From Candidatus Aquirickettsiella gammari (GTDB taxonomy: Bacteria; Pseudomonadota; Gammaproteobacteria; Diplorickettsiales; Diplorickettsiaceae), in assembly GCA_002290645.2 (NCBI GenBank), contig NMOS02000004.1, forward strand, positions 37,544 to 101,543: a stretch of 64,000 nt of DNA. Direction: 5' to 3'. This document shows positions 1 to 64,000 of this stretch, one piece after another. The notes below the pieces were generated by a model, which did no database searches, was not told where the DNA came from, and saw only the letters and a list, made by a program, of their open reading frames with translations. Position 1 is the stretch's first letter. Every line of letters begins with the position of its first letter. The position numbers were made by a program, and so were the translations under genes.

Positions 1-498
1 ATAACCGTCACGGCTAAAAATCTATTACGCTTATTACAGCCAAGAAATATCCCTTTAATCATTAATGATCATATTGAGATCGCTAAAGCCCTGGATGTCC
101 AGGGTGTGCATATCGGTCAAAGCGATAAACCTTATCGCTGGGCGCGCAAACAATTGGGTTATGAAAAGATTATTGGCCTTTCACTTGAAAACATCCAACA
201 AGCCAAACAATGTCGTCACCTCGATTGTGATTATTTTGGCGTAGGACCTGTGTTTGCCACAAGCAGTAAAAAAGATGCCGCTACCCCTTTAGGAATGACG
301 CAGTTAAAAAAAATAAGCCGCTTACTAACGACTCCCTTAGTCGCTATTGGTGGAATTAATCAATATAGTCTTCATTCCGTGCTCAGCACGCCTGTTGCCG
401 GCGTTGCCCTCGCTGCCGCTATTTTTTCCGCGCCAAATCGACGCCAGATGGCTCAACAATTAGCCCAACTTATTTTAAACAATAAATCATTATGTTAA
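1..498 (+). CDS. thiE: Thiamine-phosphate synthase, 5' end outside the window
   Basis: ThiE joins the pyrimidine HMP-PP and the thiazole phosphate to make thiamin phosphate in the cytoplasm. The frame is open from base 1, so the start lies upstream. The partial product has the ThiE motifs INDH, then VHIGQSD near residues 35-41, FGVGPVF, and a late AIGGI phosphate-binding loop near the C-terminus. These follow the TIM-barrel order of the family. The stop overlaps the thiD start by 7 nt, so the two genes are translationally coupled. What lies upstream, and any riboswitch there, cannot be seen. Confidence 0.93.
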   Translation: MTVTAKNLLRLLQPRNIPLIINDHIEIAKALDVQGVHIGQSDKPYRWARKQLGYEKIIGLSLENIQQAKQCRHLDCDYFGVGPVFATSSKKDAATPLGMTQLKKISRLLTTPLVAIGGINQYSLHSVLSTPVAGVALAAAIFSAPNRRQMAQQLAQLILNNKSLC

Positions 499-1319
499 AA
501 AAATCTTCTCTAGCCAGTGTTGTTACTATCGCCGGTACCGATCCTTGCGGTGGCGCGGGAATACAAGCCGACATCAAAGCCATTTCAGCAACGGGCGCTT
601 ATGCCGCCAGCGTCATTACTGTGTTAGTAGCACAAAACACCTGTCATGTAACAGCCATTCAAGAAATTCCATTGTGCTTTATACAACAACAAATAGACGC
701 GGTATTCAGTGATTTAGCCATTGGCGCTGTGAAGCTGGGCATGCTCTACCAAGAAGAGATTATCCACTTACTGGTTAATAATTTAAAAAAATACCAACCT
801 CCTTTTATAGTACTCGATCCGGTGATGATCACTCAAACAGGCCATTTACTCTTAAAACCACAAGCCATCAATGCCCTGGTTAATGATTTATTTCCCATCG
901 CAACACTGATTACGCCGAATATCCCTGAGGCAGAAACGATATTAAAAAGTCCCATTAACGACTTCAATAGCCTACGAGACGCCGCCATCACACTGGCCAA
1001 ACAATATAAGATTTCGGTACTCCTTAAAGGTGGCCATCTAAAGAGTGTCGATTCACCCGACATTTTTTATGATTACCCAGAACAACAAATCCATTGCTTT
1101 AATACGCCACGCATTAATACGCAAAATACGCACGGAACCGGTTGTACCTTATCGTCCGCCATCGCCTCCTATTTAGCGCAAGGCGAAGATTTATATCATG
1201 CGATTGCAAAAGCCAAACATTATTTAAGCCAAGCCATCGTAGCGGCAAAAAACCTAAAACTGGGTCGTGGCAATGGGCCTGTGCATCATTTTTATTTTTT
1301 AGCCAAGGAAACACCATGA
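492..1319 (+). CDS. thiD: Hydroxymethylpyrimidine/phosphomethylpyrimidine kinase
   Basis: ThiD phosphorylates HMP twice to give HMP-PP, the pyrimidine substrate of ThiE. The 275-residue length is normal for this ribokinase-fold enzyme. Visible motifs are TIAGTDPCGGAGIQAD at the N-terminus (substrate and nucleotide binding), VLDPVM in the middle, LLKGGH, and the C-terminal anion-hole motif HGTGCTLSSA with the conserved Cys. The ATG sits inside the thiE stop region. The TGA stop overlaps the ATG of tenA in an ATGA junction, so thiE, thiD and tenA form one tightly packed operon. Confidence 0.95.
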   Translation: MLKKSSLASVVTIAGTDPCGGAGIQADIKAISATGAYAASVITVLVAQNTCHVTAIQEIPLCFIQQQIDAVFSDLAIGAVKLGMLYQEEIIHLLVNNLKKYQPPFIVLDPVMITQTGHLLLKPQAINALVNDLFPIATLITPNIPEAETILKSPINDFNSLRDAAITLAKQYKISVLLKGGHLKSVDSPDIFYDYPEQQIHCFNTPRINTQNTHGTGCTLSSAIASYLAQGEDLYHAIAKAKHYLSQAIVAAKNLKLGRGNGPVHHFYFLAKETP

Positions 1320-1969
1320 TATTTGACCAGATGCGTGCCATTGTAGCCGATGTGATGCCAAAAATTTACGCGCATCCTTTTAACCAAGAGCTCGCACTAG
1401 GAACCTTGGCTTTAGAGAAATTTATTTTTTATTTAAGCCAAGATGCACTTTATCTGACTGACTTCTCTAAAGCATTGGCACTCATCGCAACACGGCTTCC
1501 ACACGATCATCAAACTGAATTATTTATTCAGTTGGCATTGAATGCGATTAAAGCCGAACGAGAACTACAGGCTGATATCCTGAAAAAATATGCCTCCCAT
1601 CTACCTAAAATCAATGAACCCAGTCCATTTTGCTTTATGTATAGCAATTATTTATTACGCATGGCGACTACCGCTGAAGTTGAAGTGGCCGTAGCCAGTT
1701 TAGCGCCCTGTTTTTGGGTTTATCAACAAGTTGGACAAAAAGCAGGGGCTAAAAAAATAGCTAATAATCCCTATCAAGCATGGATAGATTTATATTCAGG
1801 CACTGAGTTTAATCACTCTGTCGATTCACTGATAGCAACACTCAATGAATTAGCCGAAAACACAACGCTCAACACACAAAAAAATATGCAGAGCGCATTT
1901 AGACGCGCCACACAATGTGAATGGAAATTTTGGCAAGGCGCTTATCAACAAGAATCGTGGCAAATTTAA
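1316..1969 (+). CDS. tenA: TenA family aminopyrimidine aminohydrolase (thiaminase II)
   Basis: TenA enzymes hydrolyse aminopyrimidine breakdown products of thiamin to HMP, feeding salvage through ThiD. The open frame extends upstream to 1142, but that part lies within thiD. The ATG at 1316, in an ATGA overlap with the thiD stop, gives a family-typical 217-residue protein beginning MIFDQMR. The catalytic-type Cys is C132 in the motif APCFWVYQ and the conserved Glu is E202 in CEWKFW, both where TenA proteins carry them. Together with thiE and thiD this suggests thiamin salvage; full de novo synthesis cannot be judged because thiC and thiG are not in view. Confidence 0.9.
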   Translation: MIFDQMRAIVADVMPKIYAHPFNQELALGTLALEKFIFYLSQDALYLTDFSKALALIATRLPHDHQTELFIQLALNAIKAERELQADILKKYASHLPKINEPSPFCFMYSNYLLRMATTAEVEVAVASLAPCFWVYQQVGQKAGAKKIANNPYQAWIDLYSGTEFNHSVDSLIATLNELAENTTLNTQKNMQSAFRRATQCEWKFWQGAYQQESWQI

Positions 1970-2038
1970 TAAGCGGCGCTTAAGGAAAATATTTTTAATA
2001 ATTAACTCTGATTAAATAATCACTTAAAGAAGATACTA

Positions 2039-2067
2039 TTGTTTATATCTTATTGAGCTGATATCAT
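2039..2067 (+). promoter_or_regulatory. Predicted sigma70-type promoter for the ankyrin-like gene
   Basis: A -35 box TTGTTT at 2039-2044, a 17-nt spacer and a -10 box TATCAT at 2062-2067 lie about 110 nt upstream of the ATG at 2176. The rest of the 206-nt gap after tenA is AT-rich with no gene. The match is moderate, and the AT-rich context makes chance matches likely. Confidence 0.35.
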
Positions 2068-2175
2068 AAAAAATAGAATAAAAGTAGATTTCATTGATAA
2101 AAAATGGCGATAATAAAATTAAAAAATTAATTACCGATCAATAATTAATTTTTTAGAATTATAGAGGGGTATTAA

Positions 2176-5100
2176 ATGTTAAATGGATATCAATTCGACG
2201 CTGCGCTTAATCTAGACAAGGTTTTCAAATGCACTCCACCACCCAAGATTAATTTTTCCATACTCCCTAAGTTAGCTAAAGATTGGCGTGCTGAATTAGA
2301 AGTTATCCTTTACCAATCCGAAAGTTGCTTAGAAAAAAAGAGCCTCGAAAAGCATTTAGGCGCAGATTCTAGTTATCAATCAAAAAAAATATTGGCTGAA
2401 CAATTACAACTTATTTATTATCGTTTACAAGGTGATTTAGATACAGAATTAGGCCAACTTTCCGATGATGCCAGGAAGGCTTTACTCAGTAAACTAACAG
2501 AAGAAATAACACAATGTACCGCTGGCTTCCACAACCGAGTCAATGCTATCGTTGCCTCTTTTCAAAGACCGCGTAATCTCGAGCAATTGCTCTACCTGGT
2601 ACGAACAACGATAGTAGAAGAGGTAGCTTTCTCGCTGACCAACGAAGTCCATGCCTGGAATCAGGTTAGTGTCATCGCGGCGACTGAGGGCTTGGGCATA
2701 AAACCTATTTTTTCTGGCGATCCTCATTCAGGGAATCTAATCGATGATAGCATTGGAAAGGCTTTACGAGAAAAATTTCAGAAAAAATTTACCCCTTTTA
2801 ACTTACCCAATTTATTAGTCCATGCTTTAATGGGACTACTCCCAGAATTAGAGGTAGAAAAATCAGAGATAGAAACAGGGGAAAAAGAGGGTTTATGCTC
2901 AGAAACAGTCGAAAAAATCATTAAGCTGATTAAATGCTATATACCAAATAGCATCACTTCCGATCCACTCGATTGGCAAAAATATTTTAACATCTATGAG
3001 GATTGTATCTTTAATGTGAATTGGAATGCCGTGTATCGATATTTTTATCAAGAATTATCTAAAGAAAATTATTTTAAACAAGCGCCCGAAATACATCATC
3101 TGGTTGACCGCGCTTATTACCACCTGACTTTAACGGAGCCTGATCCAACGGATCATGAATCTAGTTACATTAATCAACTCTTTGATAATCAACTCTTCGA
3201 TGAAAAAGACTATTCTAATTTCGATTCCAGCTTACTCTATCAATTAGAAAAACTAGAAATTAACTTTCCAGATTATTATCGCCACGTAACGGGCAACCCT
3301 AGCTTAATTAAGCGTAGTGTAGAACTTATTCCTTATTTGCAAAAAAAGTTCCCTGATAGTGAGAATTATCGGTCTGGAATAATGCAAGGATTTCATTTAT
3401 TGACCACCTTAAATTTAGAGGTGGATGAATATGTTATTTTAAGGATAGCCTATACATTGCTACTAAAGAATCAAATAAACTATACACCCTTAATGCTCGC
3501 AGCCCTTAACGACCCTAATATCGTAGAAGGTATTTTAAAGTTCCTCATCCAACATCAAACAATCATTGATATTGATATATGTCGGCAGCTATTCCTAGCA
3601 AAGGATAAATATGATCGTAACGCCCTGATGCTAGCCGTAGCCTATCAACCAATTGCAGCCACGTTGATGCTATCATTTTTCGATACATATCTTTTATCAT
3701 CTCCCGACAAAACCATCAAAAAATCTGCGGTTGATTTAATCCAGGAAATTTTTTTAGAAAAACAGGGTAATAATTATAATGTTCTGATGTTAGCTGCGAG
3801 TAAGCGAGCACAAATTGCTCTGAACATCCTGGGATTTTTAACAAAACATATCTCTAGCTTTGCCCAAAATACCCTGCAAACCTTATTTACCGCAAAACAA
3901 GACAATAGTTACACTGCCTTTACATTAACCGCATCGAATCACCCTGAATACGTAAAAAATATTTTATCTTTTATCGAAAAGCATATAAAAAAATTCGATC
4001 CCGAAGCCTTACGCGAATTATTTTTTTCAGGCCAACAAGGAACTGCTTGCACCGCTTTGATGTTAGCCGCGGATAATCAAGCCGAAGCAACTCAAGCTAT
4101 TTTAGACTTTATTAAAGCACATATAGAAAAGTTTGATCCCAAGCTGATTCGGCAGATGTTTCTAGAAAAAGATGGGCGCGAATATACTGCCTTGATGTCA
4201 GCCGCAAAAGCTCAAACTGAAACGGTAAAAATTATTTTAAGCTTTATCGAACAACACCGTAACATATTTTTTGATGACCAATTATTAATTGCAGAGGTTC
4301 TGCTCGCCAAGGATGAATTCGGCACTACCGCCTTGATGCTGGCCGCCGAAAATCAACCCAATGCGATGATACTTCTTTTAAATTTTATCAATAAAAATAT
4401 CGACATCCTAAACATTCACGTAATTCGAGAGTTACTCTTCAAAGAAATCCATGATTACGAAGCCAGCATGGGTGTTTTCCTGGGCGGTCGATTTAATACC
4501 AGAAAAACCCTGTTAATGGCTGCGGAACGAAAACATCCCCAAGTGACCGAAGCACTTTTGTCATTTATAGATGAACATATTGAACGGTTAATGCTGGAAA
4601 AACGCAAACATCCCCAAACAGCCAGCACACTTGATGAACATGCTAAACGATTAGAACCCGATATACTCACACAACTATTATTAGAAAAAGATGGCGCCGG
4701 TAATAATCCTTTTATGCGCGCATGTACTAAGCATCCAAGGACGATGAACGGCACTTTGAACTTCATTGCCAATATCACTGAAATGGAAAGTGGTGCCTTC
4801 AATAGCGTTCAAACAGAAATAGCTAATTTTATATTCATGCAACTAGCTCGAATGTCCTTGGAAGAACCCGAAGAAAAAACCATCGTCGACAAGATCTTAC
4901 TCAGTAGTTCACCGTTATTATTAACACATTTCACTAAGAACTATTTTGCCGAACGCCCGGCTAACCTAGCCTATATTACTAATCAATTATTCGAATGTTA
5001 CTTAGAAGAGCTTGAAGATAGAACAGTAAGGCATATTTCTTATACTACCCCGTTCTCTTTCTTTGGATGGCGTTATTCTACCCGCGAAAAAATGGATGCC

Positions 5101-5358
5101 GCTAAGAAACTCAAAGAAATTGTACAGCTTGATTCTTTTAGTTTACAACAGTTAAATGAACTCGATAAAAAAAACCGTTATCACTGGCCCTTAACGGAAA
5201 GCCGCTTGGGTAATTTATTTGCTGCTTACCGTAGCATTGCAGACAATGCAGTTGATAATCGAGCAGAGACCCTCCATATTCTTGATAATAACAATACCAT
5301 TACCCCTATTGAGAAACCGAGTACCTCTGCGGCTTATTTAAAGCAATCAGTGGCCTAG
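2176..5358 (+). CDS. Large ankyrin-like repeat protein, candidate Dot/Icm effector
   Basis: This is a 1060-residue cytosolic-type protein without signal peptide or membrane segments. A clear ribosome binding site (GAGGGG) precedes the ATG. Residues 1-430 match no family I recognise. From residue 436 a degenerate repeat begins, each unit opening with TALMLAA-like residues, at about 437, 482, 535, 580, 626, 671, 718, 778 and 844. The common period is 45 residues: an ankyrin-style helix pair followed by an extra helix such as ILDFIKAHIEKFDP. The tail (about 860-1060) is unassigned. Ankyrin-type proteins in Legionella and Coxiella are often secreted host-acting effectors, and the Dot/Icm locus lies in the same window. 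Effector status is an inference, as is host function. Confidence 0.75.
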   Translation: MLNGYQFDAALNLDKVFKCTPPPKINFSILPKLAKDWRAELEVILYQSESCLEKKSLEKHLGADSSYQSKKILAEQLQLIYYRLQGDLDTELGQLSDDARKALLSKLTEEITQCTAGFHNRVNAIVASFQRPRNLEQLLYLVRTTIVEEVAFSLTNEVHAWNQVSVIAATEGLGIKPIFSGDPHSGNLIDDSIGKALREKFQKKFTPFNLPNLLVHALMGLLPELEVEKSEIETGEKEGLCSETVEKIIKLIKCYIPNSITSDPLDWQKYFNIYEDCIFNVNWNAVYRYFYQELSKENYFKQAPEIHHLVDRAYYHLTLTEPDPTDHESSYINQLFDNQLFDEKDYSNFDSSLLYQLEKLEINFPDYYRHVTGNPSLIKRSVELIPYLQKKFPDSENYRSGIMQGFHLLTTLNLEVDEYVILRIAYTLLLKNQINYTPLMLAALNDPNIVEGILKFLIQHQTIIDIDICRQLFLAKDKYDRNALMLAVAYQPIAATLMLSFFDTYLLSSPDKTIKKSAVDLIQEIFLEKQGNNYNVLMLAASKRAQIALNILGFLTKHISSFAQNTLQTLFTAKQDNSYTAFTLTASNHPEYVKNILSFIEKHIKKFDPEALRELFFSGQQGTACTALMLAADNQAEATQAILDFIKAHIEKFDPKLIRQMFLEKDGREYTALMSAAKAQTETVKIILSFIEQHRNIFFDDQLLIAEVLLAKDEFGTTALMLAAENQPNAMILLLNFINKNIDILNIHVIRELLFKEIHDYEASMGVFLGGRFNTRKTLLMAAERKHPQVTEALLSFIDEHIERLMLEKRKHPQTASTLDEHAKRLEPDILTQLLLEKDGAGNNPFMRACTKHPRTMNGTLNFIANITEMESGAFNSVQTEIANFIFMQLARMSLEEPEEKTIVDKILLSSSPLLLTHFTKNYFAERPANLAYITNQLFECYLEELEDRTVRHISYTTPFSFFGWRYSTREKMDAAKKLKEIVQLDSFSLQQLNELDKKNRYHWPLTESRLGNLFAAYRSIADNAVDNRAETLHILDNNNTITPIEKPSTSAAYLKQSVA

Positions 5359-5359
5359 T

Positions 5360-5384
5360 TTCCCTGCACACCGTTGTGCGGGAA
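5360..5384. repeat. Hairpin just after the ankyrin-like gene
   Basis: An imperfect inverted repeat with GCACA/TGTGC paired inside and CCC/GGG and TT/AA outside, one bulged T and loop CCGT, begins 2 nt after the stop at 5358. No T-run follows on either strand, so it would be a poor intrinsic terminator. It may be an mRNA 3' stabilising hairpin between the two convergent genes. Confidence 0.35.
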
Positions 5385-5417
5385 TGGATGTTGATTAGAC
5401 TGACTTATAGAATACCT

Positions 5418-5792
5418 TTATGAATGTGAGTAAGGACGAGGGAGTTTACTGGTAAAGCCTAAGTAAAGTGCAATAATGGCCACGAGCAGATGGAAAAAAC
5501 TATCCGACATAGTGACATGGGCAATACCTAAATTGCCATTCACCGCAAAACCCCAGATCGCAATGCCCGCATAAATTACACCAAAAAACTTAAAATACAA
5601 GCGCGTATGAACGACAGAAGTACTCGCTGATAAGGCAATCAAGCCGGTAATAATATAGAAAAGGTTTAATAAAAGCCCTATCGTAAAGAAATTGAACAGT
5701 AAATGATTGGGGGTAAGAGGAGGAACAAAGCCCAATATGCCTAAAAGAATAAAAAAAATCGCAAAAATTAAGGCCATCCCTCTTAACAACAC
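5418..5792 (-). CDS. Small four-helix membrane protein, DUF4383-like
   Basis: A 124-residue protein made almost entirely of hydrophobic segments: about residues 5-25, 33-54, 67-85 and 96-113. The opening pattern, with ILLGILGFVPPLTPNH after the first helix, resembles bacterial DUF4383 membrane proteins. No enzymatic motif is visible and the function is unknown. It is convergent with the ankyrin-like gene. A fair promoter (TTGATT, 16 nt, TATACT) lies upstream on the same strand, so it is probably transcribed alone. Confidence 0.65.
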   Translation of the reverse strand: MLLRGMALIFAIFFILLGILGFVPPLTPNHLLFNFFTIGLLLNLFYIITGLIALSASTSVVHTRLYFKFFGVIYAGIAIWGFAVNGNLGIAHVTMSDSFFHLLVAIIALYLGFTSKLPRPYSHS

Positions 5793-5840
5793 ACCAAGAC
5801 CCCCTTTTGCTAAGGCTTTGCGTAAGCGACTAAAGTGACG

Positions 5841-5868
5841 AGTATAGTTAACTTCTCGAAATAATCAA
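5841..5868 (-). promoter_or_regulatory. Predicted promoter for the DUF4383-like gene
   Basis: Read on the minus strand: TTGATT at 5868-5863, 16-nt spacer, TATACT at 5846-5841. Expected transcription start is near 5834, leaving a leader of about 40 nt. Both boxes are close to the sigma70 consensus. Confidence 0.45.
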
Positions 5869-6206
5869 ATAGCCTGCGCTGCTCATGAAGATCACAAACA
5901 GCGCGCTAAATGTCTAACAATTAAGCATTAGGATTACAAAATCAAGCTTACCCACAGATTCTGTGAATAACTTTGTGGACAGCATTGGGGGAAGCGAGTG
6001 AAAACCTTGACTTATAAGTCATCCTTACAATTTGTACAAGCTTTAAGCAAAAGAAAAAAATATCCTTTTTTCAAATAGTTATCTTATGTCAATCAGAAAA
6101 TTACTTTTAGTGCTGTTAAGATTAAACCGAATAAATTAAATTAATATCCCTTGTGCAAAAGTCCTGTACATTCTTGGATAAAGTAAGCGTTGTCAATAGG
6201 TAGTCT
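5869..6206. other. Gene-free region upstream of the addB-like gene
   Basis: No convincing gene lies here. It contains a perfect inverted repeat CACAGA-T-TCTGTG at 5953-5965. Its right side runs into TGTGAATAA, the reverse complement of TTATTCACA, which fits the DnaA-box consensus. A near-box TTACCCACA lies just to the left. The part from about 6040 to 6160 is strongly AT-rich. I see no strong promoter for the downstream nuclease gene, although one must lie here if it is not read from far upstream. Confidence 0.3.
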
Positions 6207-8840
6207 ATGGAAATTTATAACAAACTCTTTGAAATTTTAAATCCTGGTGATCTGCTCCTCACCGCCAATAAACGTTTAATTTCGTTTTTACATAAAGCGT
6301 ATGCCGATTATCAACAAACACAAAAAAAAATGCGCTGGCCAACACTTTCCTTGTTTACTTTATCGCGCTGGTTAGAATTACTGTGGGAAAAACAACAAAT
6401 AGAACAACAAAGTTTTCCTTTTCGCTTACTCACAGAACAACAAGAATATGTCATTTGGCAAACTATTATCAATAAATCCCCTTATCTTTTATTAGATACG
6501 CAGGATACCGCCAAAAGAGCACAACAAGCTTGGCAACTACTCCATCTGGCACAACTTAATTATAGATCGTCTCACTTTAAACAAAATAAGGAAACAGCCA
6601 ACTGGCAAACCTGGGCCAGCACTTTTGCTGAGCTTTCTAATACCTACCATTATATCGACGCGTGTAGTGCTACGAATCTTTTGATCGAATTATTGCAAAA
6701 AAAAATACTAACTCCGCCTAAACGTATTTTTTTGCTGGGATTCACCGAACTTAATCAGCAATATAAAAAATTATTAGATTGTTTAGCCGAACAACATTGT
6801 ATCATCTCTCACTACACACCCGCTTATAGCAAACCTAAATTACAACGTTTAAGTTTAGTGGATAAAGAAACAGAATTTCGCAGCATGGCACTATGGGCCC
6901 ATCAATGCGAGCAAGCCGGTAAAAGAAATATAGCCTGTGTTGTCCCTAATCTTATCGAACAGCGACCGCAATTGCTCAGGCAATTTAGTGAGGTATTCAC
7001 CGAACTAACCCCAACAAGCCTACATCGACCGCCTTTTAATATTGCTGCCGGCAATCCGCTCAAAGAATTTGCTCTGATTCAAACCGCCCTAACGATTATT
7101 GAATTAAAAAATATTAATTCCTTTAGTAAAGTGAGTGGATTGATACGCTCACCTTATCTAGGCGGCGCTCAACAGGAGCAATCACAACGTGCACAACTGG
7201 ATATTAACTTACGCTGCCATAGTGAAAGCAAACTAAGTTTAGCCGTCCTAGTCGCGGCGAGTAAAAAACAAGCTTGTCCACACTTAGGCCACTTAATAAG
7301 TCAGCTTATGCCATTACTCAAAGAATATGAGGGTAAATCTTTAGCTAAGCCCAGTTTGTGGGCCAAACACTTTGCTAAAAAATTGCATTGTTTAGCTTGG
7401 CCTGGTGAACGCAATCTAAACAGTTGTGAATTTCAATTGCTTGAACGTTGGTCCGAATTATTGACTGAACTGGCGGGTTTGGATTTTATTCTGGGCCCAA
7501 TAAGTCAAGCACACGCTTTACAACAACTGCAAGAATTAATTGCCAATTGCTTATTTCAAGCTAAAACACGCCATGATCCTCCTATTCAGGTATTAGGAAT
7601 ATTAGATACTGCCGGTATTTACTTTGATGCGATGTGGATAATGGGTCTAGATGATAAAACCTGGCCAGTCGCTGCCAAAGCAAATCCATTTATCCCTCAT
7701 TTTTTGCAGCGACAACATCAGTTACCCCATGCATCGAATGAACGGGAATTCTATTTTGCACATCTGTTGACACAAGGTTTAATCCGTAGCGCGCCAACAC
7801 TTATTTTTAGTCATGCAGCGCAAAACTTAGATCAAGTTTTACGTCCCAGTCTATTAATTAACGCGATGCCCTCGATAGAATTGAGCGAATTAACACTGCC
7901 GCATTACCAATCACGCGCGGAAAAGATACGCGCCACGCAAGATTGGGAATATTATCACGATGAGCAAGGTCCAGCGCTACCGGGTGAGCAATACTACTCG
8001 GCGACGAGTCAACTGCTTCAATCGCAAGCGACTTGTCCTTTTCAAGCCTTTGCACGCTTTCGTTTAAACGCTAAATTTTATCCCTTGCCAGCAATCGGAC
8101 TCAATGCCAGGGATCGTGGCATACTTTTACATCAAGTTTTAGAGCAATTTTGGAATACCTTAGTGAATCAAGAGGCACTCTTGCAATTATCTGACGTCGC
8201 GCTCGATGAGCAAATCGATACGGCAATTGATTTATGTATAGTCAGCTACACTAAAAAACGACCCTTTATTTTCAAACCTCACTTTATCGATATAGAACGC
8301 CGTCGTTTGCGTAGTCTGTTAAAAAATATCGTTGACCTAGAAAAACAACGTCCGCTTTTTATACAATCGCTACATGAACAAAAACAAAACTATACACTCG
8401 GTAAACTGGCATTGAATTTACGTATTGATCGGATCGATCAACTGGCCGATAACAGTTACCTCCTCATTGATTATAAAACTGGTCTCCCTACGACAATAAA
8501 TTACTTAGAAGAACGCTTAGATCATCTGCAGCTACCGCTGTATTGTTTAGCCTATGCTGAAACCGTACGCGGTTTTGCGCTGATGCATATTCGTAGCAAT
8601 ACCCTTGCGCTACAAGGGATCACGGCAGAAGAAACCGGGATGACGCAACTAAACTCACTCAAAAAACTAAAGACAACGCTGGTTCTACGCAGTTGGTCCG
8701 ATCTGCTCAAGTATTGGCGCGCCTTATTAGAAAAATTAGCACAGCAATTTGAAATAGGTTTTGCGGCAGTGGATCCGAAACGCGGTTCAACAACTTGTCA
8801 GCAATGTGATCTAAAGTTACTGTGTCGCATCAATCACTAG
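6207..8840 (+). CDS. AddB-like PD-(D/E)XK nuclease of double-strand break repair
   Basis: An 877-residue protein of the AddB-like 'probable DNA repair protein' type. Its C-terminal nuclease domain shows GILLHQVLEQFW, the acidic residue D741 in RIDRID, and D755/K757 in LIDYKTG, the PD-(D/E)XK signature. Four Cys suit an iron-sulfur clasp: C610 in TCPFQAF, then C864, C867 and C873, spaced C-X2-C-X5-C as in AddB. The N-terminal half is helicase-like but I see no intact Walker A, as expected for AddB. It very likely works with the AddA-like protein at 10651-14043 in resecting DNA ends, in place of RecBCD. An opposite-strand gene separates the two subunits, which is unusual. Confidence 0.85.
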   Translation: MEIYNKLFEILNPGDLLLTANKRLISFLHKAYADYQQTQKKMRWPTLSLFTLSRWLELLWEKQQIEQQSFPFRLLTEQQEYVIWQTIINKSPYLLLDTQDTAKRAQQAWQLLHLAQLNYRSSHFKQNKETANWQTWASTFAELSNTYHYIDACSATNLLIELLQKKILTPPKRIFLLGFTELNQQYKKLLDCLAEQHCIISHYTPAYSKPKLQRLSLVDKETEFRSMALWAHQCEQAGKRNIACVVPNLIEQRPQLLRQFSEVFTELTPTSLHRPPFNIAAGNPLKEFALIQTALTIIELKNINSFSKVSGLIRSPYLGGAQQEQSQRAQLDINLRCHSESKLSLAVLVAASKKQACPHLGHLISQLMPLLKEYEGKSLAKPSLWAKHFAKKLHCLAWPGERNLNSCEFQLLERWSELLTELAGLDFILGPISQAHALQQLQELIANCLFQAKTRHDPPIQVLGILDTAGIYFDAMWIMGLDDKTWPVAAKANPFIPHFLQRQHQLPHASNEREFYFAHLLTQGLIRSAPTLIFSHAAQNLDQVLRPSLLINAMPSIELSELTLPHYQSRAEKIRATQDWEYYHDEQGPALPGEQYYSATSQLLQSQATCPFQAFARFRLNAKFYPLPAIGLNARDRGILLHQVLEQFWNTLVNQEALLQLSDVALDEQIDTAIDLCIVSYTKKRPFIFKPHFIDIERRRLRSLLKNIVDLEKQRPLFIQSLHEQKQNYTLGKLALNLRIDRIDQLADNSYLLIDYKTGLPTTINYLEERLDHLQLPLYCLAYAETVRGFALMHIRSNTLALQGITAEETGMTQLNSLKKLKTTLVLRSWSDLLKYWRALLEKLAQQFEIGFAAVDPKRGSTTCQQCDLKLLCRINH

Positions 8841-8903
8841 GTCTATGCATTTTTAAAATTGCTGAGCTTAGGGTAGCAGAGTCTTCCCGGTGGAATACGC
8901 TTC

Positions 8904-10559
8904 TTATTTTTTTGCGACACTGATAGCGCTTGTTGCGGCAACACTTGGTGAAGAGCTCGGTTCTTTTGGCAGTTCGATAAAAAAAGCAACCGGCTTATTA
9001 AGATCCGTTTTTTGAGGCGAAGACGCTAATTTTTCATTTAATTTTTTTAAACCTGCTGCAAGCTCTACAATAACCGCTAAGGGATCTTGGTTGACATTCG
9101 CTATTAACCCCTGACCCAATCTAAAACCACACAGCTCAGCTAAAAGTCGATTACTTTCCGCTAAATCAGCTTGTTGCGCATGCCTAAATAATTCTTCTAT
9201 TAATATGTATTTTTCAGTTTCGTCGCCGTCTTTAGCCATCAGACGATTCATGCGCATCAAATTGATCTCAAATAACACCGCATGTAGCTTTTTGGGCTCC
9301 GTAACGGCTCGCTTATGGGCTATTAATTGATTAAATGCATACGCTACGATCTCGATAATTTTTAGACCAACTTCTTTTTCTGGTTTTCCTTTGGCAAAAT
9401 CAAATAAACGCAAGCCAAGTTGCAGATAATCGATTTTTAGACCCGTTCTCGCTGAAAAATCAAGAAAAAAATCTAATTGTTTGCTGAGCTTATCCCAGTT
9501 TTCAGTACGAATAGAGTACTTTAGTTGATGTAACCTTTCATCAAGACATGGCTCGCCTTTTATTTCTTTAAGCGCTATTAATGCCTTAAGATAGTTTTGT
9601 TTATCATAGACATAATATCGACTCTTTTCCGCTACACTCCCCATTGGCCGATAAGATTTTATCGCTTTTATTCCCAATTTTTCTAAGATTTTGATTTCCC
9701 TATAGTGATAACCGAAATCGATTTCATAGCGACCTTCTGCATTAAGCGAAAAATTACGATAATATTTCTCATTGATAAATGAGTGTATTCCAACTGGAAC
9801 AAGAAACTCACTCGCCGTGTCATGGGTTAAAAACTGATATAAACTGACAGAATCTTTAAGTGCACTGACTACCTTATCCCGTGTCAGTATCAACGTGGTC
9901 TTATCACCTCCTATTTGACAGGTAAATATAATTTCGGGATAGCGTTCCTTATCCGCCGTAATGTTTTGATTTAATACCTTAAGTGAACTGTCCTTAGGCC
10001 TGTCGCTAGCTTTTTTTACCACTGCAGACCATATTTCTGCTAAAGAATTACTGGGAAAATTTTGTTGTATATCGCTTATTAACATCTCTATATGTGCAAT
10101 ACTCAAACTAAGGCCGTAGGGAGCCAAATAGTGGGTCCAATAACGGTAAGCTTCTTTTTTAGCCGGTTTCAATAATATCGAATCAACATGCAAGGATAGT
10201 TTCATCACATTATCTTTAATTAGCTGATAAGGAATAGTTAATCGAACACAAAATTCCTTCTCTGAGCTAGACTTAATTTCATCCACTAAAACCTGAGAAA
10301 AATTCCTGCTCGCACAATTTTGTAAATCTTGCACAAATTCACTGACCGAAACACCATAAGGGGTCCACAAATCAATATAAAAACTATTATGTTCTTTTTC
10401 TTTATTGATAGGGGAAAACTGGCAGCGCTCTGGGACTAAGTGATAGCCAAAAAAGCGCAGAAATGCATGTTCAAAGATATCAGTCGAAATGCTGACATCA
10501 TGATATCGTTCTTCGAAGTAATCATTTAAGCTTTTAACTAAAATTGCATAATTCAACAT
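8904..10559 (-). CDS. Unknown 551-residue protein, possible effector
   Basis: I do not recognise this family. The protein has no signal peptide or membrane helix, many charged and aromatic residues, a mostly helical second half (about 340-510), and a low-complexity tail rich in Ser, Pro and Ala ending in Lys-Lys. It lies on the opposite strand between the addB-like and addA-like genes and is transcribed toward addB, so it interrupts what would otherwise be a two-gene operon. The size, lack of recognisable domains and placement suggest lineage-specific acquisition. A Dot/Icm substrate is possible but unproven. The coding frame is long and unbroken, so the gene itself is secure. Confidence 0.75.
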   Translation of the reverse strand: MLNYAILVKSLNDYFEERYHDVSISTDIFEHAFLRFFGYHLVPERCQFSPINKEKEHNSFYIDLWTPYGVSVSEFVQDLQNCASRNFSQVLVDEIKSSSEKEFCVRLTIPYQLIKDNVMKLSLHVDSILLKPAKKEAYRYWTHYLAPYGLSLSIAHIEMLISDIQQNFPSNSLAEIWSAVVKKASDRPKDSSLKVLNQNITADKERYPEIIFTCQIGGDKTTLILTRDKVVSALKDSVSLYQFLTHDTASEFLVPVGIHSFINEKYYRNFSLNAEGRYEIDFGYHYREIKILEKLGIKAIKSYRPMGSVAEKSRYYVYDKQNYLKALIALKEIKGEPCLDERLHQLKYSIRTENWDKLSKQLDFFLDFSARTGLKIDYLQLGLRLFDFAKGKPEKEVGLKIIEIVAYAFNQLIAHKRAVTEPKKLHAVLFEINLMRMNRLMAKDGDETEKYILIEELFRHAQQADLAESNRLLAELCGFRLGQGLIANVNQDPLAVIVELAAGLKKLNEKLASSPQKTDLNKPVAFFIELPKEPSSSPSVAATSAISVAKK

Positions 10560-10586
10560 CGCTATCTATCCTTGATGATTAAAATT

Positions 10587-10614
10587 GGTTTAAATTAGCT
10601 TATACTGGTTTAAA
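10587..10614. repeat. Short direct repeat in a divergent promoter region
   Basis: GGTTTAAA occurs at 10587-10594 and again at 10607-10614, a 20-bp period (about two helical turns), in the 91-bp gap between the divergent unknown gene and the addA-like gene. It could be a tandem regulator site. The motif is AT-rich and short, so chance is possible. Confidence 0.3.
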
Positions 10615-10650
10615 AATCCACCTATACAACATCGCCAAAATAGCAAACTT

Positions 10651-13600
10651 ATGCCCATGAACACACCCTTTGTCATTGCAGATGCCCCGCAACGCCAACA
10701 CGCCTTGGACGCAAACCTATCATTTATAGTGCAAGCGCCGGCGGGTTCCGGGAAAACTGAACTGTTAGTACAACGCTATTTAACATTACTCGCCCGCGTC
10801 CCGATTCCAGAATCTATTATTGCGATTACCTTCACCCGTAAAGCCGCCAACGAAATGCGTCTCAGGATTCTTCAAGCCCTAGAACTGGCTCATAACACCC
10901 AAATACCAACCGACAAAGATAGCGCACGTTATCAACTTGGTAAAAAAGTATTGGCGCAAGATCAACGTTTAGCGTGGAATTTATTGGCTAATCCTAATCG
11001 GCTACGCATCTTAACCATCGATAGTTTCTGCCAATCCTTAACCCGGCAAATGCCTTTATTATCCCAATTAGGCGAAAAATTAACACCGCTTGATAATCCA
11101 CAATGCTTGTATCACTTGGCGGTACAAGCATTGTTAACCCATCTCGAAGATAAATTACCTTGGCAAGATGCCTTAAGCCATTTATTGAGCCACTTGGATA
11201 ATAATTTTCAGCAAGTCGAAGCACTACTCTGCCAAATGTTAGCCCGACGTGAGCAATGGCTCGCTTATCTGTGCCATCATCAAACCCATTTACGAGCACA
11301 ACTCGAACAAGGTTTATACCGTATTAATCAGAAATTATTAGCCCGTCTTAATCAACTAATCCCTCATCACTTGAGCCAAGAACTCTTTTATTGCTTAAAT
11401 TTCTCCTTACAACAAACGCATAAAAAACCCTTAGAAAAAATCGGCAACCTCGATTTTTGGCAGGCCGCCACGACCTTATTATTAACCGGCGGTAATGAAT
11501 GGCGAAAACAACTGAGAAAAAGCGAAGGCTTTCCAGCCACTTCAACGCTAAAAAATAAAACTGAAAAAGCGCAATACAGTGCGATAAAAAAAAGGATGAG
11601 CGATTTGATCGTGTGCTTAAGCCAACAAACAGCACTGAAAGAAGCGCTAATTGATTTAAAACAAGGGCCGCCGCTGCACTATAGCGAAACACAATGGCAA
11701 ACGCTGAATGCCTTATTTGAACTATTACCGGTCTTAGTTGCCCATTTAAAAATTATCTTTCAACAACAACAAAAAGTAGATTATAACGAAATCTTACTCG
11801 CCGCTTGTGCGGCTTTAGGTCAAGCAGAAAATCCGAGTGATCTCGCCCTGCGTTTGGATTACCAAATCGAACATCTATTAATTGATGAATTTCAAGATAC
11901 CTCGAGCACCCAGTTACAATTAATCGAAAAACTAACCGCCGGTTGGCAAAATCAGGATGGGCGAACACTGTTTTTAGTCGGTGATCCGATGCAGTCTATT
12001 TATCGATTTCGTAAAGCCGAAGTAGATTTATTCCGACAGGTTCAACAAAACGGGATCGGAGCGATTCAATTACATTCGCTCTCCTTGTCGGTTAATTTTC
12101 GCTCCCAAGCCGGCTTGGTCAATTGGGTTAATCACTGTTTCAGTCAATTATCCGCGCCATCAGACAATATAAATTCGAGTGCTGTCCACTTTTCACCCGC
12201 TACCGCTTACGCACAAGCAGCGAGTCGCGATGCCATCCGCTATCATTGGCAGACTGAAAGTGATGCGCTAGCTTCCAAGCAATCAGAAGCAGAAAAAATA
12301 GTCAAGATCATTCAACAAATCAAACAACGGGATCCAGTCGCTACTATCGCTATTTTAGTCAGAGCGCGCCGCCATTTATCCGAGCTATTGCCCGCTTTAA
12401 ATGCAGAAAGCATTGCTTATCAAGCCATTGAAATTGATAGTCTGGCTGAAAAATCTGCCGTACAAGATCTACTCGCCTTGACGCGTGCCCTACACCATCT
12501 CGGTGACAGAATTAGTTGGTTGGCTGTATTACGTTCACCTTATTGTGGTTTATCCTTAACTGATCTGGAAAAGGTCACTCAGTTTAGCCATGAAAACTGT
12601 CTCGCGTTGACTATCTGGCAACAACTTTTACACTTTGAAATGATTCCACTCAGCGATGCAGCAAAACAACGTTTGCGCCGCATCGTACCCGTCCTTGGCG
12701 AGAGTCTGAGTCAACAAGGCCGTATCCCTTTAACGTGCTGGATAAAAGAAACCTGGCTAAACCTAGGTGGCCCTACGACCTTAGCCAACGAGGACGCCAT
12801 AAATTACATCGATGCTTTTTTAGATTTTCTCGACCGCAAGCTAAGTCAGGAAGGTGATAGGCTGGATTTTTTTAAATTAGATGCTGAACTGACGCAAATC
12901 TATCTACCCACTTTGAGCAAATCAGCACAGGCGGTGGAGATCATGACGATACATAAAGCAAAAGGACTCGAATACGATCATATCATCTTACCCAGCTTAC
13001 ATCGCAGAGGCCATACCGAACAGCCGCCGTTATTGCTCTATAGTGAAAGAATCGATGCGGCGAAAAAAAAAGATTTGTTACTCGCACCACTCAAAGCCAG
13101 TTGTGAAGAACAAGATTTAATTTATAATTATCTTTTTCAAGAAGAGAAGAAAAAGAATGCGGCGGAGTTAACGCGTTTACTCTATGTCGCCAGTACCCGC
13201 GCCAAAAAATCCCTACATCTGCTCGCAGCACTCCGCTGTGATGAAAAAGGCGCTATTAAAACACCGTCGTCGCTTTCCCTATTAAGTCATTTATGGCCGG
13301 CTATCCAGATAACGCCCGATGATATTTTATCGTTAGCGCCGCTAAAAAATACCTCTTTACCTCCACCTAAGCGATTATTAAAACGTTTAAGCGCCGATTG
13401 GCAAGCACCCATTGCGCCCAAGCAAGACATGGCTTGGCCTGATAGAACGTCTAGTCCTTTAGTCTATCAATGGCGATTACATCCCGAGAGGATACTTGGC
13501 ACTGTGATACATCGCTTGCTCTATCAAATCAGCCAAGAGGGTTTAGCAACTTGGGATCTAAAGAAAATAAACGCCGCGCAAGGAATGTTTATTCGACTAC

Positions 13601-14043
13601 TGGCACAAAATAGTCTATTAGCCGAACAAGAACAGTCCGCTTTGTTAAAATTGAATACCTGTTTACAGAAAACCTTAAGTGATCCACGTGGACGCTGGAT
13701 TTTAAGTCATCAACATCAGGCGGCCGAATCTGAGCTGGCATTAACCGCGCTACTCAATGGAAAACCACAAAATCTTGTCATCGATCGAACGTTTATAGAT
13801 ACGGCGGGTGTACGCTGGATTATCGATTATAAGACGACAACTTACACCGGAAACAAACCGGCTGATTTCTTAAAAGATGAAATGCAACAACACAAATCGC
13901 AATTGGAAACCTATGCCCAGGCATTCTCACTGGATCCTAACGCAAGTGCCAGTCAAATAATCTGTTTAGGACTCTATTTCCCCATGACATCGCTGTGGTG
14001 CGAATGGGTCTTTAAGAATAAATGTAACACTGAACCTGCTTGA
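10651..14043 (+). CDS. AddA-like UvrD-family helicase with C-terminal nuclease domain
   Basis: An 1130-residue superfamily 1 helicase-nuclease. Motifs in order: Walker A APAGSGKT at 29-36, ITFTRKAANEM (Ia), LLIDEFQDTSS (Walker B), GDPMQSIYRFRKAE, SVNFRS, MTIHKAKGLEYDHII and LLYVASTRAKK (motif VI). The C-terminus has a RecB-type nuclease with GTVIHRLLYQI, VIDRTFID and WIIDYKTT. It is the expected ATP-dependent motor and 3'-strand nuclease partner of the AddB-like protein at 6207-8840. A second ATG at 10657 is an alternative start. The last 70 nt overlap the 3' end of the convergent dedA gene. Confidence 0.9.
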   Translation: MPMNTPFVIADAPQRQHALDANLSFIVQAPAGSGKTELLVQRYLTLLARVPIPESIIAITFTRKAANEMRLRILQALELAHNTQIPTDKDSARYQLGKKVLAQDQRLAWNLLANPNRLRILTIDSFCQSLTRQMPLLSQLGEKLTPLDNPQCLYHLAVQALLTHLEDKLPWQDALSHLLSHLDNNFQQVEALLCQMLARREQWLAYLCHHQTHLRAQLEQGLYRINQKLLARLNQLIPHHLSQELFYCLNFSLQQTHKKPLEKIGNLDFWQAATTLLLTGGNEWRKQLRKSEGFPATSTLKNKTEKAQYSAIKKRMSDLIVCLSQQTALKEALIDLKQGPPLHYSETQWQTLNALFELLPVLVAHLKIIFQQQQKVDYNEILLAACAALGQAENPSDLALRLDYQIEHLLIDEFQDTSSTQLQLIEKLTAGWQNQDGRTLFLVGDPMQSIYRFRKAEVDLFRQVQQNGIGAIQLHSLSLSVNFRSQAGLVNWVNHCFSQLSAPSDNINSSAVHFSPATAYAQAASRDAIRYHWQTESDALASKQSEAEKIVKIIQQIKQRDPVATIAILVRARRHLSELLPALNAESIAYQAIEIDSLAEKSAVQDLLALTRALHHLGDRISWLAVLRSPYCGLSLTDLEKVTQFSHENCLALTIWQQLLHFEMIPLSDAAKQRLRRIVPVLGESLSQQGRIPLTCWIKETWLNLGGPTTLANEDAINYIDAFLDFLDRKLSQEGDRLDFFKLDAELTQIYLPTLSKSAQAVEIMTIHKAKGLEYDHIILPSLHRRGHTEQPPLLLYSERIDAAKKKDLLLAPLKASCEEQDLIYNYLFQEEKKKNAAELTRLLYVASTRAKKSLHLLAALRCDEKGAIKTPSSLSLLSHLWPAIQITPDDILSLAPLKNTSLPPPKRLLKRLSADWQAPIAPKQDMAWPDRTSSPLVYQWRLHPERILGTVIHRLLYQISQEGLATWDLKKINAAQGMFIRLLAQNSLLAEQEQSALLKLNTCLQKTLSDPRGRWILSHQHQAAESELALTALLNGKPQNLVIDRTFIDTAGVRWIIDYKTTTYTGNKPADFLKDEMQQHKSQLETYAQAFSLDPNASASQIICLGLYFPMTSLWCEWVFKNKCNTEPA

Positions 14044-14546
14044 GTCCTTTGTGCTTGAAAAACATAACCGGCACCGATAAATAAACTGACCCACAATAAA
14101 GCACTTGAATACGCAAACAGGGCAAAATAACGCCACGGAAGTCTTAAGCCGCCAGCAACATATCCGGTTAAATGCCTCACCCCGGGAATAAAGTAACCGA
14201 TTATTAAGGCCCATTTACCCACCCGCTCAAACCAATTATGCGCTAATTGATAACGCTTTTTAGTTAAGCCGATATAGCGGCCCCAGGTTTGACTCAGATA
14301 ATGACCGGTCGCTATCCCTAAGACATAACTACCACTGATTCCACAACAACTACCCGCATAAGCAGCAATTAAGCTGGACAAAATCGCTAATTTTCCTTTT
14401 GCCATTAAATATCCGAGTAATAACAACAAGGACTCTTCAGGAATCGGCAAGGCAAAGATCCCCAGCGCAAACCAAAAAAAAATAGCCAGGCTGCCGTATT
14501 GATGAAGCCAGGGTAAAAAACGATCGAGCAAGGAGGGTAATAACAT
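13974..14546 (-). CDS. DedA family inner-membrane protein
   Basis: A 190-residue membrane protein of the DedA/SNARE-associated family, now linked to phospholipid and undecaprenyl-phosphate flipping. Visible hallmarks are an early re-entrant region with ALPIPEESLLLLLGYL, a middle GSCCGISGSYVLGIATG segment, and the diagnostic FIPGVRHLTGYVAGGLRLPW containing the conserved Arg. About five membrane segments are apparent. Its 3' 70 nt are antisense to the end of the addA-like gene. The C-terminal tail after the last helix is short and polar and is encoded entirely in that overlap. Confidence 0.88.
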   Translation of the reverse strand: MLLPSLLDRFLPWLHQYGSLAIFFWFALGIFALPIPEESLLLLLGYLMAKGKLAILSSLIAAYAGSCCGISGSYVLGIATGHYLSQTWGRYIGLTKKRYQLAHNWFERVGKWALIIGYFIPGVRHLTGYVAGGLRLPWRYFALFAYSSALLWVSLFIGAGYVFQAQRTQAGSVLHLFLKTHSHHSDVMGK

Positions 14547-14629
14547 AAACCTACTATTTTAAATAAAATATCAAATGACACCCTCACTAAAGCGTCGATA
14601 TCCGCTCATCATGAATAATCTTAACAAGC

Positions 14630-14911
14630 TTACTGTTTTTTTCGTTTAAATTTTTTATAGACTTCGTTATCATTCCGTTTTCCGATAAAAGCAATAATGA
14701 TCGTGTTTTTTTCTGAATTTATCCGATAGATAACGCGGTATTCACCGATATCAACTCGATAATAATCTGAAGTGCCCTTTAATTTTTTTGAGTCTTGGGG
14801 CAGTGAATTGACACGCAAGGATTCTAAAGTCACCGCTATTTGTCTTCCATGTTTAGTGGGGACCTGCTGTAAAAATTTTAAAGCATTTTTAGTAAAACTA
14901 ATTTTTAGCAT
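14630..14911 (-). CDS. RelE/ParE-type toxin
   Basis: A 93-residue basic protein of the RelE/ParE fold: MLKISFTKNALKFLQQ, then LKGTSDYYRVDIGEYRVIYRI, the characteristic core strand pair with conserved Arg and Tyr. The C-terminus is Lys-rich. RelE members cleave mRNA on the ribosome and ParE members poison gyrase; the sequence alone does not decide which. The gene follows a Phd/YefM-type antitoxin gene and overlaps it by 14 nt, the normal order and coupling of type II toxin-antitoxin operons. There is no sign of truncation. Confidence 0.85.
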   Translation of the reverse strand: MLKISFTKNALKFLQQVPTKHGRQIAVTLESLRVNSLPQDSKKLKGTSDYYRVDIGEYRVIYRINSEKNTIIIAFIGKRNDNEVYKKFKRKKQ

Positions 14912-15152
14912 TACGTAATGATTTTAAAAAATCTTCGCTTTCTCTTTCACTGACGAGTCCTTCCATTTCTGAAGTCTTTGCCAACATTTCCCACAGTTTA
15001 TCTTGCGCGCCTTCTAATAATTGATAGGCTTTTACGGATAATACGATAGCGACCGGACGCCCTTTTTTTTCAATCAGCACGCCTTCGCTTTGGGCGGCGT
15101 CAAGCATACGACCAAACTCGTTTTTTGCTTCCCTGGCTCCAAGTGTTAACAT
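14898..15152 (-). CDS. Phd/YefM-type antitoxin
   Basis: An 84-residue antitoxin. The N-terminal half, with ARE, AKNEFGRMLDAAQ and VLIEKKGRPVAIVLS, is the Phd/YefM DNA-binding fold; the acidic C-terminal half (SEMEGLVSERESEDF) would wrap and neutralise the toxin. It is the first gene of the pair. A palindromic operator lies directly upstream, which fits autorepression by the antitoxin and the toxin-antitoxin complex. Confidence 0.87.
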   Translation of the reverse strand: MLTLGAREAKNEFGRMLDAAQSEGVLIEKKGRPVAIVLSVKAYQLLEGAQDKLWEMLAKTSEMEGLVSERESEDFLKSLRNAKN

Positions 15153-15166
15153 AAATCACCTATAAT

Positions 15167-15206
15167 GTTTCTTATGTTTATAATAGCTCTTATAGCTATA
15201 AGAAAC
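15167..15206 (-). promoter_or_regulatory. Operator and promoter region of the toxin-antitoxin pair
   Basis: A 9-bp perfect inverted repeat, GTTTCTTAT at 15167-15175 and ATAAGAAAC at 15198-15206, encloses or overlaps a 14-bp perfect palindrome CTTATAGCTATAAG at 15189-15202. A -10 like TATTAT on the minus strand lies at 15185-15180. Nested palindromes over the promoter match the autoregulated operators of Phd/YefM systems. Confidence 0.55.
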
Positions 15207-15284
15207 AAGCTTTTATGCCGCTCGCTTAAAAGAGATGCTTACATTCAATACCTTTTAAAGCCTTAGCTTATTTGATTTTAAGCC

Positions 15285-16217
15285 TTAAGCTTTTGCCGGA
15301 TCTTTTATTTTAGCCGTTTCAATTTCACTGACTTCAGATTTATCCGATTTAGCGGCATCAAGCTTAGTATCCGCTACTTTATTGACCTCATTGGCCTCGA
15401 CTTCATTATCCGCCACTTTATGATTGATAATCGTTGTATCCTCGACATTATCCATAATATCATCGTCGTCTTCATCATCATCCTCTTCACTCAGCTGTGC
15501 ATAACGATTCATCGGATAAGGTAAAATAATAACCTGAGTGCCAATATCGGCAAAATCTTGATTCAGCCATTGTGCATCGTCTACGAATAAACGTACACAA
15601 CCATGGCTGGCATTGTAGCCAAGTACACCACCGTAAGAGCCGTGCATGGCAAATCCACCTTTAAAGAACATACAGTAAGGCATCGGTGCACCGCCATAAG
15701 GTTTGGGAAACTTGGTCGACCGACAGCCCGGTCCACGCTTATCGTAGACCTTGAAGCTTCCCGACGGGGTGTGACAAGGTCGTCCTAAATCAGGACACCA
15801 ATTTTGTCCACTGGATGCCGGTCCCCAGCGAATAATATTACCCGCAGGACCATAAGCCGCCCAGGCGTTTAATGCCGGTGAATAAATGATCATCTTCCGA
15901 CCGGTGGGAACTCTATAAGGGGAAAATGGTGTATACTCCATCCAATTCGTGCTATCGAGATTACGTGGCGCGGCAATGCGCATGCCAGGCCATAAACCGC
16001 TATTCATGCGATTAATCCGCTGCACTAGCTCGCGTCGTTGCGGATTCGGGAACAAGGTATACCACGTTTCCCCTTTCCCGACGACGAGACAATACAGCCT
16101 CGGGTCATTACACAAGGTTTGTAATAACCAACCCCGTGCAGCAAAGCTGTCGCCGTGCATGATGAGAAAGATAACAACTAATGCAAGCAATACACTAAGC
16201 CTTATGAGTATACGCAT
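15285..16217 (-). CDS. Periplasmic L,D-transpeptidase (YkuD family) with acidic tail
   Basis: A 310-residue exported protein. Residues 1-27 form a signal peptide. Residues about 40-85 resemble a LysM-like or YkuD N-terminal module, with GKGETWYTLFPNPQ. The YkuD catalytic domain spans about 106-231, with H192 in MHGSYGG and the SHGCVRL motif carrying H205 and catalytic C207. It would form 3-3 peptidoglycan crosslinks or attach proteins to the wall. An unusual tail from 243 starts with a run of Asp and Glu and continues in a low-complexity Lys/Glu/Ala/Val stretch to the end. The tail is absent from most relatives. The gene is divergent from the MFS gene. Confidence 0.88.
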   Translation of the reverse strand: MRILIRLSVLLALVVIFLIMHGDSFAARGWLLQTLCNDPRLYCLVVGKGETWYTLFPNPQRRELVQRINRMNSGLWPGMRIAAPRNLDSTNWMEYTPFSPYRVPTGRKMIIYSPALNAWAAYGPAGNIIRWGPASSGQNWCPDLGRPCHTPSGSFKVYDKRGPGCRSTKFPKPYGGAPMPYCMFFKGGFAMHGSYGGVLGYNASHGCVRLFVDDAQWLNQDFADIGTQVIILPYPMNRYAQLSEEDDDEDDDDIMDNVEDTTIINHKVADNEVEANEVNKVADTKLDAAKSDKSEVSEIETAKIKDPAKA

Positions 16218-16319
16218 ATATCGCTCCTTCCGCCTGTTTCAAGCGGTTCGTTCGCTTTTTAACAAAGCGTTTACTCTTAATAAAAGGATAGTCTATTTTA
16301 AAGACTAAGCGGAAATATC

Positions 16320-17849
16320 ATGTTGAAATTGGCTGAGAAAAATCGTAAATGGTGGATCTTGCTCGCTATGTCGAGCTCCTTGGCACTGGTATTTATTGAC
16401 CAAACCGCCTTAGCGGTCGCGCTCCCTGCCATACAACGGGAACTTAATCTCAGCAATAGTCTTAGCCAATGGGTCATTAATGCGTATTTATTGGCCTTAA
16501 GTGCGATTATCCTATTGGGTGGAAAAATAGGCGATAGACTCGGCCACAAACGCGCCTTTTTAGCGGGGGTGATTGTCTTTATTACCGCATCGACCTTAGC
16601 CGCCTTAGCCGAATCGGGCGCTTGGCTTATCACAGCACGTGCTATTCAAGGCATCGGCGCTGCCTTTATGATGCCCTCGACGAATGCCTTAGTGACCAAT
16701 GCCTTCCCGGCACAAGAACGTGGCAAAGCCTTAGGTATCTATATTGCCCTCGCTACCATTTTTCTCGCTTTAGGGCCCTTACTCGGCGGTTTTTTAACCC
16801 AAGTATTTAGTTGGCGGGCTGTCTTTTGGATCAATTTTCCGATCGCTTTAATCAGTATTATTTTGGCTATTTTCTCGGTTCCGACTTGGCAGCGACGTGA
16901 AAAATTAAATATCGATTACCTAGGATTCTTTATTTCGGTCATTTTGATCAGTGGTTTTGTACTCGGTTTTATGGAAGCCCCGAATTGGGGTTGGACCTCT
17001 TTACCGATTATGAGTTTATTCCTATTGAGCATCATCAGTCTTATTGCCTTTATTAGCTGGGAGAAAAAAATATCCCATCCACTGGTCGAACTAACCCTAT
17101 TTAAAAATTTGACTTTTACTACCCTGTTCAGTGTGCTACTGATCATTCAGGCCGTTGCCATCGTCTTTGTATTTTTGCCGATCTTCTTACAGAATGTTTT
17201 ACATTATTCACCGTTAATGGCCGGTTTACTCTTGTTACCGGCCATGGTGCCGATTATGTTGATGGCCCCTGTCGGTGGTCATTTACGTGATAAATATGGG
17301 CCCACCCTCCCTATGTTTTGCGGTGCTTTACTGGTGGTACTAAGTCTTATTTGGATCGCTGTTTTCAGTCATCACAGAGACTACGCGTGGTTATTTCCCG
17401 GTTTATTGGTTTATGGAATCGGCATGCCACTGATATTATCCGGTATCATGGCAACGGTGATGAATATGGTCAGTGCTCAACAACGCGGCATGGCCAGTGC
17501 TATTTTTAATTGCGCGCGACAATTTGGTAACACCATCGGTTTAGCCTTACTCAGCGGATTATTAACCAGTGTCAACAAATGGCAACTCAACTTCTTTTTA
17601 CATCACAGTCCAGTCCCACTTTCGCGACTCAAAGAACAACAAATCGATGGTCTATTAGTCCAATCGGATCAGGCCATGAAAGCTATTGCGCATTTATCCC
17701 TCGCGCACATCGAGCAACTTAAAATAGCGGCACTCAACGCTTATACCAGTGCCTTTAGTATGGTCTTATTAGCGGCGGCGATCCTGGCCTTCGTTCCACT
17801 GCTTTTGGTCCTAAAGATACCGCGTAAAAAAATAATAAAAATAAGTTAA
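16320..17849 (+). CDS. MFS drug exporter of the DHA2 (EmrB/QacA, 14-helix) type
   Basis: A 509-residue inner-membrane transporter with about 14 hydrophobic segments. It has motif A GGKIGDRLGHKRAF after the second helix, the TM1 pattern FIDQTALAVALPAIQREL with the acidic residue typical of DHA2 exporters, and a motif C-like ALGPLLGGFLTQVFSWRAVF. DHA2 members export drugs, dyes or bile salts in exchange for protons. No membrane fusion gene (emrA) is adjacent, so it may work alone; the substrate cannot be told from sequence. Confidence 0.88.
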   Translation: MLKLAEKNRKWWILLAMSSSLALVFIDQTALAVALPAIQRELNLSNSLSQWVINAYLLALSAIILLGGKIGDRLGHKRAFLAGVIVFITASTLAALAESGAWLITARAIQGIGAAFMMPSTNALVTNAFPAQERGKALGIYIALATIFLALGPLLGGFLTQVFSWRAVFWINFPIALISIILAIFSVPTWQRREKLNIDYLGFFISVILISGFVLGFMEAPNWGWTSLPIMSLFLLSIISLIAFISWEKKISHPLVELTLFKNLTFTTLFSVLLIIQAVAIVFVFLPIFLQNVLHYSPLMAGLLLLPAMVPIMLMAPVGGHLRDKYGPTLPMFCGALLVVLSLIWIAVFSHHRDYAWLFPGLLVYGIGMPLILSGIMATVMNMVSAQQRGMASAIFNCARQFGNTIGLALLSGLLTSVNKWQLNFFLHHSPVPLSRLKEQQIDGLLVQSDQAMKAIAHLSLAHIEQLKIAALNAYTSAFSMVLLAAAILAFVPLLLVLKIPRKKIIKIS

Positions 17850-17952
17850 GCAGGAAATAGAATTTGTTAGCCACTTAACTTAACTCATTGATTTACCTTT
17901 CTGTAAAATTATATTAGCATGGTATTTCTTTAAAACAAATGGGCGGTTTATT

Positions 17953-19464
17953 ATGGATTCAATGAATTTAAAGGAAAGTATTTTAGCGGAGTATCTTAAG
18001 ATTTTTAATGAGTGCCAACACCATATGAATGATGTTTATGATGAGTATCGAAAAATCGATCGTTCAGCTAATGCTGCTGATTATTACGCAATTTATCGCG
18101 CTAGCTGTACTATAGCTAATCTATTTTTTAATATGAAAGAAAACATTAAAGCTAACAATTTTGCTGCAGCGGTTACCCCCGTTATTTATCCCTTTACTCG
18201 TAGAATAAAGTATGCAAGCTCTGTATTAAACCTAAAAAAAGACCATGATTACAGTCGGTCCCACGCAAAGCCTCCTCACTCAGCAACCCCACGGAAGCAG
18301 GGTGGTGTGCTGTTTCCGTCTGCATTGTCCGGCAGGAAATACGCCCGGGAACGCCTTCAAATGCGGCTTCAAGTCCGCAGCCCGCGCCTAGCGCTAGATA
18401 GCGAGACGCACGTGCTACCGATCATCAACGATTTTTCGCGGGCTAATATACATGATATTTTCCCTACGGGTCCTGGTAGTAACTCACTATATTACGAAAT
18501 AGAAAAAGTATTAGAGAAGAATCCGGAAACAAAAAAATCATTAGGGAATTTACTGAAATATACAATTAACGGGCACGATTATTATGAGGTACGGGATAAG
18601 ATTTTCACATTGATAGTGTCAATTATCCAACTATATCAAGCACTTGAAGAAAAGGAATGTAATGAAAATTCTTCACTTTTTCACTACGATTTTCAAGAAT
18701 CCATAGTTGGATCGTCTGATGAAAGTAAAAATATTTCTTCATCGGTGAAAAGTAAAGCGCTAAATCAAAGAACCAGCAACCAGGAGGAGTTGATGATGGG
18801 CGAAGTAAAAAACAAATCACGACCCTGTAAGCCTAATAAAGTCACGGCGAAAAAAGACGATCCGCAGCAGATGATCCAAACATGGATGATTCCGGCGCGG
18901 CCGATGCCGGTCGAATTGGGGTCTAGAATGAGTCCCATGGGCACGACGAGGACAGAAAATATTTCTTCTTGCTGGCGTGGCAGCTCACTCGATAGCGTAA
19001 CAAATAGTTTTGAAGCACTAACTACTGGTACGATGATTGACGATACTCCTTCTCCATCACCCGCTGTTCGATCCAAAAGACCTACTCCTCCGACGAGACA
19101 AGGAGAGCACGAAGTGCGAAGTCAAGGAGCCCGCGATAGGCGTGCGTTGACGGGCGAAGCAGGAAACGCATCACGCCGTAAAGTCATTGTGGGAGCCACT
19201 GCGCGCAGCCCAGAATGGGCCAGTGCGTGGCGGACGCAGGACGAATCGGGGCCTACTTTTAGTCGCGTGATGCGAACAAATTTTGGGGGCACGACGGCCA
19301 AAATTTTTCGTGAGCATAGCGACTCGCTTGCTATTCAAGGAAATAATTCGGCGACGAAAACGATAAAATATCCCGGCGAATTAAGGACCTTGCTCGAAGA
19401 AAAAAGCGAACAAGAGAATTATTCTTCTGCTAATGAATCAGCACTTTTCCAATGTCGAAATTAA
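17953..19464 (+). CDS. Unknown protein interrupted in frame by GC-rich palindromic islands
   Basis: A 503-residue protein of no recognised family. Its base is an AT-rich gene for a helical, soluble protein (residues 1-95, 160-300 and the C-terminus). Three stretches differ sharply: about 18251-18420 (62% G+C by hand count over 170 nt), a short one near 18890-18960, and about 19081-19250 (63%). The AT-rich DNA between the first two, 18431-18590, is 34% G+C. The islands encode Arg/Ser/Pro/Gly-rich segments and contain hairpins. The reading frame stays open throughout, so the gene is probably still expressed. It ends 16 nt before the convergent cysS gene. An effector role is possible but there is no direct evidence. 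Confidence 0.65.
   Translation: MDSMNLKESILAEYLKIFNECQHHMNDVYDEYRKIDRSANAADYYAIYRASCTIANLFFNMKENIKANNFAAAVTPVIYPFTRRIKYASSVLNLKKDHDYSRSHAKPPHSATPRKQGGVLFPSALSGRKYARERLQMRLQVRSPRLALDSETHVLPIINDFSRANIHDIFPTGPGSNSLYYEIEKVLEKNPETKKSLGNLLKYTINGHDYYEVRDKIFTLIVSIIQLYQALEEKECNENSSLFHYDFQESIVGSSDESKNISSSVKSKALNQRTSNQEELMMGEVKNKSRPCKPNKVTAKKDDPQQMIQTWMIPARPMPVELGSRMSPMGTTRTENISSCWRGSSLDSVTNSFEALTTGTMIDDTPSPSPAVRSKRPTPPTRQGEHEVRSQGARDRRALTGEAGNASRRKVIVGATARSPEWASAWRTQDESGPTFSRVMRTNFGGTTAKIFREHSDSLAIQGNNSATKTIKYPGELRTLLEEKSEQENYSSANESALFQCRN
18251..18420. repeat. GC-rich palindromic island 1 inside the unknown gene
   Basis: Hand count gives 105 G+C of 170. It holds an imperfect 10-bp stem, ACGGAAGCAG at 18291-18300 with CTGTTTCCGT at 18310-18319 (one G-T pair), then TGCGG/CCGCA around an 8-nt loop, then the palindrome CTAGCGCTAG. 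It resembles, by structure only, the in-frame palindromic elements known from Rickettsia and Wolbachia. Its copy number in the genome is unknown. Confidence 0.5.
19081..19250. repeat. GC-rich palindromic island 2 inside the unknown gene
   Basis: Hand count gives 107 G+C of 170. A nested hairpin is present: outer GCCAC at 19195-19199 with GTGGC at 19227-19231, inner GCCCA at 19208-19212 with TGGGC at 19216-19220. A smaller related patch near 18892-18910 has CCGGC/GCCGG. These patches stand out from the AT-rich gene around them and look inserted. Confidence 0.45.
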
Positions 19465-19480
19465 ACTGAGTAATGATAAT

Positions 19481-20884
19481 TTAAGACCTCCGCCACTCCG
19501 TACCGGTGGCGGTATCTTCGAGTGCAACACCCAAGCTCAACAATTGGTCACGAATTTTATCCGCCGCTTGCCAATCCTTTGCTACCCGCGCTTTGTTGCG
19601 TGCTGCAATCAGCTCGGCTATCTTTTGTGTTTCGTCTTGTTTGACACCCACTTGTAAAAAATGATCCGGGTCTTGTTGTAAGAATCCTAAAATACTCGCC
19701 AAAGCTTGCAAACATTCGGCTAATTGGCGCGCTTTTTTTATATCGCCCTCACGTAAGCGATTTATTTCGCGTGCCAATTCAAATAACACCACCAAAGCAT
19801 CCGGTGTATTAAAATCATCGTCCATCGCAATTTGAAATTTTTCTTGATATTCCTGAGTCAATTCAGAGCTATCCGAACGCAAAGCCGCTGACTGTGCTGG
19901 GCCGACTAAACCACGTAAACTGGTATATAAACGCTGCAAGGCCGCGTGGGCAGTTTGTAGATTCGCTTGGGTGTACTGTATCGGGCTGCGATGATGACTC
20001 AAAACTAAAAAATAACGGATCGCTTCGGCTGGATATTCGGCTAACACATCACGCAAGGTAAAAAAATTACCTAAGGACTTCGACATCTTTTGACGATTGG
20101 TTTGCACAAACCCAACATGGATCCAGGTATTAACAAATTTTTTATCCGTTGCCGCTTCGGATTGGGCAATTTCATTTTGATGATGCGGAAAAACCAGATC
20201 TAATCCGCCACCGTGAAGATCAAAGTGCTGGCCTAAGGCTTGCATCGACATCGCCGAACATTCAATATGCCAACCCGGTCGCCCGGCTCCCCAAGGCGAC
20301 TCCCAGCTCGGTTCATCCGCTTTAGCTTTTTTCCACAGCACAAAATCTAACGGATCTTTTTTACTGAGTTCAACCGCAACGCGAGAACCACTGCGTAATT
20401 TTTCCAGATTTTGATGCGCTAATTCGCCATAGGATTTAAATTTCTCTACCGCATAACAAATATCGCCATTATCCGCTTTATAAGCATAGCCTTTATCGAG
20501 CAAGCTTTGGATCAGATCTAACATCGGCTTAATGGCGTCGGTCGCTCTAGGCTCTTTATTCGGTGGCAGAATATTTAACTGGGCAAGATCCTCATGCATC
20601 GCGTCTATCATACGCTGGGTTAGTTCGCTCATGGTTTCATTGTTTTCTTGGGCGCGCTTAATAATCTTATCGTCGATATCGGTAATGTTACGCACATAAT
20701 GAACCTGGTAACCCCGACTCTTTAAGTAGCGCACCATGACATCAAAAGCGACTAATACCCGTGCATGCCCAATATGACAAAGATCATAAACCGTCATACC
20801 GCAGACATATAAACCGACTTTTTTTCCCTGTAAGGGTTTAAAGATCTCTTTTTGTTGCGTCAATGTATTATAAATTTTTAACAT
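19481..20884 (-). CDS. cysS: Cysteinyl-tRNA synthetase
   Basis: A 467-residue class I synthetase charging tRNA-Cys. Motifs: CGMTVYDLCHIGHAR near the N-terminus with the zinc-binding Cys and the HIGH sequence, GGLDLVFPHHQNEIAQSEA with zinc-ligand residues, and KMSKSLGN. The C-terminal DALR-type helical domain is complete. Length is normal. It is the second gene of a pair: its start overlaps the end of gltX by 17 nt, so the two synthetases are co-transcribed and probably translationally coupled. Confidence 0.97.
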   Translation of the reverse strand: MLKIYNTLTQQKEIFKPLQGKKVGLYVCGMTVYDLCHIGHARVLVAFDVMVRYLKSRGYQVHYVRNITDIDDKIIKRAQENNETMSELTQRMIDAMHEDLAQLNILPPNKEPRATDAIKPMLDLIQSLLDKGYAYKADNGDICYAVEKFKSYGELAHQNLEKLRSGSRVAVELSKKDPLDFVLWKKAKADEPSWESPWGAGRPGWHIECSAMSMQALGQHFDLHGGGLDLVFPHHQNEIAQSEAATDKKFVNTWIHVGFVQTNRQKMSKSLGNFFTLRDVLAEYPAEAIRYFLVLSHHRSPIQYTQANLQTAHAALQRLYTSLRGLVGPAQSAALRSDSSELTQEYQEKFQIAMDDDFNTPDALVVLFELAREINRLREGDIKKARQLAECLQALASILGFLQQDPDHFLQVGVKQDETQKIAELIAARNKARVAKDWQAADKIRDQLLSLGVALEDTATGTEWRRS

Positions 20885-22274
20885 CGTAAATTCTCTGGCG
20901 TATTTTTTTATCGCCGATTAGCTTAAATAATTTGACCATTTCAGGACCCTCATTGCGCCCAGTCAGCGCGAGTCGTAAGGGGGAAAATAAACGCTTACCT
21001 TTTAGATTTAATTTTTCTTGTAACTGTGGTAATAGAATTTTAAAATCCTTATCTTTATTATCTAATAAACCAAGTAGTGTATCCCAGTAAATCGGTTCAA
21101 CCCCTTGCAAAAACTGTTTGACTTCAGGCGTGAAAACCAATCCGGTTTCGGCAAATAAGATATCAGCCCATAGCGTTGCTTGTTCTGGAAAACAAATCGT
21201 TGTACGCATTAATTCAATAAATTCTAATTTAAATTCACTTAACACACGATCTTTAATCTTTTCATCCATCCAGCACGCTAATTTATCCGCCGACAGGTGT
21301 AATAAAGCCTGTTTTTGCCAATAAAGCAGTTGGGTATTGTCATAGCGTGCCGGTGATTTTCCCAGTCGATGCAGAGAAAATTGCGCCGCTAAGGCTTCGA
21401 TATCAAGAAAATCAGGATTCGTATACGAGTGTCCTAGTCTGGCTAAATAATTTTGTATCGCTTCGGCAAAATATCCCGCTTCACGCAAACTTTTAATACT
21501 AAAGCTGCCGTGTCGTTTCGATAAAGGCGCTCCATCTTCACCGACTATTAAGGCCATATGTCCATAAGTGGGAATCGCTAAGTTTAAGGCTTGCAACAAC
21601 ATAATCTGCCGCGGCGTATTGGTAAGATGATCCTCGCCGCGTAAAACATGGCTAACACCCATTAAGGCATCATCTATCGCATTACAAAAGAAAAAAGCCG
21701 CTGAACCATCACTACGTTGAATAATAAAATCACCGATATCCTCACTGGCAAAGGTTTGTTCACCTTTTACCAAATCGTTAAAGCGAATGACTTGATCAGG
21801 TAAAACATGAAAGCGCAAACTGGGCGATTGACCTTGAGCTATTTTTTCAGCAATTTGCTCAGCCTTTAATTGACGACATTGACCCGTATAGCGCGGTGGT
21901 TTCCCTTGTGTGCGTTGATGCTTACGCATCATCAGCAACTCTTGCTCACTGCAGAAACAAGGATAAGCACGGCCCATACTGATTAACTGTTGGTAATAAT
22001 GGGTATAAATCGCAAATCGTTGTGATTGATAATAAGGACCTTTTCCTTGCTCCTGGCCAGGACCTTCCTGCCAGGGCAGTCCTAACCATAACAAATCCTT
22101 TTCTAGCGCTTCGGCGAGCACCAACTGTGATCGAGTTACATCGCTATCTTCTATTCTCACTAAAAAACATCCGGGGTGTGAGCGTGCTAATAAAAAATTA
22201 AACAAGGCGGTTCTGGCATTGCCTAAATGAATATGGCCGCTAGGACTGGGGGCAAAACGAGTTTTCATAATCAA
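20868..22274 (-). CDS. gltX: Glutamyl-tRNA synthetase, first copy
   Basis: A 468-residue class I synthetase. The HIGH-type motif is PSGHIHLGNARTALFNF and the KMSKS-type motif is PLSKRHGSFS. There is a zinc-finger-like CFC at about 107-109 (YPCFCSEQE). A second gltX-like gene lies at 34361-35731. Gammaproteobacteria with two GluRS forms may use one for tRNA-Glu and one to misacylate tRNA-Gln for GatCAB; which is which cannot be decided here. It is transcribed with cysS, upstream of it. Confidence 0.93.
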   Translation of the reverse strand: MIMKTRFAPSPSGHIHLGNARTALFNFLLARSHPGCFLVRIEDSDVTRSQLVLAEALEKDLLWLGLPWQEGPGQEQGKGPYYQSQRFAIYTHYYQQLISMGRAYPCFCSEQELLMMRKHQRTQGKPPRYTGQCRQLKAEQIAEKIAQGQSPSLRFHVLPDQVIRFNDLVKGEQTFASEDIGDFIIQRSDGSAAFFFCNAIDDALMGVSHVLRGEDHLTNTPRQIMLLQALNLAIPTYGHMALIVGEDGAPLSKRHGSFSIKSLREAGYFAEAIQNYLARLGHSYTNPDFLDIEALAAQFSLHRLGKSPARYDNTQLLYWQKQALLHLSADKLACWMDEKIKDRVLSEFKLEFIELMRTTICFPEQATLWADILFAETGLVFTPEVKQFLQGVEPIYWDTLLGLLDNKDKDFKILLPQLQEKLNLKGKRLFSPLRLALTGRNEGPEMVKLFKLIGDKKIRQRIYDVKNL

Positions 22275-22355
22275 TTACTTTTTTAAAATTCTTACCTTTT
22301 TAACCAGGAATAGTCTCGCACATTATGACACTTTTAAAAATAGGCCTTTAGTCTA

Positions 22356-22383
22356 TTAACAGACGGTTAATTTACGCTATGAT
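22356..22383 (+). promoter_or_regulatory. Predicted promoter for lpxH
   Basis: TTAACA at 22356-22361, a 16-nt spacer and TATGAT at 22378-22383. The expected start of transcription is within a few bases of the ATG at 22392, so the mRNA would be nearly leaderless; no Shine-Dalgarno is visible before the gene. Either this is a leaderless transcript or another promoter further upstream is used. Confidence 0.4.
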
Positions 22384-22391
22384 GAAATACT

Positions 22392-23117
22392 ATGTCGACC
22401 TTATTTATATCGGATTTACATCTGAGTGCCAATCAACCTGGCATAACGACGCTTTTCTTGCATTTTTTAACCCATCAAGCGCGACAAGCCAAAGCCTTAT
22501 ATATCTTAGGTGATCTTTTCGAAACCTGGATAGGTGATGATCATCAAACTCCTTTCAATACCGGGATTATAACCGCACTCGAAGCATTAGTAGCCAGTGG
22601 GGTGACGACTTATTTTATGCCTGGAAATCGCGACTTTCTAATCGGTCGGCGTTTTATCCAACAAACCGGCTGCCACTATCTGCCCGATCCAAGTGTCATT
22701 GATCTGTATGGCCAATCTGTTTTATTAACCCATGGTGATAGCCTCTGTACTTTAGATAAAAACTATCTACGCTATCGACGCTGGTCACGTTATCGCCTCT
22801 GGCAGTCCTTATTTTTAAAATTACCTGTTGCGCTACGAGAAAAAATTGCCCATCGATTACGCGGCATTGATCATAGTATAACAGCGGAAAATAAGGATCA
22901 GTATGATGTCGTCCTGAGTCATTTATTTCAGTGTTTAGATCAACATCCTAACACAACACTCATTATTCATGGCCATACGCATCAGCCTTGTATCCAATTA
23001 ATCCAACGGGAATCTCAGTTGATAAAACGTTTCGTGCTAAGCGATTGGCAAAATAGCCAAGGAAATGTCTTAGTCGCCCTACCCAATCTGAACTTTGAAT
23101 TAGTCTATTTCAGTTAA
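22392..23117 (+). CDS. lpxH: UDP-2,3-diacylglucosamine diphosphatase
   Basis: LpxH cleaves UDP-2,3-diacylglucosamine to lipid X in lipid A synthesis at the inner membrane. The 241-residue protein has the calcineurin-type metal ligands in order: FISDLHLS near the start, GDLFETWIGDD, MPGNRDF, LTHGDSLC and HGHTHQP. Length matches the family. It is divergent from gltX and convergent with oxyR. Its presence shows a lipid A-bearing outer membrane. Confidence 0.95.
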   Translation: MSTLFISDLHLSANQPGITTLFLHFLTHQARQAKALYILGDLFETWIGDDHQTPFNTGIITALEALVASGVTTYFMPGNRDFLIGRRFIQQTGCHYLPDPSVIDLYGQSVLLTHGDSLCTLDKNYLRYRRWSRYRLWQSLFLKLPVALREKIAHRLRGIDHSITAENKDQYDVVLSHLFQCLDQHPNTTLIIHGHTHQPCIQLIQRESQLIKRFVLSDWQNSQGNVLVALPNLNFELVYFS

Positions 23118-23135
23118 ATCATTCGAGTTAAGCAC

Positions 23136-24023
23136 TTAACCTATTTTTTGTCTAATTATGTTTTTAATCTGCAGCACCAGTGCGGCAAATAATACATCTT
23201 TTACACTGGAAGCACGCCAACATAAGCCTATCGATCGCACTGGTTTGGGTGGGCTAAATGGAATATAGCTAATACCGTCATTGGATTGCTGAGCTAATTG
23301 CGGCATTAACGTAATACCATTACCGGACGCCACCATTTGACGTAAGGTTTCTAAACTAGTGGCACGAAAATTTTGTACCTCGAAGGCTTGCATTTGCTGG
23401 CATAAAGCCAGTGTTTGCCCGCGCATACAGTGACCTTCTTCAAGTAATAATAAGTTTTGTAGTTTGAGATCCTTTTGTTGTATGGTTTTTTGTTGAGCTA
23501 AAGGATGTTTCTTAGGCACCGCCAGCAAAAACTCCTCTTCAAATAGGAACTCTGTGATAAATTGCGGCTCTTCGACGGGTAATGCCAAAAATGCCACATC
23601 GAGCACCCCTGTTTTTAATTTTTGTATCAAATAGGCGGTTTGCTCTTCGACCAGATAAAAATGAATTTTTGCAAATTGTTGCGATAAAGGGGGAATAATG
23701 AGTGGCAATAGATAAGGCGCCAAGGTTGGAATAACGCCGATCCTTAATTCGCCGCTATAAGGATCCTTGGCTAAGCGGGCTAGATCATGTATCTCATTAA
23801 CTTGTGTTAAAATATGCTGTGCCCGTTCGGTAATGGCAAGACCTATATCGGTCAATAAGACCGATTTATTACCGCGTTCTAACAGCTTTACGCCTAAAAC
23901 CGCTTCCAATCGCTGAATTTGCATACTAAGTGCAGGCTGGCTGACAAAGCAAGCCTGGGCGGCTTTGCCAAAATGCCGATAATCGCTCAGCGCCACTAAA
24001 TATTCAAGATCGCGGGTATTCAT
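23136..24023 (-). CDS. oxyR: LysR-family peroxide regulator
   Basis: A 295-residue LysR-type activator. The N-terminal winged helix-turn-helix covers about 1-60 (DLEYLVALSDYRHFGKAA onward) and the effector domain follows. The redox pair is preserved: C199 and C208 in GHCMRGQTLALC, at the same spacing and numbers as E. coli OxyR. It is divergent from ahpC and ahpD, the classic target genes. Peroxide would form the disulfide and turn on the ahp promoter; self-control from the shared gap is likely. Confidence 0.9.
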   Translation of the reverse strand: MNTRDLEYLVALSDYRHFGKAAQACFVSQPALSMQIQRLEAVLGVKLLERGNKSVLLTDIGLAITERAQHILTQVNEIHDLARLAKDPYSGELRIGVIPTLAPYLLPLIIPPLSQQFAKIHFYLVEEQTAYLIQKLKTGVLDVAFLALPVEEPQFITEFLFEEEFLLAVPKKHPLAQQKTIQQKDLKLQNLLLLEEGHCMRGQTLALCQQMQAFEVQNFRATSLETLRQMVASGNGITLMPQLAQQSNDGISYIPFSPPKPVRSIGLCWRASSVKDVLFAALVLQIKNIIRQKIG

Positions 24024-24131
24024 AAGCTGTTCATAAGTAAATCTTATTAAGATAATAACAATAATATATTATACTTATCAAGTGATCTCGCGTACTTTAG
24101 CTCTTTTCAAGCTTAATTAAGGGGTACAACT
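24024..24131. promoter_or_regulatory. oxyR-ahpC divergent control region
   Basis: The 108-nt gap holds a 15-bp inverted repeat ATAAG-TAAAT-CTTAT at 24033-24047, close to half of the OxyR site (ATAG...CTAT). An ahpC promoter is predicted: TTAAGA at 24047-24052, a 17-nt spacer and TATACT at 24070-24075, giving a start near 24082. The operator lies at the -35 edge, the position expected for OxyR activation. Sequence match to the OxyR consensus is partial. Confidence 0.45.
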
Positions 24132-24662
24132 ATGTTAACAGTAGGCGACAAATTTCCAGAATTTACCGTTAAAGCGACGGTATCTTCCCAGGCAAAAGAG
24201 GCTTTTACTGAGATCAATCACAAAACTTATCAAAATAAATGGCAAGTGTTTTTCTTTTGGCCGAAGAATTTTACCTTTGTTTGTCCGACTGAAATTGCTG
24301 AATTTGGCCGCTTAAACGGTGAATTTGCTGAACGTGATGCGGTCATCTTAGGTGCTAGCACGGACTCTGAATTTGCGCATTTAGCCTGGAGACAACAAAA
24401 AGAAGAATTAAGTGATTTGCCTTTTCCGATGTTAGCGGATATTAAACGCGAACTCGCACACCAACTTGGCATTCTAGATAAAAACGAAGGTGTCGCTCAA
24501 CGTGCTACTTTTATAGTCGATCCGCAAGGCATCATCCGATTTGTCATGGTAAGCGATCTCAATGTAGGCCGTAATGCTAAGGAAGTATTACGTATATTAG
24601 ATGCCCTGCAAACCGATGAGCTCTGTCCTTGTAACTGGCAAAAAGGCGAAAAGACTCTATAG
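24132..24662 (+). CDS. ahpC: AhpC-type peroxiredoxin
   Basis: A 176-residue thiol peroxidase reducing hydrogen peroxide and organic peroxides. The peroxidatic cysteine is C51 in FTFVCPTEIAEFG. The C-terminus has C165 and C167 in LCPCNW, the AhpC arrangement known from actinobacteria and others that use AhpD instead of AhpF as reductant. It is directly followed by ahpD, 35 nt downstream, and divergent from oxyR. A GGGG ribosome binding site precedes the ATG. Confidence 0.93.
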   Translation: MLTVGDKFPEFTVKATVSSQAKEAFTEINHKTYQNKWQVFFFWPKNFTFVCPTEIAEFGRLNGEFAERDAVILGASTDSEFAHLAWRQQKEELSDLPFPMLADIKRELAHQLGILDKNEGVAQRATFIVDPQGIIRFVMVSDLNVGRNAKEVLRILDALQTDELCPCNWQKGEKTL

Positions 24663-24697
24663 ATGACTTAAGCAAAAAATTATTTTGGAGACCATTT

Positions 24698-25234
24698 ATG
24701 ACCATTGAACAATTAAAGGATAAGCTATTAGAAAGCGCAAAGGATATTAAATTAAATTTGTCCAGTATTTTAACCGAGGAAGGGGCACCTGATTTGAGTA
24801 AAAATCAAATTGGCGGCATTGCCCTCGCTTCGGCTTATAGTATAAAAAACGCCGCGCTTATCCAATCGGTTTTATCCGAAGTCCGTCCTTATTTAAGTGA
24901 AGCAGAAATTAATGCGGCCAAATCCGCGGCTACTATCATGGCAATGAATAATATTTATTATCGATTCATTCATTTAGTCAGTGATAAATCATTTGCTGTC
25001 ATGCCCGCTCAATTACGTATGAATGTGATTGCAAATCCAGGGATTGATAAGCTTGACTTTGAACTGAGTTGTTTAGCGGTATCAGCAATTAATGGTTGTG
25101 GTATGTGTATTGATACGCACACCCACACCCTGGTCAAACACGGTGTTAGCAAGCTAGCCATCCAGTCGAGCATACGGATTGCTTCGGTATTAAACGCCGC
25201 CGCCATGGGAATAGAAATTGCCGATCAGTCATAA
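24698..25234 (+). CDS. ahpD: Alkyl hydroperoxide reductase AhpD
   Basis: A 178-residue carboxymuconolactone-decarboxylase-like protein. The catalytic pair C134 and C137 sits in GCGMCIDTH, the AhpD motif. AhpD passes electrons (from a lipoyl carrier in the studied mycobacterial system) to AhpC. A TTGGAG ribosome binding site precedes the ATG. It forms an operon with ahpC and is followed by strong hairpins. Confidence 0.92.
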   Translation: MTIEQLKDKLLESAKDIKLNLSSILTEEGAPDLSKNQIGGIALASAYSIKNAALIQSVLSEVRPYLSEAEINAAKSAATIMAMNNIYYRFIHLVSDKSFAVMPAQLRMNVIANPGIDKLDFELSCLAVSAINGCGMCIDTHTHTLVKHGVSKLAIQSSIRIASVLNAAAMGIEIADQS

Positions 25235-25240
25235 CAAGGA

Positions 25241-25296
25241 CATCAAGAGCCCCCTTGATGATGCAAGACTGAACACCTTCGCCTGTGTTCAGTCTT
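25241..25296. terminator. Double hairpin between ahpD and the convergent cvpA gene
   Basis: First hairpin: CATCAAG and CTTGATG at 25241-25260 with a 6-nt loop. Second: a perfect 12-bp stem, AAGACTGAACAC at 25265-25276 with GTGTTCAGTCTT at 25285-25296 and loop CTTCGCCT. A run of five T follows about 11 nt later on the plus strand. It lies just after ahpD and before the end of cvpA, so it may stop transcription from both sides. Confidence 0.55.
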
Positions 25297-25333
25297 AGCA
25301 TGTTGCCTTTTTACTCGCTATCAAGATACATCG

Positions 25334-25846
25334 CTAATAAGAATCTTTTTGTAATTCAAGTTGTGAGTGTATCGAATCGGGTAAGAAACTACTTAACCAA
25401 TTTTCTAAGGGTTGAAAATGCGGTACTAATACCGATTCTTGCCAAGTGGCTTCTTTGGCAAACGCTGTTAAGCCAGCCAACATGATTAATAACACCACGA
25501 CGATAATAGCGCGAGCAATACCAAAAACAATACCTAATACTCTATCAGTACCACTTAAACCGGTATTCGAAACCAATTGCCCAATCAGATAATTAATCAG
25601 CATACCTAACACTAAGGTCGCTATAAATAAACCGACAAAACTAATGACTAATCTTACCGAATCAGAATGGATAATGTTAATCAGTAAGTTGGCAATATAT
25701 TGATAGAAAATAAAACTGACCGTGATGGCAGCCACCCAGATGACTAAAGAAATAACCTCGCGCACAAAACCGCGCATCACACTAATTAATACCGAAAGCG
25801 CCATGATAGCGATAATCGTATAATCGATCCAATTAAAAGTAGACAT
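25334..25846 (-). CDS. cvpA: CvpA family membrane protein
   Basis: A 170-residue inner-membrane protein related to colicin V production protein. The ATG at 25846 gives the family-typical opening MSTFNWIDYTIIAIM; an upstream in-frame start at 25873 is less likely. About four hydrophobic helices are seen, with the conserved RGFVREV motif after the first. The exact function is unsettled. It follows gyrA and pyrE on the same strand. Confidence 0.88.
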   Translation of the reverse strand: MSTFNWIDYTIIAIMALSVLISVMRGFVREVISLVIWVAAITVSFIFYQYIANLLINIIHSDSVRLVISFVGLFIATLVLGMLINYLIGQLVSNTGLSGTDRVLGIVFGIARAIIVVVLLIMLAGLTAFAKEATWQESVLVPHFQPLENWLSSFLPDSIHSQLELQKDSY

Positions 25847-25923
25847 CGAGAAACCCTTAATAGTAAATAGCATTAAGCAGCTTATAATGACACGGCAAGG
25901 CAGAGTTCTATTATAAACTATTT

Positions 25924-26451
25924 TTATTTTTTGTAGAGTTCATCCAAACCGAAAACAGCCTGTAAACGATAACCCGCGGCAAGAATGGTTTCTCGTCCTC
26001 CTTGTTGCCTATCGACTAATACAGCGATATCCGTCACTTGTAAACCTTCATTGATTAGGGTATCCGCCACCTTTAACACACTCGCGCCGGTAGTGATCAC
26101 ATCTTCTATGATTAAACAATTTTCTCCGGGCTTGAAAATACCTTCGACTTGTTTTTTAGTCCCGTAGGCTTTAGCCTCTTTACGACAGATCAACATCGGT
26201 AAATTTTGCTCTAAAGCGATGCACGTTGCCAACGGTAATGCGGTATAAGGAACACCGCATAACAAACCAGGTTTTATATCTTTTACACAGTCCCACAAGG
26301 CTTGAGCCACGGCACGAAGAAGTAACGGATAGGAAATAAGCGTACGTAAATCAATGTAGATAGGGGAAATATCGCCACTACGTAGTCTAAACTCACCTAA
26401 CTTAATCACCTTAATGTCGATTAAAGAGGCTAATAAAGCTTTTTTTTGCAT
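25924..26451 (-). CDS. pyrE: Orotate phosphoribosyltransferase, short form
   Basis: A 175-residue type I phosphoribosyltransferase making OMP from orotate and PRPP in pyrimidine synthesis. Motifs: LRSGDISPIYIDLR (orotate loop), CGVPYTALPLAT, RKEAKAYGTKKQVEG (the flexible loop with catalytic Lys), and the PRPP signature CLIIEDVITTGASV. It is shorter than the roughly 210 residues of E. coli PyrE, and the loop motifs look more like those in the OPRT domain of eukaryotic UMP synthase and some bacterial forms. It lies 13 nt after gyrA and before cvpA. Confidence 0.9.
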   Translation of the reverse strand: MQKKALLASLIDIKVIKLGEFRLRSGDISPIYIDLRTLISYPLLLRAVAQALWDCVKDIKPGLLCGVPYTALPLATCIALEQNLPMLICRKEAKAYGTKKQVEGIFKPGENCLIIEDVITTGASVLKVADTLINEGLQVTDIAVLVDRQQGGRETILAAGYRLQAVFGLDELYKK

Positions 26452-26464
26452 TTTTTACAGACTT

Positions 26465-29077
26465 TTATTCACTATCAATCGCTTTTTCAGCCCTAAGGTT
26501 AATCAGTGTATCGGTCTTTTCTGGATTATCACTCACCAGATCTTCCTCGATACGTTCTAAACCGACTAAACTTTCACCTTCATTGAGTCGAATCAAGCGT
26601 ACACCTTGCGAATGCCTTCCGGCAACGCGAATCTCAGCGACACGAGTACGCACTAAGGTGGCCTTATTCGTAATCAACATCACTTCATCGGAAGGCAGTA
26701 CTTGCACAGCTGCGACCACGTTACCATTGCGTGCGGTGGTTTTAATCGCGACAACACCGCTACCACCACGGCTGGTTAAACGATGCTCTGAAACGGGGGT
26801 ACGCTTACCATAACCCTGTCGGGTTGCGGTTAAGATTAATCCTTCGGGTTTGGCAATGATTAAAGAAATAAGTTGCTGCCCAGGCTGCAATTTAACACCT
26901 CGAACCCCACAAGCGGTACGACCCATACAACGTACCTTACTTTCATTAAAACGTATCACCTTACCGGCATCGGTAAACAATAAAACATCTTGCTCGCCAT
27001 CGGTTAAAGCCACACCAACCAAGCGATCCCCCTCGCGCAAATCAATGGCAATAATACCGTCGTTACGCGGCCGGGAGAAATCCATTAAACTGGTTTTCTT
27101 GGTTGTGCCATTCGCCGTTGCCATAAAGATATAATGTTCAGCACTATAATTTTGCACCGGTAATACGGCATTAATTCGTTCATCACTAGCAAGTGGCAAT
27201 AAATTAACAATCGGTCGCCCTTTCGCCATGCGACTGCCTTCCGGTAATTTATAAACCTTAAGCCAATAAACCTTACCGGCACTTGAAAAACACAATAAGG
27301 TGGCATGCGTATTAGCAATCAGTAAATGTTCGATAAAGTCCTCTTCCTTGACATCACCAGATGATTTTCCTCTTCCGCCGCGACGCTGTGCTTGATAGAC
27401 ATCTAAGCTTTGTCGTTTGACATAACCTTCATGTGATAGTGTCACCACAACATCCTCGGCCGGGATCAAGTCTTCTTCATTGATTCCCGCATCGACTGTG
27501 ATAATCTCAGTACGCCGTTCATCGGCAAATTCCTCTTTGATGGCGATAAGTTCACCCTGAATAACCTCGCGTAATCGTTCTGGCTGATTTAAGATATCCA
27601 ATAAATCAACGATAATCGCTAATTGATCCTGATATTCTTTTAATATTTTTTCTTGCTCTAAACCGGTTAAACGATGTAAACGAAGTTCTAATATCGCTTG
27701 TGCTTGCTCAGGCGATAAGCGATAAACCTGCTGCGCTTTTTGCACGCCATAAGTATTCGCCGCTACCAAAGATAGCGGTGTATCCAGTAAATCTGTTTTA
27801 GTCAGCATCTCGGCGACCATCCCTAGCTGCCAATCTTGCGTTAACAGTTGCTGCTTGGCATCCGCTGGATCTTTAGCCGCTTTGATCAGTGCTATCATCG
27901 GATCAATGTTGACCAGCGCAATACCCAAGCCTTCTAAGATATGCGCACGTTCACGTGCTTTACGCAATTCAAAGATCGTCCGCCTCGTGACCACTTCACG
28001 ACGATGCGCTAAAAAGGAGGCGATTAATTGTTTAAGATTCAGTAAAACCGGCCTTCCATCCACTAAGGCGACCATGTTAATACCAAAAGTGACTTGCAGT
28101 TGTGTTTGTGCAAATAGATTATTAAGCAACACATCCACATTTTCGCCACGTCGCACCTCGATAACCATGCGCATACCGTCTTTGTCGGATTCATCGCGTA
28201 AAGCGGTAATGCCTTCGATGCGTTTTTCTTTCACCAGCTCAGCAATCTTCTCGATGAGTTTGGCTTTATTCACTTGATAAGGAAGCTCGGTGACGATGAT
28301 CCGCTGTTTACTTGATTTTTCGTCCTGTTCCAGTACGACTCTCGCCCTGACAAATACCCGTCCACGGCCACCCTGGTAGGCTTCAATGATACCGCGCTTA
28401 CCATAAATTAAGCCGGCGGTGGGAAAATCCGGACCTTTTATAAACTGCATCAAGCCATCAATTTCGAGCTCAGGATCGGCCAGTAAGGCAAGACAAGCCT
28501 CGATGACTTCGGCCAGATTATGCGGTGGTATGTTAGTGGCCATACCCACCGCGATACCTGAAGAACCATTCACCAGTAGGTTAGGGACGCGTGTCGGTAA
28601 CACGACAGGAATTTGTTCGGTTTCATCGTAGTTGGGTACAAAATCAACTGTCTCTTTGGCTAAATCGGCTAACAGCGCATGGGCTAGTTTAGACATGCGA
28701 ATTTCGGTATAACGCATCGAAGCGGCTGAATCGCCATCGACCGATCCAAAGTTACCTTGACCATCAATCAATACCGAACGCATAGAAAAGGTTTGCGCCA
28801 TACGCACGATAGTGTCGTAAATAGCGCCGTCGCCATGGGGATGGTATTTACCAATCACATCACCTACGACCCGTGCGGATTTTTTATGCGGCTTATTCCA
28901 GTCGTTACTGAGTTCGCTCATCGCAAATAACACCCGTCTGTGTACGGGTTTTAAACCGTCGCGCACATCCGGCAAGGCACGGCCGACGATCACGCTCATC
29001 GCGTAGGCGAGATAAGACTGCTTTAATTCCTTCTCAACTGTTACCGAAATAATTTCATTAGCCACTGATTCTGCCAT
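26465..29077 (-). CDS. gyrA: DNA gyrase subunit A
   Basis: An 870-residue type II topoisomerase subunit that introduces negative supercoils with GyrB. The active tyrosine is Y123 in SMRYTEIRM. The C-terminal beta-pinwheel has the GyrA box QRRGGRGK. In the quinolone-resistance region, [13 protein letters not shown], the residue matching E. coli Ser83 is Gly84 here; the Asp87 equivalent is kept (D88). The nucleotide codon GGC was checked. Length is close to the usual 870-880. It heads a gyrA-pyrE-cvpA run. Confidence 0.97.
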
Positions 29078-29409
29078 AAAAGCTTCAAAACCTATGCGAG
29101 GTAAAAAGAGCTAAATAGTACCATAAATAGGCCTTAACTGGCAGCTAATTCGATTGGTTTTTTCAGGAAAAAATAAAGATTTTTTATCAGGCTTCGTAGC
29201 GACAGGAGAATATCTAATGGGTCACCGCTATAAGGCTTTATAAGCCAAAGCAAGAATGGTGGCAATGGGTATATACGTCCGTGTACCCTGTGATGTCCAT
29301 CTAGCAACACAGGGTAGGCTAGATTTAAGTCATATCGGACATTTTATTGTCCAATTTGAACAAAGAACTGCTGATCTTCCGCTTTTTATCGTCTCCGAAA
29401 GCAGGCTGA
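29078..29409. other. Intergenic region with two hairpins upstream of gyrA
   Basis: No supported gene. A perfect 9-bp stem, TACCCTGTG at 29284-29292 with CACAGGGTA at 29308-29316, has a 15-nt loop. A second, smaller hairpin GGACA at 29337-29341 with TGTCC at 29348-29352 follows. The part nearest gyrA must hold its promoter on the minus strand, but I see no strong match. An open 55-codon frame on the plus strand from about 29255 has no supporting features. Confidence 0.35.
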
Positions 29410-29781
29410 TTAACCGCCTGTAGCCCCTGAGTTATTATCATTATGGCTAGTAGGTGCCATTGATGTCGTCCCATCCTTCATATCCTTCATCTCATTTTTT
29501 ACGCCGTCATTCATATCCTTGCTAGCATTTTTCATATCCGTTGACCCTTGAGCCGGTGTTGTATCGGCACTAGGAGGCGTTTGTGTAGGCTCTGCCGCTT
29601 GCGGATTAAGCGGCATCTGTTCATCGGATGTACTCGAATTAGCAGGATTGGCCATTTGTTCTTGGACCGGCGGGACAGCTGTGTCGTCGGATTGATCGCT
29701 GCCCTGCGGCTTACTACAACCCGCTAACCCGGTCACCACTAACAACAACATTGACATTGAAGCCAAAAACTTTTTAAACAT
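29410..29781 (-). CDS. Small putative lipoprotein
   Basis: A 123-residue exported protein. The ATG at 29781 has an AGGGGGG Shine-Dalgarno about 9 nt upstream; an earlier in-frame start at 29823 is less suitable. Residues 1-20 form a lipoprotein signal with lipobox LAGC. The mature part is low-complexity: Ser/Pro/Asn/Thr/Gln rich, then repeated KDM, NDG and MKD motifs between about 85 and 115. It matches no family I recognise. It is probably an outer-membrane-linked or periplasmic flexible lipoprotein. Confidence 0.75.
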   Translation of the reverse strand: MFKKFLASMSMLLLVVTGLAGCSKPQGSDQSDDTAVPPVQEQMANPANSSTSDEQMPLNPQAAEPTQTPPSADTTPAQGSTDMKNASKDMNDGVKNEMKDMKDGTTSMAPTSHNDNNSGATGG

Positions 29782-29984
29782 AAGTAAAATCCCCCCTAAA
29801 AAGGATACGTAAACATAAATCAAAAAATTGCCAGTCTTTTACCTACATAAAGACCGACAAAATCCGTAGCCCCTAGTAGAAGCTGACTTAAGCATAGCAA
29901 AACTTTCCACTAAAACAAAATCCCGCCAAAAACAGCTTAAGTTAGCTTGCCGTACTGCGCATTAACTACCCCCTGCTCTTTTGA

Positions 29985-30012
29985 TTGCCATACGACTAAA
30001 TACTGTTATAAT
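29985..30012 (+). promoter_or_regulatory. Predicted promoter of rne with a leader of about 560 nt
   Basis: TTGCCA at 29985-29990, a 16-nt spacer and a perfect TATAAT at 30007-30012. Transcription would start near 30019, so the rne mRNA would have a leader of about 560 nt. Long leaders are used for autoregulation of rne in E. coli. Confidence 0.6.
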
Positions 30013-30018
30013 GGCCAT

Positions 30019-30582
30019 TAGATTTAGTTTGTCGTGTAGGCGTTGTCCAATTAAGCATTGCGACTAAGCCAAACCCAATAAAACGAAATGATAAGAAGTC
30101 AGCGTTTTATAAATGGTGTTAACTAAAGTAAAAGTTTTTACTTTTTTATGAATTTAAATCGTGTTTTAGGACAAATTTTAGTCTTAAAATTAGAGAATTA
30201 GTCCGGCTTCTTAAGTTTGCAGCCTTTTATTTGGATCACTATTCTTACCAATGTGTATTTTTTGAACAGAAAAAATAGATGTTGTATTGCTCGTTAAAAA
30301 TACGGTACTGAGAATAGGCAAGCGTATAATCCGTGTTGAAAATTAGATATTTAAAACTGATGCTAGCTAGCCTTAAAAGGCAAAATAGCTGATGCAGAGA
30401 ACTATATTGACTGAACCCTATTTGACCCACTTTTACCTTTTTTTCTAATAAACCCGGTAAATGGTCATTGTTTCATCTAAATAGTAACGGTTTTAGTTTT
30501 AATCTTTTTTAATATCGCGATTATATTTCCTTTACCAATAAGCAAGCTTAGTTGAGCCTTTCATCCAAAATAGGATTCAACG
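30019..30582 (+). other. Long untranslated leader of rne
   Basis: No convincing gene lies here. A short hairpin AAAGTAAAA at 30125-30133 with TTTTACTTT at 30136-30144, followed by a run of T (to 30147), looks like an AT-rich terminator or attenuator about 110 nt into the predicted transcript. The rest is AT-rich. A small 61-codon minus-strand frame at 30245-30430 has no coding support. The region is a candidate target for RNase E feedback cleavage. Confidence 0.4.
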
Positions 30583-32934
30583 ATGCGTAGTGAAGAGAAT
30601 CGAATATTGATTAATGCCAGTCAACCTGGAGAAATCCGTGTTGCGCTGCTAGAAGAACAACAACTTTCAGATTTAGATATCGAGTATAGCGGCCATGAAC
30701 AGAAAAAATCGAATATCTATAAAGGTAAAGTTAGCCGTATTGAACCTAGCTTAGAAGCCGCCTTCATTGATTATGGCGCTGAACGCCACGGCTTTTTACC
30801 TTTCAAAGAAATTGCCCCTGCTTATCTAAAATTTAGAGGTAATGAATCCTCAGCCATCAAAAACTCACTAAAAGTGGGCCAAGAAGTGATGGTGCAAATT
30901 GAAAAGGAAGAGCGTGGTAATAAAGGCGCTGCTTTAACCACTTACATTACTTTACCGGGTAGTTATTTAGTACTGATGCCGAATAACCCGGGTGCAGGTG
31001 GTATTTCGCGTCGTATTGAAGGGGAAGAGCGACGTGAAATGCAGGATCTCTTGAGCCAGATGCCCTTATCGGAAGAGATGGGCCTTATTCTTCGAACCGC
31101 CGGCGTAGGACGAGAACTCGATGAATTACAAAATGACTTAAGTCTATTGCAACAGCAATGGAACGCGATACAAAAAGCATTTAACGAGCGCTCCGCTCCC
31201 TTTTTGATTTTTCAAGAAGGTGATCTCATCACCCGATCAATCCGTGACTATTTGAGACGGGATATTGGCGAGATCATTATTGATGATAAAAAAATATATG
31301 AAAAAATTAAGCACTACATCGAACAAATTCGGCCCGATTTTGTATCACGAATTACCCTTTATCAAAACCCTACACCTATATTTATGCATTTTGGCATCGA
31401 AGAAGACGTAGAATCCGCTTTTCAACGTGAAATACGTTTGCCCTCCGGCGGTACGATTGTTATCGATCGCGCTGAAGCGCTCGTCGCTATTGATATTAAT
31501 TCAGGTCGTTCCACTAAAAATGAAGACATCGAAGAAACCGCGGTTAAAACCAACCTAGAAGCGGCTAAAGAAATTGCCCATCAATTACGTGTACGTGATT
31601 TAGGGGGCTTAATTGTCATTGATTTCATCGATATGAATTCAGAAAATAATAAACGTAAGGTTGAAAACTGCTTGCGTGAAGCGACTAAAAAAGATCGCGC
31701 GCGTATCCAAATAGGTCGACTCTCCTCTTTTGGACTCTTAGAAATGTCGCGTCAACGCTTGCGTCATTCCTTAGGAAAAGCCAATGAAACGCTATGCCAA
31801 CGGTGTCATGGTGAAGGAACGATACGCAGCATCGAATCATTAACCTTGTCCTTACTACGCTCAATTGAAAAAGAAGCTTTAAAAAAGTCCACGCAACAAA
31901 TACGAGTAGAGATTCCAGTGGATATGGCCACTTATCTCATGAATGAAAAGCGGCAAGCGATGCATCAAATTGAACAGCGCTATAAAATTAACTTATTATT
32001 GATACCTAATCCTTATTGGCAGACGCCACAATATAAAATTACTGGCTTAGGAAAAACTACCTCTCTCAATGCCAACGAGAGCGCTAGCTATCAGTTAGCC
32101 GAGAAAGCGTCAGAAACAGCGCTGCCTTATCGTGCTGCCACTATTAGCCCGATAGAAACACCGGCGGTTAAATCCCTGGTATTTGCTGCTAACAAACATA
32201 AAACCAAGTCCCAATTAGGTCTATTAAGCCGTCTTTTTTGTCTGTTAAAGGATCTTGGCAAATCTAAAATGGATCGGACTAAACCTAACAACGAACCCAC
32301 TGTTGCAAAGGCAAACACGCGTTCTAATGAGGCACATCGCAACAGACCTCATTCAGAAAGACGTTACGCCAACAACAACGGCAACAAAGTGAATAGAAAT
32401 AATCACCGCAGCCGAGGACCTCGACGCGAAGCGAACGGAAGTGGATCGTATCAAAACAAAAATCATCCTCATCCGCAGCAAGCGCATCGCTATCCAGTCA
32501 CGGGACAAAATAATCGTTACGAGCCACAAGCATCCCATGCTAACAAACCGGCTACAACAGTAGCGGGCGAAAAAAAACCACTAGCAAAAAGAAGGCCGCC
32601 GGAACGACACGCTCATAACGAGACGCGACTTATTGAGAAACCTAAAGTCGAGAATACTGCTGCTGCCAATAAAGCGCCGCTTAATACCGAACACAAAAAA
32701 GTAATTATGCCGGCACAAACGATAGCGAAACCTGAGGTCGCTATGGAAAAAAAGCAACCGCTAAGCACGGCGCCTGTTGCGGCAACAGCAACGAATACCG
32801 CTAATGCGAACGCGACGACGGGTGGCAATACAGCTCGCCATCGACGAAACACACGACGTTATGGCGGTGAGCCTAAATTACGCCGCCGCACCTACGCGAA
32901 CTACGAAGCGCCGGAGCACAAAACAAAAAGCTAA
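30583..32934 (+). CDS. rne: Ribonuclease E
   Basis: A 783-residue endoribonuclease for mRNA decay and rRNA/tRNA processing. The S1 domain (about 35-125) contains NIYKGKVSRIEPSLEAAF. Catalytic residues line up one off E. coli: D304 in AIDINSGR and D347 in VIDFIDMN. The zinc link is C405-X2-C408 in CQRCHGEG. After about residue 510 the protein is disordered and basic, rich in Arg, Asn, His and Lys, then Ala/Thr. It is shorter than E. coli RNase E (1061), with no degradosome scaffold motifs I can recognise. Start choice is supported by the RSEENRILINAS opening. Confidence 0.95.
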   Translation: MRSEENRILINASQPGEIRVALLEEQQLSDLDIEYSGHEQKKSNIYKGKVSRIEPSLEAAFIDYGAERHGFLPFKEIAPAYLKFRGNESSAIKNSLKVGQEVMVQIEKEERGNKGAALTTYITLPGSYLVLMPNNPGAGGISRRIEGEERREMQDLLSQMPLSEEMGLILRTAGVGRELDELQNDLSLLQQQWNAIQKAFNERSAPFLIFQEGDLITRSIRDYLRRDIGEIIIDDKKIYEKIKHYIEQIRPDFVSRITLYQNPTPIFMHFGIEEDVESAFQREIRLPSGGTIVIDRAEALVAIDINSGRSTKNEDIEETAVKTNLEAAKEIAHQLRVRDLGGLIVIDFIDMNSENNKRKVENCLREATKKDRARIQIGRLSSFGLLEMSRQRLRHSLGKANETLCQRCHGEGTIRSIESLTLSLLRSIEKEALKKSTQQIRVEIPVDMATYLMNEKRQAMHQIEQRYKINLLLIPNPYWQTPQYKITGLGKTTSLNANESASYQLAEKASETALPYRAATISPIETPAVKSLVFAANKHKTKSQLGLLSRLFCLLKDLGKSKMDRTKPNNEPTVAKANTRSNEAHRNRPHSERRYANNNGNKVNRNNHRSRGPRREANGSGSYQNKNHPHPQQAHRYPVTGQNNRYEPQASHANKPATTVAGEKKPLAKRRPPERHAHNETRLIEKPKVENTAAANKAPLNTEHKKVIMPAQTIAKPEVAMEKKQPLSTAPVAATATNTANANATTGGNTARHRRNTRRYGGEPKLRRRTYANYEAPEHKTKS

Positions 32935-32994
32935 GTAGCTTAAGATAAGCTAGCGCGCTATCGGGATAGCGAAATCATCACCACTAAAAAATAT

Positions 32995-33807
32995 TTAATG
33001 GTATCTATTCGCTTCCCAACTGCCGTACATTGGATTAGGTAATATAAAATAACCCGCGCCAAATACCTCATAGGTTTTACTGTCGTCCGGCAAAGCATCG
33101 ACAGCCGCTTGCTTGAACCTCGGAAAGTCCTGGATATTATCGCCAAAATAAGCGATCACTTGATGTGGCGGCAGACGTTTGCTCCAAACCATTTCATGGC
33201 TATCATAGTGGCCATAGATAACTGCATTAAAGCGTGGGTTTTTATCACTAGGGTGTTGGGATGTTTTATAATTGGCTAAAATAACCTGATCAAATACGAT
33301 GTTTTGCTGTTTTAGATTCGCGATGCTGGCCGCGAGTGTACTTCCACTGGCATCACGATAAGAACCATCGCGATTTGAAACCAAACTCACATAACCACCT
33401 AAGCGATGCACTAAATGCGTCAATGCCACAACCCCCGGCAAAGCCAGCGATTTTTGCCGAATCGTCACAAAATGTTCAAAATCCGATTCCCTATGCGCCA
33501 GATCACCACACTGATAAAAATACCATGAATTGTCCAGTGTGGTTTCATCAATATCCAACACCACGCCCCAGGTCTTGGCGGCGGGATGATGTTGCGCTAC
33601 CCATTGGCGAATATAGGCAGATCCCAGATAATAAGCCTGTCGATACAAGGCTTTTTTTTCCGCCGAGTCACGATACCACTTGATGACGTGTTCGAATTTA
33701 TTTTGCGACCTAGATGGCGCGCACACGACAGAAGGATTATCCGCCAAAGCGACCTTGGCTAAAATAGATAATGACACCGCCACTAACGACATTAAAACCT
33801 TTTTCAT
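32995..33807 (-). CDS. Periplasmic HAD acid phosphatase (class IIIB, e(P4)-like)
   Basis: A 270-residue exported phosphatase. Residues 1-22 are a signal peptide (cleavage after VALA). The HAD motif DIDETTLDN contains D85 and D87. Further motifs are VSLVSNRDG (motif II) and a C-terminal GDNIQDFPRF (motif IV). The HAD-IIIB acid phosphatase family includes Haemophilus P4, which removes phosphate from nucleotides. There is no lipobox, so it is soluble in the periplasm. The gene is convergent with rne. Confidence 0.88.
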   Translation of the reverse strand: MKKVLMSLVAVSLSILAKVALADNPSVVCAPSRSQNKFEHVIKWYRDSAEKKALYRQAYYLGSAYIRQWVAQHHPAAKTWGVVLDIDETTLDNSWYFYQCGDLAHRESDFEHFVTIRQKSLALPGVVALTHLVHRLGGYVSLVSNRDGSYRDASGSTLAASIANLKQQNIVFDQVILANYKTSQHPSDKNPRFNAVIYGHYDSHEMVWSKRLPPHQVIAYFGDNIQDFPRFKQAAVDALPDDSKTYEVFGAGYFILPNPMYGSWEANRYH

Positions 33808-33958
33808 GCTATTTCCCGCGTGTTTTAGTGAAAATAATCCAGTATGAACCGAAAAACTCGACTATTCTTAAGCTCGGCAATTTTAACGCCTGCCAAGACA
33901 CTTAATCAAGCCAGAGACTAAATCCAAATCGACAGACAGCCCGCTAAAATAGAAGCGC

Positions 33959-34198
33959 TTGTTTTTAAAAAATGATATTGCTTTACAAGTGGTTAGGCAG
34001 TTTCTACGCCATGAACAATTTAACAGTTTACTGTATTATATGATTCAAGAAGGGGAGTCTAAGAATTTCGAGCAATTTTACCTAAGCTTAGCGGAGGCCT
34101 TACCTAACTATAGAGAAAATATTATGAGATTAGCACAGCAGTTAGAACAAAAAGGTATAAAAAAAGGCCTTGAAATGGGAAAGACCCAGGAAGTGTAA
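33959..34198 (+). pseudogene. Remnant of an Rpn/YhgA-type nuclease (PD-(D/E)XK transposase-like)
   Basis: A 79-residue fragment from a TTG. It matches only the C-terminal part of the Rpn/YhgA family: LLYYMIQEGESKNFEQF, then LAEALPNYRENIMRLAQQLEQKGIKKGLEMG, the typical Lys/Gly-rich end. The nuclease domain of about 200 residues is missing and no upstream continuation is visible in the 150-nt gap after the phosphatase gene. This points to a decayed mobile-type gene. It could still give a small protein; Rpn genes are known to encode short C-terminal products. Confidence 0.65.
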
Positions 34199-34226
34199 AG
34201 GCGAGATTAACTATTAGCTATTAAAT

Positions 34227-34302
<76 letters not shown>

Positions 34303-34360
34303 ACAACCCTGTTTATTTTAGGCTGAGTCAGAAAAATCTGTCAACTTAATATTCTTTTCT

Positions 34361-35731
34361 TTAATCTAAGGCGCATTGTATACGCGCCAGCACTTCCTTT
34401 TTACCCAATAAACGCAAGGTGGCATTCATAGACGGAGAAATATTCGAGCCTGTTATCACCCAACGCAAAGGCTGCGCCACTTTACCTAATTTTAGGGAAA
34501 GTTCTGATGCGGTTTCGAGTAATACGGTATGAATAGATTCATCACTCCAAACCGAGAGTTCACAAAAACGCTCTTTAAGTAGGTTTAGCACCGCGACCAT
34601 ATCATCTGAGATGGTTTGTTTGTCTAACAGCGGCGCTTGGTAAAAATAACGGCTTTTACCCGCCATTTCGCCTAAGGTCTTAACCCGTTCGCGTTGCAGC
34701 ATAACGACGTCAACCAGATCGGGTCCACGTTTGGTATTGAGGTTTAAATGCTGAAATTCTTTGCCTAATAACAGCGCCAATTGCTCTGGATCATCGGTTT
34801 TTAAATAATGTTGATTTAACCAAATTAATTTATCGGGGTTAATCGCCGCGGGTGCTTTATTTAAATGGCTTAAGGAAAAATAATTGATCATTTCCTGGCG
34901 TGAAAAAATCTCTTGATCACCGTGCGACCAACCTAATTTAACCAGATAATTAAGTAAGGCATCCGCTAAATAACCTTCTGCTCGATATTGCAATACATTC
35001 GCTGCACCGGTTCTTTTGGAGAGTTTTTTACCATCGCTGGCCAAAATCATCGGTAAGTGGGCATAAACCGGTAAGCTTGCTCCCAAGGCTAATAATATAT
35101 TAATTTGTCGCGGTGTATTATTCAGATGATCATCGCCACGAATAACATGGCTAATCTGCATATCATTATCATCGACGACCACGGCAAAGTTATAGGTCGG
35201 CGAACCATCGCTACGCGCGATAATCAAATCGTCTAATTCGCTATTTTGGAAAACAACCACTCCATGGACTTGATCCTCAACAATAACTTCTCCTTCTAAG
35301 GGATTACGAAAGCGAATCACAGCGGTTTGATTGACCGGGATCTCTTTACGATCGCGACAATGACCGTCATAACGTGGCTTTTTTTGTTGCGCTAATTGTT
35401 CTTCACGCAAACTAGCTAATCTTTCTTTAGAACAATAACAACGATATGCTTTTTCTTCTCGTAGCAATTGCTCCAACACCTGTTGGTAACGTGCTAAGCG
35501 TTGACTTTGAAAGTAAGGGCCCTCATCGTAATCTAAACCTAACCAGTCTAAGCCGGATAAAATAACATCCGTCGCCGCCTTCGTTGAGCGCTCTCGATCG
35601 GTATCTTCAATACGTAAAATAAATTGGCCTTGCTGTTTTCGGGCATACAGCCAAGCATATAAAGCAGTCCTTACTCCGCCGATATGTAAATAGCCGGTAG
35701 GACTGGGGGCAAAACGGGTACGAACTTTCAT
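34361..35731 (-). CDS. gltX: Glutamyl-tRNA synthetase, second copy
   Basis: A 456-residue class I synthetase with PTGYLHIGGVRTALYAW (HIGH type) and KLSKRTGAAN (KMSKS type). Zinc-finger-like Cys occur in YRCYCSKE and near HCRDRKE. It is a clear paralogue, not a recent duplicate, of the gltX at 20868-22274: the two differ in motif residues throughout. One may be the discriminating GluRS, the other a GluRS2 that charges tRNA-Gln. No glnS or gat genes are visible in this window to help decide. Confidence 0.93.
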   Translation of the reverse strand: MKVRTRFAPSPTGYLHIGGVRTALYAWLYARKQQGQFILRIEDTDRERSTKAATDVILSGLDWLGLDYDEGPYFQSQRLARYQQVLEQLLREEKAYRCYCSKERLASLREEQLAQQKKPRYDGHCRDRKEIPVNQTAVIRFRNPLEGEVIVEDQVHGVVVFQNSELDDLIIARSDGSPTYNFAVVVDDNDMQISHVIRGDDHLNNTPRQINILLALGASLPVYAHLPMILASDGKKLSKRTGAANVLQYRAEGYLADALLNYLVKLGWSHGDQEIFSRQEMINYFSLSHLNKAPAAINPDKLIWLNQHYLKTDDPEQLALLLGKEFQHLNLNTKRGPDLVDVVMLQRERVKTLGEMAGKSRYFYQAPLLDKQTISDDMVAVLNLLKERFCELSVWSDESIHTVLLETASELSLKLGKVAQPLRWVITGSNISPSMNATLRLLGKKEVLARIQCALD

Positions 35732-35754
35732 AAATGACTCTTTATTTTTAGCAA

Positions 35755-36381
35755 TTAAATAGGCTGAAAAGGATGGATATCCCCTTTGCCATTGCGAATA
35801 ATTTGCGGTGTATTATTCGATAAATCGATAACTGTTGTAGGTTCCAAACCACAAAAACCACCATCTATCACCAAATCAACGCGTTTGCCTAACATATCAC
35901 ACATCGCTTCGGGTTCTAATAAAGGGAAATCAAACTCGGGTAATATTAAGGTGGTACTCACTAAAGGTTGATCGATCATTTCCAATAAAGCATGCACTAT
36001 TTTATTATCGGGGATCCTGACCCCTATCGTTTGCTGCTTAGTATTGATTAAATAGCGCGGGACATGGGCGTTTACCGGTAACAAAAAAGTATACGGCCCG
36101 GGTGTATTGGCTTTTAGCAAACGAAAAACAGGATTTTCTAGCTGGGCATAGGTCGCTATTTCAGAAATATCACGACAGAGTAAGGTCAGACAGTGTCGAT
36201 CCTTTAGCGCACGTATGCGTTTTATACGCCCGATACCGGTTTTATTACCCAATTGGCAACCAAGTGCATAAGCCGAATCGGTCGGATAGACAATAACACC
36301 GCCTTTGATCAACATATTTGCCGCTTGCCGAATCAAATGCAGCTGAGGATTTTCCGGATGAATCTTAACAAACTGGCTCAC
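35755..36381 (-). CDS. yciO: YciO family (Sua5/YrdC fold) protein
   Basis: A 208-residue protein very like E. coli YciO in length and in motifs: the opening MSQFVKIHPENPQ, KGGVIVYPTDSAYALGC, KDRHCLTLLCRDISE, NTPGPYTFLLP, and TTVIDLSNNTPQIIRNGKGD at the C-terminus. The fold is that of TsaC, which makes threonylcarbamoyl-AMP for t6A tRNA, but YciO itself is not proven to be TsaC. It is divergent from yciB. Confidence 0.9.
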   Translation of the reverse strand: MSQFVKIHPENPQLHLIRQAANMLIKGGVIVYPTDSAYALGCQLGNKTGIGRIKRIRALKDRHCLTLLCRDISEIATYAQLENPVFRLLKANTPGPYTFLLPVNAHVPRYLINTKQQTIGVRIPDNKIVHALLEMIDQPLVSTTLILPEFDFPLLEPEAMCDMLGKRVDLVIDGGFCGLEPTTVIDLSNNTPQIIRNGKGDIHPFQPI

Positions 36382-36454
36382 GACACTAATCCTTTCCTAA
36401 ACAAGTGGGACTGTTATATACTAACCCAACCCAGTTTTATGGCCTAGCACTTAC

Positions 36455-36994
36455 ATGCGCTTACTCTTTGATTTTCTGCCGATTGTTGTCTTTTTCCTTA
36501 CCTATAAGCTGTTTGGCATTTATACGGCAACCGCAGCGGCCATCTTAGTTAATTTACTCCAGGTAATCAGTTACTGGATTAAGCACCGAACCGTTCCTAG
36601 TATACAACTTATTAGTCTGGTCCTCATCCTCTTATTTGGTGGCGGTACCTTATTACTCCATAACGAGTTGCTCATCAAATGGAAACCAACTGTCCTTTAT
36701 TGGTTACTAGCTTGTACCGCGCTGGTTACGCAATTTTTTGGTAAAAAATCCTTAATTCAACACCTATTAGAAACCAATATTGTCTTACCGACGCATCTTT
36801 GGTCTTCTTTAAATAGAAATTGGATTATTTTTTTCGCCATCATGGGTAGTCTTAATTTATGGGTCGCCTACTCTTTCGATACCAATACTTGGGTCAATTT
36901 TAAATTATTTGGCTTATTAGGCATCACCTTTTTATTCATACTGATTCAAGCTATTTACTTAGCGCGTTATCTCCGTTCCGATGAAAAAACATGA
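36455..36994 (+). CDS. yciB: Inner-membrane septation protein YciB (IspZ)
   Basis: A 179-residue integral membrane protein with about five helices (3-21, 23-40, 49-66, 75-92 and about 122-168). It opens with LLFDFLPIVVFFLTYKL and contains GKKSLIQHLL and RNWIIFFAIMGSLNLWVAY, motifs of the IspZ/YciB family linked to septation and envelope synthesis. It overlaps bolA by 4 nt in an ATGA junction. Confidence 0.93.
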   Translation: MRLLFDFLPIVVFFLTYKLFGIYTATAAAILVNLLQVISYWIKHRTVPSIQLISLVLILLFGGGTLLLHNELLIKWKPTVLYWLLACTALVTQFFGKKSLIQHLLETNIVLPTHLWSSLNRNWIIFFAIMGSLNLWVAYSFDTNTWVNFKLFGLLGITFLFILIQAIYLARYLRSDEKT

Positions 36995-37260
36995 AAAATA
37001 ATATTAGCGTCGATCGTTCATCCATTATTCGCACTAAGCTTACTCAAGCACTGGCTCCGACATTTTTAGAAGTCATTGATGAAGGCGATCAACATATTGG
37101 ACATGCCGAAGAAGGCGCGGGTCATTTTGCCGTTCGTTTATCATCGCCCTTATTCCAAAATAAACCCTTGATCGAATGTCATCGACTGGTTTATGCCGCA
37201 CTCGGAAATACTATGGGCACGGAAATTCACGCCCTAAGAATAGAAATTATTACGTCGTAA
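36991..37260 (+). CDS. BolA family protein
   Basis: An 89-residue BolA-fold protein. It has TKLTQALAPTFLEVIDEGDQHIGH at the N-terminal half, then GHFAVRLSSPLF and the helix-turn ECHRLVYAALGNTM ending GTEIHALRIEI, all family features. BolA proteins bind [2Fe-2S] clusters together with monothiol glutaredoxins and may also bind DNA. The His in HRLVY is a known ligand position. It is translated with yciB through an ATGA overlap. Confidence 0.9.
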   Translation: MKNNISVDRSSIIRTKLTQALAPTFLEVIDEGDQHIGHAEEGAGHFAVRLSSPLFQNKPLIECHRLVYAALGNTMGTEIHALRIEIITS

Positions 37261-37317
37261 ACTTTGCCAAACGACGGCAAGTAATGTCCGCTGCAACTAT
37301 TTAAATCGCCCCTCTCT

Positions 37318-39255
37318 TCAGCTAGGAACGGTATAAATAGCCTGCCTCATGGCTAAATTTAAGATATTATCTGCCAGCTTATTTTTGTCACGACGGCCGA
37401 CTGTATAAAAATGATATAGATTTTTTTGATACTTAGCGGCATAAAAATAACGCTGCTTGGATGGGTCGATATCGCCTGCCACTAAGCTTAAGAGATCTTT
37501 ATATTTAATTTCACTGCGCTGAGGAAATAAACAGGCGGTTAATTTTTGATAGGCCGGATGTCTTAACAAAGACAAGCAGGCCTTAGCGGAATCTGTCTCG
37601 CAGTTTGTTTGGGGATATCGATTGATCAAACATACGCTAATAAAATTCTTTAACAAGCAAACTATATTATCTACATTCGCAACCTCTGCTTGTTCAAATC
37701 CTTGCTGTAGTGTGAGCAAGATATTCTTTTTTACCGATCTATGCGCAAACCAACCCATATGATCGATTACCGTTTGCATAAAATGATTCGCAAGCCGAAT
37801 CATACAATGATCGTTGCGACTTTGTGACATCGCTATTTGCGCTTTAAGTCGCTTTAAGTGATGCAGTTGTTTTTTTAAGCACTTATTTTCATTTCTTAAG
37901 ATCGCTATTTGCTCTTTAAATCGAGCTGACTCTAAATTTGCTTCTCGCTTCCTATCCTTAGGTTCGCTTGGCATGCTTTGCATCTGCTGTCTAAGTGTTT
38001 TAACTTCGGTATTCAAGGCGAGACGCTGTTCATATTCTAGCTTGACTTGAGGAATTTCGTGAAAATAATAATCACATAACTGATCAAATTCCTCTTTACC
38101 GACACTCCCAGCTGAAGAAACAATTGTCTTGATAAAAAGTAGACTTTTTTCTGAGGGTAATAAATTCAGTAAATTTTCGCATTTTCTAAAGGCGGCTTTT
38201 ATTAAGTTAAAACACTCTATCGAGATAAAATTCCATAAACTATCATAATAATCCGCCAAAGGAAGCACTCTGATACCCTTATAATCGGCTTCTGCCCATA
38301 AAGGAAGTGGTATTTTTTTACAAAAAAAATCACCGCCAGAGGCACTATATTCTTTAACACTCGTCACCATATCATGAACGCCACCGTATTGATCGACCTT
38401 CCCGGGCGCTGATTGTTCTATGCCCAGCAACAAACCGGCATGTTGATAAGGCGCAGCGGCTGTATAACAGTTAACATACAGATGACCGTGTTCGCCATTA
38501 TTTTGAATAAGCTGTTGTGATAAAAAATGTCGATTTCCATCACCGCCAAGGGCTAAATCGATACCGTAATGCTCGGTATATTTAGCTTCATCACCTGGGT
38601 TGATTAAATTTTTAAATAATTTTAGCGTGGTGATTGAAAAAAAATTAACCACTGAGTTAGAAAATAATTTAATAGCGGCATGCGCTGCACTTATTTTTTC
38701 TTCTTTTAAGCATTTTTTTAACGCTGGATTTAAAACCTTTATTTCACCGCTTAGTTTTTTTTTCGAAATAGCGTTCAAAACTTCCGCTTCATCTAATGCG
38801 CTGATACGATGTGTGGCTAAGTAACGCCAACTCATTTTGTCAATGATGAACCAATCCATGAGTTGATCAGCTATTTCTTGCGGGAATTCAATCAATGCTC
38901 TACTTCCATGCAATAAAATAGCCGCGATCGGAACTGCATTGAATGCCGAATCTTTTTCTAAATATTGCTTTAAATGATTCCAAGGACGAAGTTTTCGATC
39001 GGAGGCATCGCGATAGCACATATGACCGAAATATAAAAACAAAATACTTTTCAGGAGTGTCAATGCTTTTATGCGATCGGATTCTAAATAACCGCCCTGT
39101 ACTATCGCCAAACTTAGCAGCTCAATATCACGTTTCAGTTGGGTATCCAGGTTATAATTACCATAACGTACCTCTTGGAGCACTTCCTGTTTTAATTGCT
39201 GGACTTCATGACCGACAAAAACAAAAGCATCTTCCGGATTATTGTCTAGGATCAT
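37318..39255 (-). CDS. Unknown 645-residue protein downstream of icmB, candidate effector
   Basis: No family recognised. The protein is soluble, with no signal peptide. Features: residues 1-210 are helical; a middle block at about 220-345 is rich in Gly and aromatic residues (ALGGDGNRHFLSQQL, LYVNCYTAAAPYQHAG, ASGGDFFCKK), perhaps an enzyme-like domain; about 400-470 forms a coiled coil (repeated Leu/Glu/Lys heptads); the C-terminus is mixed alpha/beta. It comes after icmB/dotO on the same strand but has its own predicted promoter. In Legionella icmF/tphA lie next to icmB; here this unknown gene takes that side. A Dot/Icm substrate is plausible, not shown. Confidence 0.72.
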   Translation of the reverse strand: MILDNNPEDAFVFVGHEVQQLKQEVLQEVRYGNYNLDTQLKRDIELLSLAIVQGGYLESDRIKALTLLKSILFLYFGHMCYRDASDRKLRPWNHLKQYLEKDSAFNAVPIAAILLHGSRALIEFPQEIADQLMDWFIIDKMSWRYLATHRISALDEAEVLNAISKKKLSGEIKVLNPALKKCLKEEKISAAHAAIKLFSNSVVNFFSITTLKLFKNLINPGDEAKYTEHYGIDLALGGDGNRHFLSQQLIQNNGEHGHLYVNCYTAAAPYQHAGLLLGIEQSAPGKVDQYGGVHDMVTSVKEYSASGGDFFCKKIPLPLWAEADYKGIRVLPLADYYDSLWNFISIECFNLIKAAFRKCENLLNLLPSEKSLLFIKTIVSSAGSVGKEEFDQLCDYYFHEIPQVKLEYEQRLALNTEVKTLRQQMQSMPSEPKDRKREANLESARFKEQIAILRNENKCLKKQLHHLKRLKAQIAMSQSRNDHCMIRLANHFMQTVIDHMGWFAHRSVKKNILLTLQQGFEQAEVANVDNIVCLLKNFISVCLINRYPQTNCETDSAKACLSLLRHPAYQKLTACLFPQRSEIKYKDLLSLVAGDIDPSKQRYFYAAKYQKNLYHFYTVGRRDKNKLADNILNLAMRQAIYTVPS

Positions 39256-39274
39256 ATTATTTTCCTATTATTTT

Positions 39275-39303
39275 TCTATACTGTCTGGCATAAAGTATGC
39301 CAA
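39275..39303 (-). promoter_or_regulatory. Promoter with palindromic operator before the 645-residue gene
   Basis: On the minus strand: -35 TTGGCA (39303-39298), 17-nt spacer, -10 TATAGA (39280-39275). A perfect 7-bp inverted repeat TGGCATA / TATGCCA at 39286-39302 with a 3-nt loop overlaps the -35 box and most of the spacer, the position of a repressor operator. This separates the gene's control from icmB. Confidence 0.5.
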
Positions 39304-39323
39304 CGCAAGAAAAAAATATAAAT

Positions 39324-42300
39324 CTAATTTATTGACAAGGCTTGCAACTCGGGCGTTTTTCGGTAGGCACTGAGAATCTCCTCAATAATTTGTTCAATGA
39401 TCCCTAAGGATGAATCTTCAGTAATGACGCCATGTTCTTCTTTTAAATTAGCCAGACGTCTTTCTATCAATTTTTTCACTGTGCCATTGGGAAATAAACG
39501 CGCTAATACTCGACGGGCTTCTACCGGCCCTAAATGGTGATAGAGTCTATTGCGTAAGTTAGCGTCTTCTACCGTGGTACTAAAAGCCCATAGCTCAACA
39601 GGGCCCAAGGTTAAAGTCAGCAATTGCGTATTCATGCCTTCTTTGGTTGCAAACTGGGCCAAAAAAGTAGCGCCGCCGTCTCGAGGACCATGCACACGGG
39701 TTCGTAATGCAATCGTAGCAGTGGGTGATAAACCAAATATTTTTGCTGATTTTTCGATAGATTGTGCAGGACCCGCATCCATAATATAAACAGAGGTAGC
39801 AAACTCTACCATGACCTCATCAAAATCATCTAAAGACTGCGATAATAAAGCGATTTGAATATTCCATTTACGCCCTTCGCGCATATCAACAATCACTTGA
39901 TCACGCACTGCTTTGGCTTTTGCCGTACGATGAAACTCATCAAATACGATGCGTTTAGGATCTTCTCGCAATTCCGCAATACGTTGTTTATGATAATCAC
40001 GATATTGACTGGCCAAATCACTTAAACTTTCTTCGCTTAAGTAATAGTGACGCGCTAAGACATAACGTGCCAACATATACATCACCGCGGTTTGTCTATC
40101 GGCGGCATCACCCCCGCTTTTGGCAACCTCATCGAGATCTAAGGAGACAACGCGCGCTTCACCTAAATCAAAGCGCGTTACCCGCGATAAAATGGGGTAC
40201 TCACGGATTGCACTGGAAATCATACGTGCAAAGGCGTTAATCAAGCTTTCACCCGTAGGTGCGGTTATTTTTCCGTAGAGATCCTCAATAATGGGAGTAC
40301 GGCAAATAGCCGCTGCATCGGCCAATAAAGGCATGGCATAACGTTGCGCTAACAAGGCTTCATGGGGGAAACCTGAAATAAATAACGCATCAGTCACTTC
40401 CCACCAGGTGGTCCGCTTATCAGGAATAAAACCCATCTCTTCTAAAATTCCGTCGACTAAGTGTTCAACTCCTGCGGTATAAGGGTAAGGCATGCCATCA
40501 TCTGCCAAACTTTTATAGAGTTCATCTATCACCAAACCGGCCATATCGGAAATCGCATCGTAAGGTTTAAGTGCGCCTAGTGGTGTTGCTAATAAGGTTA
40601 AAAAATTAACTAAAAAGCTTCGTTCCTGGGGTGTCGGATAACGGCAGCCTAATTGGGTATCAAATGGATTAATCGAATAGTCTGCGGTCATGCGCAAACG
40701 ATGGTAGGCAACCCAATGACGATTGGCTAAAGGTAATGCTTCACGCAATAAAGAAATTAAGCCGCTACTCGAGGGACCAATATCAATAATGGCAATACGC
40801 GGTAAACGTTGTAAACCACCGGCTAAACAAAGCGCTAGATTTAAGGTATTCGATAATACCGATTTTCCGGAACCCGGACGTGCATAAATAAGATCGATCC
40901 AGGTCGTTTGTTGACTAGAGCCGGGTTGAAACGGCCAAGGTTTACCATCGGGACTTCTAAACAATTGAGCGCCGGTTTTCCACGGTGAAGCCGGCCGTGT
41001 AATCGGTAACATATAAACCACCTGTGAAAAAGGCAGTATGGTGGGTGTCGCCACACTTTGTGCGGATATCCCTAACATCGTTGACGCCAGTCCGCCAAAA
41101 GGATCGCCGGAAACCTCCGAGACATCGCAACAACCCCATCCTTCTATCGCTTTGGCTAATTCAGCGGCGCGTGTTCGCAATAAACCGAGTTGACCTTCTG
41201 GCGCCCAAGTACATGCTGCAACGCGTAATCGAACCACGGCATCGTCGGTGTTTATCGCAACATATTGCAATAAATTATTGGCATCGCTTAGTAAGCGATT
41301 TTGCGCCGATGAAAAACTAAGTACTGAAGCGAGTATCGATTTGAGTCTAATACTACGTAAACCATCGCTTTCAATAAAAAAGGAAATTCGCCATGGAATT
41401 CTCGCCGCTAAAGTACGCTGAAGTAGAATATTAAAGGATTTGATCTCTTTAGGTAACAGATCAATAAAAACACAAGAGTAAATTTGGTCGCCTAGACGTA
41501 CCGTTCTTAAGTCGATATTTTCCGCATCGCGCGGTAACACTTGACGTGCTAGCGACGGCCAAAGAATATCGGAAATATTGTGCGGTAATTTGTCATATTC
41601 TTTCAATGGGATCTTGTCGCCAGGTAATGCAGGTCGCCAATCTTTATCAGTAAATGCAGGATCAGCCAGTGCTCGAATAGCATGCACTGCATCGTGTACC
41701 TCTAATAAATCAGCGGCAATATTTAAGTTAGCTAAATCATGCATCACAGAACGTACAAATGCATCATGCGTATCGCGTAAATCGGGTATTGCGGCAATCA
41801 CACTTTGTGTCAATTGCGAAGGCGCTATTTTTTTATCGCGGATATATTTAAGCTTATCCTTCGTTGCACGCTGATATTGCTCCGTGGTTAAATTACTCGG
41901 TCGCGTCCATAATACGAAATAAACACTCTCTGAAGCACAATGTTTGGATAGAAAGCTAACCCGCTCTGCAAATAAGTCCTTTAAATCCAAATGTAAACGC
42001 TGACTTGTTTGCTTACCCGGTTGCAAGGTTTCATTCAATAAATCGCTGACCGCTTCTCGGTCATATTGAAATAAAACTTGTAAGGCATGACCTGAACGTG
42101 AGAGCGCTGTTTGCAAGGTCAGTGTCAACCCTTCATGTAAACGCTCAAATTCAGTGCTGCCAATTAATTGGGTCACTCCTGAAATTTGGATTAACGAGAT
42201 AAGAGAACCGTCGTGCGCAACAAGTACGCTAGGACTATCGGCTGTTTCTAGATCGCAATAAGATTCTACTGTCTGCTTAAGTGAAGTACTTAACCAGGCT

Positions 42301-42347
42301 AGGAAGGAATCAATCCCATTTAAAAAAGCATTCAAATAATTAGCCAT
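39324..42347 (-). CDS. icmB: Dot/Icm ATPase IcmB/DotO
   Basis: A cytoplasmic VirB4-type ATPase powering the type IVB system. Starting at the ATG at 42347 (MANYLNAFLN) it has 1007 residues, the size of Legionella DotO; a TTG start at 42389 would overlap icmJ by 34 nt and is less likely. Walker A RPGSGKS lies near residue 495 (Lys), Walker B-like IVFDEFHR follows, and RDGGATFLAQF comes further on. It is the last secretion gene of the locus in this orientation and follows icmJ by 8 nt. Confidence 0.93.
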   Translation of the reverse strand: MANYLNAFLNGIDSFLAWLSTSLKQTVESYCDLETADSPSVLVAHDGSLISLIQISGVTQLIGSTEFERLHEGLTLTLQTALSRSGHALQVLFQYDREAVSDLLNETLQPGKQTSQRLHLDLKDLFAERVSFLSKHCASESVYFVLWTRPSNLTTEQYQRATKDKLKYIRDKKIAPSQLTQSVIAAIPDLRDTHDAFVRSVMHDLANLNIAADLLEVHDAVHAIRALADPAFTDKDWRPALPGDKIPLKEYDKLPHNISDILWPSLARQVLPRDAENIDLRTVRLGDQIYSCVFIDLLPKEIKSFNILLQRTLAARIPWRISFFIESDGLRSIRLKSILASVLSFSSAQNRLLSDANNLLQYVAINTDDAVVRLRVAACTWAPEGQLGLLRTRAAELAKAIEGWGCCDVSEVSGDPFGGLASTMLGISAQSVATPTILPFSQVVYMLPITRPASPWKTGAQLFRSPDGKPWPFQPGSSQQTTWIDLIYARPGSGKSVLSNTLNLALCLAGGLQRLPRIAIIDIGPSSSGLISLLREALPLANRHWVAYHRLRMTADYSINPFDTQLGCRYPTPQERSFLVNFLTLLATPLGALKPYDAISDMAGLVIDELYKSLADDGMPYPYTAGVEHLVDGILEEMGFIPDKRTTWWEVTDALFISGFPHEALLAQRYAMPLLADAAAICRTPIIEDLYGKITAPTGESLINAFARMISSAIREYPILSRVTRFDLGEARVVSLDLDEVAKSGGDAADRQTAVMYMLARYVLARHYYLSEESLSDLASQYRDYHKQRIAELREDPKRIVFDEFHRTAKAKAVRDQVIVDMREGRKWNIQIALLSQSLDDFDEVMVEFATSVYIMDAGPAQSIEKSAKIFGLSPTATIALRTRVHGPRDGGATFLAQFATKEGMNTQLLTLTLGPVELWAFSTTVEDANLRNRLYHHLGPVEARRVLARLFPNGTVKKLIERRLANLKEEHGVITEDSSLGIIEQIIEEILSAYRKTPELQALSIN

Positions 42348-42355
42348 GCGAAATA

Positions 42356-42952
42356 TTATTTGAGTTGTGTTGTCATAGAGCGTGACCAATCTGCATTTTG
42401 AACCCTAAATCCTGCGCGCGACGGTAATAAACGAACCGCTGAAAAAATTTTTTGTTTTAGTAAAGCTTTATTCTCCGATTCAACGATTAATTGACCAAAA
42501 ATAGCCGCCTGTTGCATCTCTCCGCCCCATTCATCTTCTATCACTTGTGCACGTAATTTAAGATGACGATAGGCATTTTGTGCCGTCTCCTTATATTCTG
42601 TTTCCTTATTCATTGCGGTAAACAGTACATGACAAAGACCATTAAGGTGATTTTGCGTTATTTCAGGCAAGTAAATTAAAAGACCGCCACCATAACTGTC
42701 GACCGATTCTAAAAAAAAGCATTGGGCACATAAACCGCAGGCGGTTACTAAATTAGATAGTTTATTGTTGTAATAATTTTTATCTAGATTAATAACTTCT
42801 TGATGCTTTTTCGATTGTAATCCACAAAATTGACAGGTAAAAGCATCGCGGTTAAAGATATTCTGACTAAACTCATCAAAGCGCCGGTCCAGCTTACGTT
42901 GCATGAAAAGGCGCCATCCTTGAGGATTTACGTCTAATTTAAGCGGGTACAT
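42356..42952 (-). CDS. icmJ: Dot/Icm protein IcmJ/DotN
   Basis: DotN is a zinc-binding, HNH-like protein that joins the DotL coupling complex. The 198-residue protein has the expected four-Cys pattern: FTCQFCGLQ at about residues 39-45, and ACGLCAQC at about 71-78. There is a long helical C-terminal half. It lies 3 nt after the second icmD and just before icmB, the conserved icmD-J-B order. Confidence 0.9.
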   Translation of the reverse strand: MYPLKLDVNPQGWRLFMQRKLDRRFDEFSQNIFNRDAFTCQFCGLQSKKHQEVINLDKNYYNNKLSNLVTACGLCAQCFFLESVDSYGGGLLIYLPEITQNHLNGLCHVLFTAMNKETEYKETAQNAYRHLKLRAQVIEDEWGGEMQQAAIFGQLIVESENKALLKQKIFSAVRLLPSRAGFRVQNADWSRSMTTQLK

Positions 42953-42955
42953 GCT

Positions 42956-43369
42956 TCAAAGACCTGCTAAACCGGTAGTACCGCTGATACCTGCTGCTCC
43001 GCCGGTTCCACCAAAAATGGTATAACCGGCAATAATAAAAATATGGGGTAAAAAAATTAAGGCTGATCCTACAAATAGCAGCGCAATCGGTGTTCCAATT
43101 GGAATTTGGGTAGGATTATCTTTATGCGCCTTGAATTTCAGCATCGAGGCCATCACAAACCCGATGCCTGCCATATAAGCACCGGCAGTAATGAGTTTGG
43201 CGAGACCTTCAAACGATTTAGTAATGGTCAAGGCCATATCGCCTAATGTCATTACACCATCCGCTCGACTCATCACCGTATAACTTGCTGTGCTTAAAAT
43301 CACTATCCATGTCGATAAACGACGCAAAATAGTTAATTTTTTAACGGGACCGATATCTTTATTTTTCAT
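42956..43369 (-). CDS. icmD: Dot/Icm protein IcmD/DotP, second tandem copy
   Basis: A 137-residue membrane protein with a signal-like N-terminal helix (about 18-33) and two further helices (about 55-75 and 92-115). The core shares LAKLITAGAYMAGIGF and then FKAHKDNPTQIPIGTP with the copy at 43478-43900, and both end in Gly-rich tails (GGTGGAAGISGTTG). They differ most in the N-terminal 50 residues. Both copies look intact. A single IcmD is usual in Legionella; this may be specialised or redundant. Confidence 0.88.
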   Translation of the reverse strand: MKNKDIGPVKKLTILRRLSTWIVILSTASYTVMSRADGVMTLGDMALTITKSFEGLAKLITAGAYMAGIGFVMASMLKFKAHKDNPTQIPIGTPIALLFVGSALIFLPHIFIIAGYTIFGGTGGAAGISGTTGLAGL

Positions 43370-43477
43370 GTATTTTTTCTACGCTTCAGATTCTTATTTA
43401 GTTCGTCTCTTACCCTAGCGGCTTTTACCTTTAGCGAGCGCTAAACACACTATTACCACTGACAAAAAACTTATTTT

Positions 43478-43900
43478 TTATACCCCTCCTCCCGGAAGAC
43501 CTGTTGTACCGGAAACGCCACCTGCGCCACTGGTACCACCAAAAATAGTATAACCTGCAATATGAAATATATTAGGCAGAAATATCAACGCAGCACCAAT
43601 AAAAAGTAATGCAATGGGGGTTCCAATTGGAATTTGAGTCGGATTATCTTTATGCGCCTTAAACTTTAGCATCGAAGCCATCATAAACCCTATCCCCGCC
43701 ATATAAGCACCCGCGGTAATAAGTTTCGCTAAGTTGCCAAAAGAGCTGGTGATATTACTGGCCACCTGACCTAGATCATTCGCTGTTCCATCAGCCTGTG
43801 CAAAGCCAGCATAGAAATATAAACTACTCCATATCGATAACTGACCAAAACAGGCTAAATAATCTCGGATTCGACTCGCTTTAAGTAATTTATTTTTCAT
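43478..43900 (-). CDS. icmD: Dot/Icm protein IcmD/DotP, first tandem copy
   Basis: A 140-residue membrane protein. The ATG at 43900 has a GGGAGAG ribosome binding site 6 nt upstream. An in-frame TTG at 43915 would place that site inside the gene, so 43900 is preferred; the second copy also opens with MKNK. It has a signal-like first helix and two later helices around FKAHKDNPTQ. A 108-nt gap separates it from the second copy, long enough for separate control. Confidence 0.88.
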   Translation of the reverse strand: MKNKLLKASRIRDYLACFGQLSIWSSLYFYAGFAQADGTANDLGQVASNITSSFGNLAKLITAGAYMAGIGFMMASMLKFKAHKDNPTQIPIGTPIALLFIGAALIFLPNIFHIAGYTIFGGTSGAGGVSGTTGLPGGGV

Positions 43901-43955
43901 CTTAAACTCTCCCAAACATAATTATAATTTATAATAATGAGCTATTGTTATCAAA

Positions 43956-44666
43956 CTACGTAATACCAAAACTGGCTTGCAGCATCTCTCGGGTTCCTTC
44001 GATATTCACCGCGAGCAGACCGGCCACAATATGCGTCACTGCCTTTCCCATCGTACTACGGCCACTCGGGTTGGAGACATGGGTCAGATGCACCCAACCC
44101 CTAATAAAAGAGATAGTACCTATTAATTGGATAAAGCGCAAAACAGCCTGCGATGCTAAGGGACTCCATATGCCTTTTGCCGAATGATAACTCAGCGGAT
44201 CGGTAATATTTGTGGTCGCAAAGGTAGACAACAACATGCTTTTAAAGGCGGTAGGCGCGTATAAAAGTGCGGTTCCAGCAAAAAAAACCATCATCGTGGC
44301 TTTGAAATTAGTTTGTACTGACATCATGGTACGTAAATCACCATAGACCTTTAATTGGTAGACGCCACGAAAAATAAAGGCGATACCCATGATATACGAG
44401 GTCGCCGTCACTAGACGATAAATGCTAGGAAATTCATTGCTTACATTAACCAACATATTCTCAATACGAGGAAAATGTTCGCTAGTACATCCGCTTAATA
44501 AAAGACAACAGGCCAAAAAGCCAATGTTTTTCAGTAATTGTGGATTTATTAGATTTTTTTCTTGACAGAGTTCGCTGGCTTTACCGGCGTATGAATGAGG
44601 CAAAACCGTGTTTTGTGTTAATAATGTCTGCAGCCAGGCGCCAAACCATGAAATCATGCGTAACAC
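43956..44666 (-). CDS. icmC: Dot/Icm protein IcmC/DotE
   Basis: A 236-residue inner-membrane protein. The C-terminal part (about 70-236) has four helices, with RLVTATSYIMGIAFIFRGVYQL, the MMVFFAGTALLYAP segment, and RFIQLIGTISFIRGW, the IcmC pattern related to IcmD and DotV. The N-terminal 45 residues extend beyond Legionella IcmC (194 residues). A CCLLLSGCTS segment near residue 53-62 looks like a lipobox but lies far from the start, so lipid attachment is doubtful unless translation begins later. It is between icmG and icmD, the normal order. Confidence 0.87.
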   Translation of the reverse strand: MLRMISWFGAWLQTLLTQNTVLPHSYAGKASELCQEKNLINPQLLKNIGFLACCLLLSGCTSEHFPRIENMLVNVSNEFPSIYRLVTATSYIMGIAFIFRGVYQLKVYGDLRTMMSVQTNFKATMMVFFAGTALLYAPTAFKSMLLSTFATTNITDPLSYHSAKGIWSPLASQAVLRFIQLIGTISFIRGWVHLTHVSNPSGRSTMGKAVTHIVAGLLAVNIEGTREMLQASFGIT

Positions 44667-44701
44667 CCAATTTTAAAAAAATTGACTCGGTACATTGATA
44701 A

Positions 44702-45421
44702 TCATCTATCATCCGGATTATAACCAATAACCGCACCCGAGCTTAAAGTAACGGTTCCTTGCTTGGGATCAATTGCAGTTATAAAACCATAACCCGATAA
44801 TTTATCCCCTCTGCCTAAAGTGAGCGTTGAACCATCTTGCATCGTTAACCAGACACGGCCTGGAATAATAGCGCGTACAAAATAAATCGGTTTCGGCGCT
44901 GCCTTTTTTCTGGCGATTATTTTACTTTCTGCCTTTTGTTGTTTTTGCAAAAAAGCTTCTTGTTGCATATGCAGTGTTTGCATTTGATCATTGATTTGTG
45001 CAAATCGCATATTAAGTTCAGCCAAGGTCGATTTAACATCTGATAATTCCGAATCAAAAGCTTGAAAATCAGATTTTAGATCGCGTTGTTGTAGCTCCAA
45101 ATGAGTAAAACGATTGGCTATCACATTATTAGCTTGCACCGCAGCCGGCACTGTTGGCAACGCGGGCTTAGCAAGCTTGGTCGCCATTTTTACCCGAGAC
45201 GAAGCCCCCTGCATTAATCTATTAACAACTTTATAAGCACCTAAGCTCGCCAAAATAAGAATTAATACTAAAAAAATGTGTTGGCGTTTGGTTTTTTCTA
45301 AAATAGCCGATGCGGTCTCTGAACTATTATTTTGCTCAGAAAAATGCGCGCCTGATTCCCGTTGTGAAGACTGAAGTTTATATTCCTCTTCAGCATCTTG
45401 ATCATGTATTTTCTTATCCAT
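44702..45421 (-). CDS. icmG: Dot/Icm protein IcmG/DotF
   Basis: A 239-residue inner-membrane protein of the core channel. The N-terminal cytoplasmic part (1-47) is charged; one helix spans about 48-65 (IFLVLILILASLGAYKVV); a coiled coil at about 105-165 follows (HLELQQRDLKSDFQAF onward); the periplasmic C-terminus ends with SGAVIGYNPDD. This is the DotF layout. It is between icmE and icmC. Confidence 0.9.
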   Translation of the reverse strand: MDKKIHDQDAEEEYKLQSSQRESGAHFSEQNNSSETASAILEKTKRQHIFLVLILILASLGAYKVVNRLMQGASSRVKMATKLAKPALPTVPAAVQANNVIANRFTHLELQQRDLKSDFQAFDSELSDVKSTLAELNMRFAQINDQMQTLHMQQEAFLQKQQKAESKIIARKKAAPKPIYFVRAIIPGRVWLTMQDGSTLTLGRGDKLSGYGFITAIDPKQGTVTLSSGAVIGYNPDDR

Positions 45422-45454
45422 TATCGCCTCATTGTTGTATTTTTAACTAATAAT

Positions 45455-47428
45455 TTATTGAGTAGGTAATGCCGCCAAATCGGAAAGAAATAATATACCC
45501 ATCGGTGTTCCGGAAAAAACATGCACGGTAGGTGGCGTATTAAATACGTCTCTTAGTACGGATGAATATTGCAAACCCACTTGACCTAAACCAACAAACA
45601 CACGGTCGCGTGGACTTAAATTCAGCGTTTGATCAGTGGGATTAATAATAATCGCGCCGGCATAGGGTGACCCTGTATTCAAAAAGGATTGGCCATAACC
45701 TTGTATAAAAGCCGAAGCAAATAAAGTGCCATAACGTAGCCAATAATGGCTGTTGGTATAACTTGACAATGCCGTCCGCGCTGTCCCCTCGTCGATAGCC
45801 ACTGTATTGATAGTAATACTTTGCGATAGTTTAGGCAGATTTAAGGTATTAAAAGAAAGTAAAACTTTTTTACCTTGGTTGCTTAAACTCCCTATTAGGC
45901 GGCCACCTTTTAATTTACCTTGTACTATCTCTGCTATTACAGGGCCTGGTTCATCACTATTAACCGCTGTTAATAGTACCGCATATAGAATAGTCCCTGC
46001 TTTTACCAAAGGTGGCGCACCCTCGAGCTTAGCTTGGCCTGATAGGAGCAGCGGATTGCCGCCTAACTGATTGTCTCTCACCGCATTCCCAATCACGTAT
46101 TGCTGGCTTGGAGAGGCCCAAGCAGTAAATAATTGGCCGGCTTGTGTCCCCATCGAGGTTTGCATTTGTTGCTGCAACTGATCGGCTTTTTGTGTCGAAA
46201 GCTGCTTGGCTTGTCTATCTAAAATAGCTTGTAATTCTGGATTAGAATTATTAGCGCTTGCCGAAAGCAAGCTAATTGCTGTTTCTGGCTGCATGGGCAC
46301 ATTCGATAAAGGGACGTTATTTTTGGCTGGCGGGATAATACTCGCAACAAAATTAGCGTTGCCATCCTGAACCCGGCCTGAAGCCGTTAAGTTGCCTAAG
46401 GCCTTACCGGCTGCATCTCGCACAATGCCATCACTGCCAACGGTTCCAAATAAATGACCTTGCGGGTCATAAGCCAGTGTACCGGGTGCCGTTGCACCTA
46501 ATTTACCGATTATCTCATCATGCAAGCCGCGCACCCGTCCATCGCTATCTAATTTAGCGATGACTATTCCTTTGCTGTCACGCACGTTGCCATCATTACC
46601 GAGCGTACCCAACAATTTACCCTGATTGTCATAAACGGGTGTACCTGGAATAGCTAATTTTTTTTCATTGACTCCGGCCATATTGACGCCTGTCTTCGCG
46701 ATAACAGCGCCTTTGAGATTACGTACGATACCATCAGCCCCCACCTGGCCAAGCACACGACCTTGCGCATCCACAACTCTCCCATCTGGCGCTACTCTGC
46801 CAATTAAACGACCCGTCGCATCATAAACCACATCGCCCATCGCAGGAACAGCTGCACTACCCATAACCGTTCCATCTTTTGCACGAACTAAGCCATCCGG
46901 CCCTACTTGCCCTATCACTTGACCCTCGCTATTGCGTACCTTTCCGTCGGCACCTAAATGGCCGATAATGTTTCCTCGCAGATCATAAATGAGCGTTCCT
47001 GATTTGAGTTGACTCGGTTGTAGTAAGGGAATTACGGTAGATTTTGCGTAGCTATTACACGGTGAGCAAGCGCCATTTACGGGTAGCGACCCGTTTTGAT
47101 TTTGATCAAATTGATTGGTATCAAGTAAGGTGGGAATAGCGCTAGTACCATTTTTTTCGGCAATAGCAACTTGTTGAAGATTTTGCTGTGCTTGCAAACG
47201 CTGATAATCTGCTGAAGGTGACTTATCCAAGCCTCCCGGAATAGATTCAATATTAGGCGGTGAATCCTTCAATTGCACCGAAGTATCTGCCACCGGTTCT
47301 TTTTTATGCGAAAAATGCGTTATGCCGTATAAAAATCCGAACAAAAGGATGAAACCTGTCAACAAGATAATACTTCGCGTGCGGATATTTTTAAATAAAT
47401 TAGCTATATTTTGTAATTGAAGTTTCAT
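45455..47428 (-). CDS. icmE: Dot/Icm core protein IcmE/DotG, short form
   Basis: A 657-residue VirB10-like channel protein. One helix at about 19-38 anchors it in the inner membrane. Residues about 150-375 form a repeat region with GxVRDxxGxxIGxxGxDG-type units such as GQVGPDGLVRAKDG and GTVGSDGIVRDAAG, roughly 17-25 residues long. The C-terminal part (about 445-657) is the conserved VirB10/TrbI-type domain with GTILYAVLLTAVNSDEPGP. Legionella DotG is about 1048 residues; the difference is mainly fewer repeats. It lies 5 nt from icmK. Confidence 0.93.
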   Translation of the reverse strand: MKLQLQNIANLFKNIRTRSIILLTGFILLFGFLYGITHFSHKKEPVADTSVQLKDSPPNIESIPGGLDKSPSADYQRLQAQQNLQQVAIAEKNGTSAIPTLLDTNQFDQNQNGSLPVNGACSPCNSYAKSTVIPLLQPSQLKSGTLIYDLRGNIIGHLGADGKVRNSEGQVIGQVGPDGLVRAKDGTVMGSAAVPAMGDVVYDATGRLIGRVAPDGRVVDAQGRVLGQVGADGIVRNLKGAVIAKTGVNMAGVNEKKLAIPGTPVYDNQGKLLGTLGNDGNVRDSKGIVIAKLDSDGRVRGLHDEIIGKLGATAPGTLAYDPQGHLFGTVGSDGIVRDAAGKALGNLTASGRVQDGNANFVASIIPPAKNNVPLSNVPMQPETAISLLSASANNSNPELQAILDRQAKQLSTQKADQLQQQMQTSMGTQAGQLFTAWASPSQQYVIGNAVRDNQLGGNPLLLSGQAKLEGAPPLVKAGTILYAVLLTAVNSDEPGPVIAEIVQGKLKGGRLIGSLSNQGKKVLLSFNTLNLPKLSQSITINTVAIDEGTARTALSSYTNSHYWLRYGTLFASAFIQGYGQSFLNTGSPYAGAIIINPTDQTLNLSPRDRVFVGLGQVGLQYSSVLRDVFNTPPTVHVFSGTPMGILFLSDLAALPTQ

Positions 47429-47433
47429 AATAG

Positions 47434-48399
47434 TTAGAACCCTTCAACTTTTAATTGTATCGACTGGCCAGCGTCAAAACCTAAAATCAGCGGAGTTTTT
47501 GGCATTTCATAGGCCTTCATTCCATCTGGACTGGACATCGTTGCAATCCAAGCCGGTGAAATTAAGGTTAAACGGGTTCGTAAATAAATATGATTGCCAA
47601 CTAACCACGCTTGCGCGAGAGCGCCGGATATCTTTAATGGCTTGTTTCCCGCAGGCGCAACGCCTTCTAAAATATTTAGTAAGGCCGGATCAGCCGTTTG
47701 AGGTAAACTTCTGCCAAGTAATGCCTTTGCATTCGGACCGTTGCCGGTGATACGTAAATCCACGCGATAATCGACCGCTTTTTGTCCCGAAATCAATGTC
47801 ACCATGACCGGTGTTTCTAAACCACGTAATTGTATAGCCAAATTCCCTACGCTATAAAGGGAAGTCGCTTGTATCATCAGTAGATTACTTTTTTTATCCC
47901 ACTGAATATTAAAGGCTTGCGGATTACCGATATCATAGTTATCCACCGGCCAGGGTTGGCCGGTAGAATCAAGAAACGCAAGGGTAGTTACATAGCCTTC
48001 GGCTAAACGGATTACTGTCGGTGTGGCACCGGGTTCCAGTTTTACATATTGCGAAGAAATAGTCGGACGTGGTGGCGTCCCTGGCGTCGTTGCCGCGGCC
48101 GCTTGTGTTTGATTAAATAACTCTCGTAAACGCTTAATTTGTTCAGGCGTCATTGGCAACATCGTCTGTGTCATCGATCCAAAAGCCGCTTTATTGAGCG
48201 CTTGGATTGAAACAGAATCTTCTTTGGCCTTATCAGCCAAAGCAGCTGCCGAGGTTGAATTTGAAGATTGAGGCAAATTTTGTCGGTCTAAATTGGCTGC
48301 TTTGGCGTTTGTTAGCATAAAAAAACTGCATAAACCCAACAAGCTTAAAAAGCTAACTGCGCCTCTTATTGTTATTTTTTGAACGTATAAAAAATACAT
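47434..48399 (-). CDS. icmK: Dot/Icm outer-membrane protein IcmK/DotH
   Basis: DotH is a VirB9-like ring protein of the outer-membrane core complex. The 321-residue protein has a signal peptide (about 1-34, ending NAKA). It has a Pro/Gln/Ala-rich linker and a C-terminal beta domain with VIRLAEGYVTTLAFLDSTG and the segment LDSTGQPWPVDNYDIGNP, both DotH hallmarks. It is just downstream of icmL and upstream of icmE. Confidence 0.93.
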   Translation of the reverse strand: MYFLYVQKITIRGAVSFLSLLGLCSFFMLTNAKAANLDRQNLPQSSNSTSAAALADKAKEDSVSIQALNKAAFGSMTQTMLPMTPEQIKRLRELFNQTQAAAATTPGTPPRPTISSQYVKLEPGATPTVIRLAEGYVTTLAFLDSTGQPWPVDNYDIGNPQAFNIQWDKKSNLLMIQATSLYSVGNLAIQLRGLETPVMVTLISGQKAVDYRVDLRITGNGPNAKALLGRSLPQTADPALLNILEGVAPAGNKPLKISGALAQAWLVGNHIYLRTRLTLISPAWIATMSSPDGMKAYEMPKTPLILGFDAGQSIQLKVEGF

Positions 48400-48406
48400 A
48401 ACTTAA

Positions 48407-49045
48407 TTAACCGGTAATACCGCCGCCTCCCGATACAATAAATTGCGCAATCCCGATACCACGAGGTGAGGTTAAGGTCGAAATCCGAACAATAAGTAGC
48501 GTGACGGTTACGGATTGCTGCGAGAATTGGCTGGCGCTTTGAAAGGTAATCAACATAGGAATTTGCACTTTCCAGGTATAACGCCCGGCTAAAATCCCTT
48601 GCTCCAATATAACCGGAACACCGGTTGCAACAGCAGAAACAATTAATTTTTTGCTAATAACCGCTTGTAAATTATTTGAATTTTTTATGGCGGTAAAAAA
48701 CATTTGTTTACCTTCCGGGGTAAAATAATCAGCCGCTTGCTGTAATGCCTGACGGTAGTTAACAAAATTATAACTATATGCGGCAGCAGCGGCTGTATTA
48801 GACCATTCTAATATAGCCGAGTTACTTAAATTGGGTTGTGAAAAAGGAACCAAGGGTGCCAGACGACCATCACTACTTGTTGCAAAATAACGTGGCGCAG
48901 GCGGATGCGCTACGATATAAAATAAAGCCGCCACTAAAACCAATAGAATAAAAAAACTAAGTAATAATGCAGCAACAATCTTTCTATAATTATCCCGATA
49001 AAATTCGTTACGTAATTTAACGACTTGCAGGGCATCATCTTTCAT
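48407..49045 (-). CDS. icmL: Dot/Icm protein IcmL/DotI
   Basis: DotI is an inner-membrane protein with a VirB8-like periplasmic domain. The 212 residues comprise a short cytoplasmic N-terminus with VVKLRNEFYRDNYRK, a helix at about 23-46, the conserved HPPAPRYFATSSDGRLAPL after it, and a beta/alpha domain to the end. It is preceded 33 nt upstream by icmM, which resembles its N-terminal third. Confidence 0.93.
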   Translation of the reverse strand: MKDDALQVVKLRNEFYRDNYRKIVAALLLSFFILLVLVAALFYIVAHPPAPRYFATSSDGRLAPLVPFSQPNLSNSAILEWSNTAAAAAYSYNFVNYRQALQQAADYFTPEGKQMFFTAIKNSNNLQAVISKKLIVSAVATGVPVILEQGILAGRYTWKVQIPMLITFQSASQFSQQSVTVTLLIVRISTLTSPRGIGIAQFIVSGGGGITG

Positions 49046-49078
49046 TGTTATCTCAATCTTAAAATTATTTTTATTTAT

Positions 49079-49312
49079 TTAAGGTGCTGTACGCGAATAA
49101 TTAACTGAATCAACAGCAACTAAACGGGTCAATTTTCCATCTTGAGCACTTGCAAAAAAATCCGGTGTAGGTGAATAAATAGTTAAATAAATAACAATTC
49201 CGCTTACTAATAAAATAATAAACAACACCAGCAACAAGCCCACACAAACACGGTTATAGTTATCTCGATAAAAACCTTTACGTGATTTAAGCTGCTCAAT
49301 CCGGTTTCCCAC
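49079..49312 (-). CDS. icmM: Dot/Icm protein IcmM/DotJ
   Basis: A 77-residue protein made of a short cytoplasmic segment (KSRKGFYRDNYNRV), one helix (about 22-46) and SPTPDFFASAQDGKLTRLV, parallel to the beginning of IcmL. DotJ is known as a DotI-like protein without the periplasmic domain that forms hetero-complexes with DotI. Only 33 nt separate its stop from icmL, leaving no room for a lost C-terminal domain, so it is a natural short protein rather than a truncated second icmL. Confidence 0.82.
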   Translation of the reverse strand: MGNRIEQLKSRKGFYRDNYNRVCVGLLLVLFIILLVSGIVIYLTIYSPTPDFFASAQDGKLTRLVAVDSVNYSRTAP

Positions 49313-49484
49313 CTTACCCCTCTTTGTTAATCCGGTCTTATTTTAGCGAACTATAACCTAATATTATAGAGAAAAGCTAGTTTTAATAAATAATTTAATT
49401 TTTCAAAAGAACCTCTTTGTCGGGTGATTTATCCCCCTATTTTGCAATTTTTATTCCCCAAAAAACCCGGCCGTCCATTTCGCA

Positions 49485-50015
49485 TTAGTCGCTATCTTCT
49501 GTATGTAAATGGCGGGTTCTTATCTCTATACAAAAGATCTGCACTGGATCCTGAACAAATCGCCCCCCCTTACGACAAGCTTGATGAGGGCTATCCCATG
49601 CCCTGGCCACAATAAGGCGGGTATTTAAACCTTGCTGAAGAAGATATTCTTCAATAGCGCGCGCTTGAAGTTGAGCTAAATCGGTCGTTTGCTGTTGCAA
49701 ATCAGCGGAGGGAGTATACGCCAATACCTCAATACCCAAATTTTTTTGCTGGTTAAGCAAGGTGACAATCTGACCTAATACAGGGTAAGCACTCACTTTT
49801 AAGTGCATTGTGTTTTGAATAAAAAACCGCCGTTGTGGAAGAATCAATCTCAATTCGTCACCTACTTGTACTCTACGCACTCCGCCTGCGTTGAGACTAT
49901 TTAACAAATCTTCCTGCTGTAGCGAAGGATCCGGCACAGCGGGTGAAATCGATTCAGTACTAGCACAGCCGGAAATCAATAAACATAAAAAAATAGATAA
50001 AAGACGGTAATTCAT
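49485..50015 (-). CDS. icmN: Dot/Icm lipoprotein IcmN/DotK
   Basis: A 176-residue lipoprotein: signal with lipobox LISGC (Cys17). The mature part has an OmpA-like domain (about 65-170) with LGIEVLAYTPSADLQQQTTDLAQ and RAIEEYLLQQG, which may contact peptidoglycan. It is between icmO and icmM, the conserved place of dotK. A 172-nt gap after it, before icmM, has no gene and may hold a promoter. Confidence 0.9.
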   Translation of the reverse strand: MNYRLLSIFLCLLISGCASTESISPAVPDPSLQQEDLLNSLNAGGVRRVQVGDELRLILPQRRFFIQNTMHLKVSAYPVLGQIVTLLNQQKNLGIEVLAYTPSADLQQQTTDLAQLQARAIEEYLLQQGLNTRLIVARAWDSPHQACRKGGRFVQDPVQIFCIEIRTRHLHTEDSD

Positions 50016-50045
50016 AAGCTAATAACCCAGTAATTGATTTTATTT

Positions 50046-52403
50046 TTACTCGCTCAGGATTGATTCACGTTCCTTTTTAATCGCTAATAGTAATTTATTA
50101 AGCTCCTCAGTCAGCTCTGCAGCGGATAAGACATGAGAGACAAGCGGTGGATAATGCGTCGCCAAGGCCATATCTTTTATAATCTCAGCGGCAATGCTAT
50201 TGGCATGTTTTTCAAATTTACCCGACACCTTTTCTATGACAGCGAGTTGTCCTTGGGTGGCCTTGGCTTGCAAAAAGGCCGCATTAAATTGATCCGCTTG
50301 TTCGACCAACAGGCATTGCTGTAATTTAGCTGTCACGGTAAGCGGAGCAAATATATTCAATTCATTGGCTGGCAAGGATAGCTCTTCACCGAACTCAATG
50401 TCTTGTTGCGGATTTTCTGTAACAGGTTGGTGCAACGCTAATAAGGCGGGCATAGCCGCTGCAATAGGACTTAGTTTCGCGTGCGCCAAAAAGCTTTGCT
50501 GCAAAGTCGTAATCAACCCCGATTCATCTAATTTATTAAGAGAAAATTGCGCTTTCTCAGTCACTTTACGAAAATTTTGCAAGCGCGATTGCAAATCTAA
50601 CAAGAAACGATTACTGGGCAAACCTACTTTCAAGAACTGATTAAGCCGCATTCTTGCGACCGGGGTAGGATTGGCATAAAATAATTGGGCGCGAATAATC
50701 TTAGATTTAAACAAGATATGCGCTTCCCCTTCACGTTGTTCTTTTAAATCCAGCAAGTCAATACGGGCGCGCTTTTCTGAAGAAGCACTACGCGTATCGG
50801 CGTAATTATTCAGCACACTTTCAGCCCGTGTTTGAAAAGCATCTACCTTAGTGACCCAAGCCTCACCGGCACTTTTAGAGAAAAAGTCCCAGGTTTCTAA
50901 GGGATCTTCCAATTTCATGCACAGCTTAATGTTACAGTTAGCCCCTATCGATGCTGCCTCTTCTTTAGAAGCTTTTTGAAAAGCAGGTAAGTCTTGACCG
51001 GCAAAAACAATCGAAAAACCCAAAGACCTGGCTTGTGCAGGAACCACGGCAAATCCGGGTACGGCATAATAGCCATATTCATCGAGCACACATAAATAAG
51101 GTGTTAAGGCATTGGTAGGTTTGCGCTCTATGATATCACGATAATCACCTTCAACTTCTTCTCCCAAACCTGCTGCCAACATGGCTTTTAAGGAGGCAAT
51201 AATCACCTTACCTAAATTGGACAACTCATCCGGCGACTTTTCAAATGCAGGCAATAACACTAACAGAATGCGACGATTCAATACCACATCTTTTAAATCA
51301 ACCTCCGCCAAATTAGTCCGTAAAATGTGGCCGTAAGTATCGGCTAGGGAGCCAAACACGCGCGTTAACTGCATGGTAATAAAACCGTGCTGCTCTAACA
51401 CCTGTGAGACTTGCTTACCTTTTTTAGATTTATCATACCCTGGCAAATTGATCAGATAGTTCGTGATGGGCTCTAAAACAACCTCTGGCACCTCCATCAA
51501 ACTCAAAGGCTCTTGACCGTCGCGTGGGAAAATTTTATCGACGACGATATTTTCTACGCGCGTCAACTCAAAATAGTTACGTACGACGTTAACATCCAGT
51601 AAAATTCCACCTTGATCGCGGATATATACCAGCAGTTTCATTAAGGCTTCGACGAATACGATAGCCCGTCCCTTCCACATATCCCCATCGGGTGTATTGC
51701 TACTACTATCCATTAAGCTAACGATTAATTGCGATAACATACTCGAAGAACCATTGGCAAAAGGGTTCATCGTGTTAGACAAACGTTTTTCTTGAGGTCC
51801 GACAATATCACGCGCACCGGTCATAAAATTGACTACCAGGATATCGTCTTCACGTCCCATGGATCGCGCCATGGAAAAAATCTTAGCGAATAAGCTATTA
51901 TCGCCCTTACCATCGACATAAATAAATCCACTACCCTGCACTAAGGCATTAAAAGCCAGTGATATCAAGGCTTCGGTTTTACCACTGCCGGTAGAACCGA
52001 AGATCAAACAATGTGTGCGCATGTCGTCATTACTAAACCACAATTCTTCGCCGGTCGATATTTCGTTACCAAATAAACAGATACCCCGTGCTTTTTGCGG
52101 TTTATTACTTCCTGCTTTTAAATCGTTATAGTCTAATTTTTGTGAGCGTTGCGGCATACGAAAGGGCAAATTCGTTTTACGTGTATAGGCGTAAATAAAG
52201 GAGGCTATTCCGAGCAAGAAAATAACATCGGCTATGGCTGGGATAAAAAAAGCACCGGAAGCAAAACCGACTAATAGAATAGTAACCGCCTGAGGATTTT
52301 TGAAAAAGTCGATAAAACGCTGTGACAGCACGCGCGTATCACGTAATAATCGACGGGGATCCTGCTCATGTTTTTGTTCTAAACCACGTGCTATAACTGC
52401 CAT
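50046..52403 (-). CDS. icmO: Type IV coupling protein IcmO/DotL
   Basis: DotL is the inner-membrane ATPase that receives substrates. The 785-residue protein is the same size as Legionella DotL. Two N-terminal helices lie at about 38-73. Walker A GSTGSGKT is at 136-143 and the Walker B-like LDEYGYY near residue 440. The C-terminal 200 residues are helical, the part that binds the IcmSW and LvgA adaptors in Legionella. It is preceded by a 127-nt gap after icmP that may hold its own promoter. Confidence 0.95.
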   Translation of the reverse strand: MAVIARGLEQKHEQDPRRLLRDTRVLSQRFIDFFKNPQAVTILLVGFASGAFFIPAIADVIFLLGIASFIYAYTRKTNLPFRMPQRSQKLDYNDLKAGSNKPQKARGICLFGNEISTGEELWFSNDDMRTHCLIFGSTGSGKTEALISLAFNALVQGSGFIYVDGKGDNSLFAKIFSMARSMGREDDILVVNFMTGARDIVGPQEKRLSNTMNPFANGSSSMLSQLIVSLMDSSSNTPDGDMWKGRAIVFVEALMKLLVYIRDQGGILLDVNVVRNYFELTRVENIVVDKIFPRDGQEPLSLMEVPEVVLEPITNYLINLPGYDKSKKGKQVSQVLEQHGFITMQLTRVFGSLADTYGHILRTNLAEVDLKDVVLNRRILLVLLPAFEKSPDELSNLGKVIIASLKAMLAAGLGEEVEGDYRDIIERKPTNALTPYLCVLDEYGYYAVPGFAVVPAQARSLGFSIVFAGQDLPAFQKASKEEAASIGANCNIKLCMKLEDPLETWDFFSKSAGEAWVTKVDAFQTRAESVLNNYADTRSASSEKRARIDLLDLKEQREGEAHILFKSKIIRAQLFYANPTPVARMRLNQFLKVGLPSNRFLLDLQSRLQNFRKVTEKAQFSLNKLDESGLITTLQQSFLAHAKLSPIAAAMPALLALHQPVTENPQQDIEFGEELSLPANELNIFAPLTVTAKLQQCLLVEQADQFNAAFLQAKATQGQLAVIEKVSGKFEKHANSIAAEIIKDMALATHYPPLVSHVLSAAELTEELNKLLLAIKKERESILSE

Positions 52404-52530
52404 AAAGCGTTCAATCTAATTTATAATTTTATAGGGTAAAAATTTCCTAAAACATCGTGCCTAAAAACAACCCAAGCCTAATTTTTTAGACTTATTATCT
52501 AAGATCATGGCTTACATTGTTCAAAATCAA

Positions 52531-53658
52531 CTAAGTTGCTTGCGAATCAGGGATATAAAGAATGTCCTTAATAGCCGCTTCCAAACCATTAACCGCTTCT
52601 TCTACCATAGGAACCATCAAGCGTCTGCCCATGATACACTCCACATTCCAATGTGCAAATGGACCACTCACTTCAGCGAATGCGGTTTGACGCCCTACTG
52701 AATTTAACATAAACCAAAGTAATCTATCCTTAGGCTTTAACCATAAAAAATCGGCTGTCGCTAGGACCCCTTCTTTTCTGGCTAATACGAGCAGTGACGC
52801 CATCACCGTCAGTACATAGGCATGGCTATGTACCACTCGATGAACGAGTTTATTATTTTTGTGTTTTTCTAATAAGACATCAACACCTGAGAAATTAAGC
52901 CGCCCCGTTGTGCTCGATTCAGCAATTTGTAAGAGTAGCTTCAGAGCACCCTCTCGATCTTGGTTGATGCGTGCCGAAAAAACAGCAAATAAAGCTTTAG
53001 TCGCTGGTGTTAGATAGTCCACCCCTTGCCAATATTCACCACATTGCAACACAAAAACATGATGTGCTGCCTCTCGTTTAACACTCACAGTAATTTGATG
53101 GCTAATCTTTGCGGCCATGGTCATGGCCGGAACCGCTTTTTCCTCCTGTAATAATCGATATTTTTTGGCAAATTGCATAGGCGATAAAGCCATCGCCCAA
53201 GGACCTTTATCGATATCTTGTTTGACTAAATCAAGTTTGATGACTGGAGAAATCTGTGGCCAATTTTTCCTTTCTGCCTCGGCCAAGGAGTCCATGCTAT
53301 AAAATTTTTTAAACTGTAAATTAATATGGCTAAAATAAATAACCACCGCCAAGACCAGTAGCAAAAAAATTATCGGATAGCGCAAATAACTACCCACCTC
53401 TCGACTAACATCCAAAAGCTGCGTGAAAGCAACCTCGGCAGGATGCAATTGTTTTATACTACTAGCCAATTGCGCCGTGGTAGGGAGTACGAAGGAAATT
53501 AAACGTGCCTCAAAAAATTTAATCTGTAACAAAAATGACACAATTTGGGTGTGGAAAAAGGCCCAAATCAACCAACCGGCAAGAAAAATGCAAAGCACTA
53601 TCCACAGCGGAGCCAGTGAATTATCGCCAGATTGTTGTTGTTGTGCAGGAGCAGCCAT
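52531..53658 (-). CDS. icmP: Coupling-complex protein IcmP/DotM
   Basis: A 375-residue inner-membrane protein of the DotL coupling complex. Helices are at about 17-37 and 93-112. The large cytoplasmic domain carries GPWAMALSPMQFAKKYRLL, HHVFVLQCGEYW and, near the end, KDRLLWFMLNSVGRQTAFAEVSGPFAHW, typical of DotM. In Legionella DotM a basic patch in this domain binds Glu-rich effector signals. The order icmQ-P-O is conserved. Confidence 0.93.
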   Translation of the reverse strand: MAAPAQQQQSGDNSLAPLWIVLCIFLAGWLIWAFFHTQIVSFLLQIKFFEARLISFVLPTTAQLASSIKQLHPAEVAFTQLLDVSREVGSYLRYPIIFLLLVLAVVIYFSHINLQFKKFYSMDSLAEAERKNWPQISPVIKLDLVKQDIDKGPWAMALSPMQFAKKYRLLQEEKAVPAMTMAAKISHQITVSVKREAAHHVFVLQCGEYWQGVDYLTPATKALFAVFSARINQDREGALKLLLQIAESSTTGRLNFSGVDVLLEKHKNNKLVHRVVHSHAYVLTVMASLLVLARKEGVLATADFLWLKPKDRLLWFMLNSVGRQTAFAEVSGPFAHWNVECIMGRRLMVPMVEEAVNGLEAAIKDILYIPDSQAT

Positions 53659-53706
53659 AATAAATTATTTTTTGTTATTCTCGCACAAAGCTTTTTACGA
53701 GCCTGT

Positions 53707-54276
53707 TCAATTTTGCTTAACTAAGAAATTTCTGAGTAATTTATAGTGTCCCGTCGCATGGACTAAACGTATAATATTCTTAAGTTGTATCGCTGTTTCA
53801 TTCAAGCGAATCAGCTGTCGACCCTCGCGATCCGTGCGCGCTTGTTCCTCTGAATCGGTGATAATTGCATCCGAGCTTACTTTAACCACCACATAAGCAT
53901 TGTTCAAATTTCTATCCGTTAAACGAATAGCGGCTTGCACATCAGCCTCATTTCTATAAATAGCTCGCCCCATCGTATACCTGACTAAGGAGACAACCAC
54001 TTCCCGCCATTTATGTAAATTGCCACCTTGCGATTGATAAAGCGCAATATAAACCTCGGTACTTTCGCCGCTGTTATCGCTTAATAAGTCGCTCGCTAGT
54101 TGCGTATCGTGCTGCTCTAAACCTATTTTAGCCACAAAGTTATCACGCAACTCTTCTAGCTTTTTTTTAATTCCTTTTAGGAATAAATTCGCCTGCCAAG
54201 GACCGGCTTCAATCCCTTCATCCAATATTTTCTTTATTTCTAAAGCAATCTTAAGTTCCTGCTCAGTATGAAGCAT
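53707..54276 (-). CDS. icmQ: Dot/Icm protein IcmQ
   Basis: A 189-residue cytoplasmic protein. The N-terminal helical part (1-60) is where IcmR binds in Legionella. The C-terminal part, with EVYIALYQSQGGNLHKWREVV, MGRAIYRNEADVQAAI and NNAYVVVKV, is the NAD-binding, ADP-ribosyltransferase-like domain described for IcmQ. It is 20 nt downstream of the small 72-residue gene and upstream of icmP. Confidence 0.9.
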   Translation of the reverse strand: MLHTEQELKIALEIKKILDEGIEAGPWQANLFLKGIKKKLEELRDNFVAKIGLEQHDTQLASDLLSDNSGESTEVYIALYQSQGGNLHKWREVVVSLVRYTMGRAIYRNEADVQAAIRLTDRNLNNAYVVVKVSSDAIITDSEEQARTDREGRQLIRLNETAIQLKNIIRLVHATGHYKLLRNFLVKQN

Positions 54277-54296
54277 ATTGACTAGGCCTCAAGAGA

Positions 54297-54515
54297 TCAA
54301 CCACAGTGCAAAATTTGCTTAGATTCACGAACAGCAGCTTCAATTCCATCCCGCATCGTGTCTAAACAATTAGCAGCCACGTTCAATGTAGTATTTTGTG
54401 GTATTTTTTCACACGCATTGCTAACGTGGTTACTTAAATATTGCAAGCCTCCTAACGTGATTAACACAACGTCACTAAAATCACTATCTATTCTTTTACC
54501 ACTAGAAAAAATCAT
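54297..54515 (-). CDS. Unknown 72-residue protein in the icmR position, candidate IcmR functional equivalent
   Basis: It has no similarity I recognise to IcmR, IcmS or IcmT. The product is small, likely helical (VVLITLGGLQYLSNHVSNACEK, then ANCLDTMRDGIEAAV), with three Cys. It lies directly before icmQ (20-nt gap) on the same strand, where Legionella has icmR and where other Legionellales have hypervariable proteins (the FIR family) that bind IcmQ. An AAGGA ribosome binding site lies 12 nt before the ATG. The FIR call rests on position, size and predicted helix only. Confidence 0.55.
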   Translation of the reverse strand: MIFSSGKRIDSDFSDVVLITLGGLQYLSNHVSNACEKIPQNTTLNVAANCLDTMRDGIEAAVRESKQILHCG

Positions 54516-54574
54516 GGTTAAACTGGATCCTTAATTTTTAGATTGCTACCCTTTATTCTTCACTGCAAACCAAG

Positions 54575-55759
54575 CTACAAACGGGCCCGCTTATCATAGG
54601 TTCTAAACCCTTGTAACGGCGATGCCTCATAACCGCGCGTTAAACCTATTACTTTGATTAACTCCCCCATTTCACTCGGTGAAGTTAACACATGGACCTG
54701 CCGATTTACATCTATGGCTGACAAAGTATCATAACATTTTTCTATCAACGGTAACAAATCATTGTTTATTAAAAAAGCAGCCAGGGGGGTAAATCCAGCC
54801 ACGTTTAGGCCGGCTTGAACAGCCGATTGCGCAAGCCGGGTAAAATCGACGGAGGCCGTTATGTCTTGCAAACCGATGAGACACAATGGATCGGTATGTG
54901 CTAGGTGGCGGTAGTAACACATCAAGGTCCCCTGGCATCTATCTGGGTGGTAATACTCTCGTGCGGGAAAACCGTAGTCTATAATCAATGCCAGCCCTTG
55001 TAGCAGCGCTGAACCCAGCTTGCTTATCCAAGCGTCTAATCGTAAACAAAGCTCAGATTCATAGCGATTTACCTCACTAAAATAGTTAGCTCTCAAATGA
55101 TTTAATAGCGCCACCTGATTAAAGTCGCCAGGTTCAATGAAGCGATAGTTAAAATAACCCTTTTCATAACCCACTCGCACTTCTTGAACGTGATCTTTAG
55201 TCCAAAAAAACTTATCAACCGGCAAGGCATCTACCACCTCATTAGCAATCATAACCCCTTTTAGCGGGGATAGGGGCCAGTCATCTAACCAATGAATACG
55301 TGTTAATAAATGAGGAATGCGTTTTTGCAGCAGGTCTTGCTGACGTGCTTTGAGCGTAGGGCTAATTTCTAAAATCTTATATTGCTCCGGCAAGCAATTT
55401 TCTTTTTCTAAACACAACAATAGATCGACGGCTAACTGACCAGTGCCCGCCCCTATTTCTAAAATATCAGCACTGCCTAAATCTGCAAAAACCTGCTGGC
55501 ATTGACGTGCGATGCATTGCGCAAACAAAGGTGAGATCTCGGGTGCCGTTATAAAATCACCCGTTTTACCCAATTTATCCAAAGCGGCTGTATAATATCC
55601 TCGCTGTGGCTCGTATAATGCCAATTCCATAAAACGTGAAAAGCTTATCGACCCAGTTGCTTGTTGCGTTATTTCTTCGCTGATCAATTGACTTAATTGT
55701 TCACTTTGCGCCTGCATTGCAGCGGTTGGAATAGGTAGACCAGTGGGTATTTTTATCAT
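54575..55759 (-). CDS. MidA-type class I SAM-dependent methyltransferase
   Basis: A 394-residue protein of the MidA/NDUFAF7 family. The ATG at 55759 gives a natural start; an earlier in-frame start at 55852 would overlap the divergent folM-like gene. Motifs: SFSRFMELALYEPQRGYYT, KTGDFITAPEISPLFA, the SAM-binding ILEIGAGTGQLAVDLL and MIANEVVDALPVDKF. Eukaryotic NDUFAF7 methylates an Arg on complex I; bacterial targets are unclear. It lies between the icm locus and the pteridine reductase gene. Confidence 0.88.
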   Translation of the reverse strand: MIKIPTGLPIPTAAMQAQSEQLSQLISEEITQQATGSISFSRFMELALYEPQRGYYTAALDKLGKTGDFITAPEISPLFAQCIARQCQQVFADLGSADILEIGAGTGQLAVDLLLCLEKENCLPEQYKILEISPTLKARQQDLLQKRIPHLLTRIHWLDDWPLSPLKGVMIANEVVDALPVDKFFWTKDHVQEVRVGYEKGYFNYRFIEPGDFNQVALLNHLRANYFSEVNRYESELCLRLDAWISKLGSALLQGLALIIDYGFPAREYYHPDRCQGTLMCYYRHLAHTDPLCLIGLQDITASVDFTRLAQSAVQAGLNVAGFTPLAAFLINNDLLPLIEKCYDTLSAIDVNRQVHVLTSPSEMGELIKVIGLTRGYEASPLQGFRTYDKRARL

Positions 55760-55784
55760 TGTTGCATAACTCAAGGTAAAGCCA

Positions 55785-56540
55785 ATGCCAGATTCTAAAA
55801 CAAATACCCAGGTAGTCCTAATAACTGGGGCCGCAAAACGGGTCGGCGCCACTATTGCGCGCCACTGCCATCATCTTGGAATGCGTGTAGCGATTCACTA
55901 CCGAGAATCAGCACAGGCGGCTCTATCCCTATGCCAAACTTTCAATCAACAACGCGCTAATTCCGCGCTTGCCTTAGCTGCAGACTTAAAAGACACCCCT
56001 AAGCTAGAAAATTTAGTGGCGGCGGTAATAAAAGAATGGGGCCAACTCGATGTATTAATCAATAATGCTTCCAGCTTTTATCCCGTTCCTTTTGCTAAAG
56101 TAACACCTAGCGTATGGGAAGATCTTATCGCCAGCAATTTAAAAGGCCCTTTTTTTTTATCCCAGCTCGCTGCCCCTTATCTCAAAGCGCAAAAAGGCTG
56201 CATTATCAACCTGGTTGATATTCAAGCACAACGCCCCTTGAAAAATTATTCAGTTTACTGTATCGCTAAAGCGGGATGTGTGATGTTAACTAAAAGCTTG
56301 GCCAAAGAGCTAGGGCCCGAGATAAGAGTCAATGCCATAGCCCCAGGCATCGTTCTCTGGCCCGATGATGAAACAGAATTCAATGAAACTTTACGTCAAA
56401 AAATTATCGCAAAAAATGCCTTAAAGCGCGCTGGAACCCCGCAGGATATCGCAAATACGGTGGCTTTTTTAATTCAAAATGCGGATTTTATCACCGGTCA
56501 GATTATTGCCGTAGATGGAGGACGATCACTGGGCTATTAA
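55785..56540 (+). CDS. Pteridine reductase (FolM/PTR1-like SDR)
   Basis: A 251-residue short-chain dehydrogenase. The NADPH-binding motif is TGAAKRVGATIA with the Arg typical of PTR1 and FolM. Other motifs are NNASSFYPVPF and the catalytic YCIAKAG (YxxxK). It ends with TGQIIAVDGGRSLGY. It probably reduces dihydrobiopterin or dihydromonapterin, possibly dihydrofolate. It is divergent from the MidA-type gene with a 25-nt gap between the two starts, so both promoters must overlap or lie inside the genes. Confidence 0.85.
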   Translation: MPDSKTNTQVVLITGAAKRVGATIARHCHHLGMRVAIHYRESAQAALSLCQTFNQQRANSALALAADLKDTPKLENLVAAVIKEWGQLDVLINNASSFYPVPFAKVTPSVWEDLIASNLKGPFFLSQLAAPYLKAQKGCIINLVDIQAQRPLKNYSVYCIAKAGCVMLTKSLAKELGPEIRVNAIAPGIVLWPDDETEFNETLRQKIIAKNALKRAGTPQDIANTVAFLIQNADFITGQIIAVDGGRSLGY

Positions 56541-56896
56541 TCGTAGCGACATAAACGCTTAATGAAGAGAGAGAGAGAGAGAGAGAGAGAAAACACATAC
56601 CTTAATAAAAAAAGCCCCGTCAGTGTCTTAATTTACTTGAATGCGATAATATTATAGTGGTGATTTGTGATGCACTTTAGGCTTCCTGCACAAGGCAGGC
56701 TTGCACACCATGCTTCAAGACTATCTCCAACCTTTTAGGATCAAACTTCAAGCGCAATCTAACGGAACTTTCATAGTGAAGTGTAGACCTTGATCTTTAA
56801 AATGCAAGTTGGTAGAAAAAACCCACCGTGTTCAGCGAATTTATTAGCGACTATCGCGAGCTCAGTGACAATAATCGTTGTTTTTTTTTAAGAATA
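56541..56896. other. Gene-free region between folM-like gene and the SUF operon
   Basis: No supported gene. It starts with a (GA)n tract at 56566-56590. A small hairpin CCTGC/GCAGG lies around 56686-56700. A T-run (about 56881-56890) precedes the SUF control region. Parts may be decayed mobile DNA but I cannot match any element. Confidence 0.4.
56566..56590. repeat. GA dinucleotide microsatellite, about 12 units
   Basis: An uninterrupted 25-nt AG/GA tract, 26 nt after the stop of the pteridine reductase gene and about 355 nt before the Rrf2 gene. Long dinucleotide tracts are rare in bacteria and can change length by slippage. It lies outside any gene. Confidence 0.9.
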
Positions 56897-56911
56897 GGAC
56901 TAGAATAGTCC
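56897..56911. promoter_or_regulatory. IscR-type palindrome upstream of the SUF operon
   Basis: A perfect 6-bp inverted repeat around GAA: GGACTA-GAA-TAGTCC. The core GACTAGAATAGTC (56898-56910) fits the IscR type 1 core GACTRWWWYAGTC in all but one central base. It is 35 nt upstream of the Rrf2-family regulator gene, the likely binding protein. A TTAACA at 56915-56920 and an extended -10 TGCTAGTAT at 56933-56941 lie next to it; a start from there would leave almost no leader. Confidence 0.6.
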
Positions 56912-56945
56912 CATTTAACAAATTCGAGCTAGTGCTAGTATTATT

Positions 56946-57419
56946 ATGTTACGACTTAGCAAACTGACTGATTATGCCATTGTCATTATGGCCTATCTAG
57001 CCCAGCATCCTGGACTCGCAATTAATGCTAAAACCATTGCCGAACACACCGGGATTGCCCTACCCACCGCGAGCAAGTTATTAAAACGCTTAAGCCATGA
57101 TCAGCTACTTTTCGCCAATCGTGGTGTTAAAGGGGGTTATCAACTGGCTTTACTGGCGACTGATATTTCACTTGGACAACTCATTCAAACCTTAGAGGGT
57201 CAAATTGCTTTAACCGAATGTAACCATACGGCATTACAGTGTACGCTAGAAAGACAGTGTACGATTCGTGATAACTGGCGTAGGATTGGCGCCTTTATTC
57301 AAAATACCTTGATGCAGATTAGCCTGGCGGATCTTATCTCGCCTCTTAATTTAATGCAATTAGAAGCCTTGCTAAAAACAACTCAACCTCTCCATTTTGT
57401 GCCCGAGAATACCCCATGA
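56946..57419 (+). CDS. Rrf2-family iron-sulfur regulator of the SUF operon
   Basis: A 157-residue transcription factor. The N-terminal winged helix (about 1-65) is [17 protein letters not shown] onward with [15 protein letters not shown]. Three Cys, C92, C99 and C105, are placed as in IscR-like proteins that bind [2Fe-2S]. This is the type annotated as SUF system Fe-S assembly regulator. Its stop overlaps sufB by 4 nt (ATGA), so it is the first gene of the operon and probably autorepresses through the palindrome just upstream. Confidence 0.9.
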
Positions 57420-58858
57420 CACAAGCAGTTTTAGACCAATTATTACAACAAGATTATCAACATGGCTTTGTCAGTGATATCGAGTCTGAGACGCTCGCTT
57501 GTGGATTAAATGAAGCGGTAATACGCCATATTTCAACTAAAAAAAATGAACCTGAATTTTTATTGGCATGGCGTTTAAAAGCTTATCATCACTGGCTAAC
57601 CTTAACAGAGCCGCATTGGGCGGATCATCTCCACTATCCCCCGATCGATTATCAAGCGATTAGTTATTATTCGGCGCCTAAACTAAAAAAACAATTAAAA
57701 AGCTTACAGGAAGTCGATCCAGACATATTACGTGTCTACAATAAGCTAGGTATCTCACTGCAAGAACAAGAGTTATTAGCCGGCGTTGCCGTTGATGCCG
57801 TGTTTGATAGTGTTTCCGTTGCAACTACTTTTAAAGAAAAGTTGCACCGCATGGGGATATTATTTTGTTCTTTTTCAGAAGCGGTACAAACGTACCCGGA
57901 ACTTATAAAAAAATATTTAGGTACTGTGGTTCCTTATACCGATAATTTTTATGCCTGCTTAAATGCCGCTGTATTTACCGATGGTTCGTTTTGCTATATC
58001 CCACCGGGTGTCCGCTGCCCGATGGAATTATCCACCTACTTTCGTATTAATGCCGCCAATACCGGACAATTTGAACGTACCTTGATCATCGCCGATGAAT
58101 CAAGTTACGTGAGTTACTTAGAGGGTTGCACAGCACCACAACGCGACGAAAATCAATTACATGCCGCTGTGGTCGAATTAATTGCCTTAGATAATGCACA
58201 AATCAAATATTCAACCGTACAAAACTGGTATCCCGGTGATAAAGAAGGAAAAGGTGGTATTTATAACTTCGTCACTAAACGCGGACATTGTCGTGGCAGC
58301 CATGCGAAAATATCTTGGACCCAAGTAGAAACCGGTTCGGCTATTACCTGGAAATATCCCAGTGTTATTCTTCAAGGCGATCATTCTGTCGGCGAGTTTT
58401 ATTCACTGGCGCTGACAAATCATAGACAACAAGCGGATACAGGAACCAAAATGATTCATATTGGTAAAAACAGTAAAAGTACCATTTTATCGAAAGGAAT
58501 TAGCGCGGGTCATGGACAAAACAGCTACCGCGGTTTGGTCAGAATATCAGCCACGGCAGAAAATGCACGTAATTATACTCAATGTGATTCACTACTGATT
58601 GGCGGTCATTGTAGCGCGCATACTTTTCCTTCGATTGAAGTCAAAAATAAAACAGCACAAGTAGAACACGAAGCTTCAGCGACTAAAATTAGTGAGGAGC
58701 AACTTTTTTATTGTTTACAACGCGGTTTAGACGCCGAAGCCGCGCTTTCACTGATTGTGAATGGTTTTTGTAAGGCTGTATTTAAAGAATTGCCGATGGA
58801 ATTTGCCGTCGAAGCGCAAAAATTACTCGGAATTAGTTTAGAAGGGAGTATTGGCTAG
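57416..58858 (+). CDS. sufB: Fe-S assembly scaffold SufB
   Basis: A 480-residue component of the SufBCD scaffold for building [4Fe-4S] clusters. Motifs: [43 protein letters not shown], and the [18 protein letters not shown] segment near the C-terminus. Length is standard. The start overlaps the regulator stop (ATGA), and sufC follows. Confidence 0.96.
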
Positions 58859-58957
58859 GATCACTTGTCGTTGCAAGTAAAAGTTTTTAAAATTAAACCC
58901 GCGGACTATCGCACAGATAAGAATAGATTAGATAATAACTTATTAATAAAGAAAAAT

Positions 58958-59713
58958 ATGTTAACGATACAAAACCTACAGGTACAAATTGATAACAAAC
59001 CCTTATTGCGAGGCATTAACCTTGAGATAAAACCAGGTGAGATACACGCTATCATGGGCCCTAATGGCTCAGGAAAGAGTACATTAGCCAATGTACTCGC
59101 TGGACGCAGCGACTATCTTATTACTGAGGGTGAAATCCGCTATTTGGAGCAAGATTTATTAAGCCTTGCTCCCGAACTACGTGCACAAAAGGGATTATTT
59201 TTAGCTTTTCAATACCCGGTCGAAATTCCCGGGGTAAATAATGTATATTTGTTGAAGGCTTCTTTAAATGCTATTCGCAAAGCACGTGGTCAAACTGAAC
59301 TCGACGCCATGGATTTTTTAAAACTCGTCAAAGAAAAATTAAGTGCGGTCGAAATGGATGAAGATTTCCTGTATCGCTCTGTCAATACAGGGTTTTCCGG
59401 CGGTGAAAAAAAGCGTAATGAAATTCTACAAATGCTGCTTTTAGAACCTAAATTAGCCATACTAGACGAAACTGATTCGGGTTTAGATATCGACGCTTTA
59501 AGGATAGTCGCCAATGGTGTCAATCGTCTCGCTGCGCCGGAACGTTCCATGTTGCTGATTACCCATTATCAACGTTTGCTCGATTATATTAAACCCGACT
59601 ATGTGCACATACTTGCCGGCGGAAAAATTATTCGTTCTGGTGATTTTTCTTTGGCGCAAACACTGGAAAAAGAAGGTTATACCTCTATCTTACAAGAAGA
59701 ATCTTTGGTCTAA
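58958..59713 (+). CDS. sufC: Fe-S assembly ATPase SufC
   Basis: A 251-residue ABC-type ATPase of the SufBCD complex. The ATG at 58958 gives the family start MLTIQNLQVQ; a TTG at 58865 would add 31 residues with no match. Walker A GPNGSGKST, the ABC signature FSGGEKKRNE and Walker B LAILDETDSGLD are complete. sufD follows at 59718, only 4 nt after the stop. Confidence 0.95.
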   Translation: MLTIQNLQVQIDNKPLLRGINLEIKPGEIHAIMGPNGSGKSTLANVLAGRSDYLITEGEIRYLEQDLLSLAPELRAQKGLFLAFQYPVEIPGVNNVYLLKASLNAIRKARGQTELDAMDFLKLVKEKLSAVEMDEDFLYRSVNTGFSGGEKKRNEILQMLLLEPKLAILDETDSGLDIDALRIVANGVNRLAAPERSMLLITHYQRLLDYIKPDYVHILAGGKIIRSGDFSLAQTLEKEGYTSILQEESLV

Positions 59714-59717
59714 AATA

Positions 59718-61064
59718 ATGTTAAATAATAAAATAAATAAGGATGTGGCTGCCATTGCACACTATCGCAGCGAATATTTACGTGTAGAAAAAAATCTAGC
59801 CGGTAACACGCTAACACCCCTACAAGATCTACGCCTAGCGGCGCTAGAAGAATTTTCCCGTACTGGTTTTCCGAGTAAAAAGCAAGAAGATTGGAAATAT
59901 ACCTCTTTAACCGCTTTAGGCGAGACGCCGTTTTCTTTTCAGCCGGTGCTCAGCCAATTAAATAACGCGACACAAACAAGGCTTGAACAATTGGCCACAA
60001 GCTATCGTTTAGTCTTCATTAATGGTCTGTTTGCCAAACATTTATCCACCTTAGCCATTTTGCCCCATCATGGCATGATGACTCACTTTGCCGGTATGCT
60101 CGAGCATCATCCAGAACAATTATTTGCACACTGGCAGCCTAAAGATACGATTGAAAAAAACAGTTTTGTTCATTTAAATACCGCCTTTATGCACGACGGT
60201 GCTTACATTTATTTACCCGCTAATACGCAATTACAATCACCGATAGAGCTTTTATTTATACAGACCGGCGAACAGGAACAATTCATTCCGCTGCGTAATA
60301 TCATCATTGCAGAAGAAAATAGTCATGCGATTATCGTTGAAAAATATATCCCTGCGCAGAAAAATAGTGCACAGTATTTTACTAGCACTGTCACAGAATG
60401 TACTCTTGCTCCGCACAGTCACGTTCAGCATTACAAATACATCAGCGAAGGCGAAAAAGCCCTGCATATTGGCAATCTCTCGGCAACACAGCAGAAAAAC
60501 AGTCAATTCGCTGCTTATTCGCTCGCTTTAAGCGCAGCTTTAATACGGAGTGATGTGCACATCAAATTGTTGCAGCCTGATGCACAGTGCCAATTAAAAG
60601 GCCTTTATTACGCAACTGAGCAGCAACAAATCGATCATCATACGGTCGTTGATCATGCCAGCCCACATACAAGGAGTGAAGCATTTTATAAGGGGGTTAG
60701 CGATGCTAAGGCGCGTGCGGTATTTAATGGCAAAGTCATCGTTCGTTCACAAGCGATTAAAAGTAAGGCGCAACAACTGAATAAAAATTTATTATTGTCA
60801 TCACACGCTGAAATTAATAGCAAACCGCAGCTAGAGATATTTACCGATGATATCCAATGTACTCACGGCACGAGTATCGCGCAACTCGATAAAGAAGCCT
60901 TATTTTATTTGCAGACCCGCGGCCTGACCGCTGTACAAGCCGGTGAAGTATTAATTTTAGCTTTTATTCAAGACATTTTACAACAAATGCCTTTGTTTAA
61001 TGACGAGGTTTCCTTAGCACAGCACTTAAAAAATAAATGGGTGAATGCGGATGTATTCGTTTGA
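59718..61064 (+). CDS. sufD: Fe-S assembly protein SufD
   Basis: A 448-residue SufB-related partner. The ATG at 59718 follows sufC by 4 nt; an open frame further upstream to 59601 lies inside sufC and is not used. Motifs: SKKQEDWKYTSL near the start, VDHASPHTRSEAFYKGV and the DDIQCTHGTSIAQLD segment with the Cys and His found in SufD proteins. The end overlaps sufS by 20 nt. Confidence 0.93.
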   Translation: MLNNKINKDVAAIAHYRSEYLRVEKNLAGNTLTPLQDLRLAALEEFSRTGFPSKKQEDWKYTSLTALGETPFSFQPVLSQLNNATQTRLEQLATSYRLVFINGLFAKHLSTLAILPHHGMMTHFAGMLEHHPEQLFAHWQPKDTIEKNSFVHLNTAFMHDGAYIYLPANTQLQSPIELLFIQTGEQEQFIPLRNIIIAEENSHAIIVEKYIPAQKNSAQYFTSTVTECTLAPHSHVQHYKYISEGEKALHIGNLSATQQKNSQFAAYSLALSAALIRSDVHIKLLQPDAQCQLKGLYYATEQQQIDHHTVVDHASPHTRSEAFYKGVSDAKARAVFNGKVIVRSQAIKSKAQQLNKNLLLSSHAEINSKPQLEIFTDDIQCTHGTSIAQLDKEALFYLQTRGLTAVQAGEVLILAFIQDILQQMPLFNDEVSLAQHLKNKWVNADVFV

Positions 61065-62298
61065 TTTAAAAAAAATAAGACAAGATTTTCCTATCTTACA
61101 ACAACAGATCAAAGCCAAGCCTTTAGTTTATCTGGATAATGCGGCAAGTACGCAGAAGCCCAAATCGGTCATCGAGCGTTTACAACATTTTTATCGTTGT
61201 GAATACAGCAATGTTCATCGAGGTATCCATACTTTGAGTGAATTAGCAACTGAAGCGTTTGAACACAGCCGAGAAAAGATCCAGCAATTTATCAATGCCA
61301 AATATTTTTCTGAAATTATCTTCGTTCGCGGGACGACTGAAGCGATTAATTTAGTGGCACAAAGCTATGGATTGAGCCAGATCAAAGCCGGTGAAGAAAT
61401 TATTATTTCGCATATGGAACACCATGCCAATATCGTTCCTTGGCAAATTTTATCGGCACAAACCGGCGCTGTACTTAAAGTCATTCCTATCAATGACGCG
61501 GGCGAGCTCATATTGGAAGAATATCAACGTTTACTCAATGTCAAAACTAAATTAGTCGCTGTTTGTCATATTTCGAATACCCTAGGGACAATCAATCCTA
61601 TTCAAAAGATTATTGATTATGCACATGCCAATAGTGCCGACACCAAGGTATTAATTGATGGGGCACAGGCAGTTGCCCACCAAAAAATTGACGTCCAGGC
61701 CTTAGATTGTGATTTCTATGTCTTTTCAGGACATAAACTTTTTGGCCCTACTGGCATTGGGGTATTGTATGGGAAACAAGCCTTATTAACGGCGATGCCA
61801 CCTTATCAAGCAGGCGGCAGCATGATCACAGAAGTCAGCCTTGAAAAAAGCAGTTATCGCGAACCGCCGTATAAATTTGAGGCGGGCACACCGCATATTG
61901 CCGGTGCTATTGGTTTAGCTGCGAGTATTGACTATCTCAATCAACTGGATTTTGCGGCCTTACAAGCACATGAAAAGGCTTTATTGAACTACGCAACTGC
62001 ACAATTACAAGACATTGCTGGATTACGCTTAATAGGCACCGCAGCAGAAAAAGCCGCTATTTTAAACTTTACGGTGAATGATTCGCGCGGTGTACGCATC
62101 CATGGACATGATATGAGCGACGTGTTAAATGCCGAAGTAGGTGTGGCGGTACGTGCTGGTCAACATTGTACAATGCCTCTAATGCAGCGCTTTAATGTCG
62201 ATTCTACCGTACGCGCTTCTTTAGCTTTTTATAATAGTAAAGAAGATATCGATGCCCTAATAAGCGGTTTACACACTTTAAAGCAGCTTTTTAATTAA
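61045..62298 (+). CDS. sufS: Cysteine desulfurase SufS
   Basis: A 417-residue PLP enzyme taking sulfur from cysteine for cluster building. The N-terminus has YLDNAASTQKP; the PLP lysine is in FSGHKLFGPTGIG; the persulfide Cys is in RAGQHCTMPLM. An ATG at 61051 could also be the start; the one at 61045 overlaps sufD by 20 nt. It lies after sufD and before sufU. Confidence 0.95.
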   Translation: MRMYSFDLKKIRQDFPILQQQIKAKPLVYLDNAASTQKPKSVIERLQHFYRCEYSNVHRGIHTLSELATEAFEHSREKIQQFINAKYFSEIIFVRGTTEAINLVAQSYGLSQIKAGEEIIISHMEHHANIVPWQILSAQTGAVLKVIPINDAGELILEEYQRLLNVKTKLVAVCHISNTLGTINPIQKIIDYAHANSADTKVLIDGAQAVAHQKIDVQALDCDFYVFSGHKLFGPTGIGVLYGKQALLTAMPPYQAGGSMITEVSLEKSSYREPPYKFEAGTPHIAGAIGLAASIDYLNQLDFAALQAHEKALLNYATAQLQDIAGLRLIGTAAEKAAILNFTVNDSRGVRIHGHDMSDVLNAEVGVAVRAGQHCTMPLMQRFNVDSTVRASLAFYNSKEDIDALISGLHTLKQLFN

Positions 62299-62300
62299 TC

Positions 62301-62759
62301 ATGATGTCGAATCTACGCGAGCTATACCAAGAAATGATCCTAGACCATGGACGTTGTCCGCGTCATTTCCATACGATGCCGCAAGCGAATCGGCAAGCTC
62401 AAGGTTTTAATCAACTCTGTGGCGATAGCTTAACACTCTATCTCCAGGTAGAAGATCAAAAAATTAGCGCGATTAGCTTCAAGGGTTCCGGTTGCGCTAT
62501 CTCTATTGCTTCCGCTTCACTGATGTCAGAAATATTGCAAGGAAAAACGGTCCGTGAGGCGGAAGCCCTTTTCCGAATCTTTCATCAATTACTCACCCGC
62601 GAAATCCCCTCCCCTGAAAAAATCGAGCATTTAGAAAAACTAGCAGTATTTTCAGGGGTTAGGGCTTATCCTGTTCGGGTAAAATGCGCCACCTTAGCAT
62701 GGCACACTTTATTAGCCGCCTTACAACAAAAAAATGAGATTGTCTCCACCGAAGATTAA
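62301..62759 (+). CDS. sufU: SufU/IscU-type sulfur-transfer protein
   Basis: A 152-residue NifU-like protein. Zinc/cluster ligands are in LCGDSLT, GSGCAISIA and RVKCATLAWHT, the three-Cys plus Asp pattern of SufU. The middle segment (about 88-112) is the insertion that separates SufU from IscU. In this operon it takes the place of SufE in accepting sulfur from SufS. It starts 2 nt after the sufS stop. Confidence 0.9.
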   Translation: MMSNLRELYQEMILDHGRCPRHFHTMPQANRQAQGFNQLCGDSLTLYLQVEDQKISAISFKGSGCAISIASASLMSEILQGKTVREAEALFRIFHQLLTREIPSPEKIEHLEKLAVFSGVRAYPVRVKCATLAWHTLLAALQQKNEIVSTED

Positions 62760-62849
62760 TTTTCCTTAATACGCATGGGGGAAAAATAAATCGTTTTCAT
62801 CACACAATCGACCCGGGAAAAAGTTGATACCACTACATAGGCATACTAT

Positions 62850-63191
62850 ATGACGACAATGAATTATCCCCTGAGCCAAGCATCTACCTTGTCATTAAAA
62901 AATGCAATTATTGAAGCTTTAAAAAAGGTCTATGACCCTGAAATCCCAGTCAATATTTATGATTTAGGTCTTATCTATCATATATCGATTGACCCACAAG
63001 GCTTGGTAAAAATTGAAATGACATTAACCTCACCTGGCTGTCCTGTAGCACAAAGCTTTCCAGGTATTGTCGAAAATGCCGTTAATAATGTAGCGGGGGT
63101 TAGTGAGGTACAGGTAGAATTAGTTTGGGATCCACCCTGGAGCAGCGAAAATATGTCCGCCGCGGCCAAATTACATTTAGGAATACTCTAG
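62850..63191 (+). CDS. SufT-like MIP18/DUF59 iron-sulfur protein
   Basis: A 113-residue protein with DPEIPVNIYDLGLIY, MTLTSPGCPVAQSFP (the conserved Cys) and VQVELVWDPPWSSENMSAAA. These are DUF59/MIP18 features, linked to Fe-S protein maturation. It is shorter than the roughly 180-residue SufT of other SUF operons and lacks the extra N-terminal part. It ends the operon, 90 nt after sufU. Confidence 0.88.
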   Translation: MTTMNYPLSQASTLSLKNAIIEALKKVYDPEIPVNIYDLGLIYHISIDPQGLVKIEMTLTSPGCPVAQSFPGIVENAVNNVAGVSEVQVELVWDPPWSSENMSAAAKLHLGIL

Positions 63192-63430
63192 CATCTAGGA
63201 CACATCGCTGAATAAATGCTGTCAATCCTACTTATCGTATCAATTCGAATGCGTTCATTGGCAAAAATAAAAACGGTTAAAGGCGTAGTGTATTTCAATT
63301 AATAAAATAAAAATTATTTTTAAAATTATTTAAATTTTTTTTAAAAGTTTAGGAAAAAATGATCTAGGAAATGGTTTTTTGATCCTTTATACTCAAAAAG
63401 ATGAGCTAAAAATAAATTCAATAAAAGGAG

Positions 63431-63835
63431 ATGGATATAATTATTGAGGCGTTGACAGCGTTTAGTGCGGTTAAGATCACATGGGAGATGCTTGAAATCC
63501 TACACTTGGTACGTGTAGGTCATGAAACCGCCATGGACGCTTGCAGATCAGGAAATTCTTTTATAAATTTCAGGCAAAAAAAGTTGCAAGAAATGGCGTA
63601 TAAAAAAGATCCCCTTCTAAGATTTGTTCATGAAGCAAAAACAGACTACGATTTCCAAGCCACCGGCGATGCGGAAAAAGCGTTTCAAAAAGTTAATAAA
63701 CGAGCTCAAACTTATTTGGATCTATTGAATAAGAGTCTTGGGATTTTAAATGATGCCAAAAGATATTTTCTTGAGACCCACCGTGTAAACCTCCCAAACT
63801 TACCCCAGTTTTTAAATAGAGTAATTTTTGTTTAG
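63431..63835 (+). CDS. Unknown 134-residue helical protein
   Basis: No family recognised. The protein is largely helical and charged, with no signal peptide. The AGGAG ribosome binding site directly touches the ATG at 63431, with no spacer. Translation may start a few codons later (an ATT at 63440 has proper spacing, and a TTG lies at 63452). It is 239 nt after the SUF operon in AT-rich DNA. Coding support is moderate: one clean frame and codon use like its neighbours. Confidence 0.5.
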   Translation: MDIIIEALTAFSAVKITWEMLEILHLVRVGHETAMDACRSGNSFINFRQKKLQEMAYKKDPLLRFVHEAKTDYDFQATGDAEKAFQKVNKRAQTYLDLLNKSLGILNDAKRYFLETHRVNLPNLPQFLNRVIFV

Positions 63836-64000
63836 GGATTGAGAATAGTATATTGGTGTTTGATTATTTAAAGTGTGAAGTTTCATGACATTCGCTACAT
63901 TTTATATTAAAGTTAGGCAGCCTAATTTCATAGATAAAGTTTCATAAATTAGTTGACGAATGAATTCTAAAAATAGAAAACTAAAAGCCAGAGAAAATTG
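63836..64000. other. AT-rich end of window, no gene seen
   Basis: AT-rich sequence after the small unknown gene. I see no open frame of useful length, hairpin or tRNA here. Confidence 0.5.

What the first reader, a model, noticed from the sequence alone, without database searches (positions are those of the whole stretch)
18251..19250. GC-rich palindromic islands inserted in frame in one unknown gene
Within the AT-rich 503-codon gene, two 170-nt stretches count 62% and 63% G+C while 160 nt of neighbouring gene is 34%. The islands hold several hairpins (18291-18319, 19195-19231) and encode Arg/Ser/Pro-rich segments, yet the frame stays open. This is like the in-frame palindromic elements of Rickettsia and Wolbachia, which I do not know to be described in Legionellales.
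Basis: partly seen in the sequence, partly recalled or inferred. Interest (0 to 1): 0.72.

Follow-up and report, generated by a model that had tools for sequence, protein, structure and literature searches.

The report
Structured jumping element inside an unknown gene
One of the two GC-rich stretches is a 240-base folded mobile element that recurs many times in this Rickettsiella-like genome and in relatives; all 142 intact copies counted sit exactly three bases after a C, and where empty sites could be compared reliably no target bases were duplicated or lost, so it likely moves as single-stranded DNA with an enzyme that we could not find, and in this gene it happens to stay in frame and would be read through as 80 extra amino acids.

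Summary
The GC-rich islands are real but are two different things. Island 1 (18251-18420) is native gene: both orthologues found have it and it has no second copy. Island 2 is the front of a 240-nt mobile element at 19091-19330, absent from a 90%-identical orthologue. The genome holds 12 full-length copies (10 at 99-100% identity) and six pieces; 12 of 16 genomes of the order match, some only in old pieces; one relative, G014, has 140 copies. In 142 intact copies from eight genomes the fourth base before the left end is always C. At ten reliable empty sites in a close relative, insertion added exactly 247 nt without duplication or loss, and the C was already there. G014 insertions favour the lagging-strand template (96 of 140; p about 3e-8 after motif correction). 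Three consensus hairpins covary. These are hallmarks of IS200/IS605-type single-strand transposition, yet the eight genomes with intact copies show no Y1 transposase over cut-off and no reverse transcriptase. In-frame coding looks incidental: G014's variant has stops in all six frames, and codon-position changes show no protein constraint. The Rickettsia-like reading is partly right.

The parts
17953..19464 (+). Host gene, 503 codons, unknown function, no Pfam domain
   Evidence: orthologues P0001 and P0002; no match to P0001 in the other 15 genomes of the order
18251..18420 (+). Island 1: GC-rich native part of the gene, not an insert
18850..18972 (+). 41-codon segment absent from orthologue P0001; no other copy in the genome; origin open
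19087..19090 (+). Target tetranucleotide C-NNN (here CCTC) immediately left of the insertion; C at -4
19091..19330 (+). Inserted mobile element, 240 nt, in frame (80 codons, frame +2 open)
19107..19117 (+). Left subterminal hairpin GCAC-GAA-GTGC, 16 nt inside the left end; longer stem in some other variants (by eye)
19139..19177 (+). Conserved hairpin (helices 1-2 of the consensus), preceded by ATAG or GTAG in 10 of 13 variants (counted by eye)
19183..19242 (+).
19261..19324 (+). Right subterminal hairpin AGTCGC...GCGACT (helices 5-7), ending 6 nt before the right end
19327..19330 (+). Right-end tetranucleotide CTTG (CNNN in the 142 intact copies counted)

Best explanation
The insert at 19091-19330 is one copy of a non-autonomous, hairpin-rich mobile element that likely spreads as single-stranded DNA by the peel-and-paste route of IS200/IS605 elements, with an unidentified enzyme predicted to cut three bases after a C at the target and at the element's right end. 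Shown: repeated near-identical copies, clean insertion at ten reliable empty sites, C at -4 on both sides, lagging-strand-template bias in G014, covarying hairpins. Inferred: the ssDNA chemistry and the enzyme. In the window's gene the 240-nt variant, which has one stop-free frame, landed in that frame, so the gene's frame was not broken; the 80-residue segment is probably tolerated cargo rather than a function.
For: Copies: window copy plus 17 others in the own genome; 12 full-length in all, 10 of them 99-100% identical over the 240 nt. 12 of 16 genomes of the order match, eight with intact copies. Core 32-mer: 140 copies in G014, 14 in G000, 7 in G011. Absent in orthologue P0001. Ends: C at -4 in 142 of 142 intact copies, and CNNN as the last four bases in the same 142 (CTTG 130, CTGA 7, CTCG 3, CTTC 1, CGCA 1); the end was set at five bases after GCGACTC, which copies with different flanks bear out for CTTG, CTGA and CTCG, while it is assumed for the two singletons. 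Empty sites: of 115 full G014 copies, 11 had both flanks in the G015 stretches held; 10 show gap 0 with the C already present, prmA among them (abutting G015 coordinates 979126/979127). Strand: 47 '+' and 17 '-' in one replichore, 27 and 49 in the other, so 96 of 140 on the lagging-strand template, where 45% of the TC sites in the stretches held lie. Structure: 11 of 47 pairs with changes on both sides, 0 of 500 shuffles as high. Passages read for IS200/IS605: no terminal inverted repeats, no target duplication, insertion 3' of a tetra- or pentanucleotide, a hairpin at each end (PMC7290912), lagging-strand-template preference (PMC5371812).
Against: No Y1_Tnp (PF01797) at E<=0.001 in any of the 16 genomes of the order; at E<=1, of the eight with intact copies five show nothing and three a weak hit far below the cut-off (G000 0.30, G008 0.054, G010 0.059), though controls ring. 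Known IS200/IS605 sites are four or five specific bases; here one base, four away, is fixed. No autonomous copy was seen: G014 has 141 right-end motifs against 140 cores, and ten places with right-end motifs that were opened gave full, shrunken, truncated or IS-adjacent copies and one unrelated site (L183). One of 11 empty sites shows gap -1 in a poorly aligned (74%) region, and one site had a second, paralogous G015 match with gap 1. One full old copy (L017, 86%) has T at -4 and, like L050, did not fit the expression used for the 142-copy count. Folding energy alone is unremarkable (z -1.5 and -1.9).
Confidence: 0.68

Rival explanations
1. A coding palindromic element in the sense of Rickettsia RPEs: selected to enter genes in frame and to be translated.
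For: In the three genomes whose variant has an open + frame and a length divisible by three (G000, G003, G007), five copies inside open frames of at least 450 nt are read through (window, L010, L017, L046, L057) against three broken (L007, L008, L048); 1/6 expected, p 0.005. The segment also turns up in other proteins (P0003-P0014; P0003 and P0006 are the hosts of L010 and L046).
Against: The excess is what loss of broken genes would leave. Of 11 variants 4 have an open + frame with a length divisible by three (a fifth, L058, has an open minus frame). The G014 variant has stops in all six frames and lies inside open frames of at least 450 nt in 59 of 115 copies. Codon-position differences between variants show no third-position excess. 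In the own genome 7 of 12 full copies lie outside such frames.
Confidence: 0.07
2. A classical MITE moved in trans by a DDE transposase.
For: Small, repeated, without genes; weak imperfect similarity of the two ends (CGAG-C...CACGAA, read by eye).
Against: No target duplication at ten reliable empty sites; the fixed base lies on one side of the target only; replication-strand bias.
Confidence: 0.1
3. A retroelement or splicing RNA (group II-like) inserted through reverse transcription into the lagging-strand template.
For: Clean insertion, strand bias and covarying structure would all fit (that group II introns share this bias is recalled, not read).
Against: Reverse transcriptase (PF00078) was found in 1 of the 16 genomes, G015, which has only two weak old pieces of the element; in none of the eight with intact copies. 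No Rfam match. Genic G014 copies lie equally in both orientations (30 against 29), so insertion into mRNA is unlikely; genic insertions are depleted (51% against 73% at control sites), as expected if they are not spliced out.
Confidence: 0.1
4. No insert: both islands are ordinary GC-rich parts of the gene.
For: True of island 1.
Against: False for island 2: many copies with sharp common ends and an orthologue without it.
Confidence: 0.01

Closest known systems
IS200/IS605-derived PATEs (palindrome-associated transposable elements)
   Same: Short, no genes, hairpins near both ends, no target duplication, insertion 3' of a short target motif, lagging-strand-template bias (family traits from passages of PMC7290912 and PMC5371812).
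   Different: No Y1 transposase over cut-off in the genomes with intact copies; a single C at -4 is fixed instead of a full tetra- or pentanucleotide; no autonomous parent with the same ends was seen; internal hairpins of its own.
Rickettsia palindromic elements (RPE)
   Same: Structured repeat in an intracellular bacterium, some copies in frame inside genes; RPE-4 and RPE-6 are counted among the CGTC repeats, which are said to lack a dedicated transposase (PMC3733652, passages).
   Different: Sequences were not compared; RPE are given as 105-146 bp (PMC2229807, passages). Most variants here cannot be read through on the + strand, and about half of the G014 copies examined lie inside open frames that they break.
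REP/BIME elements with RAYT (TnpA-REP)
   Same: ssDNA hairpins; cleavage at CT or CA sites, which begin with C (PMC8266576, passages); ATAG or GTAG just before a conserved hairpin in 10 of 13 variants.
   Different: About 240 nt with precise ends and clean insertions; no Y1 gene over cut-off in the family's genomes; in 20 loci around Y1 matches, four of the matches weak ones in or near this family, no element end was found next to them.
Coxiella burnetii QMITE1 and QMITE2
   Same: Repeated MITE-like elements in a gammaproteobacterial intracellular pathogen, some copies in frame (PMC5896051, abstract and passages).
   Different: QMITE1 is 300-400 bp with 2-3 nt direct repeats, QMITE2 150-190 bp with 7-11 nt direct repeats; the element here showed none. 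Sequences were not compared.

Membership tests
IS200/IS605-type non-autonomous element (PATE) | No target duplication, no target loss | tested here: met
   10 of 11 empty sites gap 0, the other poorly aligned
IS200/IS605-type non-autonomous element (PATE) | Insertion 3' of a specific short target motif | tested here: inconclusive
   C at -4 in 142 of 142, T at -5 in 77 of 115; but not a full tetranucleotide
IS200/IS605-type non-autonomous element (PATE) | Hairpins near both ends | tested here: met
   the left hairpin from single-sequence folds and by eye
IS200/IS605-type non-autonomous element (PATE) | Lagging-strand-template bias | tested here: met
   96 of 140 in G014, the one genome tested
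IS200/IS605-type non-autonomous element (PATE) | Ends shared with an element encoding a Y1 (TnpA) transposase | tested here: not met
   PF01797 not found at E<=0.001 in 16 of 16 genomes of the order; none over cut-off in the eight with intact copies at E<=1, three weak hits
Rickettsia palindromic elements | Same sequence family as an RPE | not tested
   No RPE sequence was fetched
Rickettsia palindromic elements | Element has an open frame and enters genes in frame | tested here: not met
   Met for this copy and four others; not for the family: 4 of 11 variants, stops in all six frames in G014
Classical DDE MITE | Terminal inverted repeats and target duplication | tested here: not met
   no duplication; ends similar only weakly
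Group II intron or other RT element | Reverse transcriptase available; known intron core | tested here: not met
   no PF00078 in the eight genomes with intact copies; no Rfam match

The most novel reading that the evidence does not exclude
A family-wide mobile element of Diplorickettsiaceae, reaching 140 copies (1.8% of one genome), that transposes as single-stranded DNA on the lagging-strand template by a one-base cut rule (C-NNN, at target and right end alike) with an enzyme outside the known Y1 and reverse-transcriptase families.
Probability: 0.35. Interest if true: 0.78.

Novelty: new variant of a known kind. Interest (0 to 1): 0.58.

Why it matters
If the reading holds, a symbiont family carries a very active, clean-inserting small element whose driver is missing from the catalogue of transposases. 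G014 and its syntenic relative G015 form a natural before-and-after experiment that makes the driver findable, and the same pair shows how one element family can break dozens of genes in a genome while occasional in-frame copies become protein-coding sequence.

Tried and rejected
Island 1 as a repeat: rejected. Open frame as a family trait: rejected. Target duplication: none seen. Y1 transposase in the order: none at E<=0.001, three weak sub-cut-off hits at E<=1 in the eight genomes with intact copies. Y2 (PF04986): no match, but no control rang, so this says nothing. Reverse transcriptase: only in G015, which holds two weak old pieces of the element. Autonomous copy through extra right ends: in the ten stretches opened, an IS256-type and an ISAs1-type transposase gene (named by eye) beside element remnants, shrunken or truncated copies, a full copy and one unrelated site. 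Y1 genes of distant gammaproteobacteria bounded by element ends: not seen in 20 loci, best chance match E 0.1. Of the 14 distant genomes with remote relatives of the element, 13 were tested and 10 carry Y1 genes over the cut-off, but the base rate was not measured, so no weight is put on it. Phages, plasmids and viral contigs: no match. Rfam: no match for the gene region or four loci. The element's translation: no Pfam family at E<=1. Literature: no paper of the held library joins Rickettsiella with 'palindromic element' or 'miniature inverted-repeat'; in the listings (titles and abstract starts only) I recognised no description of this element. Two notebook entries are wrong: speaks of 12 sites and 11 with gap 0 (right: 11 and 10), and says reverse transcriptase in 0 of 12 element-bearing genomes (right: 1 of the 12 with any match, G015; 0 of the 8 with intact copies).

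Full report
WHAT IS THERE. A search of the own genome separates them. Island 1 has no second copy. From 19091 to 19330 the sequence recurs: 17 further matches with E below 1e-20, 11 of them full-length, 9 at 99-100% identity, one at 90% (L016) and one at 86% (L017), and six pieces (L018-L023), four of which stop at a contig end. The recent copies share the same first and last bases, CGACGAGAC...GACTCGCTTG, and diverge outside them.

ORTHOLOGUES. A protein search gave two orthologues. P0001, 90% identical, runs RPTPP-IQGNNS where the window's protein holds the 80 residues of the element, so the insertion is 80 codons, 240 nt; both P0001 and P0002 keep island 1 without a gap. P0001 also lacks 41 codons at 18850-18972, which have no other copy; I leave that open. 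P0001 as a query matched none of the other 15 genomes of the order.

FAMILY. The element matches 12 of 16 genomes of the order, some (G001, G006, G009, G015) only in pieces. A core 32-mer with up to 3 mismatches counts 140 copies in G014 (one contig, 1.89 Mb), 14 in G000, 7 in G011, 5 in G008, 3 each in G003 and G007, 1 in G010 and none in nine genomes. Named relatives are Rickettsiella MAGs, Rickettsiella massiliensis 20B and an unclassified gammaproteobacterial MAG. In 369 genomes of the class, 16 match, 14 of them outside the genus and only in pieces, with at most two candidates scored per genome; of eight such loci opened, three (L109, L111, L113) keep the right hairpin and a right end GCGAC-C-CT, the others keep inner motifs. 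Nothing was found in phages, plasmids or viral contigs or in Rfam.

INSERTION RULE. In the stretches around copies of G014 there are 115 full copies (247 nt; one 245 by its ends), 98-100% identical; in all 115 the fourth base to the left is C, with T before it in 77. Over the loci held at that point, 142 distinct intact copies from eight genomes (G000, G003, G007, G008, G010, G011, G013, G014) have it too and end in CNNN, with different last three bases in different genomes. The end was set five bases after GCGACTC, which copies with different flanks support for CTTG, CTGA and CTCG; for two single-copy variants it is assumed. Copies whose left end did not fit the search expression are not in that count, among them L017 (T at -4), L050 and two G014 copies that do have the C.

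EMPTY SITES. G015 is a close, syntenic relative of G014 (88-93% DNA identity in the region compared) with two weak old pieces only. Of the 115 copies, 20 had at least one flank matching the 200 kb of G015 held and 11 had both. Ten give a gap of zero with a C at -4 in the empty site; one, at 74% identity, gives -1; one of the ten also matched a paralogous G015 place with gap 1. So the C is part of the target, and at these ten sites insertion neither duplicated nor removed a base.

STRAND. GC skew in the G014 stretches is positive up to about 950 kb, with two slightly negative exceptions, and negative after it. By replichore the element is 47 '+' and 17 '-', then 27 '+' and 49 '-' (one search lists all 74 forward and the first 26 reverse places, so the 40 unlisted reverse places are inferred to lie beyond 1.118 Mb). 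Hence 96 of 140 have the target C on the lagging-strand template, although 45% of TC sites in the stretches held lie there; p is about 3e-8 with that correction and 1.3e-5 without it. Moving the boundary to 900, 1000 or 1050 kb changes little.

STRUCTURE. On an alignment of 13 variants the consensus has 47 pairs in three hairpins; 11 pairs show changes on both sides, against 4.8 in shuffles, 0 of 500 as high, and slid versions fall to 1-4; the count of further pair types is less extreme (4 of 500). A fourth, small hairpin near the left end is in the single-sequence folds and, by eye, in most variants with different stem lengths. Folding energy alone is unremarkable (z -1.5 and -1.9 as DNA).

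EFFECT ON GENES. In G014, 59 of 115 copies lie where an open frame of at least 450 nt continues on both sides, against 73% of 3000 control TC sites, evenly in both orientations (30 and 29). Since this variant has stops in all six frames, those frames are broken. Nine pieces of such carriers were scanned; eight have a Pfam family, among them Mg-chelatase, PrmA, secretin, hexapeptide and histidine-kinase domains. In the three genomes with an open + frame and a length divisible by three, five genic copies are read through and three are broken (threshold 450 nt), more than the 1/6 expected (p 0.005), which fits loss of broken genes. Differences between variants in the coding frame do not favour third positions. 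The protein segment is therefore best seen as tolerated.

MECHANISM. Clean insertion, subterminal hairpins, a short one-sided cut signal that recurs at the element's own right end, and lagging-strand-template bias together match the IS200/IS605 peel-and-paste scheme (passages of PMC7290912, PMC5371812 and PMC8266576). The enzyme is missing: PF01797 has no match in 16 genomes of the order at E<=0.001 and none over cut-off in the eight with intact copies at E<=1, three weak hits apart; reverse transcriptase occurs in G015 alone. Either the enzyme comes from outside, was lost after each burst, or belongs to an unknown family. Chemistry and enzyme are inference.

KNOWN KINDS. It works like a PATE but fails the test of a shared Y1 transposase, so it is not filed as one. 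It resembles Rickettsia RPEs in place and setting (passages of PMC2229807, PMC10969869, PMC3733652), but the family is not suited to coding. Coxiella QMITEs have direct repeats (PMC5896051, abstract and passages).

Noticed in passing
L131 about 7584-7708 (G014) and many places in G015: A second repeat of about 125 nt, with ends ATACTC...GAGTAT and variable flanks: 17 matches in the 200 kb of G015 held and 14 in the G014 stretches.
   Followed up: partly
L185:2153 (G014), L184:3521 (G007): Shrunken copies of about 33 nt in which the left end is joined directly to the right end; by eye they do not have C at -4.
   Followed up: partly
L182 about 4055-5176 (G014), L188 about 1620-2142 (G008): An IS256-type and an ISAs1-type transposase gene (named by eye) end close beside element right ends, as if IS elements had landed in copies.
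   Followed up: partly
window 18850-18972: 41 codons, 51% G+C, absent from orthologue P0001 and without any other copy in the genome.
   Followed up: no
L110, L112, L114, L115, L116 (distant gammaproteobacteria): Remote relatives share inner motifs with the element (such as GTCATTGTGG or GACGCAGGACG in several); some carry TTGGATGTCC and a GTCGCC...GGCGAC hairpin, hinting at a class-wide superfamily (by eye).
   Followed up: partly
L155 and L132 (G014): A secretin (PilQ-like, by eye) gene region carries three copies of the element in about 1.5 kb, and a hexapeptide-protein gene carries two.
   Followed up: no
L192 (G015:C1:195260-195823): The only reverse-transcriptase match of the 16 genomes lies in one without intact element copies.
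   Followed up: no
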